DNA from: Thermoanaerobacterales bacterium
Lineage (GTDB): Bacteria > Bacillota > Thermosediminibacteria > Thermosediminibacterales > Tepidanaerobacteraceae
Assembly (NCBI GenBank): GCA_012840135.1
Contig: DUMA01000007.1
Coordinates: 1-64,000 of the forward strand
DNA length: 64,000 nucleotides
Reading direction: 5' to 3'
In this document: positions 1 through 64,000 of the stretch, piece by piece
How positions within the stretch are numbered: position 1 is the first letter of the stretch
How the letters are laid out: each line of letters begins with the position of its first letter
The notes under the pieces: generated by a model
Seen by the model: only the letters and a program-made list of their open reading frames with translations
Told to the model about the DNA's origin: nothing
The model's database searches: none
Made by a program: the position numbers and the translations under genes

Positions 1-152
1 GAACCTACGGCCGAAGCCTCTTCTCCTACAGAAAGATGACACGTGCCCCATATCATATTGGCCTTAAAAAGCCTGTCTACTTCCAGCTCAAAATGCCTTA
101 TCTCCAGCATTTTGCGGTACATCCATAGTTTTTTGTCCCTAGCGAGAGACAT
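1..152 (-). CDS. TPP-dependent dehydrogenase E1 alpha subunit, N-terminal part
   Basis: Only the first 50 or so codons lie in the window; the gene runs off the left edge. The start ATG at 152 has a GAGGAG ribosome site about 9 bases upstream. The visible protein begins MSLARDKKLWMYRKMLEIR and reaches the GTCHLSVGEEA segment, the typical opening of pyruvate/acetoin dehydrogenase E1 alpha subunits, which use thiamine diphosphate to decarboxylate a 2-oxo acid or cleave an acyloin. It lies 63 bases after the SDR gene on the same strand, so it may be the distal gene of the sugar operon. A GTAGAATAT element at 186-194 lies between them, but no matching -35 box is visible. The acetoin versus pyruvate class cannot be decided from this fragment. 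Confidence 0.8.
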   Translation of the reverse strand, partial: MSLARDKKLWMYRKMLEIRHFELEVDRLFKANMIWGTCHLSVGEEASAVG

Positions 153-215
153 ATTATCAACTCCTCTATTTTTTATATTCTTTCTATATTCTACATATGT
201 TGATTAAATTAAGTT

Positions 216-803
216 TTAAGACATATATATACCACCATTTACATCCATCACTATACCTGTCATCCAATTTGATGACTGCGAAACGAGGAATAAAACAGCC
301 TCAGCAATATCTTCGGGTCTCCCTGGTCTAAATAATGGAAATCTTTCAGCTACCATGCTTTGGGGGCGAAAATTTTTTGTCATATTTGTTTCGCAAGGAC
401 CTGGTGCGACACAATTGACATATATGCCAAATGGTGCACAATATCTGGCCAAAGCATGTGTATATGCATGAATTGCTCCTTTTGAGGCATTATAATGGAT
501 GCCAGAGCTTATTGCACCGGTTTTCCCTGCAACAGAGCCTATTAATACGATTTTGCCATAATTTACCATAATATTATTTACTAGACTTTCTATTTCCTTT
601 TTACTTGTTAAATCACACTTTTGAGCAGAGCCTTTAATTTTTTCCATTAATTTTACAGGTTTTACTATATCTATACCAATAACTGTTGCTCCCTCGCGCG
701 TTAAAACTAAACTTACTGCTTCACCTATACCTCCTGCAGCACCTGTTACAATAGCAATTTGATTTTTCAGATTTATAGAAGAACTAATTGGAGCCTTAAT
801 CAT
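216..803 (-). pseudogene. SDR-family oxidoreductase with internal deletion, probably inactive
   Basis: This is a short-chain dehydrogenase/reductase of 195 residues; the family is usually about 250. The TGAAGGIG cofactor loop (20-27), catalytic Ser90 (GSVAG), Tyr104 and Lys108 (YNASK) and the C-terminal PGRPEDIAEAVLFL and NGG segments are present. The central block with NNAG and the following helix, some 45-55 residues, is missing. The reading frame jumps from VNYGKI to VLIGS, and YGKI-like sequence is normal both before NNAG and before this strand, so a deletion between two short direct repeats is likely (inference). The frame is intact, so a product may be made but should fold poorly. ATG 803 is preferred because an upstream in-frame GTG overlaps the GAGGTG ribosome site. 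Last complete gene of the sugar operon. Confidence 0.75.
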
Positions 804-836
804 TATTATTAACACCTCTAATTTTAAGGCAAAAAT

Positions 837-921
837 TTAAGAAGTGGAAAATATTATTAATTCAAAATGCAAATTGTAATAAATTAAAATTATAGTTCAC
901 ATTCTTTTCCCCACTTCTTAA
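837..921. repeat. 11-bp inverted repeat with AT-rich loop
   Basis: TTAAGAAGTGG at 837-847 is repeated exactly inverted as CCACTTCTTAA at 911-921, with 63 AT-rich bases between. It occupies the gap between the epimerase and SDR genes. It could be a long RNA hairpin acting within the operon or the remains of a tiny inverted-repeat element; no target duplication is evident. Confidence 0.4.
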
Positions 922-966
922 TTATTTAATTTTAATATTTTTAACAAGATAAATAAAAAGCGAAAA

Positions 967-1647
967 TTAAAGGCTAAGATCTAATAGGTTATCTTGAACA
1001 GTTTCACTTTTGAACTTCCGAATTGTACTATATAAATCTTGTTGTGAAAATAAGCCTGAACCTATCACCAGAATTTCTGCCCCTGATTGTTTTATTAAAT
1101 CAGCATTTTGTAAATTGATGCCACCATCTACGCCTATCGGTATATCATATTTAAGTTTTTTTAACAATGCTTTTGCTTCCCTAATTTTATTAATTGTTAT
1201 ACCTTCAAAAGTCTGGCCTCCAAAACCCGGCTCAACACTCATTAAAAGTAAATAATCAATATATTCTCCACAATATCTTATCTCATCGATATTCTTACAA
1301 GGATTAATCGCAAGACCGACTTTTTTGTTATATGTCTTTATTGCTTTGAATATCCTGATGGGGTGAATACAGCAATCTAATTGTACAGTAATTATATCTG
1401 CCCCTGCATCAGAAAAATCCGAAATATATTTCTCAGGGTTAAATAATTCAAAATGAACTTCTATAGGGAGTTTTGTAATCTGTCTCAAATCCTTTATTGT
1501 CTGTGGGCCAAAAGTTAAATTGTTTACATAATGACCATCCATTATATCCACGTGTATAATGTCGGCTCCGGCTTTTTCCAGATTAACGACATTTTCTCCA
1601 AGATAGGCTGTATTGCACGCAAGAATTGATGCTGATATTTTTGTCAA
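967..1647 (-). CDS. Ribulose-phosphate/allulose-6-phosphate 3-epimerase family
   Basis: A TIM-barrel phosphosugar 3-epimerase of 226 residues, about the family length. The family signatures are visible: ISASILACN at the N-terminus, HVDIMDGHYV (metal ligands and catalytic Asp34), EVHFELF, SVEPGFGGQTF and GVDGGIN with the second catalytic Asp. In a sugar operon with its own kinase it probably epimerises the phosphorylated ketose, like AlsE, rather than serving the general pentose-phosphate pathway. GTG 1656 and ATG 1653 overlap or abut GAGGTGAT, while TTG 1647 sits 7 bases after GAGG, so TTG is chosen. Only a short gap separates it from the kinase stop codon, so translation is probably coupled. 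Substrate uncertain. Confidence 0.88.
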   Translation of the reverse strand: MTKISASILACNTAYLGENVVNLEKAGADIIHVDIMDGHYVNNLTFGPQTIKDLRQITKLPIEVHFELFNPEKYISDFSDAGADIITVQLDCCIHPIRIFKAIKTYNKKVGLAINPCKNIDEIRYCGEYIDYLLLMSVEPGFGGQTFEGITINKIREAKALLKKLKYDIPIGVDGGINLQNADLIKQSGAEILVIGSGLFSQQDLYSTIRKFKSETVQDNLLDLSL

Positions 1648-1667
1648 AGCCATCACCTCGCGCTACT

Positions 1668-3215
1668 CTATTGATGTCTTGTAACATCATGCATCCAATC
1701 TTTTAAAATTGGGTAAACTTCAATATATTTGTCTACATAGAACTTATATTCTTCGTGTTTTTCCTTGTTTGGCACAATTTTATCAATAATATTTACCATA
1801 TGATGAGCAGCCTCAGGTATACTACGATAGACCCCTGAAGCAATTGCCCCTAATATAGCTGAGCCCAGGCTTGCAGCTTCAGAAACCTCAGGTATAAAAA
1901 TAGGTAAATTTGATACATCTGAATGAATCTGCATCCACAATTTACTTTTTACTGCCCCTCCACAGGCGTATAATTCATTAACGTTAAATCCAGATTTTCT
2001 AAAAGTACGTAGAATGTGTTCTGTTCCATAACTTATCCCTTCAATTATTGCTTTATAAATATGTGTTGGCGTGTGTTTCAAAGAGAGACCATATATCATA
2101 CCTCTAATATTTGAGTCGGTAAGTGGTGTTCTATTACCCTGCCAATAATCCAAAAGTATTAATCCTTCAGAACCAGCTTGAATACGGGAAGCTTCTTCAT
2201 TTAAAATATCATAAATGCTGCAACCTTTTTCCTTCGCAAGCTTTTCTAAACCTCCACAAAAATTATTTTTAAACCAGTTAACTATAGACCCGGTAGAAAC
2301 TTGCCCACCTTCCACTACATTAAGGTCTGGCACTACTGCATCCGGATAGCTGCCGAAAATTCCTGGTGCATGTAATTCTTCTTCAGATAATCCTAAGAGC
2401 AAATGCGAAGAACCGGTGATAAAAGCTACCCTTCCCGGTTCTACAACATTCAATCCTATCATAGCAATGAGAGCGTCAGCTCCGCCCTCGCCTACCGGAA
2501 TTCCCTCTTTAAGTCCAAGATCTCTAGCTGCTTCTTTTGTAAGAACTCCTATATTTTTCCCTAGAGGGTAAACATTACTTGGATATTTATCTATAATATC
2601 ATCTAATCCAATTTTTTCATAAAAATCTACAGGCCATCCGCCGCGTTTATTATCGTAATATCCTCTGATTGAAGCAGTATTGATACTTGTTGTCCATTCA
2701 CCAGTGAGCTTATAATTAAGCCAGTCAATACATTCAATAACTTTAAAAGCTTTTTTATAATTTTCAGGCTCATTTTCTTTTAACCATAAAGCCTTACATG
2801 GAAGCCATTCTGCTGAAACATTCCCAAAACCATTATATTTTAATGCAGGATGCTTAGTAGCTGCGATTCTTTCTGCCTGATCTGTAGATCTGACATCCAT
2901 CCATAATACTGCTGGTCTTATTGGATTACAGTTTTCATCTACCAGCAGTACAGTACAACTTGTTGTATCGGCGCCAATGCCAACAATTTCTTCAGGTTTT
3001 ACTTGCCCTTTCTCAATGGCACTTCTTACAGACTTGCAGATAGCAAACCACCAATCCTCTGCACGCTGTTCTGCCCATCCCGGGTTTGGTGTATATAGCG
3101 GGTATTCTTCTGTTCCGTATGCTACGGGTTTGCCTTTTAAATCAAATATACCAACCTTTACACTGCTTGTACCTAGATCTATACCAATAACATATGGTGG
3201 TTTTAAATTGCTCAT
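1668..3215 (-). CDS. FGGY-family carbohydrate kinase (xylulokinase/ribulokinase class)
   Basis: A 515-residue sugar kinase. The N-terminal phosphate loop GIDLGTSSVKVGIF (residues 11-24), the linker LWMDVRSTDQAERI, the GEGGADALIAMIG region with the likely catalytic Asp and the C-terminal CGGAVKSKLWMQIHSDV motif define the FGGY family. It should phosphorylate an incoming ketose or polyol with ATP in the cytoplasm. It follows the ABC permease by 39 bases and precedes the epimerase by about 20, so it shares their transcript. The AEWLPCKALWLKENEP segment is seen in ribulokinase-like as well as xylulokinase-like members, so the exact sugar is not assignable. ATG start with AGGAGG eight bases upstream. 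Confidence 0.9.
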   Translation of the reverse strand: MSNLKPPYVIGIDLGTSSVKVGIFDLKGKPVAYGTEEYPLYTPNPGWAEQRAEDWWFAICKSVRSAIEKGQVKPEEIVGIGADTTSCTVLLVDENCNPIRPAVLWMDVRSTDQAERIAATKHPALKYNGFGNVSAEWLPCKALWLKENEPENYKKAFKVIECIDWLNYKLTGEWTTSINTASIRGYYDNKRGGWPVDFYEKIGLDDIIDKYPSNVYPLGKNIGVLTKEAARDLGLKEGIPVGEGGADALIAMIGLNVVEPGRVAFITGSSHLLLGLSEEELHAPGIFGSYPDAVVPDLNVVEGGQVSTGSIVNWFKNNFCGGLEKLAKEKGCSIYDILNEEASRIQAGSEGLILLDYWQGNRTPLTDSNIRGMIYGLSLKHTPTHIYKAIIEGISYGTEHILRTFRKSGFNVNELYACGGAVKSKLWMQIHSDVSNLPIFIPEVSEAASLGSAILGAIASGVYRSIPEAAHHMVNIIDKIVPNKEKHEEYKFYVDKYIEVYPILKDWMHDVTRHQ

Positions 3216-3254
3216 AAAATACCTCCTCCAAACAATTTTTATTTTATAAATCTT

Positions 3255-4226
3255 TTATTTCTGGTTTCTATATACTGCTGAAGCAACGGCAAGTATCATT
3301 ATGACACCTTTCCCTATATCTTGAACCCAAAACGGAAGCCCGAGTAAGTTAAGACCATTATTTATAACACCAATAATAAATGCGCCGACCATTGTACCTA
3401 GGATGTTGGGTTGGCCTGGCTTGATTGTAGTCATGCCAATAAAAACAGCGCCAAGACCATCCATTAAAAATGCTTGTCCTGCAGTGGGTTGACCCGACCC
3501 TAAGCGCGATGCCAATACTATTCCGGCAAGAGCTGCAGTAATACCCGAAATAATAATAGCAATACTGCGATAATATCTAACCCTTATACCGGATAGCCTT
3601 GCCGCATTAATATTTCCCCCCACGGCATAAACATATCGCCCAAAGACGGTTCGGTTTAAGAGAAAATATGCAGTTATCAAAACTATTGCCATAATAATTA
3701 TTGGTGTTGGTATCCCAAAAAGTGATCCCCTACCAAAAAAATAAAAGAAATCCGGTAAACCTCCATATACCGCACGACCACCAGTATAACCGAAATTTAT
3801 TCCCAAAATTATTGAAGAAGTACCAAGGGTGGCTATCATTGAGCCAATCCCTATAAAAGTTATTAAAAAGCTGTTAATTAAACCTGCTATCACTCCAACA
3901 GAAAGGCCTGCTGCTATAGAAAAAAGCATTGAATGTTGAGTGACGAGAAGACCTGTAGTTAAAACACCAGCCAAACCTGCCACATTTCCTACTGAAAGAT
4001 CAAAATCGTTGGTGGCCATACATATTGTTAATCCAACAGCAACAATAGTTAAGGTAGATATTTGTCTTAAAATATTTATTAAATTATCCGGAGCCATAAA
4101 TCTATCTGATATTACGGAAAAAATAACAATAACGGCCAGTAAAGCAAAAACGGTTCCATATTTACTTAAAGATGAATTCTTATTGATTCTTATTTCTTTT
4201 TCGATTTTCTTAGTGTTTACTCCCAT
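3255..4226 (-). CDS. Sugar ABC transporter permease, RbsC family
   Basis: An inner-membrane permease of 323 residues with about eight to ten hydrophobic segments. The family patterns TICMATNDFDLSVGNVAGLAG near residue 70 and VFIGMTTIKPGQPNILGTMVGA near residue 260 are those of ribose/xylose/autoinducer-type permeases (BPD_transp_2). It would form a homodimeric channel energised by the adjacent double ABC ATPase and fed by the lipoprotein at 5817-6911. The start codon overlaps the ATPase stop codon by one base (TAATG), a clear sign of translational coupling. Confidence 0.93.
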   Translation of the reverse strand: MGVNTKKIEKEIRINKNSSLSKYGTVFALLAVIVIFSVISDRFMAPDNLINILRQISTLTIVAVGLTICMATNDFDLSVGNVAGLAGVLTTGLLVTQHSMLFSIAAGLSVGVIAGLINSFLITFIGIGSMIATLGTSSIILGINFGYTGGRAVYGGLPDFFYFFGRGSLFGIPTPIIIMAIVLITAYFLLNRTVFGRYVYAVGGNINAARLSGIRVRYYRSIAIIISGITAALAGIVLASRLGSGQPTAGQAFLMDGLGAVFIGMTTIKPGQPNILGTMVGAFIIGVINNGLNLLGLPFWVQDIGKGVIMILAVASAVYRNQK

Positions 4227-5734
4227 TATTTTCTAACCCCCACTTCAGTTCCCATTGCCATACTTAAGATTTTTTCCTGCGAAAAATTTTCACGATTTAT
4301 AGTACCGACACTGTACCCTTCATGCATTACCATTATTCGGTCTGAAAGACCTATTACTTCTTCAATATCAGACGATACGAGTATAATTCCAGCTCCCTCG
4401 GAAGCTAGTTTCCCAATAATGTTATACATCTCCACCTTTGCCCCCACATCTACACCTTCTGTGGGCTCATCAAAAATAAAGACTTTGTTTTTACGGTTGC
4501 CAAACAACCACTTGCCAAAAGAAACCTTCTGTTTATTTCCCCCGCTCAAATTATTTACTATATTATGGGGGTACGAGGGGACAATATTAAGATTATCGAT
4601 CAATTTTAAAGAATTTTTTACTTCAGCTCGACTGTTGATAACTCCAATTCTTGATATTGTATTTAAATATACCATGCTAAGGTTTTCCATAACACTATTT
4701 GATAAAAATAACGCATTAGACAATCTGTCCTCTGGTATAAGCGTTACCCCTGAACCTATAGCCCTATATATATTATAATTTTTCATAACTTTCCCGTTTA
4801 AAATAATATCACCCTTTATAATACGCCGTGCCCCAAAGAGCGCTTCAACAAATTCTGTCCTTCCAGCTCCTACAAGGCCAAATATCCCTATTATTTCACT
4901 TTCTTTTACATCTATTGAAGCATCTATTACGGTTCCATCTGCAGTTGCAACATTCCTAGCCTCTAAAATAACTTTACCTGGCGAAACTTGAACTTTTGGA
5001 AATTGATTTTTTATATCTTGATTAATCATCATTTTAACAATTTCAGGTTCTGTCACATTTTCTTTATTACAGGTTGCCACTTTCTTTCCATCTTTTAAAA
5101 TTGTTATTCTATCACACATTCGTAATATTTCATCCAAGTAGTGAGATATAAAAATAATACTCGATCCTGACTTGCGGAGTTTATCCATTACACTAAAAAG
5201 ATGTTCAGTTTCATTCTTTGTCATGGCTGCTGTCGGCTCATCCAAAATCAGAATTCTAGGATTGTAATTCAGTGCACGGAGAATTTCAATCAATTTTCTC
5301 TGGGCAGGATTTAACTCCCGTACTGGTTTGGAAAGCTCTACGTCTACACCTAGTTGTTCCATCAATCTTTTTGCTTGAGACTCCATGGTTTTGCGGTCAA
5401 TTATACCAAAATTTGCTGCTTCATTACCTAGAAATATATTCTCTATACCATCAAAATAGAAAATCAAATTACTTTCTTGAGGTACTATTGAAATTCCTGA
5501 ACTATAGGCTTCTCGCGGATCATTAAAAGATACCTCTTTCCCATCAATGAGGATTTGCCCTCGGTCAGGAGACAGTGCTCCGGTTATAATTTTAACCAAA
5601 GTTGATTTGCCTGCTCCATTTGCGCCTACAAGACCATGAATTTCTCCTTGGTTTAGATCTAAATCCACATTCTGAAGCGCAAGGGATCCCGGAAATGCTT
5701 TTGTTATTCCTTTTACTTCTAACAGGCAGGGCAT
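4226..5734 (-). CDS. Sugar ABC transporter ATP-binding protein, RbsA/MglA type
   Basis: A 502-residue protein with two ABC domains in tandem. Domain 1 has Walker A GANGAGKST near residue 37, the degenerate signature NPAQRKLIEI and Walker B ILILDEPT. Domain 2 has the altered Walker A GLVGAGRT near residue 290 and the canonical signature LSGGNKQKV. This asymmetry is normal for RbsA/MglA-class ATPases that drive monosaccharide uptake. The start ATG follows a strong AGGAGGAGG. It lies downstream of the binding-protein gene, with an 82-base gap that contains a strong hairpin. Confidence 0.95.
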   Translation of the reverse strand: MPCLLEVKGITKAFPGSLALQNVDLDLNQGEIHGLVGANGAGKSTLVKIITGALSPDRGQILIDGKEVSFNDPREAYSSGISIVPQESNLIFYFDGIENIFLGNEAANFGIIDRKTMESQAKRLMEQLGVDVELSKPVRELNPAQRKLIEILRALNYNPRILILDEPTAAMTKNETEHLFSVMDKLRKSGSSIIFISHYLDEILRMCDRITILKDGKKVATCNKENVTEPEIVKMMINQDIKNQFPKVQVSPGKVILEARNVATADGTVIDASIDVKESEIIGIFGLVGAGRTEFVEALFGARRIIKGDIILNGKVMKNYNIYRAIGSGVTLIPEDRLSNALFLSNSVMENLSMVYLNTISRIGVINSRAEVKNSLKLIDNLNIVPSYPHNIVNNLSGGNKQKVSFGKWLFGNRKNKVFIFDEPTEGVDVGAKVEMYNIIGKLASEGAGIILVSSDIEEVIGLSDRIMVMHEGYSVGTINRENFSQEKILSMAMGTEVGVRK

Positions 5735-5763
5735 ATTTTCCTCCTCCTAGCATATTTTTTGAA

Positions 5764-5786
5764 AGGGCCCTTGTAAAAAGGGCCCT
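5764..5786 (-). other. Intercistronic hairpin after sugar-binding-protein gene
   Basis: AGGGCCC (5764-5770) and GGGCCCT (5780-5786) form a perfect 7-bp GC-rich stem with a 9-base loop between the binding-protein stop and the ATPase ribosome site. On the minus strand it is followed by TTTCAAAAAA, not by a continuous T-run, so it is more likely a 3'-end stabiliser or partial attenuator that keeps binding-protein mRNA in excess than a full terminator. Confidence 0.6.
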
Positions 5787-5816
5787 GGTTATTATTTATG
5801 ATACTAACAGTTGATA

Positions 5817-6911
5817 TTATTGTTCGTAAAAATCTTTACCCTGCCATGGTAAAAGGCCCTGGGCTGGTATATTCTTATTGGTAATAAGTGGTGACTGCAG
5901 ATAGACTGTTGTAGAAGGTACGACTTCACTTGCAGGTTTCTTTTCTACAACAATAGAATTGATATATTCCGCAGCGCGTTGACCCATCAATTCGAATGCC
6001 TGCGCCACAGTAGCTGAAAATGCACCGCCTTTAGCTATTTCATCCACAGCATCAGGATGGCCATCAATTCCTACAACAAATACTTTTTTATCAAGCCCAT
6101 GCTGTTGGAGAACAGAAGCTGCTGCCATAGCGGGTTCATCCCAGCCCGCCCATACTGCATCGATTTTATCACCAAAACGGGTAACATAATCTTCCATTGT
6201 TTTTAGTGTGTCTTCATAAAAATTAGTATAATCGATATTATGATCAGCCAAAACTTTTATACCGGGATTTTCTTTAATCATCACATCAAGAACCTCGCCC
6301 CGTTTGCGAACTCCATGATGTTCAGCCATTTTAAACAGAATCACATTGCCATGACCACCTAAACGGTCTATCATATAAGCAGATACTTTTGCCGACATTA
6401 GATAGTTGTTACTGGTAATATCTACAATCACACCAGGGGTCCAGCCTGAATCAATAGTTATTATAGGGATACCTGCTTTGCTCGCCTCATCAATCGAAGC
6501 TTGTGAAGCTCGTAAATCAGCCATAGAAAGAATAATCGCATCAGGTTTGCGTTGAACAGCATTTTCTAGGAAACTCGCTACATTCGCTCCGGAGCCCTTG
6601 CTATCTGAATAAGAAATATTCCACTTCCAACCTTTTTCCTGTAGAAACTTTTCGAAACCGGCTTTTGCTCTCTGTTCAGATTTTGCCGCTGCATTTGAAT
6701 GTATCCAAGCTATATTAAGTTCTTTAGATTGACCAGAACTCTGATTTGATTGACTTGAATTCTGGCTCGTTTGGTTGTTATTTTGTGCCTGCTCAGTGTT
6801 TTGAGCAGTGGATGACTGTTGACTGCTGCTTCCTGTTTGTACCCCAGATGAACAAGCGGTTAATACCAACAAGATCAGGATTAATAGAATGGCTACAGAA
6901 AATTTCCTCAT
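5817..6911 (-). CDS. Sugar ABC transporter substrate-binding lipoprotein
   Basis: A 364-residue periplasmic-binding-protein-like lipoprotein (Peripla_BP_4, RbsB-like). A short basic and hydrophobic leader ends in the lipobox LTACSSG, followed by a low-complexity Ser/Gln/Asn/Thr linker to about residue 65. The mature domain contains NIAWIHSNAAAKSEQRAKAG and GIPIITIDSG segments typical of sugar-binding proteins. The start is ATG 6911: AAGGAGG lies 6 bases upstream, whereas the in-frame ATG codons further upstream overlap that site. First gene of the operon. The ligand is unknown; the kinase/epimerase genes suggest a ketose, polyol or deoxy-sugar. Confidence 0.93.
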   Translation of the reverse strand: MRKFSVAILLILILLVLTACSSGVQTGSSSQQSSTAQNTEQAQNNNQTSQNSSQSNQSSGQSKELNIAWIHSNAAAKSEQRAKAGFEKFLQEKGWKWNISYSDSKGSGANVASFLENAVQRKPDAIILSMADLRASQASIDEASKAGIPIITIDSGWTPGVIVDITSNNYLMSAKVSAYMIDRLGGHGNVILFKMAEHHGVRKRGEVLDVMIKENPGIKVLADHNIDYTNFYEDTLKTMEDYVTRFGDKIDAVWAGWDEPAMAAASVLQQHGLDKKVFVVGIDGHPDAVDEIAKGGAFSATVAQAFELMGQRAAEYINSIVVEKKPASEVVPSTTVYLQSPLITNKNIPAQGLLPWQGKDFYEQ

Positions 6912-7014
6912 GTTTTTCCTCCTTTTCATCAATTTTCTTTATAATTTTACCTTAGAATATATTTACTCCCTTATCACCTCCAATAAAAGAGTTTAGGAAT
7001 CTACCTTCTTTCAG

Positions 7015-7026
7015 GCACATTTGTGC
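7015..7026. promoter_or_regulatory. Possible operator in sugar operon leader
   Basis: GCACATTTGTGC has inverted arms GCACA/TGTGC around two bases and lies about 30 bases downstream of the predicted -10 box. It is a plausible repressor site for the sugar operon, but no dedicated regulator gene is nearby in the window. Confidence 0.3.
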
Positions 7027-7053
7027 TTTTGTATAACTTATGTTACTATCTTA

Positions 7054-7083
7054 ATATTACATCTTGTAGTAATATATTTTCAA
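7054..7083 (-). promoter_or_regulatory. Predicted sigma-A promoter of the sugar ABC operon
   Basis: On the minus strand TTGAAA (7078-7083) and TAATAT (7054-7059) are separated by 18 bases. This is the best vegetative promoter match upstream of the binding-protein gene and would give a leader of about 140 bases. Confidence 0.5.
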
Positions 7084-7361
7084 GTTATTTTTTTCGCCAT
7101 ATGAATTTAATTTTATAAAATATGACTTGTCTTTGTTATTTTTATCTAAATTGCTAACATATACTTGATTTTTTCATTTTAACTTAAGTTTTAATTAGCT
7201 TTTTTATAAAAATACTTTCAATAATTAAAATATTTATCTTACGATATTCCGCATTAAATAAAATCCAGTCGTTATTCAGCTGATATAAAAAAATGTATAT
7301 TTAAAAACCGAAAATCAACACCGTAATCAAGTAGTAAAATAAATGCCGTTATAAAACGGGG

Positions 7362-7520
7362 CAGCCGAAAATATCTGAAGAAACAGACCAGGAACCAGAA
7401 AATGTTTACTGGACTCTTGATGAAGAAATTATTCAACTAAATGAACAATTTTACGGTTACTGCGGTATACAAACTAGCGAAGCTTCGCCTCAAACCGACG
7501 AGACTCATAGGAAGAGATAA
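7362..7520 (+). pseudogene. Transposase fragment, IS1634/IS4-like
   Basis: This stretch reads as an open frame without a start. The segment TLDEEIIQLNEQFYGYCGIQTSE resembles the conserved IS1634-type transposase passage with an LDEEKI-like start and a YDGYYAIVTSE-like end (judged from memory). A stop follows a few residues later. There is no flanking inverted repeat or complete transposase, so it is a degraded remnant. Confidence 0.4.
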
Positions 7521-7826
7521 ATATTTGAAAGCAGGAAAAATAAAACAAAAAATAGAGACATGCCACTTGTATAGGCTACTTCTACGTCTTTTACTACCCT
7601 GCCATTTATTATAACCCTGTAATGGCTATCAGATCAGGCTCACCTGCATTCATAACCTCAAAGTATAAATCTTTAGATATTACTACGGATTTTTCGTTTG
7701 CAAATTTTCTTTTGGTTGCCTCAATAAAGCTTTATTTATATCATCTCTTGGCATTTCCGTCCACTTCTCATCGTCCCTTTCCCCTCACATGTGGTATACC
7801 TCTAAGTATAGCTCATAATTTAGCAA

Positions 7827-7851
7827 AAATAGCCCTGGCATAGGGCTATTT
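7827..7851 (-). terminator. Secondary terminator-like hairpin
   Basis: AAATAGCCCT (7827-7836) pairs perfectly with AGGGCTATTT (7842-7851) around a 5-base loop. On the minus strand the T-rich end TTTTTGC follows. It lies beyond the stronger terminator at 7889-7936 and could be a back-up stop. Confidence 0.5.
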
Positions 7852-7888
7852 GGTTTAATCACATCCTTTTCTTGTATGATAATATCTT

Positions 7889-7936
7889 AAAAAAATATAA
7901 GGGGCTAAGCTCAAATCATATGATTTGGCCAGCCCC
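7889..7936 (-). terminator. Terminator of the deacylase operon
   Basis: GGGGCT (7901-7906) pairs with AGCCCC (7931-7936) and encloses the 16-base palindrome CAAATCATATGATTTG (7912-7927). On the minus strand the structure is followed by TTATATTTTTTT. It starts about 45 bases after the stop of the 7982-8932 gene. Confidence 0.75.
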
Positions 7937-7981
7937 AGTCTGGAACTGCCTTATTAAGCAGTTTTATATGGAAAAAGATTT

Positions 7982-8932
7982 TTAATTTTTACAGGGTTGT
8001 CCTCCTAGACCCATCAAAAGACCATTTTCTTTTACTGCTGGACTTGTAGTCAAAAACAACACTTTCCCATTTATGGGTGATAAAATTTCTTCTATTTTGT
8101 TTCCAAAGTAGTCTTCGATGATTCCGACACATTTGTTTTTACTTACTTCATCTCCAACTTTTACTTTTGTGTAAAATATGCCTTTTTTAGGGGTGTAGAC
8201 CCAGACGAATTCATCATAAAAGGTCAGATTTTCAGGGACTACTGGCTCTCCCTCAAGGCAGCCTAAATAGCGAAGGACATTGTATAGTCCTTTCATATGC
8301 AAGTTTACGGATTCTTCATCGAGTTGGCCAATGCCACCGGCTTCAACAATAGCTGCCGGTATCCCGTGTTCTGAAGCGTTAGCATACGTGGTACCATAAT
8401 CAGGCCAGCTGCCGGTCAAAGTGGTGGAAATGATATTTTTAAGTCCATAATATTTCGTTATTTCTAATGATTTTTGATCTATCTTTTCATTGCCGCTTTT
8501 GTGATATATGGAGAAAGGCTCCAGGGCTTCTACCATGTCACCGCCGTGCAAGTCTAAATAATAATCACCTTTGAGTATAACATCATTGAAAAGATGATAT
8601 GCCAATACTTGTGTATAACTACCGTTTTTGTCTCCCGGGAAAAAGCGGTTTGGATTTTTACCGTCAACGGGACATACGAACATACTCCGACTCTCAAAGG
8701 CTTTAAGACTTGAAATGGTGACGATCTGGATTTTGCCGGCGACTTTTTCAGGGGCAAGTTGCTTAAAAAGCCTTATTGCCGACACTATTCCCGGGTACTC
8801 AGCCCCGTGGATGCCTGCAGTGATGGTAACTGTGGGACCCGGTTTTGCACCTTCTATTGTGGCCAGGGGAAAGGCAATTTCTTCCTGGTCGCTGGAATAG
8901 AATTTCAACCATTCGTTTTTTTTACAAGTCAA
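7982..8932 (-). CDS. Succinylglutamate desuccinylase/aspartoacylase-family zinc deacylase
   Basis: A 316-residue M14-like metallo-enzyme. HGAEYPG (His42, Glu45) and a later DLHGGD supply the expected zinc ligands. The second half carries the beta-rich domain ending in the PINGKVLF segment common to AstE/AspA relatives. The family removes acyl groups from N-acyl amino acids or amides. The start is TTG 8932, seven bases after GGAGGG. It is the last gene of the operon with the sodium symporter at 8966-10363, which fits uptake followed by hydrolysis of a small acylated compound (inference). The substrate is unknown; the ATC-hydrolase-like gene at the operon head hints at a sulfur- or amide-containing ring compound. 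Confidence 0.85.
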   Translation of the reverse strand: MTCKKNEWLKFYSSDQEEIAFPLATIEGAKPGPTVTITAGIHGAEYPGIVSAIRLFKQLAPEKVAGKIQIVTISSLKAFESRSMFVCPVDGKNPNRFFPGDKNGSYTQVLAYHLFNDVILKGDYYLDLHGGDMVEALEPFSIYHKSGNEKIDQKSLEITKYYGLKNIISTTLTGSWPDYGTTYANASEHGIPAAIVEAGGIGQLDEESVNLHMKGLYNVLRYLGCLEGEPVVPENLTFYDEFVWVYTPKKGIFYTKVKVGDEVSKNKCVGIIEDYFGNKIEEILSPINGKVLFLTTSPAVKENGLLMGLGGQPCKN

Positions 8933-8965
8933 TTTATATCCCTCCAGAATATGTTTGTTGGTCTG

Positions 8966-10363
8966 TTATGAGGCAAAGGTATCAGGAAAGAACCGACTTA
9001 ACTTTGATTCTTCTGGCGGAGGAGTGAGAAGGCTTACTATTATTAAGACAGCGGTGGATATAAAAATTGTGGGAAAAACGGTCCCTATACCAAAAGGCTG
9101 TTTAAGGGCTTCCCAAACTATAGTTATTATGCCGGCGGAAAGTACACAGGCAAAACCTCCGGCAGCCGTTGCTCTCTTCCAGAAGAAAGAAGCTATAAGC
9201 GCCGGCGCAAGCCCTCCCTCCATGGTATAAGCATAAATTACCATGGCCAAGATAGAAGGAAAGAACTGTACCTGAATATATGCAAGAAGTCCTAAAATAA
9301 GCACTGTCAGGCGAGTGTATAAGAGGACCCTTCGATCATCGGCTTTTGGATTTATAAACGTTTGGTAAATATCGTGTATGATGTTAGTAGCAGGTGAAAG
9401 CAACATAGAGTCTCCTGTAGAAACGATTATGGCTACTGCCGCTGCTAACATAATGATTCCCACCAAAGGAGGCAGCGCATTTTTTGCCACATGCATAATG
9501 ATAGAATCGCCATTTATACCGGGGAAAAGCTCTGCCCCTACGGTGGCTGTAAAGACCAGCACAAAAACTATAAAAATTATTGCCGGTAAACTTACGATGA
9601 CCGCGATGCGCGATTCTTTAATATTTTTTGAGGCAAAAATCCTTTGCCATAAAGGCTGCATGACGAAGACCAGGCAGAAAGTGGGAAACATTACTTTCAT
9701 GGCGTCATAGAAGGAGCCTCCAAAGATATTGACTTTATCCGGGGAAACATGTGATAAAAATGAAGATAAACCACCGGCGGATTGAAGCACAAATGGCAGG
9801 CCTATTAAGAGCGACAAGATAATAGTTACTCCTTGGATGAGGTCGGTATAAGCTACAGAAAGTAGACCTGCGATCATAGTATATCCAATTATGAAGATTG
9901 CAGAAATTATTGTTCCAACTTTTGGGTCAATACCTGCTGCAACGTTCAATACATAGCCACCGGCCTTCATTTGGTAGCCTACGATGGCTGTTTCGGCTGC
10001 AATTATAATGAGCGAAGCCACAAGCCTTGTTGCATTATTAAATCTTACTCCCAAAATATCGGGTGTGGAATACCCCTCAAAATTTCTTATTTTGTCGGCT
10101 ATAAACACAAGGGCCAGTACCGCCAAAAAGCCGCCGGCATCCATCCAAACCGCTGAAAGTCCCACTTTATAAGCAAGAGCAGAGCCGCCGATAAGGGAAC
10201 CAGCACCGATATATGTGGCCACCATGGTGCCGGAATTTACCCACCAGGGTAGACCTCGATCGGCCATCATAAAGCTTTTGCTGCCCTCTATTTTTTTATA
10301 GAACCAGGTCCCTACTAATAAGAGACCTATAAGATAAATTATAATAGCCCATAAGTATATCAT
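8966..10363 (-). CDS. Sodium:solute symporter family transporter
   Basis: A 465-residue membrane protein with about 12-13 hydrophobic segments. The conserved core near residues 40-60 (WVNSGTMVATYIGAGSLIGG) and the STGDSMLLSPATNIIHDIY segment near residue 320 are SSF signatures. It probably imports the substrate of the neighbouring deacylase using the sodium gradient. ATG start with AAGGAGG; 33 bases separate its stop from the deacylase start. SSF members carry sugars, amino acids, pantothenate and more, so the solute is not assignable. Confidence 0.92.
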   Translation of the reverse strand: MIYLWAIIIYLIGLLLVGTWFYKKIEGSKSFMMADRGLPWWVNSGTMVATYIGAGSLIGGSALAYKVGLSAVWMDAGGFLAVLALVFIADKIRNFEGYSTPDILGVRFNNATRLVASLIIIAAETAIVGYQMKAGGYVLNVAAGIDPKVGTIISAIFIIGYTMIAGLLSVAYTDLIQGVTIILSLLIGLPFVLQSAGGLSSFLSHVSPDKVNIFGGSFYDAMKVMFPTFCLVFVMQPLWQRIFASKNIKESRIAVIVSLPAIIFIVFVLVFTATVGAELFPGINGDSIIMHVAKNALPPLVGIIMLAAAVAIIVSTGDSMLLSPATNIIHDIYQTFINPKADDRRVLLYTRLTVLILGLLAYIQVQFFPSILAMVIYAYTMEGGLAPALIASFFWKRATAAGGFACVLSAGIITIVWEALKQPFGIGTVFPTIFISTAVLIIVSLLTPPPEESKLSRFFPDTFAS

Positions 10364-10390
10364 AAGAAACCTCCTTTGATAATTTAGATA

Positions 10391-11065
10391 TCATTTAGAT
10401 AATTCCCCTTTATTTTCTCTCAACAAATTTGTGTAACTTTCACTCATTTTCACATAGTGATTAACGATAGCTTCATGAGCTTTCCCAGCATTTTTCGATT
10501 TTATGGCATCAAGGAGTCCATAATGTCTTATTACCACATCCTTTAGAGGGATATTGAGTTTGCTGTAAAAAGTCATAAAGAGAGCCGCTATTGTTGTATT
10601 GGTGTCGGCCCAGATTTTGTAAAGCAGGTCATGTCCGGTGGACTTTAATAAACATGAATGAAATTCGATATCACAATTTACCATACCTTCGATATCTTTA
10701 TGCTTAGATGATTCATCCATTTCAATGAGTATATTTTCGAAATGTCCTATGATCTCCGGGGTAATACGAGGCAAGGCCAGGTCCACCGCGTAACCTTCAA
10801 GAAGCCCTCTGATACTACAGACTTCGTTTACCTGTTTTTCTGTCATGGTAGTCACGAAAGCTCCTTTGTATGGATTTGACCGTACCAAGCCTTCGCTTTC
10901 AAGCTTCATTAAAGCTTCCCGGACAGGCCCTCGGCTTATATGTAATCTTCCGGCAATGTCTCCGGGGATGATCCTGTCACCGGGTTTTAGTTCACCGCTT
11001 AAAATCATCCTTCGAATATAAACTGCAACATTGTCTTTTATGGTTTTATGATTAAAGTCCACCAA
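10391..11065 (-). CDS. GntR-family transcriptional regulator, FCD/FadR subfamily
   Basis: A 224-residue repressor. The N-terminal winged helix includes GELKPGDRIIPGDIAGRL and ISRGPVREALMKLESEGLV (about residues 25-60). The C-terminal all-helical FCD ligand domain has the HSCLLKSTGH metal-site pattern. It sits inside the operon it probably controls, between the ATC-hydrolase-like gene and the symporter. TTG 11065 follows AAAGG by 7 bases; GTG 11062 is an alternative. A 14-base palindrome at 11665-11678, just below the operon promoter, is a candidate binding site. Confidence 0.92.
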   Translation of the reverse strand: MVDFNHKTIKDNVAVYIRRMILSGELKPGDRIIPGDIAGRLHISRGPVREALMKLESEGLVRSNPYKGAFVTTMTEKQVNEVCSIRGLLEGYAVDLALPRITPEIIGHFENILIEMDESSKHKDIEGMVNCDIEFHSCLLKSTGHDLLYKIWADTNTTIAALFMTFYSKLNIPLKDVVIRHYGLLDAIKSKNAGKAHEAIVNHYVKMSESYTNLLRENKGELSK

Positions 11066-11078
11066 AGCATCACCTTTC

Positions 11079-11618
11079 CTATTCTTGTTTTGTGATTCTC
11101 ATGATGCAGACATCATCTTCGGCTAATGTTTTGGGAAATTCCAATTTTATATTGGGAAATGGCTCTAACATGGCGAAATCTCCAGGCATTAAGAGCAATC
11201 TACAGAGCTTGGTTATCTCCTCCTGGCTGCATCCCAGTTCCTTGAATGCATTGATATGAGGGCAATTGTAGATGCGCTTTTCTGCGATCTTTTCGGAAAG
11301 CTCGGTGATCTCTTGTTTAAATGCCAGCATCCCGCCCCTGGAAGTTTGGTTAAGGAGTGCATCGGCAGCATCTTTAACATTACCCATCTTTTTTGAATTG
11401 TGTTTCCCAAATTCATAAGACGCAATAGCCATAACTTTGTCTGCATCTACTTCAGGATACAATTTTTGAAGAGTTTTGTAAATAAAGTAAAAAATCTTTG
11501 CTCTATCTGCAATGGCACTCTCCAAGGCTTTCGCAAACTCTTCTGGGGTAATGTCATCTTTAACGCCCAGTTTTTCCACAAAAGCTTGAATCCGTTTTTT
11601 TTCATCATAACAGCACAT
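11079..11618 (-). CDS. L-2-amino-thiazoline-4-carboxylic acid hydrolase-like protein
   Basis: A 179-residue protein resembling the ATC_hydrolase family (PF14196): an N-terminal helical region (DRAKIFYFIYKTLQ) and a C-terminal Cys-rich part with NCPHINAFKELGCSQEEI, LC at 138-139 and DVCIMRI. Cys119, Cys130, Cys139 and Cys170 are the likely functional residues. Characterised members open the thiazoline ring of ATC in L-cysteine formation, but many relatives are uncharacterised. First gene of the operon with GntR, symporter and deacylase, 13 bases before gntR. The start ATG has AAGGAGGTG 7 bases upstream. The family is recognised from motif memory. Confidence 0.7.
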   Translation of the reverse strand: MCCYDEKKRIQAFVEKLGVKDDITPEEFAKALESAIADRAKIFYFIYKTLQKLYPEVDADKVMAIASYEFGKHNSKKMGNVKDAADALLNQTSRGGMLAFKQEITELSEKIAEKRIYNCPHINAFKELGCSQEEITKLCRLLLMPGDFAMLEPFPNIKLEFPKTLAEDDVCIMRITKQE

Positions 11619-11664
11619 AACATTTCACCTCCTTTCATGGATACAAAGATACATTTATACTGTC

Positions 11665-11678
11665 AACTGTTAACAATT
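11665..11678. promoter_or_regulatory. Candidate GntR operator
   Basis: AACTGTTAACAATT is an imperfect palindrome (arms 6 of 7) lying 5 bases downstream of the -10 box at 11684-11692, where a bound repressor would block transcription start. The operon encodes its own GntR/FCD regulator, whose family often binds short palindromes of this size. Confidence 0.4.
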
Positions 11679-11683
11679 AATAT

Positions 11684-11712
11684 TTATTCTACATTTTTTT
11701 GCTATTTCCTGC
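11684..11712 (-). promoter_or_regulatory. Sigma-H-like promoter of the ATC-hydrolase operon
   Basis: Minus strand GCAGGAAAT (11704-11712), 11 bases, GTAGAATAA (11684-11692). Both boxes match the Bacillus sigma-H consensus RNAGGAWWW-N11/12-RNNGAATWW at every position. It would give a leader of about 55-60 bases before ATG 11618. One of six such sites in the window. Confidence 0.65.
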
Positions 11713-11774
11713 TATTTCGAATAAATATAATGTCTGTATAACGGGGTTAAATCCCTCGGCTTTAGCCTAAACCT

Positions 11775-11812
11775 TTAAGAGTCAGGTGCTCTACCAACTG
11801 AGCTAATGGCCC
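11775..11812 (-). pseudogene. 5' half of a tRNA-Lys(CTT) gene
   Basis: The minus strand carries GGGCCAT (acceptor), TA, a D-arm with AGTTGGTA loop and GAGC, then the 5' anticodon stem CCTGA and loop CTCTTAA with anticodon CTT. The 3' anticodon stem, T-arm and acceptor end are absent; the sequence continues AGGTTTAGGC instead of TCAGG. The fragment breaks at the anticodon-loop edge, a known integrase crossover region. Not a functional tRNA. Confidence 0.75.
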
Positions 11813-12222
11813 CCGAATACTTTATATCCTGCTTTATATGCAGCAGGATATCCCTGATACTGCATTATAGTGTCTATCGTTTTAGCGAGCTTTATTTTTT
11901 TGTATGCTTCAATAAACTCAGCATCTTTAACAAGAACCAAACCCCATTCCTGGTGATTAGCTTTCTGTTCTTCATATTTTCCCTGCAGGCCTTCGATAAA
12001 GCCCATTGCGTAGTCATTTTCAAGCCCTCTGGTACTGAAGCCGTCTTTTATATATTGATACCTCAATCTTTTTACGGCGCTTTCTATGCAATCCACAGCA
12101 AATTCCATGACAATATTGCACACCATGACGTCTTCTTCTCCGCCGAAGAATACAATTGTATGCGTTCGTCTGGTCCTGAAATAATTATAGCACCCGAAGT
12201 TATCTGCAATAACCCGTGCCAA
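11803..12222 (-). pseudogene. DUF2786-type protein, N-terminally truncated relic
   Basis: A 139-residue open frame resembling the C-terminal two thirds of DUF2786-containing phage/plasmid proteins: LARVIADNFGCYNYF, IVFFGGEEDV and a helical tail with DYAMGFIEGL. Recognisable family sequence (KWKAQ) continues in frame upstream of TTG 12222 until a TAA at 12241-12243, so the N-terminal domain is lost. No ribosome site supports the internal start. The last codons GGC CAT TAG are supplied by the tRNA-Lys fragment, so the frame ends inside it. A 14-base palindrome (AGCTTAGCTAAGCT, 12238-12251) marks the upstream break. Confidence 0.55.
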
Positions 12223-12312
12223 TTGAGCTTTCCACTTAGCTTAGCTAAGCTTTTGTAAAAGAAATATTGGTTCTTTTTTCTTTTATATCTTAACTATATG
12301 AACTCCACCTGA

Positions 12313-12341
12313 TAAAAAAAGCCGGCATTGCAAATCCGGCT
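12313..12341 (-). terminator. Terminator of the ABC-2/NEW3 operon
   Basis: AGCCGG (12320-12325) pairs with CCGGCT (12336-12341) around a 10-base loop, followed on the minus strand by seven T residues. It begins 20 bases after the stop of the permease gene. Confidence 0.85.
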
Positions 12342-12361
12342 GTAAAACTAAGTTATTTACT

Positions 12362-13366
12362 TCATGCACGAATTTCCTGGCGCAAAAACAAAGTGTATGC
12401 TGCGGCAAAGATGATAAGGGTCGCCGCCACCAACCCCGTAAGATGCGGCCATACCAGCAAAAGGCTCTGGCCCAGAGGCAAAAATCCGGAAATGGCGCCG
12501 TAAGCCTGTTCGACGAGCACCGGTCCGAGAGTTCTCACTTCCGGCGAAAGAAGTGTCAGAGAAGCTTCGCTGTAGAGCGTCGATGGAGATAGGCGGCTTA
12601 TATTCTGTCTCAATACGACGTTGTAAAACTCAGATGCGGTCTGAGAGGAGTCATTGGCCGGAAATACCGCATCGGCCACCATGCCAGCCAGCAGTGGAAC
12701 GAAAATGGAAAAAAAGAGCCACAGAGCTATTCCTCCCAGAGCCGATGTGGCGGCCTGTCTGAACAGCAGTGAAAACAGCATCGAAAGGGCCAGCCAGAAG
12801 GCCATATACACCACGCTCAAAGCCAGATAAAGCAGGAGTCTTAATATCTCCTCTCCCGATGGCGCAACACCGGTCATTAGTATCCCCATGCCCCCTACAA
12901 AGCCGCCGAGAGCCGCAGTCATTATGGCGAGCACCACAAGCCTTGCAAGGAATTTGCCGTTTATAACGTCATCCCGGTATACGGGCTGAGACAGCAGCCT
13001 GCTCATAGTGCCCCGATTCTGTTCCCCATTAATGGCGTCAAAACCCATCGCCAGGCCCACCAGCGGTCCCAGTAGGGATAAAAACCATGTGAAGGGCGGC
13101 AGTGAATTGGCAGAGGTGGTAAAAAGCCTTACCAGCGTAAACCCGCTGTCTCCCATTTCATCGGCCGGCAGGCTCTGCATCGCAGCATAAAAAGAAACGG
13201 CACCCGTTACCATAATCAAAAAAAAGAGGATAAAAAATCTGCTGCTGGATAATTGATCGGCCAGCTCTTTCCTGAATATGGTTTCAAGATTCCCGCTGCT
13301 TTTGCGCTTTACCTTTTTTTCAATATCTTCACCTTCAATGCTGGTGGTAGAAGTGGTTACCGTCAC
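12362..13366 (-). CDS. ABC-2 type exporter permease
   Basis: A 334-residue membrane protein with a cytoplasmic N-terminal stretch, a first membrane segment near residue 45 (FFILFFLIMVTGAVSFYA), a large external loop and five further hydrophobic segments. NGEQNRGTMSRLLSQPVYRDDVINGKF near residue 115 is the typical ABC-2 coupling region. It begins with GTG 13366, one base after the ATPase stop codon, with GAGGTG upstream. Together with the ATPase and the NEW3-domain protein it forms a three-gene exporter or membrane-remodelling unit of unknown cargo. Confidence 0.88.
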   Translation of the reverse strand: MTVTTSTTSIEGEDIEKKVKRKSSGNLETIFRKELADQLSSSRFFILFFLIMVTGAVSFYAAMQSLPADEMGDSGFTLVRLFTTSANSLPPFTWFLSLLGPLVGLAMGFDAINGEQNRGTMSRLLSQPVYRDDVINGKFLARLVVLAIMTAALGGFVGGMGILMTGVAPSGEEILRLLLYLALSVVYMAFWLALSMLFSLLFRQAATSALGGIALWLFFSIFVPLLAGMVADAVFPANDSSQTASEFYNVVLRQNISRLSPSTLYSEASLTLLSPEVRTLGPVLVEQAYGAISGFLPLGQSLLLVWPHLTGLVAATLIIFAAAYTLFLRQEIRA

Positions 13367-13367
13367 C

Positions 13368-14312
13368 CTATTTCACCTCTTCTCCCTGGAAGTACTGACG
13401 GTAAATGTCATCAAGATTATATCCCCGCACATTCAAATGGTAGACAGCCATGTGGCGGGCTGTAAGCTCTGTTACGATGCGGGGCGCCAGATTTTCACCG
13501 TCGCCTTTGACAATGACCGTATCTCCGTGCCTTTCGGCGAAATTCACTCCGGCCACCGACATCACCGCATCGGCCAGCTGCTCAACAGGCTCGGCTCTGA
13601 TTTCAATTACCTGCCCGCCATCGGAAAGCTGGGCCGCCAGGTCTTTTATCTTTCCCTCGGCTATCAATTTCCCTTTAACAAAGATTCCCACCCTGTCACA
13701 TATGGATTGAATCTGATAAAGAAGATGAGAAGAAATCAGGATGGTCTTGCCTTCTTTTTGTCCCAGATCTCTTATGATATCCAGAAGCTCTTCCGCACCT
13801 TCGGGATCAAGGCCCAGCGTAGGTTCGTCGAGGATTATAATTTTCGGGTCCTTTAAAAGCACATCGGCTATCCCCAACCGCTGCCGCATACCCCTGGAGT
13901 ATTCCTTTACCCTTCGGTCCGCAGCTTCCGCCAGACCCACCTTTTCCAGCAGGTTTTGAATCTTTACTTCGGCCTCCTGCCCGGCGATATGGTTCAACCT
14001 GGCGGTATACCTCAAATTCTCACGGCCGGTCATGTCATCGTAGAATCCAATATTATCCGGCATGTATCCCACTATCCTTTTTACATCCAGAGCGTCGCGC
14101 ATGGGGTCAAATCCTCCCACCTGCAGACTTCCCGATGTAGGTTCGGTCAATCCCATGAGCATGAGGATGGTGGTGGTCTTGCCCGCTCCGTTCGGTCCCA
14201 GAAAACCGAATATTTCTCCGCTGTTCACAGTCAAGTTGAGTTGATCCACTGCGGTAATATCCCCGTATTTTTTCGTAAGGTCGACCATCGATATAATGCC
14301 ATCATGTCCCAT
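13368..14312 (-). CDS. ABC transporter ATP-binding protein (ABC-2 exporter)
   Basis: A single ABC domain of 314 residues: Walker A GPNGAGKTT near residue 43, signature SRGMRQRLGIADVL, Walker B IIILDEPTLGLDPEG and switch His in ISSHLL. A C-terminal extension of about 90 residues is typical of the CcmA/NatA-like class. The frame is open 28 codons further upstream, but that stretch lies over the end of the NEW3 gene and lacks a start signal. ATG 14312, two bases after the NEW3 stop, is chosen; ATG 14288 is an alternative. Translational coupling is likely. Confidence 0.92.
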   Translation of the reverse strand: MGHDGIISMVDLTKKYGDITAVDQLNLTVNSGEIFGFLGPNGAGKTTTILMLMGLTEPTSGSLQVGGFDPMRDALDVKRIVGYMPDNIGFYDDMTGRENLRYTARLNHIAGQEAEVKIQNLLEKVGLAEAADRRVKEYSRGMRQRLGIADVLLKDPKIIILDEPTLGLDPEGAEELLDIIRDLGQKEGKTILISSHLLYQIQSICDRVGIFVKGKLIAEGKIKDLAAQLSDGGQVIEIRAEPVEQLADAVMSVAGVNFAERHGDTVIVKGDGENLAPRIVTELTARHMAVYHLNVRGYNLDDIYRQYFQGEEVK

Positions 14313-14314
14313 TT

Positions 14315-15493
14315 CTATCGCCGCCCGTACTTTTTGAATATCCACATAACCCAAAGTATCACACCTATGACTATAACTGCACCCACAACGCCCCATAGGG
14401 TCGATACATGTACGGTCACCCGAATATCAGCATCGGCCGTAGTTTCTTTCGTTGAAGCGCTGATGCTCACCACATAATCGCCGGCAATAGCTTTGGCGGA
14501 AGAATCGATAAACGCCGTTACCTGCCTTTTTTCTCCGCTGGGGAGGCGGTCTATGGTGGAAGGTTCAAAAGTCACCGCCCAATTCTGAGGCGTCTGGGCC
14601 GAAAAAGTTATATCTTGAAGATCGGCACTGCCGTTGTTTTCAACCTGCAGTGTCACCGCTCCTTTGTGCCCTGCCGTAACATCCGCATTTAAGCGTCCGG
14701 AAGGGGTGGTGAGATTTAACCTGTAAGTTCCGGTTATAACAACTTCCAGGTTTGCCTTGACGGCCTCATTGCCGGAAACAGCAGCCGCCGTTATGCTGTA
14801 TTTCCCGGCTTTCACGCCCTTTGGCGGCTGAACCGTCACATCAAGGTCCTGGGTTTTCCCCGCATCGAGGCTCAAGCTGGTTATCTGGTTGTCCTGATAA
14901 GCCGGTTTGAAAAAGACCTGCCATCCCTCGGGAGCACTGGCTCCCAGGCTGTAAAAGCGCCCGTGCCCGCTGTTGTTCGACAGAGTCGCGCGAAAACTGT
15001 AGCTCGCCGTGTCGGGACCGCTCAATGAGGGATACTGTACCTCCAGTTTATCGCCGCCGCTGGCGCCGGCCTTCACCTTTACATTTATCGATAATACTGC
15101 CCGGTTCCTGGCTCCGACGGCTTCGACCTTCAGATTGTAATCCCCGTTTTTCTGGTCCTGAGGTATCTGGATACGCAGTTCCGCCTGGCTGCTGTCATTG
15201 GAAGGTATGAAAATCTCATGGATTTCCATGCCGTTTCCATAAATCTGTCCCGTCCAGCCTGCCGGCAAAGATGCCACCTTGAGGGTTACGTATCCGGAAG
15301 TCCCGCTTATTGTAAGCGGAAAAGTAATGCTGCCTCCCGGTTGTGCCGTCACTCCCGGATAAGGGGTGAAAACCGTCAAACCCCCTGACGCAAGGGCCGG
15401 CTGCACACCGGTCATGGCGAAAATAAAAACAACCGAAAATAATAGGGACAACGCTTTTTTAATGAAACTGAACTTATAAAGCCAGTAAAACAA
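14315..15493 (-). CDS. NEW3-domain surface protein associated with ABC-2 exporter
   Basis: A secreted, membrane-anchored protein of about 392 residues. It has a signal peptide ending near ALASGG, then three or four immunoglobulin-like repeats of about 90-100 residues with PAGWTGQIYG, PEGWQVFFKP and PQNWAVTFEP motifs (the NEW3/NPCBM-associated fold), and a C-terminal transmembrane helix followed by KKYGRR. Such proteins commonly sit beside ABC-2 transporters; the externally exposed repeats may bind polysaccharide or surface protein (inference). First gene of its operon. GTG 15502 overlaps the GGGGTG ribosome site, while TTG 15493 is eight bases after it and is preferred. Confidence 0.82.
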   Translation of the reverse strand: MFYWLYKFSFIKKALSLLFSVVFIFAMTGVQPALASGGLTVFTPYPGVTAQPGGSITFPLTISGTSGYVTLKVASLPAGWTGQIYGNGMEIHEIFIPSNDSSQAELRIQIPQDQKNGDYNLKVEAVGARNRAVLSINVKVKAGASGGDKLEVQYPSLSGPDTASYSFRATLSNNSGHGRFYSLGASAPEGWQVFFKPAYQDNQITSLSLDAGKTQDLDVTVQPPKGVKAGKYSITAAAVSGNEAVKANLEVVITGTYRLNLTTPSGRLNADVTAGHKGAVTLQVENNGSADLQDITFSAQTPQNWAVTFEPSTIDRLPSGEKRQVTAFIDSSAKAIAGDYVVSISASTKETTADADIRVTVHVSTLWGVVGAVIVIGVILWVMWIFKKYGRR

Positions 15494-15624
15494 GACAATC
15501 ACCCCGTTTTTTAATTTTGTTGGCCCTATTTTCCCGGTTTTTATTGTAAAATAGAAATATGCAAAATTTATGATTAATTTGTGAGGATTTTTTGAAAAAC
15601 CAATTCATTAAATAAACAAAACCA

Positions 15625-16467
15625 TTATAAGCGATTCATAGCCTCTCCGGCATGGTAGGAACTCCTCACCAGGGGACCCGAGGCAACGTATTTGAAGCCG
15701 ATATCGTAACCTATTTTTTTGTACTTATCGAATTGCTCTGGAGTTACATATTCAGCCACTTCTATGTGTTTGCTGGAAGGCCTCAAATACTGGCCTATAG
15801 TCATCATATCGCACTTTATGTTTCGAAGGTCTTTCATCACATCGACAACTTCCTGTTCGGTTTCACCTAGTCCCACCATGATGCCCGATTTTGTATAGAT
15901 GCTGTCGTCGAGTTCTTTTACCCTCTTTAATAGATTTAAAGACCGCCGGTAGTCAGCTTGAGGCCGCACCATTGAATAAAGTCTTGGCACCGTCTCCACA
16001 TTGTGATTTATGACATGGGGATGAGCTTTCACCACCGTCTTTATGGATTGGTCATTCCCCCCGAAGTCCGATACCAGTACTTCTATAGTAATCCCCGGAA
16101 TTTTTTTCAGCTCTTCTATGGTCCTGGCAAAGTGGTAAGCACCGCCGTCGGGAAGGTCATCCCTGGTGACACAGGTCACAACCACGTGTTTTAACCCCAG
16201 CCTCCAGGCAGCCTCGGCCACCCTTTTCGGCTCATCTTTATCCGGAGGCTGCGGGCAACCCTTGTCCACAGCACAGAACCGGCACCCGCGGGTGCATACA
16301 TTTCCCAGGATCATGAAGGTAGCCGTCTTTCTGGCGAAACATTCGCCTATATTGGGGCAGTCGGCACTCTGACATACCGTATTCAGGGACATGTCCTTTA
16401 AAAAATGCTGCATCATTTTCAATTCTTCCTGCGATACCTTTACCTTCAGCCATTCAGGCTTTTGCAT
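15625..16467 (-). CDS. lipA: Lipoyl synthase
   Basis: A radical-SAM enzyme of 280 residues that inserts two sulfur atoms into protein-bound octanoyl groups. The auxiliary cluster motif C-x4-C-x5-C (Cys32, 37, 43; [12 protein letters not shown]), the radical-SAM motif C-x3-C-x2-C (Cys58, 62, 65; CTRGCRFC) and the C-terminal RSSYHAGE serine ligand are all present. It follows lipB by 10 bases in a lipB-lipA operon and has a GAGGG ribosome site. It serves 2-oxo acid dehydrogenase or glycine-cleavage complexes; the E1 alpha fragment at the left edge belongs to one such complex. Confidence 0.97.
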
Positions 16468-16477
16468 CTTTTATCCC

Positions 16478-17140
16478 TCATTTCAAGTCATGTAATGTCA
16501 TTTCCTCAATATCCGTATCAAATACGTCTCTAAATTTTCCAACCATTTTATCTGTAACGCACTGTATATCTTCCGTTATACCCAGCTTTTCCAGGGATGT
16601 CACTCCGAATTCCTTTATACCGCACGGGTTTATGAGATGGAAATATTTTAAATCGGTGCTGACATTGAAGGCTATGCCGTGCCACGTAATCCACTGTCTT
16701 ATGGCAGCACCTATGGCACAAATCTTTTCATCTCCAACCCATACACCCGGATATTCTGGCTTTTTCCCTGCGGTTATACCGTAATCGGCCAGAAGCCTTA
16801 TTATTACATCTTCCAATCTATCCACATAAAGATGGACATCCTTTTCCCATTTGTGAAGATTGAAAACAGGGTACGCCACGATCTGGCCGGGTCCGTGAAA
16901 GGTTATATTTCCTCCCCTCTCCACTTCGTAAATCTCGGCTATCTTTTTAAGTTCATCCATAGGAATCAAAATATTGTCAAAGCCCCCGGACCTTCCGACA
17001 GTATAGACCGGAGGGTGTTGCAATGTCATCAGTATGCCATCGGCAAAACCCTGTTTTACCATATCCCGGGCCTTCAGTTGCATATCTTTAGCCTCCAGGT
17101 AAGGGGTTTCGCCCAGTTTCAGCCACCTGACCTTCCTCAT
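16478..17140 (-). CDS. lipB: Octanoyl-[acyl carrier protein]:protein octanoyltransferase
   Basis: A 220-residue transferase that moves octanoate from acyl carrier protein to lipoyl domains, the step before LipA. Family motifs seen: VYTVGRSGG, RGGNITFHGPGQIVAYPVF with the conserved His, GAAIRQWITWHGIAFNV and NPCGIKEFGVTSL with the active-site Cys and Lys region. ATG 17140 has a GGAG ribosome site. Divergent from mscL; a TATAAT-type box in the 100-base gap probably serves this operon. Confidence 0.96.
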   Translation of the reverse strand: MRKVRWLKLGETPYLEAKDMQLKARDMVKQGFADGILMTLQHPPVYTVGRSGGFDNILIPMDELKKIAEIYEVERGGNITFHGPGQIVAYPVFNLHKWEKDVHLYVDRLEDVIIRLLADYGITAGKKPEYPGVWVGDEKICAIGAAIRQWITWHGIAFNVSTDLKYFHLINPCGIKEFGVTSLEKLGITEDIQCVTDKMVGKFRDVFDTDIEEMTLHDLK

Positions 17141-17240
17141 CGTCTCTCATCTCCGTGTAAATATTAATAAAGGATGATTATATTTTAACAGTAATGTTTA
17201 AAATAATAAAGTAAGCAAAAAAAATCAGGGGATAAAAACA

Positions 17241-17615
17241 ATGTGGGAAGAGTTTAAAAAGTTTGCTATTAAAGGAAACGTTGTGGATCTGGCCATCGGC
17301 GTTATCATCGGCGGAGCCTTCGGAAAAATCGTTTCTTCCCTTGTAAATGATATCATAATGCCCGTAATTGGCCTGCTGATGGGAGGTATTGATTTCAGTA
17401 AGCTAGAATTTCGCTTCAGAAATGCCATTATCAAATACGGTGCTTTTATTCAAAGCATCGTCGATTTCTTTATAATCGCCTTTTCCATATTCATTTTCAT
17501 CCAGCTGATCGGCAAATTAAAACATGAAAAACAAAAAAACGATGAGGAGCGGGAAATAAACAGGCAGGAAGAGCTCCTCACCGAAATTCGCGATTTGCTT
17601 AAACAAAAATTTTAA
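17241..17615 (+). CDS. mscL: Large-conductance mechanosensitive channel
   Basis: A 124-residue MscL with the standard layout: an amphipathic N-terminal helix [20 protein letters not shown]1 [22 protein letters not shown] with the gate region, a short periplasmic loop, TM2 [22 protein letters not shown] and a charged C-terminal bundle. It forms a pentameric emergency valve during hypo-osmotic shock. Start ATG 17241 has AGGGG 8 bases upstream. Isolated plus-strand gene between minus-strand operons. Confidence 0.97.
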
Positions 17616-17640
17616 TTCAACATTCGTTTTGTGTAACAAT

Positions 17641-18402
17641 TTATGCTATTATCTTCTCCAGAAAGCTTTTCGTGCGCTCGTGCCTGGGAGCTTTGAAGAT
17701 ATTGAGGGGCACATCTTCCTCCAGTATCCTGCCACCGTCCATGAACACCACCCGATCGGCCACTTCCCGGGCAAAACCCATCTCGTGGGTGACCACCATC
17801 ATGGTCATGCCATCCCTTGCCAGGCCTTTCATGACCGTAAGCACCTCCCCCACCAGCTCCGGGTCCAGGGCCGATGTGGGCTCGTCAAATAGCATCACTT
17901 TGGGCTGCATGGCCAGGGCCCTGGCAATGGCCACCCGCTGCTTCTGACCGCCGGAAAGGCGGGAGGGGTATTCATCCCTTTTATCCGCCAGGCCCACCTT
18001 GCCCAGAAGGTCCATAGCTATTTTTTCAGCCTCTTCCCGGCGCATCTTCTTTACAGTTATCGGCCCCTCCATAACATTTTCCAGCGCTGTCATGTGGGGG
18101 AACAGGTTGAAATGCTGGAAAACCATGCCTATTTCCTGCTGCAGCGCTCTGAAAGAACGGTTTTTGGGCTCCAGGGGCTGACCTTCCACAAAGATTCTGC
18201 CGCTTTCCGGATGCTCAAGATATTTGATACACCTCAAAAGGGTGCTCTTGCCGGAACCGCTGGGGCCGATGATAACCACCACTTCACCGAGCGATACCGC
18301 AAGGTTTATGTTATCCAGCACTTTTAAATTCCCGAAAGATTTTTGCAGATTTTCTATAAATATCATGGGAGACTCACCGGCCTTTACCGAAACCTTATTC
18401 AT
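17641..18402 (-). CDS. Polar amino-acid ABC transporter ATP-binding protein, GlnQ type
   Basis: A 253-residue ABC ATPase: Walker [10 protein letters not shown] near residue 43, Q-loop in [17 protein letters not shown], signature [15 protein letters not shown], Walker [15 protein letters not shown] and the [21 protein letters not shown] stretch typical of the amino-acid class. The start ATG overlaps the permease stop by 8 bases. It energises the transporter formed with 18395-19045 and the lipoprotein 19127-20029. Confidence 0.96.
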
Positions 18403-19045
18403 ATACGGAGAACCTCCTCTCCATCTTGCCGAACACCACCGTGAAAACCGATGTAAGTAGAAGATAATAAATACCCGCCAGGGTGAATACTTCTATGGGT
18501 TTGAAGGAATTGGCGTACATCTGCTGGGCTACCCGCATGAGTTCCACCATGGCGATGTTGGAAACCAGGGAAGAATCCTTCAAAAGTGCGATAAACTCAT
18601 TGCCCATGGGCGGGATGAGCCTCCGGTAAGCCTGCGGCAGTATCACCCTTCTCATGGCCTGACCGTAGGTCATGCCCAGAGCCCTGGCCGCCTCCATCTG
18701 ACCTTTGTCTATGGATTGAATGCCTGCCCTAATTATTTCCGCCACATAGGCTGCAGAATTGAGGCTCATGCCCAGAACCGCTGCCACGAAGGGTGGAAGA
18801 TTTATGCCTAAAGACGGCCCGCCGTAATAGATGGCAAAGAGCTGCAAAAGCAGCGGCGTCCCCCTCATCACATAGATGTAAAACCCCGCCGCTCTGGAAA
18901 ACAATATATTGGAAGATATTTTCATAAGAGCCAGTATGAGTCCCAGAAGGGTTCCAAAAAACACCGAAAGGATGGTGAGCTCAACGGTGGTTACGGCTCC
19001 CAGCCCCAGAATGGGTATAAGATTTTTCATATATTCAAAGTCCAT
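18395..19045 (-). CDS. Polar amino-acid ABC transporter permease
   Basis: A 216-residue inner-membrane permease of the HisM/GlnP family with five or six hydrophobic segments. The [18 protein letters not shown] segment near residue 60 and the EAA-loop pattern [25 protein letters not shown] near residue 125 are diagnostic. ATG 19045 follows GAGGTGG. Its gene is separated from the binding-protein gene by an 81-base gap that contains a perfect 10-bp hairpin. Confidence 0.96.
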
Positions 19046-19087
19046 TGACCCACCTCAACATTCAGTCTATTGATATTAAATAATTTG

Positions 19088-19111
19088 GCCCTTTGAAAAG
19101 CTTCAAAGGGC
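19088..19111 (-). other. Intercistronic hairpin after amino-acid-binding-protein gene
   Basis: GCCCTTTGAA (19088-19097) and TTCAAAGGGC (19102-19111) form a perfect 10-bp stem with a 4-base loop. The minus strand continues CAAATTATTT with no T-run. Same position relative to the binding-protein gene as the hairpins at 5764-5786 and 43407-43428. Confidence 0.65.
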
Positions 19112-19126
19112 ATAGCTTTTTAAAAA

Positions 19127-20029
19127 TTAAAAATTAACATCTTCCAGTGTCGATATATCCTCTCCAAACCACTTCTTGGAAATCTCAGCCATGGTGCCGT
19201 CCTGCTTCATTTCCTCCAGGACCTTGACCAGGGCTTCCCTCAGGGCCTTGTCCTCTTTGCGGAAGGCTATACCTATGGGTTCTTTTACCAGGGGGAAGGC
19301 TACCTTAAATTCATTGGGCCTCTTGGTCATGTAGTAGCGCCCTACCAGTTCGTCCACCACTATGGCCTGGGTCCTGTTGTTGGCCAGGTCAAGGAACGCC
19401 TCGGTGAATTTGGAGTATTTCTTGAGTTCTTTCAGACCTTCAATCTTGTTGGCGGCTTCCTCACTGGTGCTGCCAAGCTGGGTACCTACGATTTTGCCCT
19501 TTAAATCATCCTGGGTCTTTACGGAATCATCATTGGCCTTTACCACCACCACCTGGGCTTCATTCAGGTAAGCTGGAGAAAATTCCACCTGTTTTGCCCT
19601 ATCGGCGGTCATGCTCATGCCGGACCAGATTATGTCAAACTTCTTGGAGTTCAATGCCAGAATAACTCCATTCCAGTCGGTGGGAATCCACTCAGCTTCA
19701 ACTCCCAGCCTTTTTGCGGCTTCCCTTGACAAATCTATATCATAGCCCACCAGCTGATTTTTGTCATCCCGGAATTCCAGAGGCGGGAAAGCATCGTCAA
19801 TGCCTATGGTTATCTTGCCGGCTTTCTTGACCCTTTCCAGAGAATCGTCAGAACCTGTATTGGCGGCACCATTTCCGGAATTGTTGGATTCGGCGGTTTG
19901 GTTTTGATTATTTTGGGCTGCCTGATTTGATGTGTTTGTCCCGGAAGTGTCCGCAGCTTTCTGTCCGCATCCTGCTACAACTGCTGCAATAAAAAATAGA
20001 ACCAGAATAAGAGAAAATATTTTCTTCAA
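19127..20029 (-). CDS. Polar amino-acid ABC transporter substrate-binding lipoprotein
   Basis: A 300-residue lipoprotein: hydrophobic leader with lipobox AVVAGC, an Asn/Gln/Ser-rich linker to about residue 62, then an SBP_bac_3 domain with GKITIGIDDAFPPLEFRDD, GYDIDLSREAAKRLG, WSGMSMTADRAKQVEFSPAYL and VGTQLGSTSEE. These motifs indicate binding of a polar or acidic amino acid. The start is TTG 20029, 8 bases after GAGGAG. First gene of the operon, with its own sigma-A promoter. Confidence 0.94.
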   Translation of the reverse strand: MKKIFSLILVLFFIAAVVAGCGQKAADTSGTNTSNQAAQNNQNQTAESNNSGNGAANTGSDDSLERVKKAGKITIGIDDAFPPLEFRDDKNQLVGYDIDLSREAAKRLGVEAEWIPTDWNGVILALNSKKFDIIWSGMSMTADRAKQVEFSPAYLNEAQVVVVKANDDSVKTQDDLKGKIVGTQLGSTSEEAANKIEGLKELKKYSKFTEAFLDLANNRTQAIVVDELVGRYYMTKRPNEFKVAFPLVKEPIGIAFRKEDKALREALVKVLEEMKQDGTMAEISKKWFGEDISTLEDVNF

Positions 20030-20063
20030 AAGAAATTCTCCTCTCCGAAAAAATTCTGGTCCT

Positions 20064-20092
20064 ATTATACTTTAATATATTAAACTTGTAAA
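20064..20092 (-). promoter_or_regulatory. Sigma-A promoter of the amino-acid ABC operon
   Basis: Minus strand TTTACA (20087-20092), a 17-base spacer and a perfect TATAAT (20064-20069). One of the best vegetative promoters in the window. Confidence 0.75.
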
Positions 20093-20126
20093 GAGATAAA
20101 ACGCCTTTTAAAAAATATCCTGCATC

Positions 20127-21452
20127 TTATAGCAGCTCCGCTGCCAGCTGGGCCAGTGGCGAGCGTTCTCCCTTTATCAGGTTAACATGGCCTGCCAGCG
20201 GCTGGTCTTTGAATTTCTCCACCACATAGGAAAGGCCGTTGCTGGAATAATCCAGGTAGGGGTTGTCTATCTGTTCGGGATCGCCTATAAGAACTATCTT
20301 GCTGCCTTCACCCACCCTTGAAACTATAGTCTTCATTTCATGGCGCGAAAGGTTCTGTGCTTCATCTATTATGATAAACTGTTTTGCTATACTCCTGCCC
20401 CTTATATAGGTCAGGGCTTCCACTTCCACATTTTTAAACCCCACCATTATATCTTCAATATCTTCTCCGTTCCTGGCATTGAAGATATACTCCAGATTAT
20501 CGTATATGGGCTGCATCCAGGGCCTCAGCTTTTCGTCCTTGTCGCCTGGCAAAAAGCCTATATCCCTGCCCATAGGTACCACCGGGCGGGCCACCACCAG
20601 CTTTTTATATACCTTTTCGTCCTCTGTCTTTAAAAGCCCTGCCGCCAGGGCCAGCAGGGTCTTGCCTGTGCCGGCGCGGCCCGTTATGGTCACCAGGGAT
20701 ATCTCATCATTTAAAAGCAGATCAAAGGCCATCTTCTGCTGGGCATTTTTGGGTCGAATCCCCCAGACCGCATCTTTTGCATGGTATAGGGGAACTATGG
20801 ATTTTTTCTGAAGGGCATATCGCCCCAGCGCTGATTTAGAAGATCCAAAAACATCCCTGAGTATCACAAATTGATTGGGATGGAAAGCCTCTCCAAAATG
20901 TTCCACTGAAAGGTTTCCATCCATGTAAAACATATCTATGATTGACGGATGAACATCCTTTTCTACATACCCCTGGAAAAAATCACTGGCTGTAACTATT
21001 TTGTCCGAAAGGTAATCCTGAGCCTCAACCCCCAGGGCATCGGCCTTTACTCTCATGATGGCATCCTTAGAAACCAGGATAACTCTTTTGGGCTGTGGTT
21101 TTTGATTTTCCTCCATCTGCAGGTTCTTTGCCACCGCCAGAATCCTGTTGTCGTTATTTGATTCCAGGAAATAATCCGCAAGAGAGGTCATGGCCTTGTG
21201 GTTCAGCTCCACCCTGAAGGTCCCCCCACCTTCCAGTGGAATGCCTTCGTGGAGTTTGCCCATATTCCTGAAATTATCGAGAATCCGCGAGACACGGCGG
21301 GCATTTCTCCCTATTTCATCCTGGTAGCTCTTCTTTGAATCCACTTCCTCTATTACTACTGCCGGGATCACAACATCATTGTCCTCAAAAGAAAAAAAGG
21401 CATTGGGATCGCTGAGTAAGACGCTGGTATCCAGCACATAAATCTTTTCCAA
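20127..21452 (-). CDS. PhoH-family ATPase with N-terminal PIN domain
   Basis: A 441-residue two-domain protein. Residues 1-135 form a PIN nuclease-like domain (YVLDTSVLLSDP with acidic residues; VIPAVVIEEVDSKK). From about residue 240 there is a PhoH P-loop ATPase with Walker A TGRAGTGKTLLALA and Walker B FIIIDEAQNLSRHEMK. This architecture (YlaK/PhoH2 type) is thought to unwind and cleave RNA. ATG 21458 lies only one base after AGGAGG, whereas TTG 21452 lies 7 bases after, so TTG is preferred. Downstream partner of the 48-residue ORF at 21476-21622. Confidence 0.9.
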   Translation of the reverse strand: MEKIYVLDTSVLLSDPNAFFSFEDNDVVIPAVVIEEVDSKKSYQDEIGRNARRVSRILDNFRNMGKLHEGIPLEGGGTFRVELNHKAMTSLADYFLESNNDNRILAVAKNLQMEENQKPQPKRVILVSKDAIMRVKADALGVEAQDYLSDKIVTASDFFQGYVEKDVHPSIIDMFYMDGNLSVEHFGEAFHPNQFVILRDVFGSSKSALGRYALQKKSIVPLYHAKDAVWGIRPKNAQQKMAFDLLLNDEISLVTITGRAGTGKTLLALAAGLLKTEDEKVYKKLVVARPVVPMGRDIGFLPGDKDEKLRPWMQPIYDNLEYIFNARNGEDIEDIMVGFKNVEVEALTYIRGRSIAKQFIIIDEAQNLSRHEMKTIVSRVGEGSKIVLIGDPEQIDNPYLDYSSNGLSYVVEKFKDQPLAGHVNLIKGERSPLAQLAAELL

Positions 21453-21475
21453 TGCCATACCTCCTGTTTAAATTA

Positions 21476-21622
21476 TTAGGCACCCTTCTTCATTGCTTCG
21501 ATTTGCTCTTCTAATTCCATTATACGCACCAGGAGATTAACTTTATTACCTTCATTTTTTGTCCACTGGTTTAAAAGTTTTTCCCTCTCCTGTTCCAGTA
21601 CTGCTACTCTGTTCCTTAACAT
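21476..21622 (-). CDS. Small coiled-coil protein upstream of phoH
   Basis: A 48-residue ORF beginning MLRNRVAVLEQEREKLL and ending MKKGA. ATG 21622 has GGGAGGG about 6 bases upstream. The sequence is rich in Glu, Lys, Leu and Gln with heptad-like spacing, so an alpha-helical coiled coil is likely. The stop lies 17-23 bases before the PhoH/PIN start, so the two are almost surely co-transcribed. No family recognised; a link to the RNA-processing ATPase is inferred from position only. Confidence 0.65.
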   Translation of the reverse strand: MLRNRVAVLEQEREKLLNQWTKNEGNKVNLLVRIMELEEQIEAMKKGA

Positions 21623-21767
21623 TTTACATCCCTCCCTGCTTTTTGTATACATAAACCATGATAATACGTTTCAATTTTAGTATACAAAGAATTTGTTAAG
21701 TAAAAATTATCAAAAAGTTAATTTTTTGTGAAGAAATATGTCAATCTTGTTATAAAATATATTTTGT

Positions 21768-21796
21768 TTGTTACAATACTTTTTTTATATTATAAT
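21768..21796 (+). promoter_or_regulatory. Sigma-A promoter of ddl
   Basis: TTGTTA (21768-21773), a 17-base spacer and a perfect TATAAT (21791-21796). It leaves an untranslated leader of about 130 bases with no recognised riboswitch. Confidence 0.6.
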
Positions 21797-21936
21797 GAAT
21801 AATATATTAAGAAAAACATATTTTGTATAGGTCAAACGCTCGAGCATCACGTGGATTATCTGCGGGTCATTCCATCTTATTGTACTTGTCGATAGAACAT
21901 ATATATCGCAAAAAAGTGCGAAGGGAGTGCATATTT

Positions 21937-23028
21937 ATGGAAAAGATGAAGGTCGGTGTCGTTTTCGGCGGGCAATCGGGAGAGCACGAAGTCTCCTTAA
22001 TGTCGGCTACATCCGTAATAAGGGTTATGGATAAGACAAAATACGATATTATTCCTATAGGTATAACAAAAGAAGGCAAATGGCACGTCTTTCAGGGCGA
22101 CATATCAAAAATCGAAGACGGAAGCTGGCAGCAGGAAGCCGTGCCGGCTTTTCTGCCGCCGGACACGAGCTACAGATGCCTGATGTCTTTAAAGGACGGC
22201 GTAGAAGTTCGCCATTATATTGACGTAATCTTTCCAGTGCTGCATGGGCCCCGGGGAGAAGACGGCACGGTGCAGGGGATCTTTGAACTTATGAACATCC
22301 CCTACGTCAGTTGCGGCGTAAGCTCTTCGGCTGTATGCATGGATAAGGTCTTTACAAAACAGATTCTTCGCCAGTCCGGGCTGCCGGTAGTGGATTACAA
22401 AGTGTTTTATAAAAAGGACCTGCCGCAAAAGCTAGATGAAATGACGACAGAAGTGGAAGCCTCTTTCGGCTATCCGTGTTTCGTGAAACCGGCCAATATG
22501 GGGTCCAGTGTGGGCATAACCAAAGCCCACGACCGAAGTGAATTGAAATCCGCTTTAATGCTGGCGGCGGAATATGACAGAAAACTCCTGGTAGAAAAGT
22601 TCATCCCGGCCCGCGAGATAGAGTGTTCAGTGTTGGGCAACGACGACCCCCAAGCATCCCTTCCGGGCGAGATAATACCAAGCCATGAATTCTACGATTA
22701 CACAGCAAAGTACTTCGATGGCGGCAAATCCAAGCTGCTTATACCCGCACCCCTGGCCGGTGAAGAAACCGAAAAGATACGAACCCTGGCAGTCAAGGCC
22801 TTCAAAGCCCTGGATTGCAGCGGCATGGCCCGGGTAGATTTTCTTATGAGCAAGGTATCGGGAATAATTTATATAAACGAGCTAAATACCATTCCGGGGT
22901 TTACCAGGATAAGCATGTATCCCAAGATGTGGGAAGCCACGGGTATACCCTATAAAGAACTCATAGACAGACTCATAATGCTGGCCATTGAGCGACACCG
23001 TGAAAAGCAAACTTTAAGGCTTTCATGA
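21937..23028 (+). CDS. ddl: D-alanine--D-alanine ligase
   Basis: A 363-residue ATP-grasp ligase that makes D-Ala-D-Ala for peptidoglycan. Motifs: VVFGGQSGEHEVSLMSA at the N-terminus, PVLHGPRGEDGTVQG, FVKPANMGSSVGI, EKFIPAREIECSVLGND and the C-terminal INELNTIPGFTRISMYPKMWE, which carries the metal and substrate residues. ATG 21937 has AGGGAG 8 bases upstream; the open frame before it has no start signal. Monocistronic, with a promoter and terminator of its own. Confidence 0.96.
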   Translation: MEKMKVGVVFGGQSGEHEVSLMSATSVIRVMDKTKYDIIPIGITKEGKWHVFQGDISKIEDGSWQQEAVPAFLPPDTSYRCLMSLKDGVEVRHYIDVIFPVLHGPRGEDGTVQGIFELMNIPYVSCGVSSSAVCMDKVFTKQILRQSGLPVVDYKVFYKKDLPQKLDEMTTEVEASFGYPCFVKPANMGSSVGITKAHDRSELKSALMLAAEYDRKLLVEKFIPAREIECSVLGNDDPQASLPGEIIPSHEFYDYTAKYFDGGKSKLLIPAPLAGEETEKIRTLAVKAFKALDCSGMARVDFLMSKVSGIIYINELNTIPGFTRISMYPKMWEATGIPYKELIDRLIMLAIERHREKQTLRLS

Positions 23029-23089
23029 AGTGTTTCACATTTGTCCAAAAAAAATAAATTATTATATCGAATCGTGCTTTATTCAATGG

Positions 23090-23113
23090 GTGCCATTTTT
23101 CGGCACTTTTTTT
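23090..23113 (+). terminator. Terminator of ddl
   Basis: GTGCC (23090-23094) pairs with GGCAC (23102-23106), followed by seven T residues and a further T-rich stretch. Confidence 0.75.
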
Positions 23114-23133
23114 ATTTATTTTTTATAAGCCTA

Positions 23134-23163
23134 TTGACATTTAGTAATCATTACTATTATAAT
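23134..23163 (+). promoter_or_regulatory. Sigma-A promoter of tpx
   Basis: A perfect TTGACA (23134-23139), an 18-base spacer and a perfect TATAAT (23158-23163), about 45 bases before the TTG start. The spacer contains the inverted repeat at 23142-23156. Confidence 0.8.
23142..23156. promoter_or_regulatory. PerR/Fur-like 7-1-7 operator
   Basis: TAGTAATCATTACTA is a perfect 7-1-7 inverted repeat. It has the geometry and most bases of the PerR box (TTATAATNATTATAA) and the Fur box (TGATAATNATTATCA). It fills the spacer between the -35 and -10 boxes of the tpx promoter, so binding would exclude RNA polymerase. No perR or fur gene is in the window. Confidence 0.6.
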
Positions 23164-23215
23164 AAAAATGTAAATTGGCATAATGTAGAAACGAATGATA
23201 AGGAGGTGTGAGCAG

Positions 23216-23746
23216 TTGCCTGAAAACGAGCGTCATGGTGATGTAACTTTCAAAGGTCAAGCTCTGACAGCAATAGGACCATTGCTAAAAGCCGGCGATA
23301 AGGCACCGGACTTTAAGGTCCTGAACAATGCCCTGGAAGAGGAAACCCTTGCCACCACCCGGAGCAAGATAAGGCTCATTGCTTCGGTACCCTCCCTGGA
23401 TACCCCTGTCTGTGATATGGAAACCCGGATGTTCAACAAAGAAGCCGTATCTTTCGGCAGCGATGTGGAAGTCTTAACCATCAGCATGGATCTCCCATTC
23501 GCCCAGAAAAGGTGGTGTGCCGCTGCGGGCGTGGATAGGGTAAGGACCCTCTCCGATCACCGAGAAGCTTCCTTCGGAAAAAACTACGGAGTCCTGGTAA
23601 AGGAGCTTCGGCTCTTGCAAAGGGCGATCTTTCTCGTGGATAGGGATGACATCATCCGTTATGTTGAATATGTAAGGGAAATAGGTCAGGAGCCCAATTA
23701 TGAAGCGGTCTTGCAGCAGATAAAACACCTTACAGGCGCTTTGTAA
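23216..23746 (+). CDS. tpx: Thiol peroxidase, Tpx type
   Basis: A 176-residue atypical 2-Cys peroxiredoxin that reduces H2O2 and alkyl peroxides with thioredoxin-type reductants. Peroxidatic Cys66 is in PSLDTPVCDMETR and resolving Cys101 in KRWCAAAGV, the expected Tpx spacing. The start is TTG 23216, nine bases after AAGGAGG; the in-frame ATG at 23195 lies upstream of that site and cannot use it. First gene of the peroxide/iron cluster, controlled by a promoter with a PerR-like operator. Confidence 0.93.
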   Translation: MPENERHGDVTFKGQALTAIGPLLKAGDKAPDFKVLNNALEEETLATTRSKIRLIASVPSLDTPVCDMETRMFNKEAVSFGSDVEVLTISMDLPFAQKRWCAAAGVDRVRTLSDHREASFGKNYGVLVKELRLLQRAIFLVDRDDIIRYVEYVREIGQEPNYEAVLQQIKHLTGAL

Positions 23747-23903
23747 ATTCTCTTTAATTACATCACATGAATTTTGTGCTGTGCGGAAATGTACATACCC
23801 AACCATTAAAATCAACTATCCTGATTTTTGCATAAAATCATTTGTTGGATCTGAAACTATTAATAATTTATTAAAATTTATTAAAACACGAGGGGGTAAA
23901 ATT

Positions 23904-24407
23904 ATGAAAACCATGACCAAGGAAAACCTTAAGGCAGCCTTTGCCGGCGAAAGTCAGGCCCATATGAAGTATCTCATTTTTGCAGATACGGCCGAAAAAG
24001 AAGGCAAACCCAACATAGCGAGATTATTCAGAGCCATAGCCTATGCGGAACAGGTCCATGCCACCAATCATTTCAAAGCCCTTCAGGAATTAAACGGAAC
24101 TGCTGACAATCTACAGGTAGCCATCAACGGAGAAAATTTCGAAGTTGACGAGATGTATCCCGCTTATGATGCGGTAGCAAAGCTGCAGGACGAAAAAACA
24201 GCGGAAAAAAGCATTCATTATGCCATTGAGGCTGAAAAGATTCATGCATCCCTGTACGATGAAGCGAAAAAAATGGCTCAAAATGACAGCGATATAAGCG
24301 GAGAAGAAATTTATATCTGTCCCGTCTGCGGTTACACAGTAAAAGGCGCCGCTCCGGACAAATGCCCTGTATGCGGGGTTTCAAAGGATAAATTCGCAAA
24401 ATTTTAA
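23904..24407 (+). CDS. Rubrerythrin
   Basis: A 167-residue peroxide-scavenging protein. The N-terminal four-helix domain contains the di-iron ligands (AGESQAHMKY, EQVHATNHF, and EKIHASLYDEA in the second half), and the C-terminal rubredoxin-like domain has two CPVCG pairs near residues 140 and 156. It reduces H2O2 using electrons from rubredoxin or the flavoprotein encoded downstream. ATG 23904 follows GAGGGGG by 8 bases; the longer open frame upstream lacks a start signal. It lies 157 bases after tpx. Confidence 0.95.
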   Translation: MKTMTKENLKAAFAGESQAHMKYLIFADTAEKEGKPNIARLFRAIAYAEQVHATNHFKALQELNGTADNLQVAINGENFEVDEMYPAYDAVAKLQDEKTAEKSIHYAIEAEKIHASLYDEAKKMAQNDSDISGEEIYICPVCGYTVKGAAPDKCPVCGVSKDKFAKF

Positions 24408-24471
24408 AACAGGCCATTATTCGCCGAGTACATTTTTTTCCAGCAAATAAATCCTTACAGCCGACGAGGTT

Positions 24472-24513
24472 GGATGTCTGCCATACTGCCCTCTCGCATA
24501 CAGGCAGGCATCC
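24472..24513 (+). other. Strong hairpin in the rbr-cargo intergenic leader
   Basis: GGATGTCTGCC (24472-24482) pairs with GGCAGGCATCC (24503-24513), an 11-bp stem with one G-U pair and a 20-base loop. No T-run follows. It lies between rubrerythrin and the encapsulin cargo gene and may be an mRNA stabiliser, processing site or attenuator. Confidence 0.55.
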
Positions 24514-24561
24514 CGTCTGTTATATAAATCAACTTATTTTGAATTTAAGGAGGAAAATGGT

Positions 24562-24915
24562 ATGCCTGATTTTGGTAATGCTTTTTCTGGACTCGCCAAA
24601 GACCGCAAACTTACCGAACAGGAACTTATTCGGGCCATCAGATTCATGGTTGCTGCAGAATACGAAGCAGTACAGTTATATATGCAGTTGGCGGAATCCA
24701 TAGAAAACGAACTGGCAATTGAAGTTTTAAAAGACATAGCCGATGAAGAAAGGGTGCACGCAGGAGAATTCTTAAGACTGTTATATGAACTTGCCCCGGA
24801 TGAAAAACAATTTTATGCAGAAGGTGCCAGAGAAGTTGAACAGGAAATCTTAAATCTACATAAAAAAAGGTCTGGAAAAGATTTAACCGTAGGAGATCTT
24901 AAGAATCAAAATTGA
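24562..24915 (+). CDS. Encapsulin cargo: ferritin-like iron-oxidising protein
   Basis: A 117-residue ferritin-like protein with two helices and one set of di-iron ligands per chain (Glu33, Glu63, His66 in AAEYEAVQLY and DEERVHAGEF), so a dimer or higher assembly is needed for a full ferroxidase site. The C-terminal LTVGDLK (108-114) matches the family 1 encapsulin cargo-loading peptide. It should oxidise Fe(II) inside the shell encoded immediately downstream. It resembles the ferritin-like domain fused to encapsulin in Pyrococcus, here as a separate protein. ATG 24562 has AAGGAGG 8 bases upstream. Confidence 0.9.
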   Translation: MPDFGNAFSGLAKDRKLTEQELIRAIRFMVAAEYEAVQLYMQLAESIENELAIEVLKDIADEERVHAGEFLRLLYELAPDEKQFYAEGAREVEQEILNLHKKRSGKDLTVGDLKNQN

Positions 24916-24917
24916 AA

Positions 24918-24951
24918 GGTAGGTGTAAAGGCGGCATCTACAAGTACCGCC
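24918..24951 (+). promoter_or_regulatory. Encapsulin ribosome site separated from the start by a hairpin
   Basis: The only Shine-Dalgarno-like sequence, AGGTAGGTG (24918-24926), is 31 bases from ATG 24958, too far in linear form. GGCGG (24930-24934) and CCGCC (24947-24951) between them form a hairpin; folding would leave about 9 bases, a normal spacing. Confidence 0.5.
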
Positions 24952-24957
24952 GTATTT

Positions 24958-25809
24958 ATGTCAGATTTTCTGAACAGACAGGCTTCACCCCTTTCGGACG
25001 AACAATGGGAAGCTTTCGAAAGTGTAATTATTTCCACTGCCCGTCAGCAGCTGGTGGGCCGCAGATTCTTATCCATCGTAGGCCCATTGGGAGCAGGTGT
25101 CCAGCACATTAATATCGACGCCCTGTCCGGTGAATTGGAAGCAGAAACAGACCTTGAAGGAGAAGATGAGTCCGGTGTCATTGTCCAGGCCCGCAGGTCT
25201 TACAAAAGCATACCGATTCTTTATAAAGACTTCAAGGTCAACTGGCGCGATATTGAAACCTCAGAAACCTCAGGCATTCCCCTGGATACTGCGTCGGCAG
25301 CAGCCTGCGCATACAGTGTGGCGCTGGCCGAAGATGACCTTATTTTCAACGGCCACACGGAATTGGGAATATCCGGCATCTTTACCGTTCAGGGAAAAAC
25401 CTCACTGGCTATCGGCGACTGGAATCAGTCCGGTACGGCATATGATGATGTGGTAAAGGCTATAGAAGCCCTTTCGCTAAAAGGTTTTTACGGCCCCTAT
25501 GCCCTGGTGGTAAGCCCGAAATTGTTTGCCGCTTTGAACAGGGTATACAAAGATACTCCCTATCTTGAATTGGACCGGATTAAAAACCTTATGTCCGCCG
25601 GTGTTTTCCAATCTCCGGCCATATGTGACGACAGTGCGGTCGTGGTGTCCACCGGCCATCAGAACCTGGATCTGGTTATTGCTATGGACCTGAGCCTTGC
25701 CTTCCTGGAGACCACAAAAATGAACCACACTTTCAGAGTTCTGGAAATGGTAATTCCCAGGATAAAGAGGCCGGATGCAATTTGTACTCTTGAAACGAAT
25801 AAGTGCTAG
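24958..25809 (+). CDS. Family 1 encapsulin shell protein
   Basis: A 283-residue HK97-fold nanocompartment protein (linocin M18/CFP29 family), near the usual 265-280. Visible: LSDEQWEAFESVIISTARQQLVGRRFL at the N-terminus (P-domain start, cargo-docking region), GLGISGI-like ELGISGIFTVQG, the YGPYALVVSPKLFAALNRVYKDTPYLELDRI core and TTKMNHTFRVLEMVIPRIKRPDAIC at the C-terminus. Shells of this family assemble into 60- or 180-mers that store iron with a ferritin-like cargo, here the upstream gene. An unusual Cys is the last residue. The ribosome site is distant and bridged by a hairpin. Confidence 0.95.
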   Translation: MSDFLNRQASPLSDEQWEAFESVIISTARQQLVGRRFLSIVGPLGAGVQHINIDALSGELEAETDLEGEDESGVIVQARRSYKSIPILYKDFKVNWRDIETSETSGIPLDTASAAACAYSVALAEDDLIFNGHTELGISGIFTVQGKTSLAIGDWNQSGTAYDDVVKAIEALSLKGFYGPYALVVSPKLFAALNRVYKDTPYLELDRIKNLMSAGVFQSPAICDDSAVVVSTGHQNLDLVIAMDLSLAFLETTKMNHTFRVLEMVIPRIKRPDAICTLETNKC

Positions 25810-25857
25810 AAAAATTGGTTTTCACATGGTAACTAATTTAAATGAGGAGGCTTTATT

Positions 25858-26193
25858 ATGTCAAAGTGGCAGTGTTCTGTATGCGGTTATATCTACGAAG
25901 GAGATGAGGCTCCGGAAAAATGCCCCAAATGCGGCGCTCCAAAAGATAAATTTGTAAAACTGGATGATCAGGCCGCGGAGCTGGTGGAGAGGTCGAGATT
26001 TTCCAATAATTTGCACATGGAGCTTTCCACCCTTATGGAAAAAGTAAAAGAAATATCCGACAAAGGCATAAAAGATGCTCTCGACCCCAACTGTGTAACC
26101 TTATTTAAGTTTTCTCTGGCAACAGCCATAGATATCCAGCAAAGAATTAAGGCCGAGCTTAAAGCTCACATGAACAAGGGCAAATGGGGTTAA
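25858..26193 (+). CDS. Rubredoxin-like zinc-ribbon protein with C-terminal helices
   Basis: A 111-residue protein with an N-terminal rubredoxin-like knuckle pair (Cys6, Cys9, Cys22, Cys25 in [10 protein letters not shown] and [11 protein letters not shown]), closer in length to the rubrerythrin C-terminal domain than to classic rubredoxin. Residues 40-111 are helical with no known motif. The Cys2-Cys2 site could bind iron and pass electrons to rubrerythrin or the encapsulated cargo (inference from context). ATG 25858 has GAGGAGG 9 bases upstream. Stand-alone proteins of this layout occur near rubrerythrins but lack an assigned role. Confidence 0.75.
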
Positions 26194-26267
26194 TGAGCAG
26201 TAAAAAGTAAAACCTGGTTTAAAATTGAAATATTAATCAAAAATACTTATAAAACGGAGGGTGTAAC

Positions 26268-26426
26268 ATGAAAAAATGGATTTGCACCGTGTGCGGATAT
26301 GTCTACGACCCGGAAAAGGGGGACCCGGACAACGGCGTGGCTCCGGGCACTGCTTTTGAAGACATACCCGATGATTGGGTTTGCCCCGAATGCGGTGTTG
26401 GCAAGGATATGTTCGAGGAACAATAG
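26268..26426 (+). CDS. Rubredoxin
   Basis: A 52-residue classic rubredoxin: [18 protein letters not shown], the [18 protein letters not shown] loop and Cys6, Cys9, Cys39, Cys42 binding one iron. It is the small electron carrier expected between the NAD(P)H flavoprotein at 26613 and the peroxide-reducing enzymes upstream. ATG 26268 has CGGAGG 8 bases upstream. Confidence 0.97.
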
Positions 26427-26461
26427 GCCACTGGCTCATCCCCCTCTTTATCATATATCTT

Positions 26462-26493
26462 AAGGGCCCGGTTAAAAATCCGGGCCCTTTATT
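26462..26493 (+). terminator. Terminator of the tpx-rubredoxin cluster
   Basis: AAGGGCCCGG (26462-26471) pairs perfectly with CCGGGCCCTT (26480-26489) around an 8-base loop, followed by TATTAAA. The stem is strong and the T-tract weak, so read-through into the flavoprotein gene is possible. Confidence 0.6.
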
Positions 26494-26612
26494 AAAGGGT
26501 CGGGTTTAAAATTCTCACTTATCCGCGAGATTCATGAGACTTTTTTGCTGTTTTACTGTGAAATGAACGGTTTTATAAACCGGCATCCAAATCTACATAA
26601 GGAGGTTTTTAC

Positions 26613-27830
26613 GTGGACCCAATAGTTATTGTCGGCAACGGAGTTGCCGCCGTCTCTGCAGTGGAAGCATTCAGAGAACATGACAAAAATACCCGGATTA
26701 TAATAGTAAGCGCCGAACCCTATCACGCATACTACCGCATGCGTCTATCCCATCTTCTGGGTGAAGACCCCGAAGTAGAAAAACTGTTGATACACGACCC
26801 TGTCTGGTATGAAGAAAACGGCATACAGGTGCTTCTTGGTCGCAGAGCTGTTTCGATAGATGTGGTGAGCAAATCTTTAAAACTTGATGATGGAAAAGTT
26901 CTCACGTTCTCCAAGCTTCTGCTGGCACAGGGCAGCGATCCTTTTGTACCTCCGGTTTCGGGGACCGATTTAGACGGGGTTTTCCCTGTAAGGACTGTGG
27001 ACGATGTAAAAAAACTTTATACCTATTCCCTGGATAAAAATAGCGGCGTCGTAGTAGGTGGCGGTGTTTTAGGCCTTGAAGCAGCCTGGGCCTTAACAAA
27101 AAAGGGCAAAAAAATAAGCGTTTTCGAAGTAGCGCCATATCTCCTGATAAAGCAACTGGACGAGGAATCCTCAGGGATGTTAAAATCTCTGGGGGAAAAG
27201 GCCGGCATGAGTTTCATACTATCCGATCAACTGGTGGAAATCAAAGGAAATGGCTCGGTTTCCGGTGTTTCTTCAAAGTCGGGTCGTGAAGTGGAAGCAG
27301 ACTTTGTGGTGTTTTCCATAGGTGTGCGGCCCAATACAGGGATACTGAAAGACATCGGCATCAATGTAAATCGAGGTGTCGTGGTGGATGAACACATGCA
27401 CACATCTCTCAAAGACATCTATGCCGCCGGAGATGTGGCAGAATTTGCCGGAAAGGTTTACGGCATATGGCCGGTGGCCAAGGAACAGGGTAAGATCGCA
27501 GGCCTTAACATGGCCGGTATATCCGCTTCATACAGTGAAATAGTACCTTCAAATTATATAAAAGTATTCGATACCGAGATCTTTTCCGCCGGTGACCTCT
27601 GCAAGGAAGAAAGTGCCCATGCCGTAATAACCGATATTCAGCCTGAAAACAATATATACAGAAAAGTATTTTTCAAAAAAAATAATGTGCCGGTGGGAGT
27701 GATACTCCTCGGCGATACAAAACCGGCCGTGAAAATATCAAGAGCCATCAAAATCGGCCGGGATATCCCTGAAGATATAATCAGGTCCAACAACTTTGAG
27801 AGATTCGTTCAGCAACTGGACTACAACTGA
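26613..27830 (+). CDS. NAD(P)H-dependent FAD oxidoreductase, rubredoxin-reductase-like
   Basis: A 405-residue pyridine-nucleotide-disulfide-type flavoprotein. FAD-binding VIVGNGVAAVSAV (about 4-16), NAD-binding GVVVGGGVLGLEAAWAL (about 145-160), the TSLKDIYAAGDVAEF second FAD motif and a C-terminal reductase domain are visible; no CxxxxC disulfide is present. The class includes NADH:rubredoxin oxidoreductase and nitrite-reductase flavin domains. Position after two rubredoxin genes suggests it feeds electrons to them. The start is GTG 26613 with AAGGAGG. After the TGA the same frame remains open for 27 protein-like codons. Confidence 0.9.
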   Translation: MDPIVIVGNGVAAVSAVEAFREHDKNTRIIIVSAEPYHAYYRMRLSHLLGEDPEVEKLLIHDPVWYEENGIQVLLGRRAVSIDVVSKSLKLDDGKVLTFSKLLLAQGSDPFVPPVSGTDLDGVFPVRTVDDVKKLYTYSLDKNSGVVVGGGVLGLEAAWALTKKGKKISVFEVAPYLLIKQLDEESSGMLKSLGEKAGMSFILSDQLVEIKGNGSVSGVSSKSGREVEADFVVFSIGVRPNTGILKDIGINVNRGVVVDEHMHTSLKDIYAAGDVAEFAGKVYGIWPVAKEQGKIAGLNMAGISASYSEIVPSNYIKVFDTEIFSAGDLCKEESAHAVITDIQPENNIYRKVFFKKNNVPVGVILLGDTKPAVKISRAIKIGRDIPEDIIRSNNFERFVQQLDYN

Positions 27831-27914
27831 CATTCTGCTTGTATCGGCAAGATAAAGCCGCATTGTCCAACCGCAAAGGAACTGGATGAATACCTGAAAA
27901 GGAATCAGACTTGA
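27831..27914 (+). other. In-frame protein-like tail after the flavoprotein stop
   Basis: The frame of the flavoprotein continues past TGA 27828-27830 for 27 codons to a second TGA (27912-27914). It encodes HSACIGKIKPHCPTAKEL then DEYLKRNQT, with two Cys and a helix-like end. It may be a former C-terminus cut off by a point mutation, a read-through extension, or chance. Confidence 0.35.
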
Positions 27915-27915
27915 A

Positions 27916-27934
27916 GGGCGGCCGATGGCCGCCC
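27916..27934. terminator. Hairpin between convergent genes
   Basis: GGGCGGCC (27916-27923) pairs perfectly with GGCCGCCC (27927-27934) around 3 bases. It lies between the convergent flavoprotein and FAH genes. No T-run on either side, so it may stabilise or pause both transcripts rather than terminate them alone. Confidence 0.45.
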
Positions 27935-27966
27935 CTGCCATGAAAACCTGTCCTTCATCCTTGAGC

Positions 27967-28722
27967 CTATTTCACCACATTTTTAAGGCGACCGATACCC
28001 TCAATCTCGGCTTCAATGACATCTCCCGGCTTCAAGTTCCCCTTTCCCGGAGGAGTTCCGGTACTTATGACATCTCCGGGGTTTAATGTCATTATATGCG
28101 ATACATACGAAATAATCTGGCTCACATTAAAAACCATGTCGGAGGTGTTGCTGTTCTGAGTCATGGTGCCGTTATGATACATCCTGATATTGAGGTTGTC
28201 GCCATCCAGACCCGACACAATACACGGGCCGATGGGCATGAAGGTATCGTAACCTTTGGCTTTTGTCCACGGCTTGCCCTTTTCCATGAAATCCTTGGCG
28301 GTGATGTCATTGCCGCAGGTGTAGCCCAGTACGTAATTTTTTGCATCTTCCACCGCTACATCTTTTGTTTTATCCTTTATGACCACCACCAGTTCTGCTT
28401 CATAGTTCAGTTCCTTCACCCCTGCAGGTGAAACAATGGCCTCTCCCGGTCCTATGACCGACGTATCAGGCTTTAAAAATATCACGGGTTCCTGGGGCAT
28501 GGGATCCCCCTTGCCGGTGACCACTTCCTTATAGTTCACGCCTATGCACACCACTTTCCGGGGCATACATGGCGCCAGGAGCCTTACCTCCTGAAGCTTA
28601 AAAATCTTTTCTTCTTTTTCCCAGGTTCCAAAAATAGACCCCCTGACAGGAAATATCCTGTCTTCTTCCAGCACGCCGTATTCCGGCCCCTGCCCTGCGT
28701 CAAACCTCACAAATTTCGTCAC
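27967..28722 (-). CDS. Fumarylacetoacetate hydrolase-family protein
   Basis: A 251-residue FAH-fold enzyme. An N-terminal strand region leads to PRKVVCIGVNYKEV (about residue 55-70), then PVIFLKPDTSVIGPGEAI, the metal-binding NYEAELVVVIK with Glu, GYTCGNDITAKDF, KGYDTFMPIGPC and the C-terminal GDVISTGTPPG. The family includes hydrolases, hydratases and 2-keto-3-deoxy-acid dehydratases acting on 2-oxo acids. It shares a promoter type and operator with the KDPG aldolase and iclR genes, which favours a role in sugar-acid or 2-keto-3-deoxy-acid metabolism (inference). GTG start at 28722 with GGAAGGTGG upstream. Confidence 0.9.
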   Translation of the reverse strand: MTKFVRFDAGQGPEYGVLEEDRIFPVRGSIFGTWEKEEKIFKLQEVRLLAPCMPRKVVCIGVNYKEVVTGKGDPMPQEPVIFLKPDTSVIGPGEAIVSPAGVKELNYEAELVVVIKDKTKDVAVEDAKNYVLGYTCGNDITAKDFMEKGKPWTKAKGYDTFMPIGPCIVSGLDGDNLNIRMYHNGTMTQNSNTSDMVFNVSQIISYVSHIMTLNPGDVISTGTPPGKGNLKPGDVIEAEIEGIGRLKNVVK

Positions 28723-28772
28723 AATGCCACCTTCCTTTTTGCTTTTAGAAATGAGAACATGTTGTCCCGAAT

Positions 28773-28791
28773 TGCGAAACTCCGTTTTATA
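28773..28791. promoter_or_regulatory. Candidate IclR (KdgR-like) operator at the FAH gene
   Basis: TGCGAAACTCCGTTTTATA on the plus strand. It matches the shared pattern TGCGAAA-N4-GTTTYAYA found also at 30981-30999 and, on the other strand, 49477-49495. It begins 11 bases downstream of the -10 box of the sigma-H-like promoter. Confidence 0.6.
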
Positions 28792-28802
28792 TAACGAATA
28801 AT

Positions 28803-28831
28803 ATATTCTACATTATTTTTTATTTTCCTTC
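28803..28831 (-). promoter_or_regulatory. Sigma-H-like promoter of the FAH gene
   Basis: Minus strand GAAGGAAAA (28823-28831), 11 bases, GTAGAATAT (28803-28811), a full match to RNAGGAWWW-N11-RNNGAATWW. About 80 bases upstream of the GTG start. Confidence 0.65.
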
Positions 28832-28872
28832 CGTTTTTTTAATTTGGGGGTTGATGGAAAAAACTTCATATC

Positions 28873-28912
28873 AAAAAAGCCCGCAGCTTGACTTTGACCA
28901 TCAAGGGCGGAC
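28873..28912 (-). terminator. Terminator of the iclR-adh transcript
   Basis: On the minus strand a GC-rich stem (GTCCGC...GCGGGC, with inner CTTGA/TCAAG) ends in TTTTTT. It lies just after the alcohol dehydrogenase stop codon. Confidence 0.7.
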
Positions 28913-28929
28913 CTTCTTACGATTTTTAT

Positions 28930-30081
28930 TTACAGCGATTCTCTGTACATCTTCTTGACATCATCTATTGCAGGCACTCTGGGACTTGCTTCCAGATTGT
29001 GAGTCATCCATTTGCAGGTATGTTCGGCCAATGCGTCTATATCTTTTTCGGTGATGCCGAAAGCGGATATCTTTTGAGGAACTTCTATGCTGTCCATTAA
29101 ATCTTTGAGGGCTTGAACAGATTTTTCGGCGGCTTCCAGCAATGTAAGCCCCCTTACATCCACTCCCAGCGCTTCGGCAACTTTGGCAAATTTTCCGGGG
29201 GCTTCAGGGATGTTGAAGCGCATGAAAGCAAGGGATACGGCTGAAAGGCTTTCCCCATGGGGCACATCATATATGCCGCTCAGCGGATGCCCCATGCCGT
29301 GGATGCCGCAGGTACCCGAAAGATTGATGGCGACTCCGGCCAGTGTATTGGCCCAGGCCATGCGCTCTCGATACTGTATGTCATCCCCATGTTCGCAGGC
29401 ACCCTTCAGGTTTTCTGCCACGAGTCTAATAGCCTCCAGAGCCAGTGCATCGGTAAACGGCTGGCTCCTTTTCCCCACATAAGCTTCCATGGCGTGGAAG
29501 AATACATCTATCCCAGTAGATGCTGTAACTTTTTTCGGAACGGTCAGCATGAGCTCCGGATCGATGATAGAAAACCTGGCGTAGGTCCCCGGTGATTTCA
29601 GGGATTTTTTAACTTTTGTCTCGGGGTTTGTAAACACCGCATAATTGTTGGCCTCGCTTCCTGTGCCGGCCGTAGTGGTGATCAGCACGATGGGCAACGC
29701 ATCGCCACCCCGCTTCCCGGCTATGTAATCGGCTAAAGGTCCTTCATTTAAGGTCGCAAAAGCTATACCCTTCGCTGTATCCATGGCGCTTCCCCCGCCA
29801 AGGCCTACAACAAAATCAGCGCCGGTATCCCGGGCAAGCTTTGCCCCTCTTTCCACAGTAGTTGTGAGAGGATTTGGTTCCACTTCATCAAAAAGCACCC
29901 AGTCTATTTTCTCCTGTTCCAAACTTTTAGCCACAACGTCCAGATAACCCGCTTTTTTTGCACTGGATTTGCCGGTCACTATAAGAGCCTTTTTGCCCAG
30001 GGCTTTTGCATTTACGCCCACTTCCTTAACCTTTCCTGGCCCGAAAATAAGCCTGGTCGGCATGAAAAATTCAAAATTCAA
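28930..30081 (-). CDS. Iron-containing alcohol dehydrogenase
   Basis: A 383-residue group III alcohol dehydrogenase, the usual length. Seen: FFMPTRLIFGPGKV at the N-terminus, the nucleotide-binding VVGLGGGSAMDTAKGIA, TTAGTGSEANNYAV and metal-site residues in the C-terminal half (FFHAMEAYVG, GIHGMGHPLSGIYDVPHGE). It oxidises or reduces an alcohol/aldehyde with NAD(P). The start is TTG 30081, eight bases after AGGAGG; an upstream ATG overlaps no ribosome site. It follows iclR by 99 bases without a visible terminator, so it probably belongs to the iclR transcript and regulon. Substrate unknown. Confidence 0.93.
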   Translation of the reverse strand: MNFEFFMPTRLIFGPGKVKEVGVNAKALGKKALIVTGKSSAKKAGYLDVVAKSLEQEKIDWVLFDEVEPNPLTTTVERGAKLARDTGADFVVGLGGGSAMDTAKGIAFATLNEGPLADYIAGKRGGDALPIVLITTTAGTGSEANNYAVFTNPETKVKKSLKSPGTYARFSIIDPELMLTVPKKVTASTGIDVFFHAMEAYVGKRSQPFTDALALEAIRLVAENLKGACEHGDDIQYRERMAWANTLAGVAINLSGTCGIHGMGHPLSGIYDVPHGESLSAVSLAFMRFNIPEAPGKFAKVAEALGVDVRGLTLLEAAEKSVQALKDLMDSIEVPQKISAFGITEKDIDALAEHTCKWMTHNLEASPRVPAIDDVKKMYRESL

Positions 30082-30180
30082 CGACCACACCTCCTGAAGT
30101 AATTTATACGAAATGTCCAATACCGCTATATACCTGAAAATTCTTCATTATTCTTCCATATTGTAACACTTATTTTTCAA

Positions 30181-30948
30181 TTATTCAATTCTCCACCCCA
30201 TATGTCGGGATATCTTTCGGGCACATTCCAGAGCCTTTTTTGCAAAAAAATCCATCTTGTCGGGGGTCACCGTCACCGTAGACCCGGAAATGCTCAGCGC
30301 TCCAATGACTTTGCCGGAGTAATCAAAAATTGGGGCTCCTATGCATCGTATGCCCTCCTCGTTTTCCTCATCATCCACCGCAAATCCCCGGGTTCTGACG
30401 GTTTCGAGATGTTTTATCAGTTCATCAGGATCTGTAATTGTATTTGAAGTATATTTTTCCAGCCCCTTCTCGATTACCTTCGATACAAGATCTTCCGGCA
30501 AAAAAGCCAGGATGGCCTTGCCTACCGCCGAGGCGTGCATGGGAGCCCTGCGGCCTATCTGGGAGTACATGCGGATGGTCCTGCTGCTGTCTATTTTGTC
30601 GATGTATATGGCGCTGTTGCCGTCGGGCACCACCAGGTGAACGGTTTCATTGACTTGCTCTGAAAGTTCTTTTAAAACTTCATGAGCTTCGCGGCGGAGA
30701 TCCATCCTTTCCAGGATGGCACCTCCCAGGTAGAGCAGCTTCATGCCAAGGCGGTACCTATCGCTGTAAGGATTTTGCTCCACATATCCGAAGGTCAGGA
30801 GTGTGGATAAAAGCCGGTGAACGGTACTTTTGTGAAGGTTTAGTCGCCGGGAGAGTTCTGTAACTCCCAACCCTTCTTTAGCGTCGGCCAGTTGTTCCAG
30901 TATTTTTATAGCCCTTTCAATAGACTGGACGGTGTTATCATGCGTCAT
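30181..30948 (-). CDS. IclR-family transcriptional regulator, KdgR-like
   Basis: A 255-residue regulator with an N-terminal winged helix (SIERAIKILEQLADAKEGLGVTEL, then LHKSTVHRLLSTL, residues about 9-55) and a C-terminal IclR effector domain (GRRAPMHASAVGKAILAFLPE; GIRCIGAPIFDYSGKVIGALS). Relatives of this type in Firmicutes often respond to 2-keto-3-deoxygluconate. ATG 30948 has GGAGGG six bases upstream; the open frame before it lacks a ribosome site. Its own leader carries the same 19-base motif as the FAH and eda genes, suggesting autoregulation and a shared regulon. Confidence 0.93.
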   Translation of the reverse strand: MTHDNTVQSIERAIKILEQLADAKEGLGVTELSRRLNLHKSTVHRLLSTLLTFGYVEQNPYSDRYRLGMKLLYLGGAILERMDLRREAHEVLKELSEQVNETVHLVVPDGNSAIYIDKIDSSRTIRMYSQIGRRAPMHASAVGKAILAFLPEDLVSKVIEKGLEKYTSNTITDPDELIKHLETVRTRGFAVDDEENEEGIRCIGAPIFDYSGKVIGALSISGSTVTVTPDKMDFFAKKALECARKISRHMGWRIE

Positions 30949-30980
30949 AATTTCCCTCCGAGTTTGAAGATGTGCCGCAA

Positions 30981-30999
30981 TGCGAAATATAGTTTCACA
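30981..30999. promoter_or_regulatory. Candidate IclR operator, autoregulatory
   Basis: TGCGAAATATAGTTTCACA, the most symmetrical of the three related sites (TGNGAAA...TTTCNCA). It lies 12 bases downstream of the -10 box of the iclR promoter and 32 bases before the ATG. Confidence 0.65.
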
Positions 31000-31011
31000 A
31001 ATCTTATACAA

Positions 31012-31040
31012 CAATTCGACATATATTATTAAAATCCTTT
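31012..31040 (-). promoter_or_regulatory. Sigma-H-like promoter of iclR
   Basis: Minus strand AAAGGATTT (31032-31040), 11 bases, GTCGAATTG (31012-31020). One mismatch (final G) to RNAGGAWWW-N11-RNNGAATWW. Confidence 0.55.
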
Positions 31041-31207
31041 TTAGAATAACCGTAACGCAAAGATATTCATAGATATAAGATGGTTTTCCATAATCTATTA
31101 TCTTAAAAAACCATTCTCAAATCTATTATTCTTCCATCTTTTCTGATACAATATATTAAAAAAGCTACTGGCTTTAATTATTTTTTTTGGGAAAGGAGTT
31201 CTTCAAA

Positions 31208-32248
31208 GTGGAAAAAGACAAAACCGGCAACAAACAACCACCCGGCAGGTTCTTTCACATGGACGCATCCGAGGGCGATTTTTCCAAAGGGATTTTAAAA
31301 GACGTAATGGTTTCATCCTGCCGTGGCGGTGCGGTTGAACTTGAAAAGCAGGATGGCTTTTATGTAAAATACGGTATATATACCTCTCAGACCTTCGATG
31401 TTTCACCCTTCAAATATGCCGTTGTTTCATGGAACGCCGATACTCCAACAGATTCATATATCAGGGTGGAGGCTCAGGTGCGCTCCGGTTCCAAATGGTC
31501 GTCCTGGTTTGCCATAGCCGAATGGGGTTCCGGAATTAAATCCAGTAGCATCGGAAAACAGGAGGACGATATTGCCAGGGTGATGATAGATACCATAGCC
31601 TTAAACGGCAGTGCCTGCGGCAACGGCTTAAGATACAGGCTTGTTCTAAGCGGCGGTGGCAACAACTCTCCCCTGGTGCGGATGGTTTCCTTCGTCTGCT
31701 ATAACACCACCGACAGGATGCCGGGTAAAATCCACCTGGAAAAGGATCTGGCCGTGCCTATGATTTCCCAGATGCAGCAAAACCCAAAGATATCAAATGT
31801 CATCTGCAGCCCCACTTCCGTTGCCATGGTACTCCAGTATTACGGCATCGATATTTCAGCGGAAAAAGCGGCGGAAGCTGTATTTGACAATGAGGCGAAA
31901 ATCTACGGCAACTGGCCGTTTAACACAGCCTTTGCGGCAACCCTGGGTTTTACGGCTTACGTGGATAGATTCGATGATCTCGATGACATAAAAAGGGAAA
32001 TATCTGAAGAAAGGCCGGTGATAGCCAGCATCAGCTTTAAAAAAGGAGAGCTGGAAAACGCTCCCATAGAGGATACCGACGGACATCTGATCGTGGTAAG
32101 GGGCTTTTGCTCAAAAAATGGGTCGGATTTCGTGATAGTAAACGACCCGGCAGCTCCCACCCGTGAGCAGGTAAGGCGCGAATACAGGGTAGACCAGTTT
32201 TTAAAAGCATGGAAGGGAATCGTTTATATCATACGAAAAACATTTTAA
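31208..32248 (+). CDS. C39-like cysteine peptidase, apparently cytoplasmic
   Basis: A 346-residue protein. Residues 1-180 are a beta-rich region with a WSSWFAIAEWGSG segment resembling carbohydrate- or surface-binding modules. The C-terminal half is a Peptidase_C39_2 domain with probable catalytic Cys200 (VICSPTSVAMVLQYYG), His293 (DGHLIVVRGF) and Asp313 (VNDPA). It begins at GTG 31208, nine bases after GGAAAGGAG; neither this start nor the upstream frame has a signal peptide, unusual for the group. It is followed after 24 bases by a DUF815 AAA ATPase, so the pair is co-expressed. Substrate unknown. Confidence 0.78.
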   Translation: MEKDKTGNKQPPGRFFHMDASEGDFSKGILKDVMVSSCRGGAVELEKQDGFYVKYGIYTSQTFDVSPFKYAVVSWNADTPTDSYIRVEAQVRSGSKWSSWFAIAEWGSGIKSSSIGKQEDDIARVMIDTIALNGSACGNGLRYRLVLSGGGNNSPLVRMVSFVCYNTTDRMPGKIHLEKDLAVPMISQMQQNPKISNVICSPTSVAMVLQYYGIDISAEKAAEAVFDNEAKIYGNWPFNTAFAATLGFTAYVDRFDDLDDIKREISEERPVIASISFKKGELENAPIEDTDGHLIVVRGFCSKNGSDFVIVNDPAAPTREQVRREYRVDQFLKAWKGIVYIIRKTF

Positions 32249-32272
32249 TCAATATAAGAAGGAGACACAGAA

Positions 32273-33631
32273 ATGGATAAATTCGATGATATGATTTTAA
32301 AAACACTTTCAAACATGAGAAAGATAGTGGTTTACAGGAACATTTTAAAAGACCCTGTAATCACGAGATTTCAGGAAATCCTCAATCTTTCCGCCATCGG
32401 TGAGTCGGGGAATCTTGCATTAAAATATCACGATTTTATTGGAATGCTGGTGGAGAGGGCAGAATTCGAAGGAACAATTCTTTCTGGCGATTTATGGAAG
32501 GATTTCATAATTGACCTAATTCTTGCCGACGAAAATCCTTTCAGTCTCGGGTGTGAAGTATCGGGAATCAATGGAATTGGACAAGCTCTAAAGGAGCTGG
32601 CTGTCCAAGACCTTCAGTCCTTACATGACCTGTTCAACTTTGACTTCAAGTTTTTGATAGAATTATTAAATCAAAAATTTCCCGGCACAGGATTCAGGGA
32701 ATTTCCGGTACATTATGAAGCATGCGGAGTAAAAAGCCAGCCTTGTCCCATTGCCTTGTGGGAAAAAAAGAAAAATTTATTTAAAATCCTGGCAGATTCG
32801 AAGGATTGGGCTTTAAACTTGAATGAACTTGCACTTTTTTATAAAGAAGCGGGATGCGGGAAGTTCGGTAGATACTGGGGATTCAAGCTGGAAGTTACCG
32901 AAGGCAGCCCAAGGCTTTCGGGCGTTCCGGAACCCGATCCTGTAAGACTTTCAGATCTTGTGGGATATGAATCCCAGAAAAAAGAAGTCGTAGAAAACAC
33001 CCGGCAGTTTGTGATGGGATACAGTGCAAACAACATGCTGCTTTACGGCGATAGGGGCACGGGTAAATCGTCCACCATTAAAGCACTGCTTCATGAATTC
33101 GGAAAGGACGGTCTCAGAATGGTGGAAGTTCCGAAATACCACCTGGCCCACCTTTCCTGGGTGATTGCCGTGCTGAAGAAGCGTCCCCAGCGGTTTATAA
33201 TATTCATCGATGACCTTTCCTTCGAAGAAAACGAGACTGAATACAAATATCTAAAATCCATACTTGAAGGGAGTCTTGAAGCGACACCTGAAAACGTGCT
33301 TATATACGCCACTTCCAACCGCCGTCACCTGGTGCGGGAGTTTCACAGCGATACGGAAGGCGATGAAATCAAAGCCCGGGATACGGTGCAGGAAAAATTA
33401 TCTCTTTCCGACCGCTTCGGCATAACGGTGGTCTTCCCGTCGCCGGATAAAACAGAATACCTGGAGATAGTTGAGGGCATAGCCCGACAAAGAGGAATTG
33501 AACTTGATGCCGAGAAGCTGAAGGAACTTGCCATGAAATGGGAGCTATGGAACAACCAGCGTTCCGGCAGGACTGCCAAACAATTTATAGACGATCTGGC
33601 GGGAAAAATGGGAACAGGTGCCTTTCAGTAA
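32273..33631 (+). CDS. DUF815-family AAA ATPase
   Basis: A 452-residue ATPase. The N-terminal 240 residues are helical and family-specific. Walker A GDRGTGKSSTIKALL begins at residue 259, Walker B is FIIFIDDLSFEENE near 306, followed by an AAA sensor region ATSNRRHLVRE and a lid that ends near NNQRSGRTAKQFIDDL. DUF815 proteins are widespread in Firmicutes and lack a firm function. ATG 32273 has AAGGAG. It is coupled to the C39 peptidase gene, suggesting ATP-driven handling of the peptidase substrate or shared regulation (inference). Confidence 0.9.
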   Translation: MDKFDDMILKTLSNMRKIVVYRNILKDPVITRFQEILNLSAIGESGNLALKYHDFIGMLVERAEFEGTILSGDLWKDFIIDLILADENPFSLGCEVSGINGIGQALKELAVQDLQSLHDLFNFDFKFLIELLNQKFPGTGFREFPVHYEACGVKSQPCPIALWEKKKNLFKILADSKDWALNLNELALFYKEAGCGKFGRYWGFKLEVTEGSPRLSGVPEPDPVRLSDLVGYESQKKEVVENTRQFVMGYSANNMLLYGDRGTGKSSTIKALLHEFGKDGLRMVEVPKYHLAHLSWVIAVLKKRPQRFIIFIDDLSFEENETEYKYLKSILEGSLEATPENVLIYATSNRRHLVREFHSDTEGDEIKARDTVQEKLSLSDRFGITVVFPSPDKTEYLEIVEGIARQRGIELDAEKLKELAMKWELWNNQRSGRTAKQFIDDLAGKMGTGAFQ

Positions 33632-33668
33632 AAAGTGCCGGATTTATTATTAGCATCGCCAGAAACAA

Positions 33669-33709
33669 AAAGGCCTCATTATTATTGATCTTTCCGAGGC
33701 CTTTATAAT
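33669..33709. terminator. Bidirectional terminator after DUF815 gene
   Basis: AAAGGCCTC (33669-33677) pairs perfectly with GAGGCCTTT (33696-33704). T-rich sequence follows on both strands, so it can stop the plus-strand C39/DUF815 transcript and back up the minus-strand one. Confidence 0.7.
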
Positions 33710-33713
33710 TTTT

Positions 33714-33741
33714 AAAAAAAGAAGACCCATATCAGGTCTTC
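33714..33741 (-). terminator. Terminator of the LacI/TRAP catabolic operon
   Basis: GAAGACC (33721-33727) pairs with GGTCTTC (33735-33741) around 7 bases; the minus strand continues with seven T residues. It ends the 12.8-kb minus-strand operon. Confidence 0.8.
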
Positions 33742-33759
33742 GTATTTTAAAATTTTGCA

Positions 33760-35595
33760 TTAATCCGGGACACACGGCTGCCTTTTTTCAAGTATCATAT
33801 CCTCACCATTTTTATAAATAACAATATACTTCTCCCATTCAGGATCTTTTCTTGCAATTGGAGTGTCATCATCATATCGATAAAACCTTAAATGCGGCCC
33901 GCGGCTTTCATCACGCATAAGAGCTGCGGATACAACCATTTTGGCCACCTTCATCATGTTTTGATTTTCTATAAAATATGCCGGGCCGTGTTCATCGATA
34001 AATTGTTTTTTTAGTTCGAGGTCTTTTAATTTTTGCAGAGCATCTTGAAGGCCTTTGCCAGTCCTCACCACTCCTGCATTGCTTTCTACTATTTCCTGAA
34101 TCATGTTTCTCATTATTTTCGCACAGATTTCTCCATCACATGCACTGTAAAGTTTATTCACAAACTTTTCGGCTTCGGCATGTATTATCTTTTTTATCGA
34201 CTCAAACTGACGGTTCTCGTTTCCATATCTTTTTGCAGCATCTTCGCCGGCTATTTTGCCGAACACCTGACAGTCAAGGAGCGCATTGCCGCCAGGGCGA
34301 TTTGCCCCGTGCTGGCCTCCGGCTGTCTCTCCTACAGCCCATAATCCCGGCACGGTAGTTCTGGCATTTTCATTGATCTTCACGCCGCCCTGGAAGTGCT
34401 GGGCACAGGCCGCTACTTCTATAAGCTCGCCTTTTGTCAAATCTATGCCCCTGTCCGAAAACCACTTTATGGACGGCTCATTTATTTCCATTAATCTATA
34501 TAACGGGGATTCATTTCGCTTTCGTTCACCAATATCCCTGGTCTGTTCCCGGCGATACCTCGCTCGGTTTTCTTCAGAAAGCATATCGAATCTGAATCCC
34601 TCGGGATTTTTGCTGTAATCAAGATATACTTTGTGTCCGGCCTTCATTTCCTTGTAAAGAGCAATGTCAATAATGTGGGTCTTGTGCTCGTAAGAGACCG
34701 GCCAGCTGGCACCTTTTTTGAATAAGGTATTGTATATTTCTTCACAGGATGTGCCATCGGGAAAATATTTTTTCAAAAATTCCTCTCCGGCATCGTTAAT
34801 AATGCGTGGCACAGCCCTCATCATACTTCCCGAGCAGTTGAATTTGGTTTTGACGGAAGCTATTCCTATCTGTATGAACTCCATGTTTACAAGTTCTGCA
34901 CCGACTTCATATGAAAGAGCGTACCCATCTCCCGTCATCCCGGCAGGAAAGACATTGTGCCTGTAAATCATACCTCCGCCACCGGTGGCAAGGATGATAG
35001 CGCCGGTAGATATGCCAATGATGGCTTCTCCCGGATCTTTTGCCCGGGTATCCAGAGCCAGCGCTCCCACCACCTGCCCCTCATGCTTTATCAGATGTGC
35101 TACCATACAAAAATCCAGGACGTCTATATCCATTTCATTAAATCTTTTCATCAAAGCTTCCTCTATATGGACGGCAGTGTAAGGCCCCGTATAGCATGCC
35201 CGGGCATATTCCGAGCCGTCGGTCACAAACTGGTCCGCAAGGCCGTTTTTCTTCACAAAGGGCACACCAAGCCTATCCAGGTATTCGAAGGCATCCCTTG
35301 CATTTTTAGCCAGAACCTCGGCAAGGTTGTAATCCGAGACTTTACCACCTATGCGGTATATATCGTCGGCATGGTAGCGCCAGCTATCGGCCCCACCCGG
35401 CTCGGTATGGTCAAGAGTGGCATGAAAGGCCATGCGGTCGGAACAGGCCGTAGCGGTGACACCGCTTTTCCCCAGCTTGCCTTTGGTGACGATCATCACC
35501 TTTAAACCCTTATTATATTCCTTTGCGGCAATGGCAGCCCTTAAGGCTGCTCCCCCGCCGCCTACTACAAGGATGTCACAGTTTATGATTCTCAT
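33760..35595 (-). CDS. Fumarate reductase/succinate dehydrogenase-type flavoprotein
   Basis: A 611-residue FAD_binding_2 protein of the SdhA/FrdA/adenylylsulfate-reductase class. FAD Rossmann motif ILVVGGGGAALRAAIAA (8-24), the flavin-attachment and capping region with HTEPGGADSW near 62, ILATGGGGMIYRHN near 215, HFQGGVKINE near 400, GANRPGGNAL and the C-terminal ALMRDESRGPHLR are present. No iron-sulfur or membrane subunit gene is adjacent, so it is not a standard complex. It may reduce an enoate or dehydrogenate a saturated acid in the operon pathway, with an unknown electron partner. Last gene of the operon. Confidence 0.85.
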   Translation of the reverse strand: MRIINCDILVVGGGGAALRAAIAAKEYNKGLKVMIVTKGKLGKSGVTATACSDRMAFHATLDHTEPGGADSWRYHADDIYRIGGKVSDYNLAEVLAKNARDAFEYLDRLGVPFVKKNGLADQFVTDGSEYARACYTGPYTAVHIEEALMKRFNEMDIDVLDFCMVAHLIKHEGQVVGALALDTRAKDPGEAIIGISTGAIILATGGGGMIYRHNVFPAGMTGDGYALSYEVGAELVNMEFIQIGIASVKTKFNCSGSMMRAVPRIINDAGEEFLKKYFPDGTSCEEIYNTLFKKGASWPVSYEHKTHIIDIALYKEMKAGHKVYLDYSKNPEGFRFDMLSEENRARYRREQTRDIGERKRNESPLYRLMEINEPSIKWFSDRGIDLTKGELIEVAACAQHFQGGVKINENARTTVPGLWAVGETAGGQHGANRPGGNALLDCQVFGKIAGEDAAKRYGNENRQFESIKKIIHAEAEKFVNKLYSACDGEICAKIMRNMIQEIVESNAGVVRTGKGLQDALQKLKDLELKKQFIDEHGPAYFIENQNMMKVAKMVVSAALMRDESRGPHLRFYRYDDDTPIARKDPEWEKYIVIYKNGEDMILEKRQPCVPD

Positions 35596-35610
35596 GCTCT
35601 ATCCTCCAGG

Positions 35611-36705
35611 TTATGGGATCAAAACAGCTTTTACCGCTTCTTTGCTATCCATTACATCCAGAGCTCTGTTCGCATCTTTAAGATCGAAACGATGCGTGAT
35701 CATTTTTTCAAACAATTTCTCATTACTTAAAACTAAATTCATAGCCTGATGGGTATGACGAGTAGAGCTAACCCATACCCCTTGTATTCTCAGGTTTTTA
35801 TGCACCAGATCCTTATATCCGTCAAATTCTATAGTACCCATAGGCTGACCAAATCCTATAGATAAATAAGTCCCTCCTATCCGAATTAAATCTAATCCTT
35901 CTCGAAGTGCTTCAGGATAGCCTACTGCTTCTACAGCAAAGTCGACACCTCTATTGTTCGTTAAATCCATTATTATATCTTTTCTTTGTTTTTCATCCGA
36001 TTTCTTTCTATTTATTGTCACTGTAGCACCGAATTCCTTGCACAAATTCAGTCTGGTCTCCGAACCGCCTATAACTATTATTTCTCTGGCGCCGGATGCT
36101 TTAGCGAAGGCCGTACTGAATATACCTATAGGACCGGGGCCTTGAATCAAAACCACATCGCCTACATTGGGCTTTACGATATCAAATCCGTGGGCGGTGG
36201 TGGCTCCAGAACAGGAAGCCGAAACAAGAATGGCGGGATCCACATTTTTTGGTACTTTAAAAATATCCATTCCGGAGCGGATAATAATATATTCAGAATA
36301 GCACCCGTTCAAGTATGGAAATTCATTTCTAGAAATATTAATACCATATACTTTTCTATTGGGACATAAAGATGGTTCATTCAATACCGCACAATAGTAA
36401 CAGTGGCCGCAACTAACTCCTCTATTCCATAAGATCATGTCACCGGTCTTTATGGCTTCTCCATTTACATACTTCACATCACCGTTTATTTCGACTACTT
36501 CTCCAACACCTTCATGGCCTAAAATCAGAGGTAAGGCTACTCTGGGGTCCTGGCCTTTCCACATGTGCACATCGGAGCCGCATACTCCTGCAGCTTTTAT
36601 CCTGACCAGAATTTCATTTTCCCGGAGGTCAGGGATTTCGATTTCTTCCGGAATTAACGGTTTATTAAAATCTTTTAAGACCATAGCTAGAGTTTTCTTT
36701 GACAT
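35611..36705 (-). CDS. Zinc-dependent medium-chain alcohol dehydrogenase
   Basis: A 364-residue MDR enzyme. Catalytic zinc ligands in GVCGSDVHMWKG and GHEGVGEV, structural zinc cysteines in CGHCYYCAVLNEPSLC, and the NAD-binding VLIQGPGPIGIF motif near residue 175 are visible. It should interconvert a secondary alcohol and ketone on the operon's substrate, like threonine, sorbitol or related dehydrogenases. It lies 15 bases before the flavoprotein start and 37 bases after maoC-like. ATG start with AAGGAG. Substrate unknown. Confidence 0.92.
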   Translation of the reverse strand: MSKKTLAMVLKDFNKPLIPEEIEIPDLRENEILVRIKAAGVCGSDVHMWKGQDPRVALPLILGHEGVGEVVEINGDVKYVNGEAIKTGDMILWNRGVSCGHCYYCAVLNEPSLCPNRKVYGINISRNEFPYLNGCYSEYIIIRSGMDIFKVPKNVDPAILVSASCSGATTAHGFDIVKPNVGDVVLIQGPGPIGIFSTAFAKASGAREIIVIGGSETRLNLCKEFGATVTINRKKSDEKQRKDIIMDLTNNRGVDFAVEAVGYPEALREGLDLIRIGGTYLSIGFGQPMGTIEFDGYKDLVHKNLRIQGVWVSSTRHTHQAMNLVLSNEKLFEKMITHRFDLKDANRALDVMDSKEAVKAVLIP

Positions 36706-36742
36706 TATTGACAGCTCCTTCTTACGGTTTGATCCAAAAATA

Positions 36743-37159
36743 TTAGCGTATTCTCATTAAATTGACAGCTTTGATATCTATAACAATTTCTCCTTTCTGA
36801 TTTTTACATGCAACCTTGATTTTAACAATTTTTTTCTCTTTGATTATATCCTCGATTTCACCCTCGAACGTTATTGTATCTCCAATTCTAACTGGTTTTA
36901 GATACTTTATTTCCGTGCTTAAAGCTAACGAACCGGGAGAAACCAACTGAGTAATGACATTATTTGCTATACCCGCTGTAAGCATACCATGGACTATTCT
37001 TTGACCGAACATAGTAGTTTTCGCATACTCGGCATCCACGTGGTGCGGCGCAAAATCTCCCGTTATGCCCGCAAACAGAATGATGTCGGTTTCCGTAATG
37101 GTTTTGCTAAAATAGGCCCTATCTCCAACTTTAATATCGTCGATGGTTTTCTCCTTCAT
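36743..37159 (-). CDS. MaoC-family (R)-specific enoyl-CoA hydratase-like protein
   Basis: A 138-residue hot-dog-fold hydratase. The hydratase-2 motif FAGITGDFAPHHVDAEYA with catalytic Asp and His, followed by GQRIVHGMLTAGIANNV, is complete. The family adds or removes water on CoA-thioesters with R stereochemistry. Together with the CoA-transferase and crotonase in this operon it points to CoA-linked steps. ATG start with AGGAG. Confidence 0.92.
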   Translation of the reverse strand: MKEKTIDDIKVGDRAYFSKTITETDIILFAGITGDFAPHHVDAEYAKTTMFGQRIVHGMLTAGIANNVITQLVSPGSLALSTEIKYLKPVRIGDTITFEGEIEDIIKEKKIVKIKVACKNQKGEIVIDIKAVNLMRIR

Positions 37160-37179
37160 GATTTTATTCTCCTATTTTA

Positions 37180-37557
37180 TTATTTTATTTCTCCGTCCAA
37201 CTCTTTTTTCCAGTGGTCTACAACACTTTTTGGAGCATAACAAAACATCATTATCATATTCTCGCTAGAAGTGTTTTCAAGCATATGTGTTGAATTGGGA
37301 TGAATGTAAATATAGCTTCCACTTTCCACATTTTCTCTTTCATCATTTACATGCATTATCCCTTTTCCTGAAACAATAAAATACACTTCCTCCTGTTCGT
37401 GAGAATGCAAAGGCACCGATCCTCCCGGATAAACCGTTACATATCCCATCACAAAATTCTGGGCCTCTACGGGAGCACCAGGACCCACGATAACCCTTGT
37501 GAGCCTGCCGGCGGGAAATTCCGTACCTTTTATTTCTTTGATATGATATTTATCCAT
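37180..37557 (-). CDS. Single-domain cupin
   Basis: A 125-residue cupin_2 protein. Metal-binding motif 1 PLHSHEQEEVYFIVSGKG (His, His, Glu) and motif 2 YIHPNSTHMLEN are intact. Such proteins are isomerases, dioxygenase-like enzymes or sensors. Five-base spacing from the IolB-like gene and a GGAGG site inside its end show coupling. It likely acts on the same pathway; exact activity unknown. Confidence 0.85.
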   Translation of the reverse strand: MDKYHIKEIKGTEFPAGRLTRVIVGPGAPVEAQNFVMGYVTVYPGGSVPLHSHEQEEVYFIVSGKGIMHVNDERENVESGSYIYIHPNSTHMLENTSSENMIMMFCYAPKSVVDHWKKELDGEIK

Positions 37558-37561
37558 AGTT

Positions 37562-38344
37562 TTATGCCTCCTTCACAAACCTTTTATCAAAACAAACATT
37601 TGAAAACTCTCGAAATCTACCCTCTTCAAGAGATGCCATGATGAAAATGTATGATAATTTTGAGCCTGGTCCTGCTACGTTTGGGTGAAATCCAGAGGGA
37701 ACGGCGACTGCTGAGCCCTCTTTTACGACTTTGCAAATTTCTGGAGAAGCTATATCCGCAGAATAAACCATCTGGATTCCAAACTGGGGATAAGGCATGT
37801 CAAAAAATATATAAAGCTCTTCTCTTTGCGCGCCATGCTCATGGGGAGGCCAGCTTGTCCAACTACCGTTATCACCAATAGTTATACCCGCCAGGAGCCT
37901 TGATGCCTTTATTTTTTTTGAAATAATTTGATAAACATCTCTTCTGGAAGAAGTTTTTTCGCTCCCTGAAACGAAATGGGTATCAGGATCTTCGCTGACA
38001 TGATCAAAATAAATTATTTCCGGTTTGGATTTCATATTAGAAGGAACCGAAAACCATACCATTTTTACCTCTTCTTTAGTTTGGATATTAACCTGGTTAT
38101 GGGGAGGTATAAATAATCCATCATACTTATTTATCATCTTGCATACCTTATCTATCTCACAGCAGGCCTTTCCGCCTATGCAAAATATCCCCATTTCCTC
38201 ATTGCCTGTTCGTACTTCAAATCTCTCATTGTTTAAATTCAATGTGCCGCTGCTTATAAATTTCAGCGTTGAGTTTTCAGGTGTGACAATGGTTGTAAAA
38301 CCCGGTTTGTTAAAATCATATTCAAAAAACGTACCATTACTCAT
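37562..38344 (-). CDS. 5-deoxyglucuronate isomerase/KduI-family protein, IolB-like
   Basis: A 260-residue bicupin of the KduI/IolB family (PF04962). The C-terminal cupin carries His168, His170, Glu175 (PPHEHGAQREELYIFF) and a later His in PSGFHPNVAGPGS. IolB isomerises 5-deoxyglucuronate in inositol breakdown and KduI acts on 4-deoxy-uronates; the present protein could act on a related sugar acid. ATG 38344 has AGGAGGGG 7-8 bases upstream; an earlier in-frame ATG lies inside the crotonase gene without a ribosome site. No other inositol gene is present, so a true inositol role is doubtful. Confidence 0.8.
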   Translation of the reverse strand: MSNGTFFEYDFNKPGFTTIVTPENSTLKFISSGTLNLNNERFEVRTGNEEMGIFCIGGKACCEIDKVCKMINKYDGLFIPPHNQVNIQTKEEVKMVWFSVPSNMKSKPEIIYFDHVSEDPDTHFVSGSEKTSSRRDVYQIISKKIKASRLLAGITIGDNGSWTSWPPHEHGAQREELYIFFDMPYPQFGIQMVYSADIASPEICKVVKEGSAVAVPSGFHPNVAGPGSKLSYIFIMASLEEGRFREFSNVCFDKRFVKEA

Positions 38345-38357
38345 AATGACACCCCTC

Positions 38358-39140
38358 CTACCTTCCTTTAAAATCAGGTGTACGCTTTTCGGTAAATGCT
38401 CTGACTCCTTCCTTTGTGTCTTCGGTGGTAAAGCAATAAGCCAGGGCAAGAGCGTCTCTTGATGGATTTATACCCATATTATCTATTACCGTAGAATTAA
38501 TTATATCTTTATCCAGAGCCATAGTTATAGGCGCTTTCTGGGCTATTTCTTCAGCAATACTATATGCTCCTTTTCTCAACTCGTCGACGCTGTTAAAAAC
38601 TTCGGTCACCAATCCGTAATCCAGGGCCTGCTTTGAATTTATGAATTTGCCTCTATATACCATATCTTTTGCTCTGCCTTCACCGATAACTCGGGCTAAT
38701 CTGCACGGCCCTCCCCACCCTGGTATTACTCCCAGTTTTATTTCTGGCAATCCAAACTTTGCGTTTTCCGAACAAATACGGATATCGGCACATAGGGCTA
38801 ATTCCAGTCCTCCGCCCAGTGCATACCCATTTACTGCGGCAATGACCGGGATCCTGAATCTCTCGATGTGCGAGAAAACTTTGTGGCCGATTTCAATAAG
38901 GTATTTTGCTTCCCTTGGCCCCATCGTTGCGAGTTGATCTATGTCAGCTCCAGCTATGAAGGCTTTTTCTCCCGAACCGGTAATTATAACTACTCTGACC
39001 TCTTCATGGCTTTCTATTTCTGTTAGCAACTCGTCCAGTTCTTCTACTAAGGTGGTATTCAATGCATTCATAGATTTTGGTCTATTGATCGTTAACAGTG
39101 CTATCTTGCCTGTATAATCTAAATTCCATCCTTCATTCAT
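38358..39140 (-). CDS. Enoyl-CoA hydratase/isomerase (crotonase family)
   Basis: A 260-residue crotonase. AFIAGADIDQLATM (oxyanion-hole region, about 60-73), GYALGGGLELALCADIRI with the second oxyanion Gly, and FGLPEIKLGVIPGWGGPCRLARV with the catalytic Glu region are seen. FTEKRTPDFKGR is the usual C-terminus. The family also includes ring-cleaving hydrolases and dehydratases. It lies between the CoA-transferase and IolB-like genes with gaps under 25 bases. ATG start with AGGAGG. Confidence 0.93.
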   Translation of the reverse strand: MNEGWNLDYTGKIALLTINRPKSMNALNTTLVEELDELLTEIESHEEVRVVIITGSGEKAFIAGADIDQLATMGPREAKYLIEIGHKVFSHIERFRIPVIAAVNGYALGGGLELALCADIRICSENAKFGLPEIKLGVIPGWGGPCRLARVIGEGRAKDMVYRGKFINSKQALDYGLVTEVFNSVDELRKGAYSIAEEIAQKAPITMALDKDIINSTVIDNMGINPSRDALALAYCFTTEDTKEGVRAFTEKRTPDFKGR

Positions 39141-39160
39141 TTTGACTCCTCCTGATATTA

Positions 39161-40723
39161 TTATTGTTTGTACTTAATTTTATCGATTAACTTCATCGGG
39201 ATATCATAAAAGATATCAGGGTCCATCATTTTGAGTTCCCTATCAATAGCAGGAGTAAAATCCATTCTGGATAATATATCTCTTTCCAGTTCAATCCCCG
39301 GCGCTATTTCTTTTAATGTCATACCTTTTTCGGTCAATTCAAATACAGCCCTTTCAGTAACGTACAAAACTTTTTGCCCTGTTTCCCTGGCATATTCGCC
39401 GCTGAAAGTTATCTGATCGACGTTTTTTACAAACTTCTTATACTTGCCTTCATTTAATATTTTCAATTTCCCCTCTGATATTTCGATCTCTAAACCACCT
39501 GCTGTAAAAGTACCGCAAAATATAACCTTTTTTGCTGACTGGGAAATGTCGATAAATCCGCCGCATCCAGCTATATTTCTACCAAATTTGCTGACATTTA
39601 CATTACCAAACTGATCGCTTTGAGCAAGGCCTAAAAATGTTATATCCAGGCCACCACCACTATAAAAATCAAATTGTGAAGGTTCATCTATTATCGCCGT
39701 AGGATTTGTAGCAACACCGAATATTGCTCCTTGTGCCGGAATTCCACCTATAATTCCCTGCTCTATAGTCAATGTTAAAAAGTCACTAATACCTTCTTCA
39801 GCAGCCACTGCTGCAACACCATCCGGCATTCCGAATCCCAGATTAACGATGGAACCGGGCAGCAATTCCATGGCGGCGCGTCTTGCTACAATCTTTCTTT
39901 CATCCAGTTTCATAGGTGGCAGTTGAGCCAGTGGAACTTTGACCCTTCCAGTAAAACCAGGATTAAATTCTCCCTCATAAGTCTGCCATTGCTCATTATG
40001 CAAAACTATCGCATCCACCAGTATTCCCGGTATCTTTATATCTTTAGGATCCAAAGTGTTTGTTCTAGCCAGGTATTTTACCTGGCAGATTACCTTGCCG
40101 CCGGAGTTTTTTGCGGCCTGAGCCAATGCCAGAGCTTCCAGGAATACTGGCTCTTCTTCCATTGAAATGTTTCCCGCTTCATCTGCAGTGGTTCCACGGA
40201 TTATCGCAATATTTATCGGGAAAGACCTGTACAGCAAGAGTTCCCGGCCTTTTAATTCTATCAATTCCACCAGATCTTCTTTTGTGATATCATTTAGCTT
40301 TCCGCCCTCTACCCGCGGATCCACAAAGGTTTTAAGGCCTATGTGAGTGAGAAGGCCAGGCCTTCGGGCGGCAATTTCACGGTAAAGCTGTGTCATAACT
40401 CCCTGGGGCAGATTATAGGCTTCGATTTTGTTTTCATTGGCAAGTTCGGCCATTCTAGGAGACCAGCCCCAGTGCCCTCCTATCACTCTTTTGACCATTT
40501 TCTCATGGGCAAATCGGTTGATTCCCGTAGCTTTTTTATCACCCAGGCCCGAAGCATGCACAAATGTCATGTTGCACGGGTGCCCGGTATTCAAAAAACT
40601 TTCTTCGATTTTTTCCAATACAAGCGAAGGTTCAAGAACACCTCCACCGGAACCTACCGTTGCAACTGTATCCCCATCTTTGATTAATTTTACAGCCTCT
40701 TCAGGAGCCATGAGCTTGTTCAT
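39161..40723 (-). CDS. Family I CoA-transferase, fused subunits (propionate/acetate CoA-transferase type)
   Basis: A 520-residue enzyme with alpha- and beta-like halves joined, as in YdiF and propionate CoA-transferases. GSGGGVLEPSLVL near residue 25, the linker near 270, NLGFGMPDGVA near 294 and the active-site Glu321 in TIEQGIIGGIP are visible. It moves CoA from acetyl-CoA or another donor onto a carboxylic acid. This is the activation step that links imported acid to the crotonase and MaoC enzymes. Its ATG overlaps the TIM-barrel gene stop by 4 bases. Confidence 0.94.
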   Translation of the reverse strand: MNKLMAPEEAVKLIKDGDTVATVGSGGGVLEPSLVLEKIEESFLNTGHPCNMTFVHASGLGDKKATGINRFAHEKMVKRVIGGHWGWSPRMAELANENKIEAYNLPQGVMTQLYREIAARRPGLLTHIGLKTFVDPRVEGGKLNDITKEDLVELIELKGRELLLYRSFPINIAIIRGTTADEAGNISMEEEPVFLEALALAQAAKNSGGKVICQVKYLARTNTLDPKDIKIPGILVDAIVLHNEQWQTYEGEFNPGFTGRVKVPLAQLPPMKLDERKIVARRAAMELLPGSIVNLGFGMPDGVAAVAAEEGISDFLTLTIEQGIIGGIPAQGAIFGVATNPTAIIDEPSQFDFYSGGGLDITFLGLAQSDQFGNVNVSKFGRNIAGCGGFIDISQSAKKVIFCGTFTAGGLEIEISEGKLKILNEGKYKKFVKNVDQITFSGEYARETGQKVLYVTERAVFELTEKGMTLKEIAPGIELERDILSRMDFTPAIDRELKMMDPDIFYDIPMKLIDKIKYKQ

Positions 40724-41556
40724 TCTAGTCCCTCCCGATTGTTAACAGCGATTTTTGAATTTATGAATTTCAAACTTTTCAAAACTGCGGGATCCGGATC
40801 CGTGCAATATTGGAATCCCAGTTCGACCGTAATATAGCCTTCATAATTAATCCTTTTCAGATTTTGAAAGAAAACTTCATAATCCATTCTACCTGTTCCC
40901 GGCACCATGTGATCATCAGTCACGCCCATATTGTCATCTATGTGGAAATGAAGCATATTGTTTTCAATGCCCAAGAAACCGTCGGATACGGATTCTCTGT
41001 TAACAAACATATGTCCTGTATCCAGCACAAGACCTATTCTGTTCCCCAGGTCTTTAACAACCCTTTTCCCATCTTCTGCAGTCACCACCAGATCAGTTTC
41101 GTAACGGTTGCCCGGTTCCAGCATTAGATTTATGGTATTTCCTGAATATTCCATTAATTTTGAAATACTATCTATCATATTACTCCATGCGCTTTCATAG
41201 CTCTGGCCGAATCTTGCATGACCGGGGCATATGCTTATAAGAGGAGCTCCCAGGGCCACAGCTATATCTATACTTTTCTTTAGATAATCAATGCTCCTAT
41301 TTCTTATTATATCGTCGTCTATAGCTATATTTGTTGGATACCTGAACTGGGCTGGAATAAATCCGGATATATTCAAACCTGCGTTCCTTACCATATCCCT
41401 TATCTTTTCTATCTTTTCAGAGGTCATATCGTAAGCGTATGCATGGGGAGTCCCTCCCCATATTTCAACGCCGTCATACCCAAATGAAGCTATTCTTTCT
41501 ATAGCATCCTCCAGTGAGTAATAGAAATAGGGAAATGTTGAAATACTTGTTTTCAA
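40720..41556 (-). CDS. Sugar phosphate isomerase/epimerase-like TIM barrel (AP_endonuc_2)
   Basis: A 278-residue xylose-isomerase-like TIM barrel. Metal ligands Glu147 (LMLEPGN), Asp179 and His182 (VLDTGHM), His205 (LHFHIDD) and Glu245 (ITVELGFQ) are complete. The N-terminal GYDGVEIWGGTPHAYA resembles fructoselysine 3-epimerase FrlC. The same fold also includes 3-dehydroshikimate dehydratases and IolE/IolH, of interest beside the shikimate-dehydrogenase-like gene of this operon. The start is TTG 41556, eight bases after GGAGGG. Activity could be epimerase or dehydratase. Confidence 0.85.
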   Translation of the reverse strand: MKTSISTFPYFYYSLEDAIERIASFGYDGVEIWGGTPHAYAYDMTSEKIEKIRDMVRNAGLNISGFIPAQFRYPTNIAIDDDIIRNRSIDYLKKSIDIAVALGAPLISICPGHARFGQSYESAWSNMIDSISKLMEYSGNTINLMLEPGNRYETDLVVTAEDGKRVVKDLGNRIGLVLDTGHMFVNRESVSDGFLGIENNMLHFHIDDNMGVTDDHMVPGTGRMDYEVFFQNLKRINYEGYITVELGFQYCTDPDPAVLKSLKFINSKIAVNNREGLE

Positions 41557-41578
41557 ATATTACCCTCCTCGTATCTCT

Positions 41579-42862
41579 TCATTTCATTAGAAGATTCGGT
41601 AAAAACATGACTATTGAAGGCACATATGTTATAAGGATTAATACTAAAATTAACGGTATATAGAATACAAACAAAGCCCTGGTCAATTTTGGCACACTTA
41701 TCTTTGCCATACTAGACATTAAAAAGAGCAATGTCCCTACAGGAGGTGTTACCAATCCTATAGAAAGGTTCACCATCATGATTAACCCAAAATGTACCGG
41801 ATCTACCCCTATACTCTTCATTATCGGCAGCAAAATGGGAGTAAATATTAATATGGCAGGAGACATGTCCATAAAACATCCTACTATCAGCAAAAGTATA
41901 TTTGTTATAAGCAGGATAACAAACTTGCTACTGGAAATAGACAGTATGAATTTTCCTACCATCTCGGGGACATTTTCAAAAGCCAGGACCCATGCAAAAG
42001 CATTTGATGCTGCAATTAGAAATAACACAACAGCTGTAGTTTTGGCACTATTTAAAAATATCTTTGGCAGTATTTTAAGGTCTAGCTGTTTGTATACAAA
42101 GATTGAAATCAGCAGAGAGTAGGCTACTGCTACTACAGCTGCTTCAGTGGCTGTAAAAAAACCCGAAACTATGCCGCCGATTATTATAATTATGGCGATC
42201 AGAGCCGGAATAGCCGCAAGCGTGCTCCGCGTAAAATCTTTAAGCGATACCGGGGGCTCTGCAGGATAATTCCTCTTGACCGCTATGAAATAACAAATAA
42301 TCATCAGCGCCAGCCCCAGAAGAAGGCCCGGCATGAAACCACCCAAAAACAGCGCCCCTACAGAAACTCCACCTGCTGCCATGGAATATACTATCATTGT
42401 ATTTGACGGAGGGATTATGAGTCCGTTGGTAGCTGAAGCGGCTATGACGGCTGCAGAAAAGTCATCATCATATCCCTTTTTTTTCATTAAAGGAAGAAGC
42501 ATGGCGCCTAGAGTTGAACCATCCGCCACGGAGGAGCCGGAAACACCCGACAGGAATATCTCCCCCACTATGGCAATCATCGCCAGACCGCCGCGGATTC
42601 TTCCCACTAGGGCATTGGAAAAATCCACAAGACTTTTAGAAGCCCCTCCTTTTTCCAGTATCTCTCCTGCAAGTATAAAAAATGGAATCGCCAGTAGAGG
42701 GAAACTGTTTATTCCTGCTATCATGCGCTGAACAATAACCTGCAACGGCAAATTGCCAATAGTCAATAATGATATCATCGTCGACAGTACCATTGATATG
42801 GCAATGGGGACTCCCAAAGCAATCAATATTAGAAAACTTATAGTTAATGCTGCTATCGTCAT
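41579..42862 (-). CDS. TRAP transporter large permease (DctM family)
   Basis: A 427-residue membrane protein with about 12 hydrophobic segments. Typical DctM patterns: GSSVADGSTLGAMLLPLMKKKGYDDDFSAAVIAASATNGLIIPPSN near residue 110 and LGLIMMVNLSIGLVTPPVG toward the C-terminus. It carries out sodium-coupled uptake with the small subunit and DctP-like binding protein. The GTG at 42874 overlaps GGGGGTG; ATG 42862 is preferred. Substrates of the family are C4-dicarboxylates, sugar acids and other carboxylates. Confidence 0.95.
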   Translation of the reverse strand: MTIAALTISFLILIALGVPIAISMVLSTMISLLTIGNLPLQVIVQRMIAGINSFPLLAIPFFILAGEILEKGGASKSLVDFSNALVGRIRGGLAMIAIVGEIFLSGVSGSSVADGSTLGAMLLPLMKKKGYDDDFSAAVIAASATNGLIIPPSNTMIVYSMAAGGVSVGALFLGGFMPGLLLGLALMIICYFIAVKRNYPAEPPVSLKDFTRSTLAAIPALIAIIIIIGGIVSGFFTATEAAVVAVAYSLLISIFVYKQLDLKILPKIFLNSAKTTAVVLFLIAASNAFAWVLAFENVPEMVGKFILSISSSKFVILLITNILLLIVGCFMDMSPAILIFTPILLPIMKSIGVDPVHFGLIMMVNLSIGLVTPPVGTLLFLMSSMAKISVPKLTRALFVFYIPLILVLILITYVPSIVMFLPNLLMK

Positions 42863-42881
42863 AGGTTTCTTCACCCCCTTA

Positions 42882-43361
42882 TCATTCTTTTATAGTTTTA
42901 AAACTCAATAACCATTTTTCTAGCGAAAAGATTATTATCAATGCACCGCTTATGGGCAATGACATATAGACCCATGAAAAAGCAATTTTCAGTGCGGGAG
43001 ATATCTGCCCAAAGTTCTGTAGCGTCACATATATACCATAATGAAACATTATGATACCCACAAGTATGGTGCATATATGACTCAAGGCAACTATACCCCT
43101 CTTTACTGCCCGGTTTTTTACAAAACCGATAAATATATCGATCCCCAGATGGCCTGATTCTCTCACAATTACTGCACCACCCAACAGCCCTATCCATATC
43201 ATAAGGTATCTGGATAGTTCCTCAGTCCATGAAGGAGCTATCCCCAATTCTCTGCCCACGACCTGAATCAACATTGAAATGACATCCACCATCATAAATA
43301 TTACTATTATTATTTCTATCGCTCTGGTCAAAATGTCCAGCAATTTTGTGAACGATTTCAA
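42882..43361 (-). CDS. TRAP transporter small permease (DctQ family)
   Basis: A 159-residue protein with four hydrophobic segments and the family motif APSWTEELSRYLMIWIGLLGGAVIVRESGHLGID near residue 40. Partner of the large permease, 7-19 bases upstream of it. The start is TTG 43361, with GGAGGGAGC upstream. Confidence 0.93.
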   Translation of the reverse strand: MKSFTKLLDILTRAIEIIIVIFMMVDVISMLIQVVGRELGIAPSWTEELSRYLMIWIGLLGGAVIVRESGHLGIDIFIGFVKNRAVKRGIVALSHICTILVGIIMFHYGIYVTLQNFGQISPALKIAFSWVYMSLPISGALIIIFSLEKWLLSFKTIKE

Positions 43362-43406
43362 TTATGAAGCTCCCTCCTCATAATAAGATGTCTGACAGGG
43401 AATTTA

Positions 43407-43428
43407 GTAGGAGGGTTTCCCCTCCTAC
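43407..43428 (-). other. Intercistronic hairpin after the TRAP binding-protein gene
   Basis: GTAGGAGGG (43407-43415) pairs perfectly with CCCTCCTAC (43420-43428) around TTTC. The minus strand continues TAAATTCCC with no T-run. It lies between dctP-like and dctQ-like genes, as the other two binding-protein hairpins do. Confidence 0.65.
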
Positions 43429-43440
43429 ATGAAATGTTTA

Positions 43441-44478
43441 TTATTGTACTGACTGAATCTTCTCTATCAAACCATCAAATTTGGGTTTTAATTGTTCGAT
43501 CAATGGTTTCACAACTTCCGCAAAAGCAGCCTGATCAACTGTATTAATTTTCTCACCCTTAGCCTTTAATTCATCCATGGTCTTTTTCTCATAATCAGCC
43601 CATGCCTTTAACTGATACTCTTGTGAGGCCTTTGCTGCTTCCATGATGGCATTTTGTATATCCGAAGGCATCTCATTCCATTTCTTCAGACTCATAACAA
43701 GCATATCCGGTATTCTCATATGCTCATCCAAAGAAAAATATGGAGCTACTTCATAATGTTTCATTGTAAGAAGACTTATAGGACTGTTTTCGGCTCCGTC
43801 AATAACACCCGTCTGCAATGCAGAGTATACTTCGGAGAACGAAGTAGTAGTTGGCTGAGCTTTAAAAGCTTCTATAGTCTTTAGCATGACTTCGCTGGGC
43901 ATGACCCTAATTTTCATACCTTTTAAATCCTCGGGTTTTTGAATGGGTTTTACTCTGTTGTAGAATGACCTCGCGCCGCCATCATAATAGACTATACCTT
44001 TCAATTGTTTACTCTCTAAATCTTTAAAAATTTCCTGACCTATTTCACCATTTAAGACATTCCAGTAGTGATTTGCATCTTTAAACAAATATGGGACACT
44101 GAAAATATCCATCTTTGGTGCAAAACCGCTCATATTGCCTGCCGAGACCCTGACAAATTCTAATATGCCCTGCTGTGCCTGCTCAATTACTTCTGTTTCC
44201 TCGCCCAGCTGAGCGGCGGGATAAACTTTTACTTCAACCTGCCCGTTTGTTTTCTTATTCAATTCCTCTGCAAAAACATTCAATGCTTCTGTCGTTGGAT
44301 GTTCGGCCGGGTGATTTGTAGAAATCCTAAATGTGTATTTTGGTGTTGAACCGCCCTGTTGTTGGGTTCCTTCACTGCTTTTATCACTACTATTACTACT
44401 TTTTCCACAGCCTGTTAAAAGGATGCTTCCTACTAATGCTATCACCAATAACAAGACAAGACTTTTTTTGATAGACAA
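43441..44478 (-). CDS. TRAP transporter substrate-binding lipoprotein (DctP family)
   Basis: A 345-residue protein: leader with lipobox SILLTGCGKSS, a short Ser/Gln-rich linker and a DctP domain with FRISTNHPAEHPTTEALNVFAEEL, VEVKVYPAAQLGEETEVIEQ, the carboxylate-gripping Arg in KPEDLKGMKIRVMPSEV and GVIDGAENSPISLL. The conserved Arg implies a carboxylate ligand. TTG 44487 overlaps GGAGG; TTG 44478, nine bases after it, is preferred. Second enzyme/transport gene after the shikimate-dehydrogenase-like one. Confidence 0.93.
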   Translation of the reverse strand: MSIKKSLVLLLVIALVGSILLTGCGKSSNSSDKSSEGTQQQGGSTPKYTFRISTNHPAEHPTTEALNVFAEELNKKTNGQVEVKVYPAAQLGEETEVIEQAQQGILEFVRVSAGNMSGFAPKMDIFSVPYLFKDANHYWNVLNGEIGQEIFKDLESKQLKGIVYYDGGARSFYNRVKPIQKPEDLKGMKIRVMPSEVMLKTIEAFKAQPTTTSFSEVYSALQTGVIDGAENSPISLLTMKHYEVAPYFSLDEHMRIPDMLVMSLKKWNEMPSDIQNAIMEAAKASQEYQLKAWADYEKKTMDELKAKGEKINTVDQAAFAEVVKPLIEQLKPKFDGLIEKIQSVQ

Positions 44479-44571
44479 TACAATCAACCTCCTTAAAAAT
44501 TTTTTGTTATAGTTAAGATTCCCTTTAAATAATTCTAAACTTATTCACCCCCTTAATTGGTTAAACAGATA

Positions 44572-45450
44572 TTAATTCTCTTTACTGTTTAAAAAATTAA
44601 CAACCGATTGTTCCATGATTTTAAGAGGAGCTACCTTCCCAGTCCAGATCTCAAAGGCAACAGCCGCTTGATAGATAAGTAAGTTAATTCCTGCAATTGT
44701 ATCTAGATTTAAACTTCTGGCTTTCTTTAGAAATGTGGTTTCAAGAGGTTCATATACTGTTTCATAAATGATAGCGTCTTTTCGGACTTTATCCCATGGA
44801 ACTAATAATGAGAGGTCCCCTTTATTATTCATTCCAAGGGATGTACAATTTACTATGAGATCACTTTCATTGAGTGCATTATTCCATTTTACGTCTTCCC
44901 ATTGAATTACTTCTACATTTGTTTCTTTAAAGAAACTTAATTTATCCTCCAGCGATTTTGCCCTTTCAAAGTTTCTATTGGTAATGTATATTTTTTTGAC
45001 TTTATTCATTGCCAGTTCCACGGCAACAGCTTTAGCTACTCCCCCGGCGCCAAAAACGAAAGCTATGGACGGGTATCTATTATATTTCGCCAATAATGAC
45101 AATCCAAAACCTCTGGAGTCGGTGTTATAGCCCGTCAATATACCGTTTTCATTGTTTATGCAATTTACCGCACCTATTAACTGCGCTTCCGGTGATAGTT
45201 TGTCAAGATACTGCAAAATTTCTTCTTTTAAAGGCATCGTAACGCTGAGACCTTTAATAGAGAAAGTACGCACCATCTCCATTGCGAGTTTTAAATTTTC
45301 TTTACCCGTTTTCAATGCTATAAAAACTTTATCTAAGTTTTCGTATTTAAAAGCACTATTGTGTATTACTGGCGACAGCGAATGACTTACAGGATCTCCT
45401 AAAATTGCATAAATATCAGTTTTACCGGAAATAACATGATAATTATTCAT
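44572..45450 (-). CDS. Shikimate dehydrogenase-family protein
   Basis: A 292-residue enzyme with the shikimate-binding Ser24/Ser26 (HSLSP), catalytic Lys75 (VTMPLK) and Asp111 (GYNTD), the nucleotide loop VFGAGGVAKAVAVEL and an ITNRNFERAKSL stretch whose basic residues favour NADP. Together with a C-terminal GINLLIYQAAVAFEIWTG these make a complete AroE. Placement between lacI and a TRAP transporter, away from other aro genes, suggests a catabolic role on quinate, shikimate or a similar hydroxy acid. A biosynthetic role cannot be excluded. ATG start with AAGGGAG. Confidence 0.9.
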   Translation of the reverse strand: MNNYHVISGKTDIYAILGDPVSHSLSPVIHNSAFKYENLDKVFIALKTGKENLKLAMEMVRTFSIKGLSVTMPLKEEILQYLDKLSPEAQLIGAVNCINNENGILTGYNTDSRGFGLSLLAKYNRYPSIAFVFGAGGVAKAVAVELAMNKVKKIYITNRNFERAKSLEDKLSFFKETNVEVIQWEDVKWNNALNESDLIVNCTSLGMNNKGDLSLLVPWDKVRKDAIIYETVYEPLETTFLKKARSLNLDTIAGINLLIYQAAVAFEIWTGKVAPLKIMEQSVVNFLNSKEN

Positions 45451-45486
45451 TGTATAATCTCCCTTGTGTTTTTATAAAAAGGTTGA

Positions 45487-46479
45487 TTATTTAACTGAAT
45501 TTCTTATTATTAACTCACAGGGCATAACTTCAACTTTTGCCTTGGGTTTCCTCTTGGCCTCAATTATCTTTATAAGCCTTTCACATGCCTTTACCCCCAT
45601 CTCATAGAATGGCTGGGAGACGGTGGTCAAGGGCGGGTCCAGAAGGGGTGCCATATCGGAGTTATCAAAGCCTATAACTGAAATATCATCAGGGACTTTC
45701 AGACCAAAATCCTTTATAGCTCGGATAACTCCTATAGCTTTCGGGTCGCTGGTGGCAAAAACACCATCTATCTCATAACCCTTTTTTAATAAATCAGTCA
45801 TGGCTTTATAGCCATCTTCCCATCCGTAGATACCATGGACAACCAGTTCTTCTTTGAAAGGTATACCGGCTTCTTTTAGTGCTTTTTTATATCCTTCGAA
45901 CCTCTGCTGGTAAAGGAAGATATCCATATGGCCGTTTATAAAGGCTATATTTTTTAAGCCTCGTGACAGCATGTATTTTGTGGCGTCATAGGCGCCATTA
46001 TAATTGTCGACGGTTATGGCATCCACATCTTCCCCCATCTGCCTTATGAGAAACACCACGGGAAAGCCCTCTCTTTTTAATTCCAACAAGTGTTCATGGC
46101 CAGGGCGAGCTGTGGAAAAGATAAATCCGTCTATAAGTCGTCGTCGTAGATTATCTATATAAAACTTTTCGGTTTCTACATCCTCGTCAGTATTACATAG
46201 TACAACGGTGTAACCATGTTTTTTAGCTGTATCCTCTATACCACGTATGGCAGCTGGGAAAACCAGATTTCGCACATTAGGAATGATAAGCCCCAGAGTT
46301 CTGCTCTTACCATCTTTTAAACCCTGTGCCAATACATTGGGTTGATAGTTAAGTTCTTTTACAGCCTGAAGTACCTTCTGCTTTGTTTCATCATTTACTG
46401 GTATTTTACCGCTAAGAGCTCGAGATACCGTGCTGGTAGATACTCCCGCCCTTTCTGCCACTTCTTTGATAGTAACCAA
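45487..46479 (-). CDS. LacI-family transcriptional regulator
   Basis: A 330-residue repressor. The helix-turn-helix VTIKEVAERAGVSTSTVSRALSG opens the protein, followed by the hinge NYQPNVLAQGLKDG and a periplasmic-binding-type effector domain (TLGLIIPNVRN, GFPVVFLIRQ, VISVIGFDNSDMAP). TTG 46479 is seven bases after GGGGG and starts directly at the HTH; upstream ATG 46503 would add a non-family leader. It heads a long operon whose promoter is followed by two operator-like repeats, so it most likely represses its own operon until the substrate is present. Confidence 0.93.
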   Translation of the reverse strand: MVTIKEVAERAGVSTSTVSRALSGKIPVNDETKQKVLQAVKELNYQPNVLAQGLKDGKSRTLGLIIPNVRNLVFPAAIRGIEDTAKKHGYTVVLCNTDEDVETEKFYIDNLRRRLIDGFIFSTARPGHEHLLELKREGFPVVFLIRQMGEDVDAITVDNYNGAYDATKYMLSRGLKNIAFINGHMDIFLYQQRFEGYKKALKEAGIPFKEELVVHGIYGWEDGYKAMTDLLKKGYEIDGVFATSDPKAIGVIRAIKDFGLKVPDDISVIGFDNSDMAPLLDPPLTTVSQPFYEMGVKACERLIKIIEAKRKPKAKVEVMPCELIIRNSVK

Positions 46480-46548
46480 TCGCAGACCCCCTATCTGATA
46501 CATGGAACAATCTTTAATTTGCGTTTAATATCGTATCCTTTCTTTGAC

Positions 46549-46566
46549 AAGGATTGTGCAATGGTT
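46549..46566. promoter_or_regulatory. Candidate LacI operator, distal copy
   Basis: AAGGATTGTGCAATGGTT, an imperfect 18-base palindrome (arms 6 of 8). It shares the core ATTGTGCAAT with part of the copy at 46573-46590; centres are 24 bases apart, just over two helical turns. Confidence 0.5.
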
Positions 46567-46572
46567 TGTAAT

Positions 46573-46590
46573 AACGTTTGTGCAATCGTT
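46573..46590. promoter_or_regulatory. Candidate LacI operator, proximal copy
   Basis: AACGTTTGTGCAATCGTT, an 18-base palindrome with arms matching at 7 of 8 positions, lying 17 bases downstream of the -10 box. Typical of LacI-family operators with AACG/CGTT ends. Confidence 0.6.
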
Positions 46591-46607
46591 ATCATTTTTA
46601 TTATATT

Positions 46608-46636
46608 TTATTCGACGTCAATTTTAAAATTCCTGC
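46608..46636 (-). promoter_or_regulatory. Sigma-H-like promoter of the LacI/TRAP operon
   Basis: Minus strand GCAGGAATT (46628-46636), 11 bases, GTCGAATAA (46608-46616), a full match to RNAGGAWWW-N11-RNNGAATWW. A TATAAT at 46600-46605 overlaps the expected start, but its -35 region is poor. Confidence 0.6.
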
Positions 46637-46746
46637 TTAATCTTAAAATTTTTTTAACAAAAAAAATAAAATAAAAAAAGCATTGTGCCATATGCGATAA
46701 GGATTAAATCTTAAAGTAATTGTATATTTAAAGGCTCCCTTAAGAG

Positions 46747-47169
46747 TCATTCCGGATAGGATTTAAATCCCATCTGCGTAAAATGTTTATCATAAGTAAA
46801 AGCACATTGAGCATGGTACTTTTTCATCGCTACGAAGCTGGTACAATCTGTAAAGCTAAAGGTTTTATCATTGTATTTTTTAGCCAGCATCCAGGCTTCT
46901 TCTTCATCATTTTCATCTATTCTTATAAACTTAAGAATCTTGCTTTCTCGAATGAAAGTACCTATTTTGATAGCGTCATCATGCCTTCTGCAAAAATAAG
47001 CGTATACTTCATCAAATACAAAATTGGTAGTAAAGGGAATGAAATTAATGTTTCCTAGATTTTCAGGCGTAAAAAATTTTACACTTTTATCATGATTAAC
47101 ATCATCCATGTCATATAGGGATATAAAAGCGGACGTATCAATAAAAAGCAATTTCTTATCCTTTTTCAT
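46747..47169 (-). CDS. PIN-domain toxin (VapC-like)
   Basis: A 140-residue PIN nuclease. Acidic active-site residues are in FIDTSAFISLYD (Asp11), NFVFDEVYAY (Glu), FSFTDCTSF (Asp) and CAFTYDKHF (Asp). It follows the antitoxin gene by about 28 bases. ATG 47169 follows AGGAG by ten bases; TTG 47175 is an alternative. Such toxins cleave tRNA or rRNA when free of antitoxin. Confidence 0.88.
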   Translation of the reverse strand: MKKDKKLLFIDTSAFISLYDMDDVNHDKSVKFFTPENLGNINFIPFTTNFVFDEVYAYFCRRHDDAIKIGTFIRESKILKFIRIDENDEEEAWMLAKKYNDKTFSFTDCTSFVAMKKYHAQCAFTYDKHFTQMGFKSYPE

Positions 47170-47197
47170 TCTCAAACTTCTCCTAATTTACTGGAAT

Positions 47198-47452
47198 TTA
47201 ATCATTAAATTCATGTCTATAAATATACTTATCATGATTAATGGAACCGTCTTTGCGGCCGGTGTGAATTCCTTCTTTGGCGAGTTTAAAAATTGGATCA
47301 TCTGGATCTATTTCATATTCCTTTTCGATTTCTTTATCTATTATGTTGCGAAGAACTTCAGCCATACTTGTTTTATACTTAGCGGCCTTTTCTTTCAAGT
47401 AGTTATGCTGATCTTTTGTCAGGTAAATCTGGGTCCTGAACTTTTCTTCCAT
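47198..47452 (-). CDS. Ribbon-helix-helix antitoxin
   Basis: An 84-residue protein with a CopG-type N-terminus: EKFRTQIYLTKDQHNYLKEKAAKYKTSMAEVLRNII, one strand plus two helices. The acidic C-terminal tail (EIDPDDPIFKLAKEGI) would wrap and block the PIN toxin. ATG 47452 has GGAGG. Its promoter overlaps inverted and tandem ATTATAC repeats, typical of antitoxin autoregulation. Confidence 0.87.
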   Translation of the reverse strand: MEEKFRTQIYLTKDQHNYLKEKAAKYKTSMAEVLRNIIDKEIEKEYEIDPDDPIFKLAKEGIHTGRKDGSINHDKYIYRHEFND

Positions 47453-47469
47453 AAAATAACCTCCAAATG

Positions 47470-47500
47470 GTATAATTAGAACTTACATTATACATTATAC
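47470..47500. promoter_or_regulatory. Antitoxin operator repeats
   Basis: GTATAAT (47470-47476) is inverted to two adjacent ATTATAC copies (47487-47493 and 47494-47500). The repeats overlap the -10 region, a common arrangement for RHH antitoxin binding. Confidence 0.55.
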
Positions 47501-47522
47501 ATCATGTTTAACTCATAATCAA
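47494..47522 (-). promoter_or_regulatory. Sigma-A promoter of the toxin-antitoxin pair
   Basis: Minus strand TTGATT (47517-47522), a 17-base spacer and a perfect TATAAT (47494-47499). A second TATAAT follows at 47487-47492. Confidence 0.6.
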
Positions 47523-47530
47523 TTTACTTT

Positions 47531-47558
47531 AAAAAAAGAAGGCCTATAAAAGGCCTTC
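47531..47558 (-). terminator. Terminator of kdgK
   Basis: GAAGGCCT (47538-47545) pairs with AGGCCTTC (47551-47558) around 5 bases, followed on the minus strand by seven T residues. Confidence 0.85.
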
Positions 47559-47587
47559 GCACGTTATAATTCTGTCATATTTCTTAT

Positions 47588-48613
47588 TTATCTCTGCACC
47601 CTGCCGGAGGCGTCGCCTTTTGCCAGGGTCTGAACTTCCTTCAATGTCACATGGTTGAAGTCGCCTACTATGGAATGTTTCAGGCAGGACGCCGCCACGG
47701 CAAATTCCACCGCATCCTGGGGGGCATAACCGTTGCACAGTGCATAGATCAATCCGCCTCCAAAGGAATCGCCGCCGCCCACCCGGTCTACGATGTGGAT
47801 CTGGTATCTTCTTGATTTATAAAATTCTCTGCCGTCATAGTAGAGGGCAGACCAGCCGTTGTCGAAAGCCGAGTAACTTTCCCTCAATGTTATGGCCACG
47901 CCCCTTAAATTAAATCTTTCAGCCAGCTGTTTTGCTACGTCTTTATAACCTTCTTCGCTGAGTTCCCCTTTGGTCACATCGGACGTGCCGGCCTTTATGC
48001 CGAAGACTTTTTCGGCATCTTCCTCATTGCCGATGGCTACATCCACATATTCCATGAGCTCTGTCATGACTTTGTTGGCCTTTTCTGTAGACCATAGCTT
48101 TTTCCTGTAATTGAGGTCACAGCTCACTGTGACGTTCAGCTTTTTGGCGGTTTTTACGGCATCAAGGCACGCCTGGGCCGTATTGTCTCCCAGGGCGGGA
48201 GTTATACCTGTGAAATGGAACCACTTTGCTCCTGATAGAATTTTTTCCCAGTCAAAATCGGAGGGACTGGATTCCGCGATGGATGAATGGGCTCTATCAT
48301 AGACCACCAGCGACGGCCTCTGAGAAGCACCGATTTCGTTGAAGTAGATACCCAGCCTTTCTCCACCCTTCACTACATAGTCGGTGTGCACACCGTAGCG
48401 GCGGAGGTGGTTTATGGCGGCCTGTCCGATGGGATTGTCCGGCACCTTTGTCACAAAATAGGCATCCTCCCCGTAATTGGCGAGGGATACCGCCACATTG
48501 GCCTCCCCTCCGCCGTATGTCACATCAAAGGAATCGGCCTGAACAAATCTCAAGTAATTCGGCGGCGTGAGCCGCAACATGATCTCACCGAAGGTTACTA
48601 TCTTGTTTGGCAT
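47588..48613 (-). CDS. kdgK: 2-dehydro-3-deoxygluconokinase
   Basis: A 341-residue PfkB-family kinase that converts 2-keto-3-deoxygluconate to KDPG. Seen: FGEIMLRLTPP at the N-terminus, the YGGGEANVAVSLANYG substrate loop, DLNYRKKLWS, GNEEDAEKVFG and the C-terminal PfkB signature HIVDRVGGGDSFGGGLIYAL with catalytic Asp. The downstream partner of the KDPG aldolase gene, giving the lower Entner-Doudoroff/uronate route. ATG start with AGGGGAG. Confidence 0.94.
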   Translation of the reverse strand: MPNKIVTFGEIMLRLTPPNYLRFVQADSFDVTYGGGEANVAVSLANYGEDAYFVTKVPDNPIGQAAINHLRRYGVHTDYVVKGGERLGIYFNEIGASQRPSLVVYDRAHSSIAESSPSDFDWEKILSGAKWFHFTGITPALGDNTAQACLDAVKTAKKLNVTVSCDLNYRKKLWSTEKANKVMTELMEYVDVAIGNEEDAEKVFGIKAGTSDVTKGELSEEGYKDVAKQLAERFNLRGVAITLRESYSAFDNGWSALYYDGREFYKSRRYQIHIVDRVGGGDSFGGGLIYALCNGYAPQDAVEFAVAASCLKHSIVGDFNHVTLKEVQTLAKGDASGRVQR

Positions 48614-48668
48614 GACAACACTCCCCTATCATCAAATTTTATAATAAATTTTACAGTCTCCAAAAACC

Positions 48669-48700
48669 GTGCGGCTAGAATCTATACATTCATGCCGCAC
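48669..48700 (-). other. Hairpin between eda and kdgK
   Basis: GTGCGGC (48669-48675) pairs with GCCGCAC (48694-48700) around 18 bases; the minus strand continues GGTTTTTGG. It may attenuate transcription between eda and kdgK. The surrounding 198-base gap shows no coding sequence. Confidence 0.5.
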
Positions 48701-48811
48701 TACAGTCGTCATTTTGGCCAGGCAAAATTCATTTCTGTAGGTGCAAACCTAGAGCAGCCGCAAAATTCCTCCCAGTACAACAATGCCGGAATTCAAACTT
48801 TTAACCTCGGA

Positions 48812-49453
48812 TCAGCCCCGGGCTGCCTTTACAGCTTCCACGAACTTCCGGGCGGTCTCCTCCACTTCTGCATAATTGCCCTTTTTAGCTCCTTTTGTGA
48901 GCTCTCCGCCGACACCGACAGCCACACATCCCGCTTTAATCCACTCGCCTACATTTTCTAAACTCACTCCGCCGGTGGGGATAATGGGCGCATAGGGCAG
49001 CGGTCCCATGATGGCCTTAACCATAGAAGGTCCGAAGGCGCTGCCGGGGAAGAGTTTTACAAAATCGGCGCCGGATTCCATGACTTCTACCACTTCTTTT
49101 ATTGACATGGCTCCCGGCATGGTGACTTTTTGGTACCTGTTGCACAGCTTGACCATTTCTGGGTTAAGGTAAGGGCTTACGAAAAACTCCGCCCCTGCCA
49201 GCATTGCAGCCCTGGCGGTCTCCGGGTCCAGCACAGTGCCCGCTCCGATAAGTATCTCCCCTTTCGGATAGGCCTTCTTGAGCTCTTTTATTACATCAAT
49301 GGCCCCGGGCACCGTCATGGTGATCTCGATAGCCTCTACGCCACCGGCCTTAACGGCTTCGGCAATTTTCAGCGCCTGTTCGGGCGAATCGGCCCTGACC
49401 ACGGCCACAATGCCGCAATCCATGATACGCTGCATAACTTTTAACTTATCCAT
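48812..49453 (-). CDS. eda: KDPG/KHG aldolase
   Basis: A 213-residue class I aldolase that splits 2-keto-3-deoxy-6-phosphogluconate into pyruvate and glyceraldehyde 3-phosphate. Motifs: GIVAVVRADS with the Glu/Arg region, GVEAIEITMTVPGA, LIGAGTVLDPE, FVSPYLNPEMV, and the Schiff-base Lys in ADFVKLFPGSAFGP, then IIPTGGVSLENV. ATG 49453 has AAGGAGG 7 bases upstream. Its promoter carries the third copy of the IclR-type operator, placing eda and probably kdgK in that regulon. Confidence 0.95.
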   Translation of the reverse strand: MDKLKVMQRIMDCGIVAVVRADSPEQALKIAEAVKAGGVEAIEITMTVPGAIDVIKELKKAYPKGEILIGAGTVLDPETARAAMLAGAEFFVSPYLNPEMVKLCNRYQKVTMPGAMSIKEVVEVMESGADFVKLFPGSAFGPSMVKAIMGPLPYAPIIPTGGVSLENVGEWIKAGCVAVGVGGELTKGAKKGNYAEVEETARKFVEAVKAARG

Positions 49454-49476
49454 AAAAAATCCTCCTTGTTTCATAT

Positions 49477-49495
49477 TATGATACATCGTTTCGCA
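49477..49495. promoter_or_regulatory. Candidate IclR operator at eda
   Basis: Minus strand TGCGAAACGATGTATCATA, matching TGCGAAA-N4-GTTTYAYA with one change. It begins 11 bases downstream of the -10 box, the same geometry as at the FAH gene. Confidence 0.6.
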
Positions 49496-49506
49496 TTTAA
49501 TAAAAT

Positions 49507-49535
49507 ATATTCTACATGAAATATAATATTCCTTC
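49507..49535 (-). promoter_or_regulatory. Sigma-H-like promoter of eda
   Basis: Minus strand GAAGGAATA (49527-49535), 11 bases, GTAGAATAT (49507-49515), a full match to the consensus. Confidence 0.65.
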
Positions 49536-49671
49536 TTTAACCTGATTTATTTCTATAACTTTTCATGCATCCTATGCAGGTTTTTATTCTCTTATTGTTG
49601 AGCTGCCCTTCATCATAAATGTCTAAATTTAAAAATATCCCGGTATCGACCATGTCTAGGGCTTCCTGCTA

Positions 49672-49692
49672 TATATCTAAATTTTAGATATA
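49672..49692. repeat. AT-rich palindrome in the eda-ferredoxin gap
   Basis: TATATCTAAA and TTTAGATATA are inverted around one T. The gap 49536-49770 otherwise holds no credible gene; no ribosome site supports the short open frames. Function unknown. Confidence 0.35.
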
Positions 49693-49770
49693 GATAACTT
49701 GTTGAAGTCCCTCTGCGTAAAGACAGATAGCAATACCTAACCTTGGATATCACAAAGACCATATAAACAC

Positions 49771-49809
49771 AAAAAAATTGAGTTTCATCATGATGATGAA
49801 ACTCAATTT
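49771..49809 (-). terminator. Strong terminator of the ferredoxin gene
   Basis: A perfect 16-bp stem (49775-49790 with 49794-49809) and 3-base loop, followed on the minus strand by continuous T residues. It begins eight bases after the ferredoxin stop. Confidence 0.9.
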
Positions 49810-49816
49810 CCATTTG

Positions 49817-50005
49817 TTATTCCTCTTTTATTGCTTCCGATGGGCAGTTTTCTAATGCTTCTCTTGCTTCATCTTCTGCATCGGCGGGCACTTCATCTAC
49901 TGTAGAATGAGCCTTGCCGTCATCGTTCCAGTCAAAAACCGCCGGGCAGGTATCGATGCAAAGTCCACAGCTGATGCAAAGGTCCTGATCAACGTATACC
50001 TTCAA
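49817..50005 (-). CDS. 4Fe-4S ferredoxin
   Basis: A 62-residue single-cluster ferredoxin. Cys10, Cys13, Cys16 (CISCGLC) and Cys54 (NCPSEA) are the likely cluster ligands, with Cys20 spare, possibly for a disulfide. The acidic middle is typical of this electron carrier. The start is TTG 50005, eight bases after GGAGG. A candidate promoter TTGCAT-18-TAAAAT lies upstream. Confidence 0.93.
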   Translation of the reverse strand: MKVYVDQDLCISCGLCIDTCPAVFDWNDDGKAHSTVDEVPADAEDEAREALENCPSEAIKEE

Positions 50006-50076
50006 GGATAAAACCTCCTCAAATAGTTTTCCTTGACTATTTTACCACAATCAGGTGGACTTATGCAAAGGTTTTT

Positions 50077-51528
50077 TTAGATTTTTTCTTCGACAATATT
50101 TTTTATTTCCTCAAGTTTGATACCCGTATTCAGCGGGCGCGTCCTGAAGTAGAAGTACAGAAATGCCGCCGCTGCCGCAATTAAACCCACAGGGTACGAT
50201 ACGCTGGTGGGCAGGCCGAAGCCCTCTGGTGCCTGAAATATATAGGTTATACTGACCGCCGTCATGAAGGTGGCCGGGATTGCGGCAATCCAGTAATTCT
50301 TATTTTCCCTCACAAGATATACGGCTCCAGCCCACAACACCATCATGGCCAATGTCTGATTGGACCATGCGAAATATCTCCACACGATGTTAAAATCTAT
50401 CTGCGAGAGAACAATACCCACAGCAAACATGGGAATCGTTATTTTATATCTGTTAATTATCGGCTTCTGATCGAGCTTTATCATTTCCGCTATGGTATAC
50501 CTTGCAGCTCTAAATGCCGTATCTCCGGACGTTATGGGGAGCACCACCACTCCCAGGATGGCCAGCACTCCTCCTACAGCTCCCATCATTCCAAAAGATG
50601 CTTCTTTTACCACCCCCGATGGTCCGGCAGGCGTGGCCAGAACTTTTCCCAGGGCCGGTATTCCGCCATAGAAGCTCATGGCAGCCGCAGCCCAGATGAG
50701 GGCTATTACAGATTCGACTATCATCATGCCGTAAAATACGAATCTACCCTCTTTTTCATTCCTGATGCACCTTGATATTATTGGAGACTGGGTGGCGTGG
50801 AATCCGCTTATGGCTCCGCAGGCTATTGTTATGAACATTAGAGGCCACAGCGGTGCCCCCTTTGGATGTAGATTTGCCAGGGTTATTTCCGGTATATGGT
50901 ACCCCTGGAAAAGCAGAGAACCGCCTATGCCGAAGGCCATAATCAGCAGTATGGCACCGAAAATCGGATATATTCTGCCGATAATCTTATCGATGGGGAG
51001 CAGTGTCGCCAGAAAGTAATATGCAAATATTATCCATACCCACACGCTCTTGGTCAATACTTCCGGCGTCAGGATGGCCAGCAAACCAGCGGGACCGTTG
51101 ACAAATACCACACCCACCAGCACCAGAAGAACTACCGCAAATACGTTGATTATAATTCTACTCTTTTCGCCCAGATACTTTGCGGCAATTTCAGGAACAT
51201 TGGCGCCCTTGTTTCGAAGAGATATCATGCCCGCCAGATAATCGTGCACGGCGCCGGCAAAGATGCCTCCGAACACTATCCAAAGGAAAGCTGCCGGTCC
51301 CCAAAGGGCTCCTGAGATTGCGCCGTAGATGGGCCCAAGGCCCGCAATATTTAATAACTGAATGAGAGCGCTGCGGTATTTGTCCATGGGCACAAAGTCT
51401 ACGCCATCATTAATAGTGTAACATGGTGTTTTTCGGTTTTCATCAGCGCCGAACACCCTCTCGATGATGGCACCATAAATTATATAACCGGCTATAAGAG
51501 CGATAATGGAACCAATGAAGGAAAACAT
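50077..51528 (-). CDS. CstA/BtsT-family transporter
   Basis: A 483-residue membrane protein with about 14 hydrophobic segments. Family hallmarks are PCYTINDGVDFVPMDKYRSALIQLLNIAGLGPIYGAISGALWGPAAFLW (residues about 35-85), GMISLRNKGANVPEI and FHATQSPIISRCIRNEKEG. CstA was linked to peptide uptake; BtsT carries pyruvate. The LytR/LytS pair encoded next door is the same kind of regulator (BtsSR/YpdAB) that controls BtsT in E. coli, so pyruvate uptake is the favoured role. The leader has two GCCGTT-type sites and AGGGGG before ATG. Confidence 0.92.
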   Translation of the reverse strand: MFSFIGSIIALIAGYIIYGAIIERVFGADENRKTPCYTINDGVDFVPMDKYRSALIQLLNIAGLGPIYGAISGALWGPAAFLWIVFGGIFAGAVHDYLAGMISLRNKGANVPEIAAKYLGEKSRIIINVFAVVLLVLVGVVFVNGPAGLLAILTPEVLTKSVWVWIIFAYYFLATLLPIDKIIGRIYPIFGAILLIMAFGIGGSLLFQGYHIPEITLANLHPKGAPLWPLMFITIACGAISGFHATQSPIISRCIRNEKEGRFVFYGMMIVESVIALIWAAAAMSFYGGIPALGKVLATPAGPSGVVKEASFGMMGAVGGVLAILGVVVLPITSGDTAFRAARYTIAEMIKLDQKPIINRYKITIPMFAVGIVLSQIDFNIVWRYFAWSNQTLAMMVLWAGAVYLVRENKNYWIAAIPATFMTAVSITYIFQAPEGFGLPTSVSYPVGLIAAAAAFLYFYFRTRPLNTGIKLEEIKNIVEEKI

Positions 51529-51627
51529 TTTGATACCCCCTTTATTTTTTGTTTTTTCCGCTCAAGCGGATACTTTCTTAATATTATTTTAAATCATAAA
51601 CTTGAGTTATTGCGATTTTTCGCCCTC

Positions 51628-51675
51628 AACGGCAAAAAAAAAGACCTCTAAGGTCGTAAAATCATCTTGAACGGC
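51628..51675 (-). promoter_or_regulatory. Candidate LytTR-type binding sites upstream of cstA
   Basis: Minus strand TTGCCGTTCAAG (GCCGTT at 51670-51675) and TTGCCGTTGAGG (GCCGTT at 51628-51633) are direct repeats 42 bases apart, exactly four helical turns. They resemble the LytTR half-site M-M-G-T-T-N-R-K. They lie 100-150 bases before cstA and flank the lytR terminator. Confidence 0.4.
51634..51655 (-). terminator. Terminator of lytS-lytR
   Basis: GACCT (51643-51647) pairs with AGGTC (51651-51655) around 3 bases, followed on the minus strand by nine T residues. Confidence 0.7.
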
Positions 51676-51696
51676 AATTAAATATAAGAATTATTA

Positions 51697-52464
51697 TCAG
51701 ATTTCAAACATTTCCCTTAACTCCTTGGCATGTCTTCTGCTGACAGGAACCTCATCCTTTTCATAGCCTTTGATGGTCAGTATGAAAGTGCCGTTAAACC
51801 ACGGGATAATCTCCTTCACTTTTTCAAAATTAACCAGATAACTCTTATGGGTCCTGACAAAATCGGGGCTCGCTATTTTTTCTTCCAGCTCGGAAAGGGT
51901 ATAGGGACTTAAAAACTCCCCTTTTTCGGTTTTTATTTTGCTTCCTTTTTCAATGGCTTCACAGTAACATATATCATCGGGACATATCAGGTAAATCCTG
52001 TCGTTTTTCCAAAGTGAAATTTTGCCGCAACCCGGTTTCCTGGTCTTTTGAATGTATTCCGAAACCCTGAGTGATTCCTGTTTCTGTTTTCTTTCCCCGA
52101 ATACTTCGATTAGCCTTTTTATTGTTTTATCCAGTCTTTTTTCAGAAAAGGGCTTTAAAATGTAATCCAGGGCATTTATCTCAAAAGCTTTGACGGCATA
52201 CTCATCATAAGCCGTGGCAAATACCACCACCGGTGATACCCCTTCCGAGAATACCTGCCAGGCTACTTCAAAACCGTCTATATCGGAAAGCTGTACATCA
52301 AGAAAAACTACATCGGGTTTTAAATTCAATATTTTTTCTATGGCTTCCTGCCCCGATGAAGCTTCGCCGACGATTTTTATTTCATCATAAGCTTCCAGGA
52401 GATAGCACAGTTCTTCCCTGGCAGGGGGCTCGTCATCTACCAGCAGCACTGTAAATTCCACCAT
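51697..52464 (-). CDS. LytR/AlgR-family response regulator
   Basis: A 255-residue regulator: receiver domain with acidic pocket VDDEPP and phospho-acceptor Asp56 (DVVFLDVQLSD), switch region FATAYDEYAVKAFEINALDYILKPF, then a LytTR DNA-binding domain from about residue 145 (ISLWKNDRIYLICPDDI ... DFVRTHKSYLVN). The start ATG overlaps the end of the sensor gene by 32 bases. It probably activates cstA, transcribed from the next unit. Confidence 0.94.
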   Translation of the reverse strand: MVEFTVLLVDDEPPAREELCYLLEAYDEIKIVGEASSGQEAIEKILNLKPDVVFLDVQLSDIDGFEVAWQVFSEGVSPVVVFATAYDEYAVKAFEINALDYILKPFSEKRLDKTIKRLIEVFGERKQKQESLRVSEYIQKTRKPGCGKISLWKNDRIYLICPDDICYCEAIEKGSKIKTEKGEFLSPYTLSELEEKIASPDFVRTHKSYLVNFEKVKEIIPWFNGTFILTIKGYEKDEVPVSRRHAKELREMFEI

Positions 52465-54160
52465 CGTTCCTCCCTGCCTTCTGTGCCGGAATAAAGAACT
52501 TTACCTCCGTTCCCATGCCCGGCATTGAAAATATCGCAAGACGACTTTTGCTGCCGTAAAGGCTTTCCAGCCTGCCGTTGACATTGTACAGGCCTATTTT
52601 ATCGCGGCAGGCCGAGCGGGATAGAACTTCTTCCGCCATGCCTTTCTCCATACCCACTCCATCGTCCGTCACGGATATTTCCACCCCATTTTCAACACTT
52701 CTGGCAGCTATTTGGACCGTCCCACCGCTCTTTTTCGGCAAAAGCCCGTGTTTTATGGCATTTTCCACCAGAGGCTGCAGGATAAGAGGCGGCACCATGA
52801 TATTTACTCCCGCCTGTATTTCGAAGACAGCCTTCAACCTGTCACCAAACCTCGCCTGTTCTATGGCCAGGTATGCCTTCACGTGTTCCAATTCCTGTTC
52901 CAGGGGCACCATTTCTAGGCCTATACTTAAATTTTTCCTGAAGAAATCTCCAAGATAAATGAGCAGTTCTCGGGCTCTGGCCGGGTCCTTCCTTAGAACC
53001 GATATGATGGTGTTCAATGCATTGAATAAGAAATGAGGATTTATCTGGGACTGAAGCGCCTTTAGTTCAGCTCGTGCTAGAAGTCTTGATTGATATTCAG
53101 CCCTGCCCAGTTCCAGTTGGGTTGAAAACAGCTGCCCCAGACCTTCCGCCAGCTTCACATCCACGCTGGAAATGCTGTTTTCACGGCTTTTATACAGCTT
53201 CAAACTTCCTATAACATTTTCTCCTTCCTTTAATGGCACAATGACGGCAGATTTTAGCGGACAACTTTCATCGGGGCATTCTATTTCCGCTCTGGAAGAA
53301 GCTACCTGGCACTCACCGGTGGCCAGAGCCCTGCGGGTGGCTTCGGTAAGAACTTCGTGGCCCGACCTGTGATGGTCCTCGCCAGCCCCTATGTGGGCAA
53401 GGATTTGATGATCATCGGTTATTGCCACCGCATCAAAATCGGCCTTTTCGTAGATTATCTTTACAGTCTTATATGCTGACAGTTCATTCATGCCGCGCTT
53501 GAGGTACGGCAGCGTCTCCGAAGCTATATCTAAAGCAAGCTGCGCCTGATAAGCTCCCGCTCTTTCCTGCTCCTTGAAAATATTGTCCACGATCAATATG
53601 AAGATGGCGATTCCCGCTGCATTTACCGCAGTCATGGGGAACCATATGACCCTGACAAGTTCCAGAGCCGCATTAAAAGGTTTGGCTATAATTAAAATAA
53701 TAACCATCTGGAGAAGTTCCAGAGCTACGCCTATCAAGAAAGCCACAGGCCACTCCACCCTGCCGTGTTTTAATTTTCTGTGGATGAATCCGGCTATGGT
53801 GGCTTCTGTAAATGTCGACACCGAACAGGCTACAGCGGTAAATCCGCCTATATCTATGGCCCAGCGGTGAAATCCGGCAATAAAACCTGATAGGATGCCC
53901 ACCATGGGCCCACCCAGCAGCCCACCGATGATGACGCCCACGGCTCTGGAGTTGGCTATGGCACCGTAGATTGGTATGCCAAGATAAGTTCCCATAATTC
54001 CGAAGGCACCGAAGATTGCTGAGAGTACCATTTTATCTTTCAGGGATACTTCATTTTTAAGTATCAGATTTTTAAAGGGTCTGCTTCTTGACAGCAGATA
54101 TGCTATTACTATAAAGAAGCCCAGCCTGTTAACAAGATTTATTAGAATGGAAAAAATCAT
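52433..54160 (-). CDS. LytS-family sensor histidine kinase
   Basis: A 575-residue sensor. Residues 1-190 hold the 5TM-5TMR_LYT membrane module (GGLLGGPMVGILSGFIAGFHRW). A GAF-like domain spans about 215-345. The His_kinase motif LKALQSQINPHFLFNALNTI has the phospho-His, and the HATPase_c domain shows NAIKHG and DDGVGM. This module senses external metabolites, pyruvate in the BtsS/YpdA group. ATG with GGGAG start. Head of the lytS-lytR operon. Confidence 0.94.
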   Translation of the reverse strand: MIFSILINLVNRLGFFIVIAYLLSRSRPFKNLILKNEVSLKDKMVLSAIFGAFGIMGTYLGIPIYGAIANSRAVGVIIGGLLGGPMVGILSGFIAGFHRWAIDIGGFTAVACSVSTFTEATIAGFIHRKLKHGRVEWPVAFLIGVALELLQMVIILIIAKPFNAALELVRVIWFPMTAVNAAGIAIFILIVDNIFKEQERAGAYQAQLALDIASETLPYLKRGMNELSAYKTVKIIYEKADFDAVAITDDHQILAHIGAGEDHHRSGHEVLTEATRRALATGECQVASSRAEIECPDESCPLKSAVIVPLKEGENVIGSLKLYKSRENSISSVDVKLAEGLGQLFSTQLELGRAEYQSRLLARAELKALQSQINPHFLFNALNTIISVLRKDPARARELLIYLGDFFRKNLSIGLEMVPLEQELEHVKAYLAIEQARFGDRLKAVFEIQAGVNIMVPPLILQPLVENAIKHGLLPKKSGGTVQIAARSVENGVEISVTDDGVGMEKGMAEEVLSRSACRDKIGLYNVNGRLESLYGSKSRLAIFSMPGMGTEVKFFIPAQKAGRNDGGIYSAAGR

Positions 54161-54394
54161 GTTTTCATCTCCCGAAAGCCGTCATGTCTTAACTTTCTAT
54201 AAATAAATATATCACATTTTGTGAAAAGTATAAATTTATTTTTTACTTTAATGCAGGTAAAACTTTAAAACTTAAAAGCAAATAAATGCTTTCTGACTTT
54301 TTCTGTCAAAATAGATTTTTATATTCCTATACCTGTCATTATATGTTATAATTGTTTACTGGATATAACACTGGACGAAGCGGGGGTACTTTTC

Positions 54395-54832
54395 TTGCAA
54401 AGCTCTCAAAGATCCCTATCACTTGAAACCATAAAAAGAGGCCTGCTGGCCGGCATCGATGTAACATGGCAACTGTCGCGCATCATAATCCCCATTTATT
54501 TTATAGTCACTTTTCTGAAACACACCCCTGTGTTAAACCTCTTATCCGGCTTGTTTTCGCCATTGATGAGAATCTTCGGCCTGCCGGGGAAAGCCGCCAT
54601 TGTCCTGGTCCTGGGCAATGTGGTAAACCTGTATGCGGCCATCGGGGCTATGGTTTCCCTATCCCTCACTTTAAAAGAAATAACCATACTGGCTATCATG
54701 CTTTCCTTCTGCCACAGTTTGCCTGTTGAAACCGCCCTGGCAAAAAAAATCGGCCTTTCGGCGGTAAATGTCATCGCAGTGAGGGCGACACTTGCAATCG
54801 TATCTGGTATTGCTTTCAATCTAATATTATGA
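54395..54832 (+). CDS. Nucleoside-recognition (SpmA/SpmB-like) membrane protein, first half
   Basis: A 145-residue membrane protein with Gate-type nucleoside-recognition segments (KHTPVLNLLSGLFSPLMRIFGLPGKAAIVLVLGN). It is about one SpmA-sized half and is followed by a second half gene. In sporulators SpmA/SpmB affect spore core dehydration; other pairs may be transporters. TTG 54395 follows GGGGG by eight bases. The true partner activity is unknown. Confidence 0.82.
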   Translation: MQSSQRSLSLETIKRGLLAGIDVTWQLSRIIIPIYFIVTFLKHTPVLNLLSGLFSPLMRIFGLPGKAAIVLVLGNVVNLYAAIGAMVSLSLTLKEITILAIMLSFCHSLPVETALAKKIGLSAVNVIAVRATLAIVSGIAFNLIL

Positions 54833-54877
54833 GTGAGTCAAAAAACAGTCCGCCAACTCAAAAAACGGAGGAATCAT

Positions 54878-55339
54878 ATGGTAGGTATAATAAAAGAAGC
54901 CGCCGTAGGCAGCTTTCTGTCGGTGAAACAAATTGCCATTATCGTGATCCCGCTCATGGTATTCATGGAAATATTAAAAGACATGGGGGTCCTCAACAGA
55001 ATCGCCAACCTCTTTTCTCCCGTAGTCAAAATATACGGCATGAAAAAAGAGTCCGGTTTTCCGCTGGTGATAGGAATCATCATAGGACTATCTTACGGCG
55101 CAGGCATTATATTTCGGTCGTCCCGGGAAGACAACCTACCGAAAAGGGATCTTTACCTCATTACTTATTTTCTGGTTTCAGCCCATGCAGTTTTTGAGGA
55201 TACGGCCATCTTCATGGCCATCGGCGCCAGCGGCGCGCTCCTCCTCGTCACTCGCCTTCTGGTAGCGGCATTTTTTACTTTTCTCGCTTCACGGCTCATA
55301 AAGGACCGGGATGAAATTATGTCAGAAAAAGCAGGGTGA
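54878..55339 (+). CDS. Nucleoside-recognition (SpmA/SpmB-like) membrane protein, second half
   Basis: A 153-residue membrane protein with the same domain: MEILKDMGVLNRIANLFSPVVKIYGM and GLSYGAGIIF segments, ending in a basic tail. ATG 54878 has CGGAGG 7 bases upstream; ATG 54833 directly after the previous gene lacks a ribosome site. It probably forms a two-subunit unit with the preceding protein. Confidence 0.83.
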   Translation: MVGIIKEAAVGSFLSVKQIAIIVIPLMVFMEILKDMGVLNRIANLFSPVVKIYGMKKESGFPLVIGIIIGLSYGAGIIFRSSREDNLPKRDLYLITYFLVSAHAVFEDTAIFMAIGASGALLLVTRLLVAAFFTFLASRLIKDRDEIMSEKAG

Positions 55340-55344
55340 ACAAT

Positions 55345-55671
55345 ATGAACAAAAAGGACGGCAACAGCTTCAAAGTCATCAGTCTGCCAAAATTGAACGG
55401 CTTAACTCCAACTCTCGAATCTACAGCCCTGAAGCTTATGGAAGAAGCCGGCGAGCTGGCTCAGGCCATCGGCAAATTTCGGGGGCGCAGCGGCGAAAAG
55501 ATCAGGATGGAGGAAAAAGAAGCGGTAGACATGATGGCCAGGGAACTTCTGGATGTGGCTCAGGTGGCCGTTTCCATGATGTTCGTTCTGGAAGAAAATT
55601 ACAACATCGATCTTGAGGAAAAGATTGAACAACATATCCAGAAATTGAAATCAAAGGGATACTTGTTGTAA
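55345..55671 (+). CDS. MazG-like nucleotide pyrophosphohydrolase
   Basis: A 108-residue all-alpha NTP pyrophosphatase. EEAGELAQAIGKFRG (metal-binding Glu residues) and ARELLDVAQVAVSMMFVL (ExxD) form the MazG motif. It would hydrolyse non-canonical or excess nucleotides, or act as in the phage/Firmicute MazG-like group. ATG 55345 has AGGG eight bases upstream; GTG 55336 overlaps the previous stop. Last gene of the plus-strand trio. Confidence 0.85.
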   Translation: MNKKDGNSFKVISLPKLNGLTPTLESTALKLMEEAGELAQAIGKFRGRSGEKIRMEEKEAVDMMARELLDVAQVAVSMMFVLEENYNIDLEEKIEQHIQKLKSKGYLL

Positions 55672-55695
55672 ATTCGGATTTGAACGGCTTTTTAT

Positions 55696-56961
55696 TCACG
55701 CAAGCTGAAGTTCATTTACCATGGCGGCAAGGTTTTCAAAAAACTCGCGGTTGGTCTTAGTCCTTTTCAGACGGTTGATGAGGGTTGTGGCAGCCTCTAC
55801 GGTATCCAGAGGAGCCAGAGCTTTTCTCAAGACCCAGACCGCTTCCAGTTCTTCTTTCGACAGGAGCAATTCTTCCCGGCGGGTGCCTGATTTTTTTATA
55901 TCTATGGCAGGGTAAATTCTGCGCTCGGAAAGTTTCCTGTCCAGATGTATCTCCATATTGCCCGTACCCTTAAATTCCTCGTATATGACATCATCCATGC
56001 GGCTTCCTGTCTCCACCAGAGCCGTGGCTATTATGGTGAGGCTGCCGCCTTCCTCAATATTGCGGGCTGCCCCGAAAAATCTCTTGGGCTTGTGCAGGGC
56101 GCTGGGGTCCAGGCCGCCGGACAACGTTCTGCCGGTAGGAGGAACCACCAGGTTATTGGCCCGGGCCAGGCGCGTAATGCTATCCAGCAGGATGACCACA
56201 TCCCTCCTGCTCTCCACCAGCCTTTGAGCCCTTTCCAGCACCATATCCGCCACCCTGAGGTGGTTTTCGGGAAGTTCATCAAAGGTGGAACTCACCACTT
56301 CGCCATCTACAGAGCGCCTGATATCGGTTACCTCTTCGGGCCTTTCATCTATTAAAAGAACTATGAGCTGTACATCCGGATGGTTTTTGGTGAGGCTGTT
56401 GGCGATTTTTTTGAGCATCATAGTTTTGCCCGCTTTAGGCGGCGAAACAATGAGGGCTCTCTGACCTTTGCCTATGGGAGAAATTATATCTATGATTCTG
56501 GTGGAAAGGTCCTGGGGGTCATTCTCAAGGGTTAGCCTAGGCTGGGGAAAGATGGGGGTCAGGGAATCGAAGTGAAACCGCCCTACCGCATGTTCCGGAT
56601 CCAGGCCATTGACCTCGGATATCTGCAGTATGGCTCTGTACTTTTCCCCTTCTTTGGGAGGCCTTATTTTCCCGGAAATCATATCGCCCGTCCTTAAGTG
56701 AAATCGGCGGATCTGAGATGGGGATATATATATATCTTCATCGGACGGCAAATAGTTTTCGATCCGCAAAAAGCCATATCCATCAGGCAGGACTTCAAGG
56801 ACACCTTCGGCCATAGTATCCCCGGGTTCTTCAGCCATGGTTTCCATGATTTTGATTATGAGTTCACGCTTGCGATATTTGTAATATCCTGGTATCTTTT
56901 TTTCCTTGGCAATTTCATGCAGTTCAGCAATGGTCTTTTTTTCAAGTTCTGTAATTAACAA
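55696..56961 (-). CDS. rho: Transcription termination factor Rho
   Basis: A 421-residue hexameric RNA helicase. N-terminal helix bundle [21 protein letters not shown], cold-shock RNA-binding domain with [23 protein letters not shown], Walker [16 protein letters not shown], Walker [16 protein letters not shown], the Q-loop/R-loop region and [15 protein letters not shown]. Full length for a Firmicute Rho. TTG 56961 is six bases after AAGGAGTG and starts the normal family N-terminus; ATG 56979 overlaps that site. Confidence 0.97.
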
Positions 56962-57112
56962 ATTTTCACTCCTTTTCATCGGGAATAAAGGCGGTTATGC
57001 AACCTAGCTTGAGGAATGGATTCTTTCAAACTTCATGCGGGAAATGCCGAAAGGTGTGGTTCTATCAAAGATTATGCGCATGGAAGGAAAAAATATTCAT
57101 GGGGAAACTTTT

Positions 57113-57145
57113 AAAAAAGGAGGCCCGGTTGAGGGTCTCCTTTTT
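57113..57145 (-). terminator. Terminator of the kinase/receiver operon
   Basis: A 13-bp stem with one G-U pair (57114-57126 with 57133-57145) followed on the minus strand by six T residues. It is symmetrical enough to act in both directions. The 57146-57250 stretch holds nothing else recognised. Confidence 0.8.
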
Positions 57146-57250
57146 ATTGATACACCGAGGAGGATTTGCCTTTTGCTAGTTATTATACCATTTATATCTT
57201 GTATCGTCAATATTTGACCCATATTTATAAAATGAATTTAACCGCCGGTT

Positions 57251-58201
57251 CTAAGATACTCCCGGCAATTCTATAATAAACTTTGTTCCCCGTCCTTCTT
57301 CGGACTCAAATTTTATTATGCCTCCATAGCTCGATATGATCCTTCTGGATATATATAGACCAAGGCCCGTACCACTTTCTTTTGTGGTAAAGAAAGGCTT
57401 AAAGATCTCGCTCATATCCTCCTTCTTTATACCGATCCCATCATCCTTGATCTCTGTAATCACCGTATTTACTCCAGAGTATACATTTATGTAAATATTT
57501 CCCCCGGATGGCATCGCATCAATGGCATTTTGAATTATATTTATGTAAACCTGTTTTAACTGGTCCGCATCTATGTAAACCGGGTTTACCTCATCAGCCT
57601 TAAAATGACTTAATATGCCTTTTAAATCAAACTGAGGTTTTAATAAATTCATAATATCCTTCAACATCTTATCTATATAAATATTGTCATACTTTTTTCT
57701 ATGTTCTTTTGTAAGTGACAGAAAATCATCCACCAGCCTGGCAAGGCGGTCAAGTTCGATGGCCATGATTTTCGTATATTCTCTGCGCTTATCTTCCTGT
57801 ATCAGACTGCTTTCGAGAAGTTGCAGAAAACCCCTGATAGAAAAGATGGGATTTTTAATTTCATGCACAGCACTTGCGGCCAGTTCACCCATTACTGTCA
57901 AACTTTCCAGCCGCGATATGTTTTTCCGAAGCCTTTCAAGTTCATTCTTATCTTCATAAGAAATGATGGCTCCAAGGTTGGTATCATGACCTTTCACAAG
58001 AGATGTGGTAACATCAAAAACCAGCGGCTCCTTTTTACCATTGCCGTCACTCTCGTTTTCAAGGTACACCACATGTTTTCCTTCTTTGATCTGAATCGGT
58101 GGTTCCTCGCTGACTGTATGTACATCTTCCGTGAACATTTCTTCATATGCTTTGGCATATTTTACAAAATCATTTTTCCCATCCCGGAGTCCGTCTCCCA
58201 T
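57251..58201 (-). CDS. Cytoplasmic sensor histidine kinase, NtrB-like
   Basis: A 316-residue kinase without membrane segments. A PAS-like N-terminal part (residues 1-90) is followed by HisKA with His113 in ASAVHEIKNPIFSIRG and HATPase_c with QNAIDAM, IKDDGIGI, KPFFTTKESGTGLGL and GRGTKF. ATG 58201 has a strong GAGGAG 7 bases upstream, so it truly overlaps the receiver gene by 40 bases. The signal is unknown; the pair may feed the Spo0-type phosphorelay or another regulator. Confidence 0.92.
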   Translation of the reverse strand: MGDGLRDGKNDFVKYAKAYEEMFTEDVHTVSEEPPIQIKEGKHVVYLENESDGNGKKEPLVFDVTTSLVKGHDTNLGAIISYEDKNELERLRKNISRLESLTVMGELAASAVHEIKNPIFSIRGFLQLLESSLIQEDKRREYTKIMAIELDRLARLVDDFLSLTKEHRKKYDNIYIDKMLKDIMNLLKPQFDLKGILSHFKADEVNPVYIDADQLKQVYINIIQNAIDAMPSGGNIYINVYSGVNTVITEIKDDGIGIKKEDMSEIFKPFFTTKESGTGLGLYISRRIISSYGGIIKFESEEGRGTKFIIELPGVS

Positions 58202-58593
58202 TTGTCTTCTCCTCTCGATGCCAGATCTAAAGTTGTCGAAATTTTTTCTAACACACTTTTCAGTTCCTCCATGTCAAAAGGCTTTACAAGAAAACCGCAG
58301 GCTCCCTCTCTTCTGGCCCGGTTCATATACTCCTCATCGGAAAAACCGGACATGAAAATAGCAGCCACATCGGGTTTTTCCTTTTTTAAATGTGCCAAAA
58401 GGGTGAAGCCGTCAATCCCCGGAATGGTCATGTCGATCAGGGCTATGTCAGGCTTTTCCTGATGCACCATTTCCAAAGCGTCCATGCCATTTCCGACTCC
58501 AAAGGTTAAATACCCCGAAGAATTAAGAGCCTCCAGCAACATGGTCCTAACCCATAGCTGGTCATCCACAACCATCACCTTGCATCTTTCCAC
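58162..58593 (-). CDS. Single-domain response regulator (CheY/Spo0F-like)
   Basis: A 143-residue receiver protein. Acidic pair VVDDQ (Asp10, Asp11), phospho-acceptor Asp54 (IALIDMTIPGIDGF), Ser82 and Lys104 (GFLVKPFD) are complete. No DNA-binding domain, so it must act by protein interaction or phosphotransfer. A Lys/Glu-rich tail of about 25 residues ends the protein. GTG 58593 follows GGGGG by nine bases. Confidence 0.92.
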   Translation of the reverse strand: MERCKVMVVDDQLWVRTMLLEALNSSGYLTFGVGNGMDALEMVHQEKPDIALIDMTIPGIDGFTLLAHLKKEKPDVAAIFMSGFSDEEYMNRARREGACGFLVKPFDMEELKSVLEKISTTLDLASRGEDKWETDSGMGKMIL

Positions 58594-58719
58594 AGACTTC
58601 TGCCCCCTTTTCCCGGCAAATCTTTCTTTAACCTAATTATCGCATTCCCCCGGCTTTTGAATTCCCCACCTCCTGAAAAACAATGTGTAAAAAATGGAAA
58701 TTTACACTAACAACTATTA

Positions 58720-58748
58720 TTATTCTATACAAACACAATTTTTCCTTC
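58720..58748 (-). promoter_or_regulatory. Sigma-H-like promoter of the receiver/kinase operon
   Basis: Minus strand GAAGGAAAA (58740-58748), 11 bases, ATAGAATAA (58720-58728), a full match to RNAGGAWWW-N11-RNNGAATWW. About 125 bases upstream of GTG 58593. Confidence 0.6.
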
Positions 58749-58798
58749 TTTTATCTAGAATTTATTTGAAATTTTTATAAAGTATGTTTTATATACTA

Positions 58799-61777
58799 CT
58801 ACTCATATTTCATAATAACAGTAGTATAGCGATCATCGTATATTTTAATGGTCTTGATTTTTATATGCTCCGGAATTCGGGCGCTTCCTCTCTTCACCGG
58901 GTATGCAATATTATTGACTATTATGGTGGTATCTACCGGTTCGAGGGTGTCTTTTTCCCTGACGGTTATAATGCCCCCAGGTAACACCTGAACCAGAAGT
59001 TCCCTGTCCTGCACTCCAAGCTTTATCGGGATCCACGACAATTCATTTCCGCCGTCCTCCTTTGCAACCAAATACCCGATAAAATTCGTCCCTTTTTCAG
59101 GTATATCTATGTGTAATTTTACCTTCCAGGATGACCCGGGCTGATGCATTGCCACCGGGTCTTCAACAACAATATTCTTGCTGTCCGTCAGAATCTGCCT
59201 TTTAATCCTGAATGCGGCGCTTCCACCTGGGACATAAAACCCATCGATGTATGCGATATAATCTCCCGGCACTGGCCTTACCATCTTGATTTTTTCCTCG
59301 ACCACATCGACCCCTGCAGATGACGCTGCTTCCTCATACCTGCCTGTTTTATCGTTCTTCCTATACAGGTAAAGATCCACATCCCCGCTGAAAGCTCCTG
59401 CTGCCTCTATTTCAATGCTGAGGCTCATGGCATCCGGAGGCACTATAAAAGATGTACTTCGGGCTAGTTCTCCCTGTCTTACCGTTACCAGTTCTGACGC
59501 TGTATCCTGTGTTTCTTCCGCCAGACCGAATCCCATCACATTCCCCCGAAAAGCTTTACTTCCATTTTTCAACAATATTTCCCGGGAAATTTGTCTTTGT
59601 CCCTTTTTGGCCGATAAATACAGATGGTCTCCGTCGATGAAAGCTCCCGATGCTGCTGCTGTCAAATCATAGTAGGTCCTGTCCGCTCCAAAATCGGACA
59701 AATTGTAATCGGATATCACCACTGCCTCCCATACTCCCGGCATAGGATTTTTCACCGTGAATGTAATCCCATCCCGCGATGCCATATAGTCGGATCCGGC
59801 ATAATCATCAAAGACTTTTTGCCCTTCAGGATCGTAAACGTATAAAAGACTTCTGCCCATGGTACCATTTTTTTCCTTCAACACTTTCAGACTGAAATTT
59901 AATTCGGACATCCCGGCTACAGTCCTGAAATAATAGCGTTGCCACCGGGCTGGCAGCAGATAATTTTTAAAATTCATGGAAACATTGCCTGCCATATCGT
60001 AGGGAACCACGGCGGTGGTGGTAAAATCGGTCACGGATCTTCCACCTGAGTATCCCGTCGTCCTGACGGTGTAAAGGCCGGGTTTTTCAGGAAAATCATA
60101 AGAAAGCGACACTCGCCGGGGCTTGCCCCGGGGAAGAAGCACGTATTCCTTGTCTGCCGTCACCCAGCCAGCATCCGACTCCAGTCTCAATTTCATCAGA
60201 TTTTCCGACATGTTTGTTAAATTTATATCTATCTTCCCCACAAGTATATTTCTTAGTAGTATTCCGCCCTTATACCCCGGGCTTTCCGGCAGCTTTATTT
60301 CTACCTTCCTGATGTCAGATTCCTTTGGATCGCTGCTTTTCAATATATCCCATGCCTTGACCACATCTATCAGGCCGTTCCCCTGTTCAAGGGGATTGTA
60401 ACCATCTATCTTTCTTGCACCTTTTTCAAGAGATTTTTTTATGGAGGCGGCGGTAACGTCCATGCCTTCCATTCGGGATTTTTGCATCAGCAGCGCAGCG
60501 CTGCCTGATACAAAAGGAGCAGCCATGCTGGTGCCGTCCATTAAGAAATACCCTGCGCCGTCCCATCTTGCCACCGTGGAAACGGCACTGGAGGGAGCCA
60601 CCACCGAAGGCAATGAAGAACCGCTGGAAGCTGGACCCACGCCAGAAAAATACCACAGGGTTTCTCCGGGGACCTGCACATTGTAGTTTATGCTCCAGAG
60701 TGCAGAAGACATATATGCCCACACCGTTATCACGCTATCGCTGTCTCCGCCGTCGCTGACAGTGGAAAGTCCCGGACCCGTATTCCCCGCGGCCATTACC
60801 ACCAGTGTCTTTTTGTCGATAGTTATTTTTTTAATTAGCTCGGACTGGGCCTTCTGTTCCTGCTTTGATGACGACAGATTGCCTATGCTTATGTTTATAA
60901 TGTCGGCACCGTGTTTTTTTGCGTAATCCACCGCACCGGCTATATCGTCCCAATTCCCGTCTCCCGAAGAACCCAGAGCTTTTATGGCCAAAATCTGCAC
61001 ACCGGGAGCGGTGCCCTGCATAGCTCCCCAGGCGCCTATAATTCCCGCCACATGGGTGCCGTGGCCGTTGCCGTCAAAACTCAATTTTACGGTATCGCCC
61101 GCGGGATTTATTTCCGAAACTACAAAAGACGATTCTTCGACATATTCGGTGCCGGGGTCGTCTCTGCCGAAAGTCGACCATTTATATCCTTTGCTGTACG
61201 CTTCAAGGGGCCTTTCATCTGTAAAATTGAAGTTCAGATTTCCATCCACATATACGGTATCGTATATTCCCGGCAATACAGGATCTGTGACCAGTACACC
61301 GAAAGAATCATCACTGTCTCCATCCCTGTTCAAGTCCTGGTTTATATATCCCCTCTCATCGAGCTGTTTTTCCTTTAAAAATCCCAAATGGTATTTTCCG
61401 CTTTTGGATTTTATGCCGGCCACATTGAATTCTATCCCATCAATCTTTATGGTATTCCCACCGGCAGCCGCGACATACTTCGTTTCGACCCTACCTTCAT
61501 CGGTAAAGTCGGCATAGTCCACTATCTTTATGCTTCCGCCAGGTGTCTTTTGAAGGTCTGGGTGACTTACATCAATTCCTGTATCTATGACGGCCACCCT
61601 GATTCCGCGGCCGTCGACACCTGTATTTTCCCTGAAAACATCAACTTTGATGGTTTTCAGGGCTTCCTTCATCCCTTCATTTACATCAATAAATGCCTCC
61701 TGGGCATGCACCCTGCCAGGCAATATAATCATCAAAATTATGAGCATTATTTTTAATTTTCTGAGCACGCCGATCAT
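58799..61777 (-). CDS. Large S8 (subtilisin-like) surface protease
   Basis: A 992-residue secreted protease with a signal peptide (hydrophobic to about residue 22, GRVHAQ). Catalytic Asp65 (VAVIDTGID), His242 (GNGHGTHVAG), oxyanion Asn332 (AAGNTGPG) and Ser417 (MDGTSMAAP). An unusually long Asp-His insert of about 175 residues contains an EF-hand-like loop DLNRDGDSDD (148-157), as in tripeptidyl-peptidase II and pyrolysin relatives. From about residue 500 come several beta-sandwich domains, probably for substrate or cell-wall binding. Its ATG overlaps the SLH gene stop by 4 bases. Confidence 0.9.
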   Translation of the reverse strand: MIGVLRKLKIMLIILMIILPGRVHAQEAFIDVNEGMKEALKTIKVDVFRENTGVDGRGIRVAVIDTGIDVSHPDLQKTPGGSIKIVDYADFTDEGRVETKYVAAAGGNTIKIDGIEFNVAGIKSKSGKYHLGFLKEKQLDERGYINQDLNRDGDSDDSFGVLVTDPVLPGIYDTVYVDGNLNFNFTDERPLEAYSKGYKWSTFGRDDPGTEYVEESSFVVSEINPAGDTVKLSFDGNGHGTHVAGIIGAWGAMQGTAPGVQILAIKALGSSGDGNWDDIAGAVDYAKKHGADIINISIGNLSSSKQEQKAQSELIKKITIDKKTLVVMAAGNTGPGLSTVSDGGDSDSVITVWAYMSSALWSINYNVQVPGETLWYFSGVGPASSGSSLPSVVAPSSAVSTVARWDGAGYFLMDGTSMAAPFVSGSAALLMQKSRMEGMDVTAASIKKSLEKGARKIDGYNPLEQGNGLIDVVKAWDILKSSDPKESDIRKVEIKLPESPGYKGGILLRNILVGKIDINLTNMSENLMKLRLESDAGWVTADKEYVLLPRGKPRRVSLSYDFPEKPGLYTVRTTGYSGGRSVTDFTTTAVVPYDMAGNVSMNFKNYLLPARWQRYYFRTVAGMSELNFSLKVLKEKNGTMGRSLLYVYDPEGQKVFDDYAGSDYMASRDGITFTVKNPMPGVWEAVVISDYNLSDFGADRTYYDLTAAASGAFIDGDHLYLSAKKGQRQISREILLKNGSKAFRGNVMGFGLAEETQDTASELVTVRQGELARSTSFIVPPDAMSLSIEIEAAGAFSGDVDLYLYRKNDKTGRYEEAASSAGVDVVEEKIKMVRPVPGDYIAYIDGFYVPGGSAAFRIKRQILTDSKNIVVEDPVAMHQPGSSWKVKLHIDIPEKGTNFIGYLVAKEDGGNELSWIPIKLGVQDRELLVQVLPGGIITVREKDTLEPVDTTIIVNNIAYPVKRGSARIPEHIKIKTIKIYDDRYTTVIMKYE

Positions 61778-62649
61778 TCCTCGAGAGATTTAATAAGTAC
61801 CACTCGTCCATTATCCACTATTATGTAAGCCCCGTTCCCGCTCATAGCCTTCACGTCTGTTTTTTTCTCTCCTTTATAGGCTGCCGCTTCCGGAGACAGG
61901 GGCAATGATGCAGGATTGCCATCTATAATTATCCTTATCTCCCCCGCTTTATCATCGACTGCCGTAATAAGACCGTAAAAGTCATAAATGTAGCCTTTCT
62001 TTGCAGCCATTGCTGTCAGGACTTTTGCCGCTTCAGCCCTTGTAGCAGGCCGGAGGGGCTCAAAGCGCCCCTCCGGTGTGCCTTTCACCAGCCCCTCTTC
62101 AACGGCATGGGCTGCATAGGGTGCGGCCCATGAAGGTATACTCGCTCTATCGACGAATTTCTTAAGGACCTGTCTGTTTTCCCAACCATAGCCAACTGTC
62201 CGCGGTTCAAACGCCCGGAAGAGCATTGCCACCATTTCGGCCCGATTTATGCTCCTGTCGGGATAGAAGCGGTTACCTTCGCCTTTCACTATGCCCAGCT
62301 CCCATGCCTCGGTTATGTAGCCCGCAGCCCAGTGCCCATCGATATCGGAAAAAACTCCTGAATAATACCGCACATCACCGGCTTCTTCTTCGTATCCCAG
62401 TGCAGTCACCAGCATTTTTACAAACTCTGCCCTCGTCACGGACTTTGCCGGAAAGAACTTAGCCCCTTCTCCGGCGATTATGCCTCTCGCGGAAAGCATG
62501 ACAATTTCACTTTCCGCAAAATTGCCGTCTATGTCGGAAAATTTCCTGAAAAAAGCATTGGCATGTGTCTCTGTAGGGACGCACATCCATAAAAATGTAA
62601 ATACAATGGCTGATATGAGTGCTTTTTTTGCGGCATCTAGGGATTTCAT
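61774..62649 (-). CDS. SLH-domain surface protein
   Basis: A 291-residue exported protein: signal peptide to about residue 31 (PTETHANA), then three S-layer-homology domains (roughly 35-85, 103-150, 165-215) with FSDIDGHWAAGYITEAWELGIVKGEG, YPDRSINRAEMVAML and RPATRAEAAKVLTAM. A C-terminal 70 residues (VDDKAGEIRIIIDGNPASL) resemble the repeats of the upstream protein. It should anchor non-covalently to secondary cell-wall polymer. ATG 62649 has AGAGG; co-transcribed with the S8 protease. Confidence 0.93.
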   Translation of the reverse strand: MKSLDAAKKALISAIVFTFLWMCVPTETHANAFFRKFSDIDGNFAESEIVMLSARGIIAGEGAKFFPAKSVTRAEFVKMLVTALGYEEEAGDVRYYSGVFSDIDGHWAAGYITEAWELGIVKGEGNRFYPDRSINRAEMVAMLFRAFEPRTVGYGWENRQVLKKFVDRASIPSWAAPYAAHAVEEGLVKGTPEGRFEPLRPATRAEAAKVLTAMAAKKGYIYDFYGLITAVDDKAGEIRIIIDGNPASLPLSPEAAAYKGEKKTDVKAMSGNGAYIIVDNGRVVLIKSLEE

Positions 62650-62662
62650 GGCAATCCTCTTT

Positions 62663-64000
62663 TCAATCGGAGATGGTCAGATCTATTATGGTATCCGCAA
62701 AGAACAAGCCGGCATCATAGCTTCCTGTAGCAATTATTCTGTCTCCTTCGTAAATTTTGCTTATGCTAATTTTGTTGGAACCTTTCATAAATACGGTATC
62801 GTCATTATAGTGGATTTCCTTTTGGGTTTTATTGCCATCCGCATCCTTTACGCTCATTACTATAACTTCGGCGTCTTTGTGGATGTACAGGACCGTTCCT
62901 TCAATTGTGTCCTGAACCTGCCGGGTGGTGACATCTATGCTCAAAGCCTCATCGCCTTCCACCTCCATATCGAGGTAATAACCGACCTGAAGATCATTTA
63001 TCTTTATTTTCTTCCTGTCCTTGAGTATTTCGGTATCAGTAGTGATATAAAAAGTGTAATCGTCACCATTTTCATCCGTTATGGTTACCGCAGGTGTATC
63101 CGATATGGTTATAACTTTCACTGTGCCGCTGATATCCCTTTTTACGCTCTTGGCACTTATTTCAACAATTTTGTTGTATTCCAGGTTAACGTCGACTTCG
63201 TCACCTTTTCTAAGGTCCTTTATGTCGGCAGACCTGCTGTTTTTCCTTATATCCGCATCTTTGTCCAGTTCAAAATCTCTATTATTTCCATCTTTATCTT
63301 CTATAGTGATCAGAGGGTTTTTCCCTGAAAAGCTGATAGCCTTGATGATGCCGCTGATTTCTTTTCTGGCGCTTTCGGCTTCTATCTTGACCACCTTGCT
63401 TGCCGCTATGGTTATGGTTGCCATGTCGTCAGGTATAAGATCTGAAAGTCCGGCGCTTTTTCCGTCTTTTTTGATACTGACATTGCTGCTTATGGTGTAG
63501 CTTTCCCGCTTGCCGGTATCCTCATTGTCTATTACAAGGATGCTATTCGTCGAAGTAATGATGGATCTTAAAATACCTGTTACCTTTTTCTCAATATTTT
63601 GAGCTTCAATCTTGACTATCTCCGCACCCGTTACATAAACCTTCGCCGGCTGCCCCACAGCAAGGTCGCTCAGCAAGGCGGACCTGCCATCCACATATAT
63701 GCCGGCACCGCTCTTTAATGTCAGCACCATATCGGTGCCGCCGGTCTTTTCCACAGTTAAAACGTTACGGGCAATGTCTATATCCTTGATGGTACCTTCA
63801 ATGGCGGCAGATGCGGGTATGCTGGAGGTCCCGCCGGATGTCACTTCTACGTAATCCAGCTTAAACCCCGTGCTGTCGGGAATCACTTCGACATAATCTC
63901 CCACTTTTATATCGTTTATCGTAATCTTTTTCAAAGAACCCTGATCATCCTTATATATAGAAGTGGACTTGTTTACAGTGTACGTTTTTGGTTCAGCGTT
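62663..64000 (-). CDS. Tandem-repeat surface protein, 5' end outside window
   Basis: The frame is open through the window edge, so the N-terminus is missing; 446 residues are seen. It consists of five repeats of about 75 residues with the pattern G-x-(I/V)-x(4)-I-x(6-8)-(I/V)-x-(I/V)-x-(D/E)-x(6)-(Y/F), a SxxIxxDGKS-like middle and KIxDLxxGDxVx(10)-V-x-I-x-A end (for example VDGRSALLSDLAVGQPAKV and LKDRKKIKINDLQVGYYLD). This is like the DUF5666/beta-barrel repeat family of S-layer-associated proteins. Likely secreted and operonic with the SLH protein and protease. Confidence 0.75.
   Translation of the reverse strand, partial: NAEPKTYTVNKSTSIYKDDQGSLKKITINDIKVGDYVEVIPDSTGFKLDYVEVTSGGTSSIPASAAIEGTIKDIDIARNVLTVEKTGGTDMVLTLKSGAGIYVDGRSALLSDLAVGQPAKVYVTGAEIVKIEAQNIEKKVTGILRSIITSTNSILVIDNEDTGKRESYTISSNVSIKKDGKSAGLSDLIPDDMATITIAASKVVKIEAESARKEISGIIKAISFSGKNPLITIEDKDGNNRDFELDKDADIRKNSRSADIKDLRKGDEVDVNLEYNKIVEISAKSVKRDISGTVKVITISDTPAVTITDENGDDYTFYITTDTEILKDRKKIKINDLQVGYYLDMEVEGDEALSIDVTTRQVQDTIEGTVLYIHKDAEVIVMSVKDADGNKTQKEIHYNDDTVFMKGSNKISISKIYEGDRIIATGSYDAGLFFADTIIDLTISD

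Follow-up and report, generated by a model that had tools for sequence, protein, structure and literature searches.

A hairpin between a distant Shine-Dalgarno sequence and the encapsulin start codon: a probable split ribosome-binding site in one bacterial order

How is the shell gene of an encapsulin operon translated when no Shine-Dalgarno (SD) sequence lies close to its start codon? This question is raised by the cargo-shell junction of the window, by which we mean the whole stretch of 64,000 nucleotides that was analysed. On the forward strand, an encapsulin cargo gene of the rubrerythrin/ferritin-like type (117 aa, 24562..24915; PF02915, 5.1e-07) ends with a TGA stop codon at 24913-24915, and the encapsulin shell gene (283 aa, 24958..25809; PF04454, 6e-73) starts with the ATG at 24958. 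From 24913 to 24960 the leader reads, in order, TGA A AGGTAGGTG TAAA GGCGG CATCTACAAGTA CCGCC GTATTT ATG. The SD sequence AGGTAGGTG (24917..24925) begins 1 nt past the cargo stop and forms a duplex of -11.7 kcal/mol with the 3' end of the 16S rRNA, whereas anti-SD pairing near the encapsulin ATG reaches -0.2 kcal/mol at best. The two arms of a spacer hairpin, GGCGG (24930..24934) and CCGCC (24947..24951), enclose the 12-nt loop CATCTACAAGTA (24935..24946), and a linker of 6 nt (24952..24957) joins the hairpin to the start codon. The end of the SD lies 32 nt from the ATG, a distance that falls to 10 nt when the 22-nt hairpin is subtracted. The sequence-only reading of this locus had put these distances at 31 and about 9 bases, and the measured coordinates correct both; its distant SD, its GGCGG/CCGCC pairing that shortens the gap and its claim that no other ribosome site lies near the encapsulin start are retained.

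The same arrangement is found in the relatives of this bacterium. A first search of 61 genomes gave an encapsulin match in 15. Seven of these, the window included, have a readable start and come from two families of one thermophilic order: G000 (the window), G004 (apparently the Tepidanaerobacteraceae MAG JANLFP010000007.1), G009, G018 (presumably Thermosediminibacter litoriperuensis), G016, G017 (presumably Thermovorax subterraneus) and G021 (apparently the MAG QGUT01000089.1). Another seven (G003, G006, G010, G011, G012, G041 and G052) carry distant encapsulins preceded by a plain SD. G001, which shares its genus with the window, was left out, only encapsulin fragments with a lost start being present there. 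The strict test that we applied combines SD pairing, a stem of at least 4 pairs and the linkers; with a narrower SD window it misses G018, and the wider window was fixed ahead of the controls. By this test, a distant SD, a hairpin and the ATG, with no proximal SD, are present at all seven encapsulin starts of the clade, the distant SD pairing at -8.4 to -12.1 kcal/mol and the proximal pairing reaching -3.5 kcal/mol at best. The bridged SD proposed from the single sequence thus held up among the relatives of the clade, none of which has an ordinary site without the hairpin.

The raw distance between SD and ATG is 32 nt in G000, 30 in G004, 32 in G009, 29 in G018, 25 in G016, 25 in G017 and 24 in G021, and subtraction of the hairpin leaves, in the same order, 10, 10, 10, 11, 10, 12 and 11 nt, the value for G017 becoming 10 when its outer U-G pair is counted. 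The hairpin therefore varies from 13 to 22 nt in length and the remainder stays at 10-12 nt, as expected of a physical bridge. The cores of the two arms, GCGG and CCGC, are identical in the seven leaders and are separated by 12, 10, 12, 10, 5, 5 and 5 nt, respectively; the loop, of 5-12 nt among relatives, is unconserved, and the linker from the hairpin to the start codon measures 5-7 nt in relatives. The clade is old: on the protein tree, the window and G021 are 1.26 changes per site apart, the longest distance from the window within the clade.

Translation from ATG 24958 yields a complete Linocin_M18 protein whose N-terminus falls at the same place as in relatives, and the match to PF04454 (Linocin_M18; 245.6 bits, residues 3-265) is a full-length one. 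In the window, no in-frame ATG, GTG or TTG was found between the cargo stop and this ATG. An earlier start was rejected, there being no in-frame candidate in the window and a same-frame stop 27 nt upstream of the ATG in G004; so was a later one, the next three in-frame starts being without an SD (-1.5 to -2.6 kcal/mol). A cargo-shell fusion by readthrough of the TGA would find an open frame up to the ATG in the window, yet the cargo stop of G004 and G016 lies in a different frame, and this candidate was rejected as well. The cargo protein ends with LTVGDLKNQN, which we take to be a targeting-peptide-like tail. It resembles the tail quoted in PMC6668986. The surroundings of the junction (23195-27830) form an oxidative-stress neighbourhood, with genes for a redoxin, a rubrerythrin, the encapsulin cargo and shell, a rubredoxin-like protein and a pyridine nucleotide-disulphide oxidoreductase with a rubredoxin-reductase C-terminus.

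Outside the clade, the control comprised 100 distinct encapsulin starts, identical leaders being counted once and three loci without a start (L076, L089 and L111) being excluded. The arrangement occurs at 0/100 of these starts and a proximal SD at 99/100. The exception is a Chloroflexi encapsulin start (L063, 2441-2500), a relative of which (L024) has GGGAGG near its ATG. In an encapsulin tree of 32 rows (33 were given and L094 was dropped; the fragmentary G009 was omitted), the six rows with the hairpin lie on one side of a branch (99/96), which corresponds to one change. The sample taken from the window's own genome (693,902 bases, about 22% of the genome) contained 556 testable genes, 523 with a proximal SD and 33 without; 17 cases show the arrangement at one or another candidate start, and the encapsulin is the sole one of them that lacks a proximal SD. 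A 400-kb sample of G017 (322 genes) gave 15 arrangement matches, the encapsulin included, and one further G017 gene has no proximal SD by the cut-off (a TTG candidate with a weak SD). In that genome the encapsulin's own start has a proximal pairing of -3.4; the gene's entry of -6.5 comes from a different in-frame candidate, necessarily a downstream one, since the ATG precedes all other candidates in that frame. The strict test recovers T4 gene 38; T4 gene 25 passes a looser test only. The leader was also considered as a repeat element or a regulon and rejected as such: among 26 genomes of the class, the model R1 is strong only at three encapsulin leaders (about E 1e-12 or better; next match, E 0.049), which are the same three from which it was built.

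Taken by itself, the window leader is far less telling. Shuffling of the spacer, 2000 times for each leader, reproduces the arrangement 39 times in G000, 52 in G004, 39 in G009, 18 in G018, 11 in G016, 28 in G017 and 16 in G021. The motif itself is not rare, GGCGG..CCGCC being counted 2 times and GCGG..CCGC 9 times in the 64 kb, and the 70-nt window leader has an ordinary fold energy (z -1.49; 16/200 shuffles are equally good). Its minimum-energy fold pairs GTAGGTG of the SD (24919-24925) with CATCTAC of the loop (24935-24941) and does not contain the GGCGG/CCGCC hairpin. In the window leader from -45 to +33, the GCGG/CCGC core has a predicted probability that rises from 0.30 at 37 C to 0.56 at 70 C, and competing pairings of the SD are predicted to beat the bridging stem at 37 C; such folds were absent from the sequence-only reading. 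Because these statistics are modest, one sequence alone is weak evidence, and the arrangement is strong because it recurs in the seven leaders of the clade. The unremarkable energy of the single leader is also what a functionless inverted repeat arisen by chance would show, an explanation to which we give next to no credit given the 7/7 inside the clade against 0/100 outside it and the retention of both arms across a long divergence.

Since the core is invariant, there is little true covariation: its four pairs never vary (7/7), and there is consequently no compensatory change among them. The outer flanking pair is G-C in three leaders, C-G in one, U-G in one and unpaired in two, and the inner flanking pair is U-A in one, A-U in one and unpaired in five. 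RNAalifold on a MAFFT alignment of the leaders returned 0 pairs, the stems being out of register in that alignment, and a covariance model built on the three closest leaders failed, at E 10, to detect the four others. With an invariant core and these null results, the hairpins of the two families are linked by their position, their core sequence and their place in the operon. Seven leaders of a single order also make a small sample. As for the covariation that the sequence-only reading proposed to look for in relatives, the arrangement is kept, compensatory core changes are lacking and changes of pair type are confined to the flanking pairs.

The model we favour, with a probability of about 0.72, is the translation of the encapsulin from a split ('accommodated') ribosome-binding site. 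It builds on the observed arrangement, its recurrence throughout the clade, its absence elsewhere and the constant remainder. The 30S subunit would bind the SD just past the end of the cargo gene; between SD and ATG, the GC hairpin would fold and remove 13-22 nt from the path, and the ATG would thereby reach the P site with an effective spacing of 10-12 nt. We infer that the stem folds in vivo, that it is used by the ribosomes and that it raises initiation; the leader is thus likely to belong with the accommodated ribosome sites. Furthermore, a ribosome terminating on the cargo gene would sit on the SD, which makes some translational coupling to the cargo likely too; such a ribosome would cover both the SD and the hairpin, so that coupling is plausible.

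The same geometry invites a reading by termination-reinitiation, in which the ribosomes that have finished the cargo restart at the encapsulin ATG, the SD merely holding them and the hairpin being a minor spacer. It would fit the closeness of the SD to the cargo stop, past which it starts within about 10 bases in all but G021, and the distances from stop to ATG (42 nt in the window, 44 in G004, 42 in G009 and 32 in G016); in G021 (L022, 2467-2501) the cargo frame crosses the SD and its TAA stop lies inside the hairpin loop, 13 nt before the ATG. Neither a conserved stem nor a remainder held at 10-12 nt under varying loop length is predicted by this mechanism, however, and many encapsulins outside the clade likewise follow an apparent cargo tail with a plain SD and without a hairpin, so that we regard it as unlikely. 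The hairpin could instead be an operator or a processing site, whose recognition by an RNase or by a protein, conceivably the capsid-like shell protein itself, would set the level of the shell. The core GCGG/CCGC is indeed invariant in sequence, beyond mere pairing, but the loop, of 5 to 12 nt, shows no conservation, and most protein operators do not resemble a hairpin with a variable, unconserved loop. The absence of a proximal SD means, moreover, that the gap would still have to be bridged somehow. No terminator was found at the hairpin, and no Rfam family reached its gathering score in the window, where the one match, to a snoRNA, lies elsewhere at chance level (E 1.5). We hold an operator or processing site to be quite improbable.

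An RNA thermometer or switch, in which base pairs to the loop or to the coding sequence would close the SD and heat or the cargo ribosome would open it, has to be weighed against the predicted folds. The SD-loop pairing reaches -8.5 kcal/mol in G000 and -6.4 kcal/mol in G009, with 20/500 and 19/500 shuffled loops as good, respectively; it is absent from the five other leaders of the clade, and a conserved SD-loop pseudoknot was therefore rejected. Codons 10-12 of the encapsulin, TCA CCC CTT in the window (24985..24993), resemble the 16S anti-SD and are a candidate pairing partner of the SD. They read TCA CCY CTN in the seven clade genes, TCACCYCT being the stretch that resembles the anti-SD, and codon 10 (Ser10) is TCA in 7/7 clade encapsulins against 6/30 outside genes that have Ser-Pro there. 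In the clade, the pairing of the SD with the coding sequence lies on average 0.14 above the synonymous mean (n=7), an excess that is weak, since random outgroup sets of seven reach 0.14 in 5% of cases (~0.05), and that is individually clear in G009 only; in G018 and G017 it is nil. We regard this pairing as a lead. The predicted thermal trends differ among the relatives: from 37 to 70 C, the probability of the core goes up in G000, down in G004, G009 and G021, and stays nearly level in G018, G016 and G017. For the 12 nt that precede the hairpin, the predicted mean probability of being unpaired passes from 0.38 to 0.58 in G000, from 0.45 to 0.44 in G009 and from 0.59 to 0.58 in G018 over the same interval. 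At 70 C, the isolated hairpins are predicted at -0.6 to -2.8 kcal/mol and the core probabilities at 0.43-0.98, these predictions being rough; a growth optimum of 71 C is given for Thermovorax subterraneus in PMC9679718. The folding predictions thus point to no thermometer behaviour common to the relatives, thermal control is not supported, and a thermometer or switch appears very improbable. The dependence on temperature that the sequence-only reading had suggested finds no support in these opposite shifts in predicted stem probability, and the shell:cargo ratio tuned by RNA folding that it had advanced is not supported either.

A two-state leader that would tie the synthesis of the shell to that of the cargo is a more elaborate possibility, which we consider doubtful. 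The SD would be shut by the anti-SD-like codons 10-12, and in two members also by the loop; the ribosome finishing the cargo would open it, and the hairpin would then present the ATG. If this were true, the shell:cargo ratio would be written in the RNA of the operon of a cellular organelle.

To our knowledge, structure-bridged ribosome sites are known from two T4 genes. According to PMC3014915, in which Nivinskas 1999 and Malys 2009 are cited, folding brings the SD-AUG distance from 22 to 5 nt in gene 38 and from 27 to 11 nt in gene 25. The same text describes a lowering of initiation by mutations that weaken the stem, a confirmation of gene 25 by DMS probing, and a gene 25 arrangement confined to one clade of relatives. 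The encapsulin leader is close to the gene 26-25 junction as described there, with its SD near the upstream stop (directly after UAAUAA in the gene 25 sequence), its hairpin between SD and AUG and its restriction to a clade. Gene 25, in contrast, is a phage gene whose AU-richer stem of 7 pairs starts at the SD and which, according to the same text, is proven by experiment, whereas the encapsulin leader is that of a bacterial order, is known from its sequence, and has a GC core in a stem of 4-6 pairs, which a few nt separate from the SD. Gene 38 shares with it a GC-rich hairpin between SD and AUG that the same strict test finds, and differs by a UUCG-capped stem, a shorter effective spacing and its role in phage tail-fibre assembly. 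Encapsulin operons with a ferritin-like cargo, such as the IMEF systems of Bacillota, have, like the window, the cargo gene followed by the Linocin_M18 shell gene; outside the clade, they differ by a plain SD near the shell ATG (99/100 starts). In the literature on bridged, split or accommodated sites, encapsulin mRNA structure, translation initiation and cargo-shell coupling, a search to which the subscription literature contributed little showed, among the papers listed, neither a bridged site of cellular origin nor one in an encapsulin gene; titles and abstracts combining encapsulin and Shine-Dalgarno likewise gave nothing on this arrangement. By its sequence, the encapsulin leader looks like a new, cellular case of the split site of T4 genes 38 and 25. 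Such a case in a bacterial operon, spread over two families, would offer, in loops of 5-12 nt and in raw gaps of 24-32 nt, a natural series for testing how far a folded spacer can bridge. Start-site models that require an SD no more than about 15 nt away can overlook or misplace genuine starts, and the cargo-shell junction of encapsulins becomes a place where the level of the shell may be set.

The operon itself has had varied fates in the clade. In G009 (L016, L009 and L018), an internal deletion follows about residue 46 of the encapsulin and the frame of the cargo is apparently broken, yet the leader retains the SD, the hairpin and the ATG; this MAG is 68% complete, and the deletion may be an assembly error. 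G001 (L011/L017) contains a decayed encapsulin operon, in which an internal encapsulin fragment comes directly after the rubrerythrin gene and is accompanied by a second fragment, a C-terminal one, the cargo gene and the encapsulin start being gone. In the sister family (L004, L005, L006 and L003), the cargo is of about 300 aa, with apparently repeated ferritin-like stretches and a tail reading FTVGSLK or similar; large as it is against the 117 aa of the window cargo, the arrangement of the encapsulin leader is the same nonetheless.
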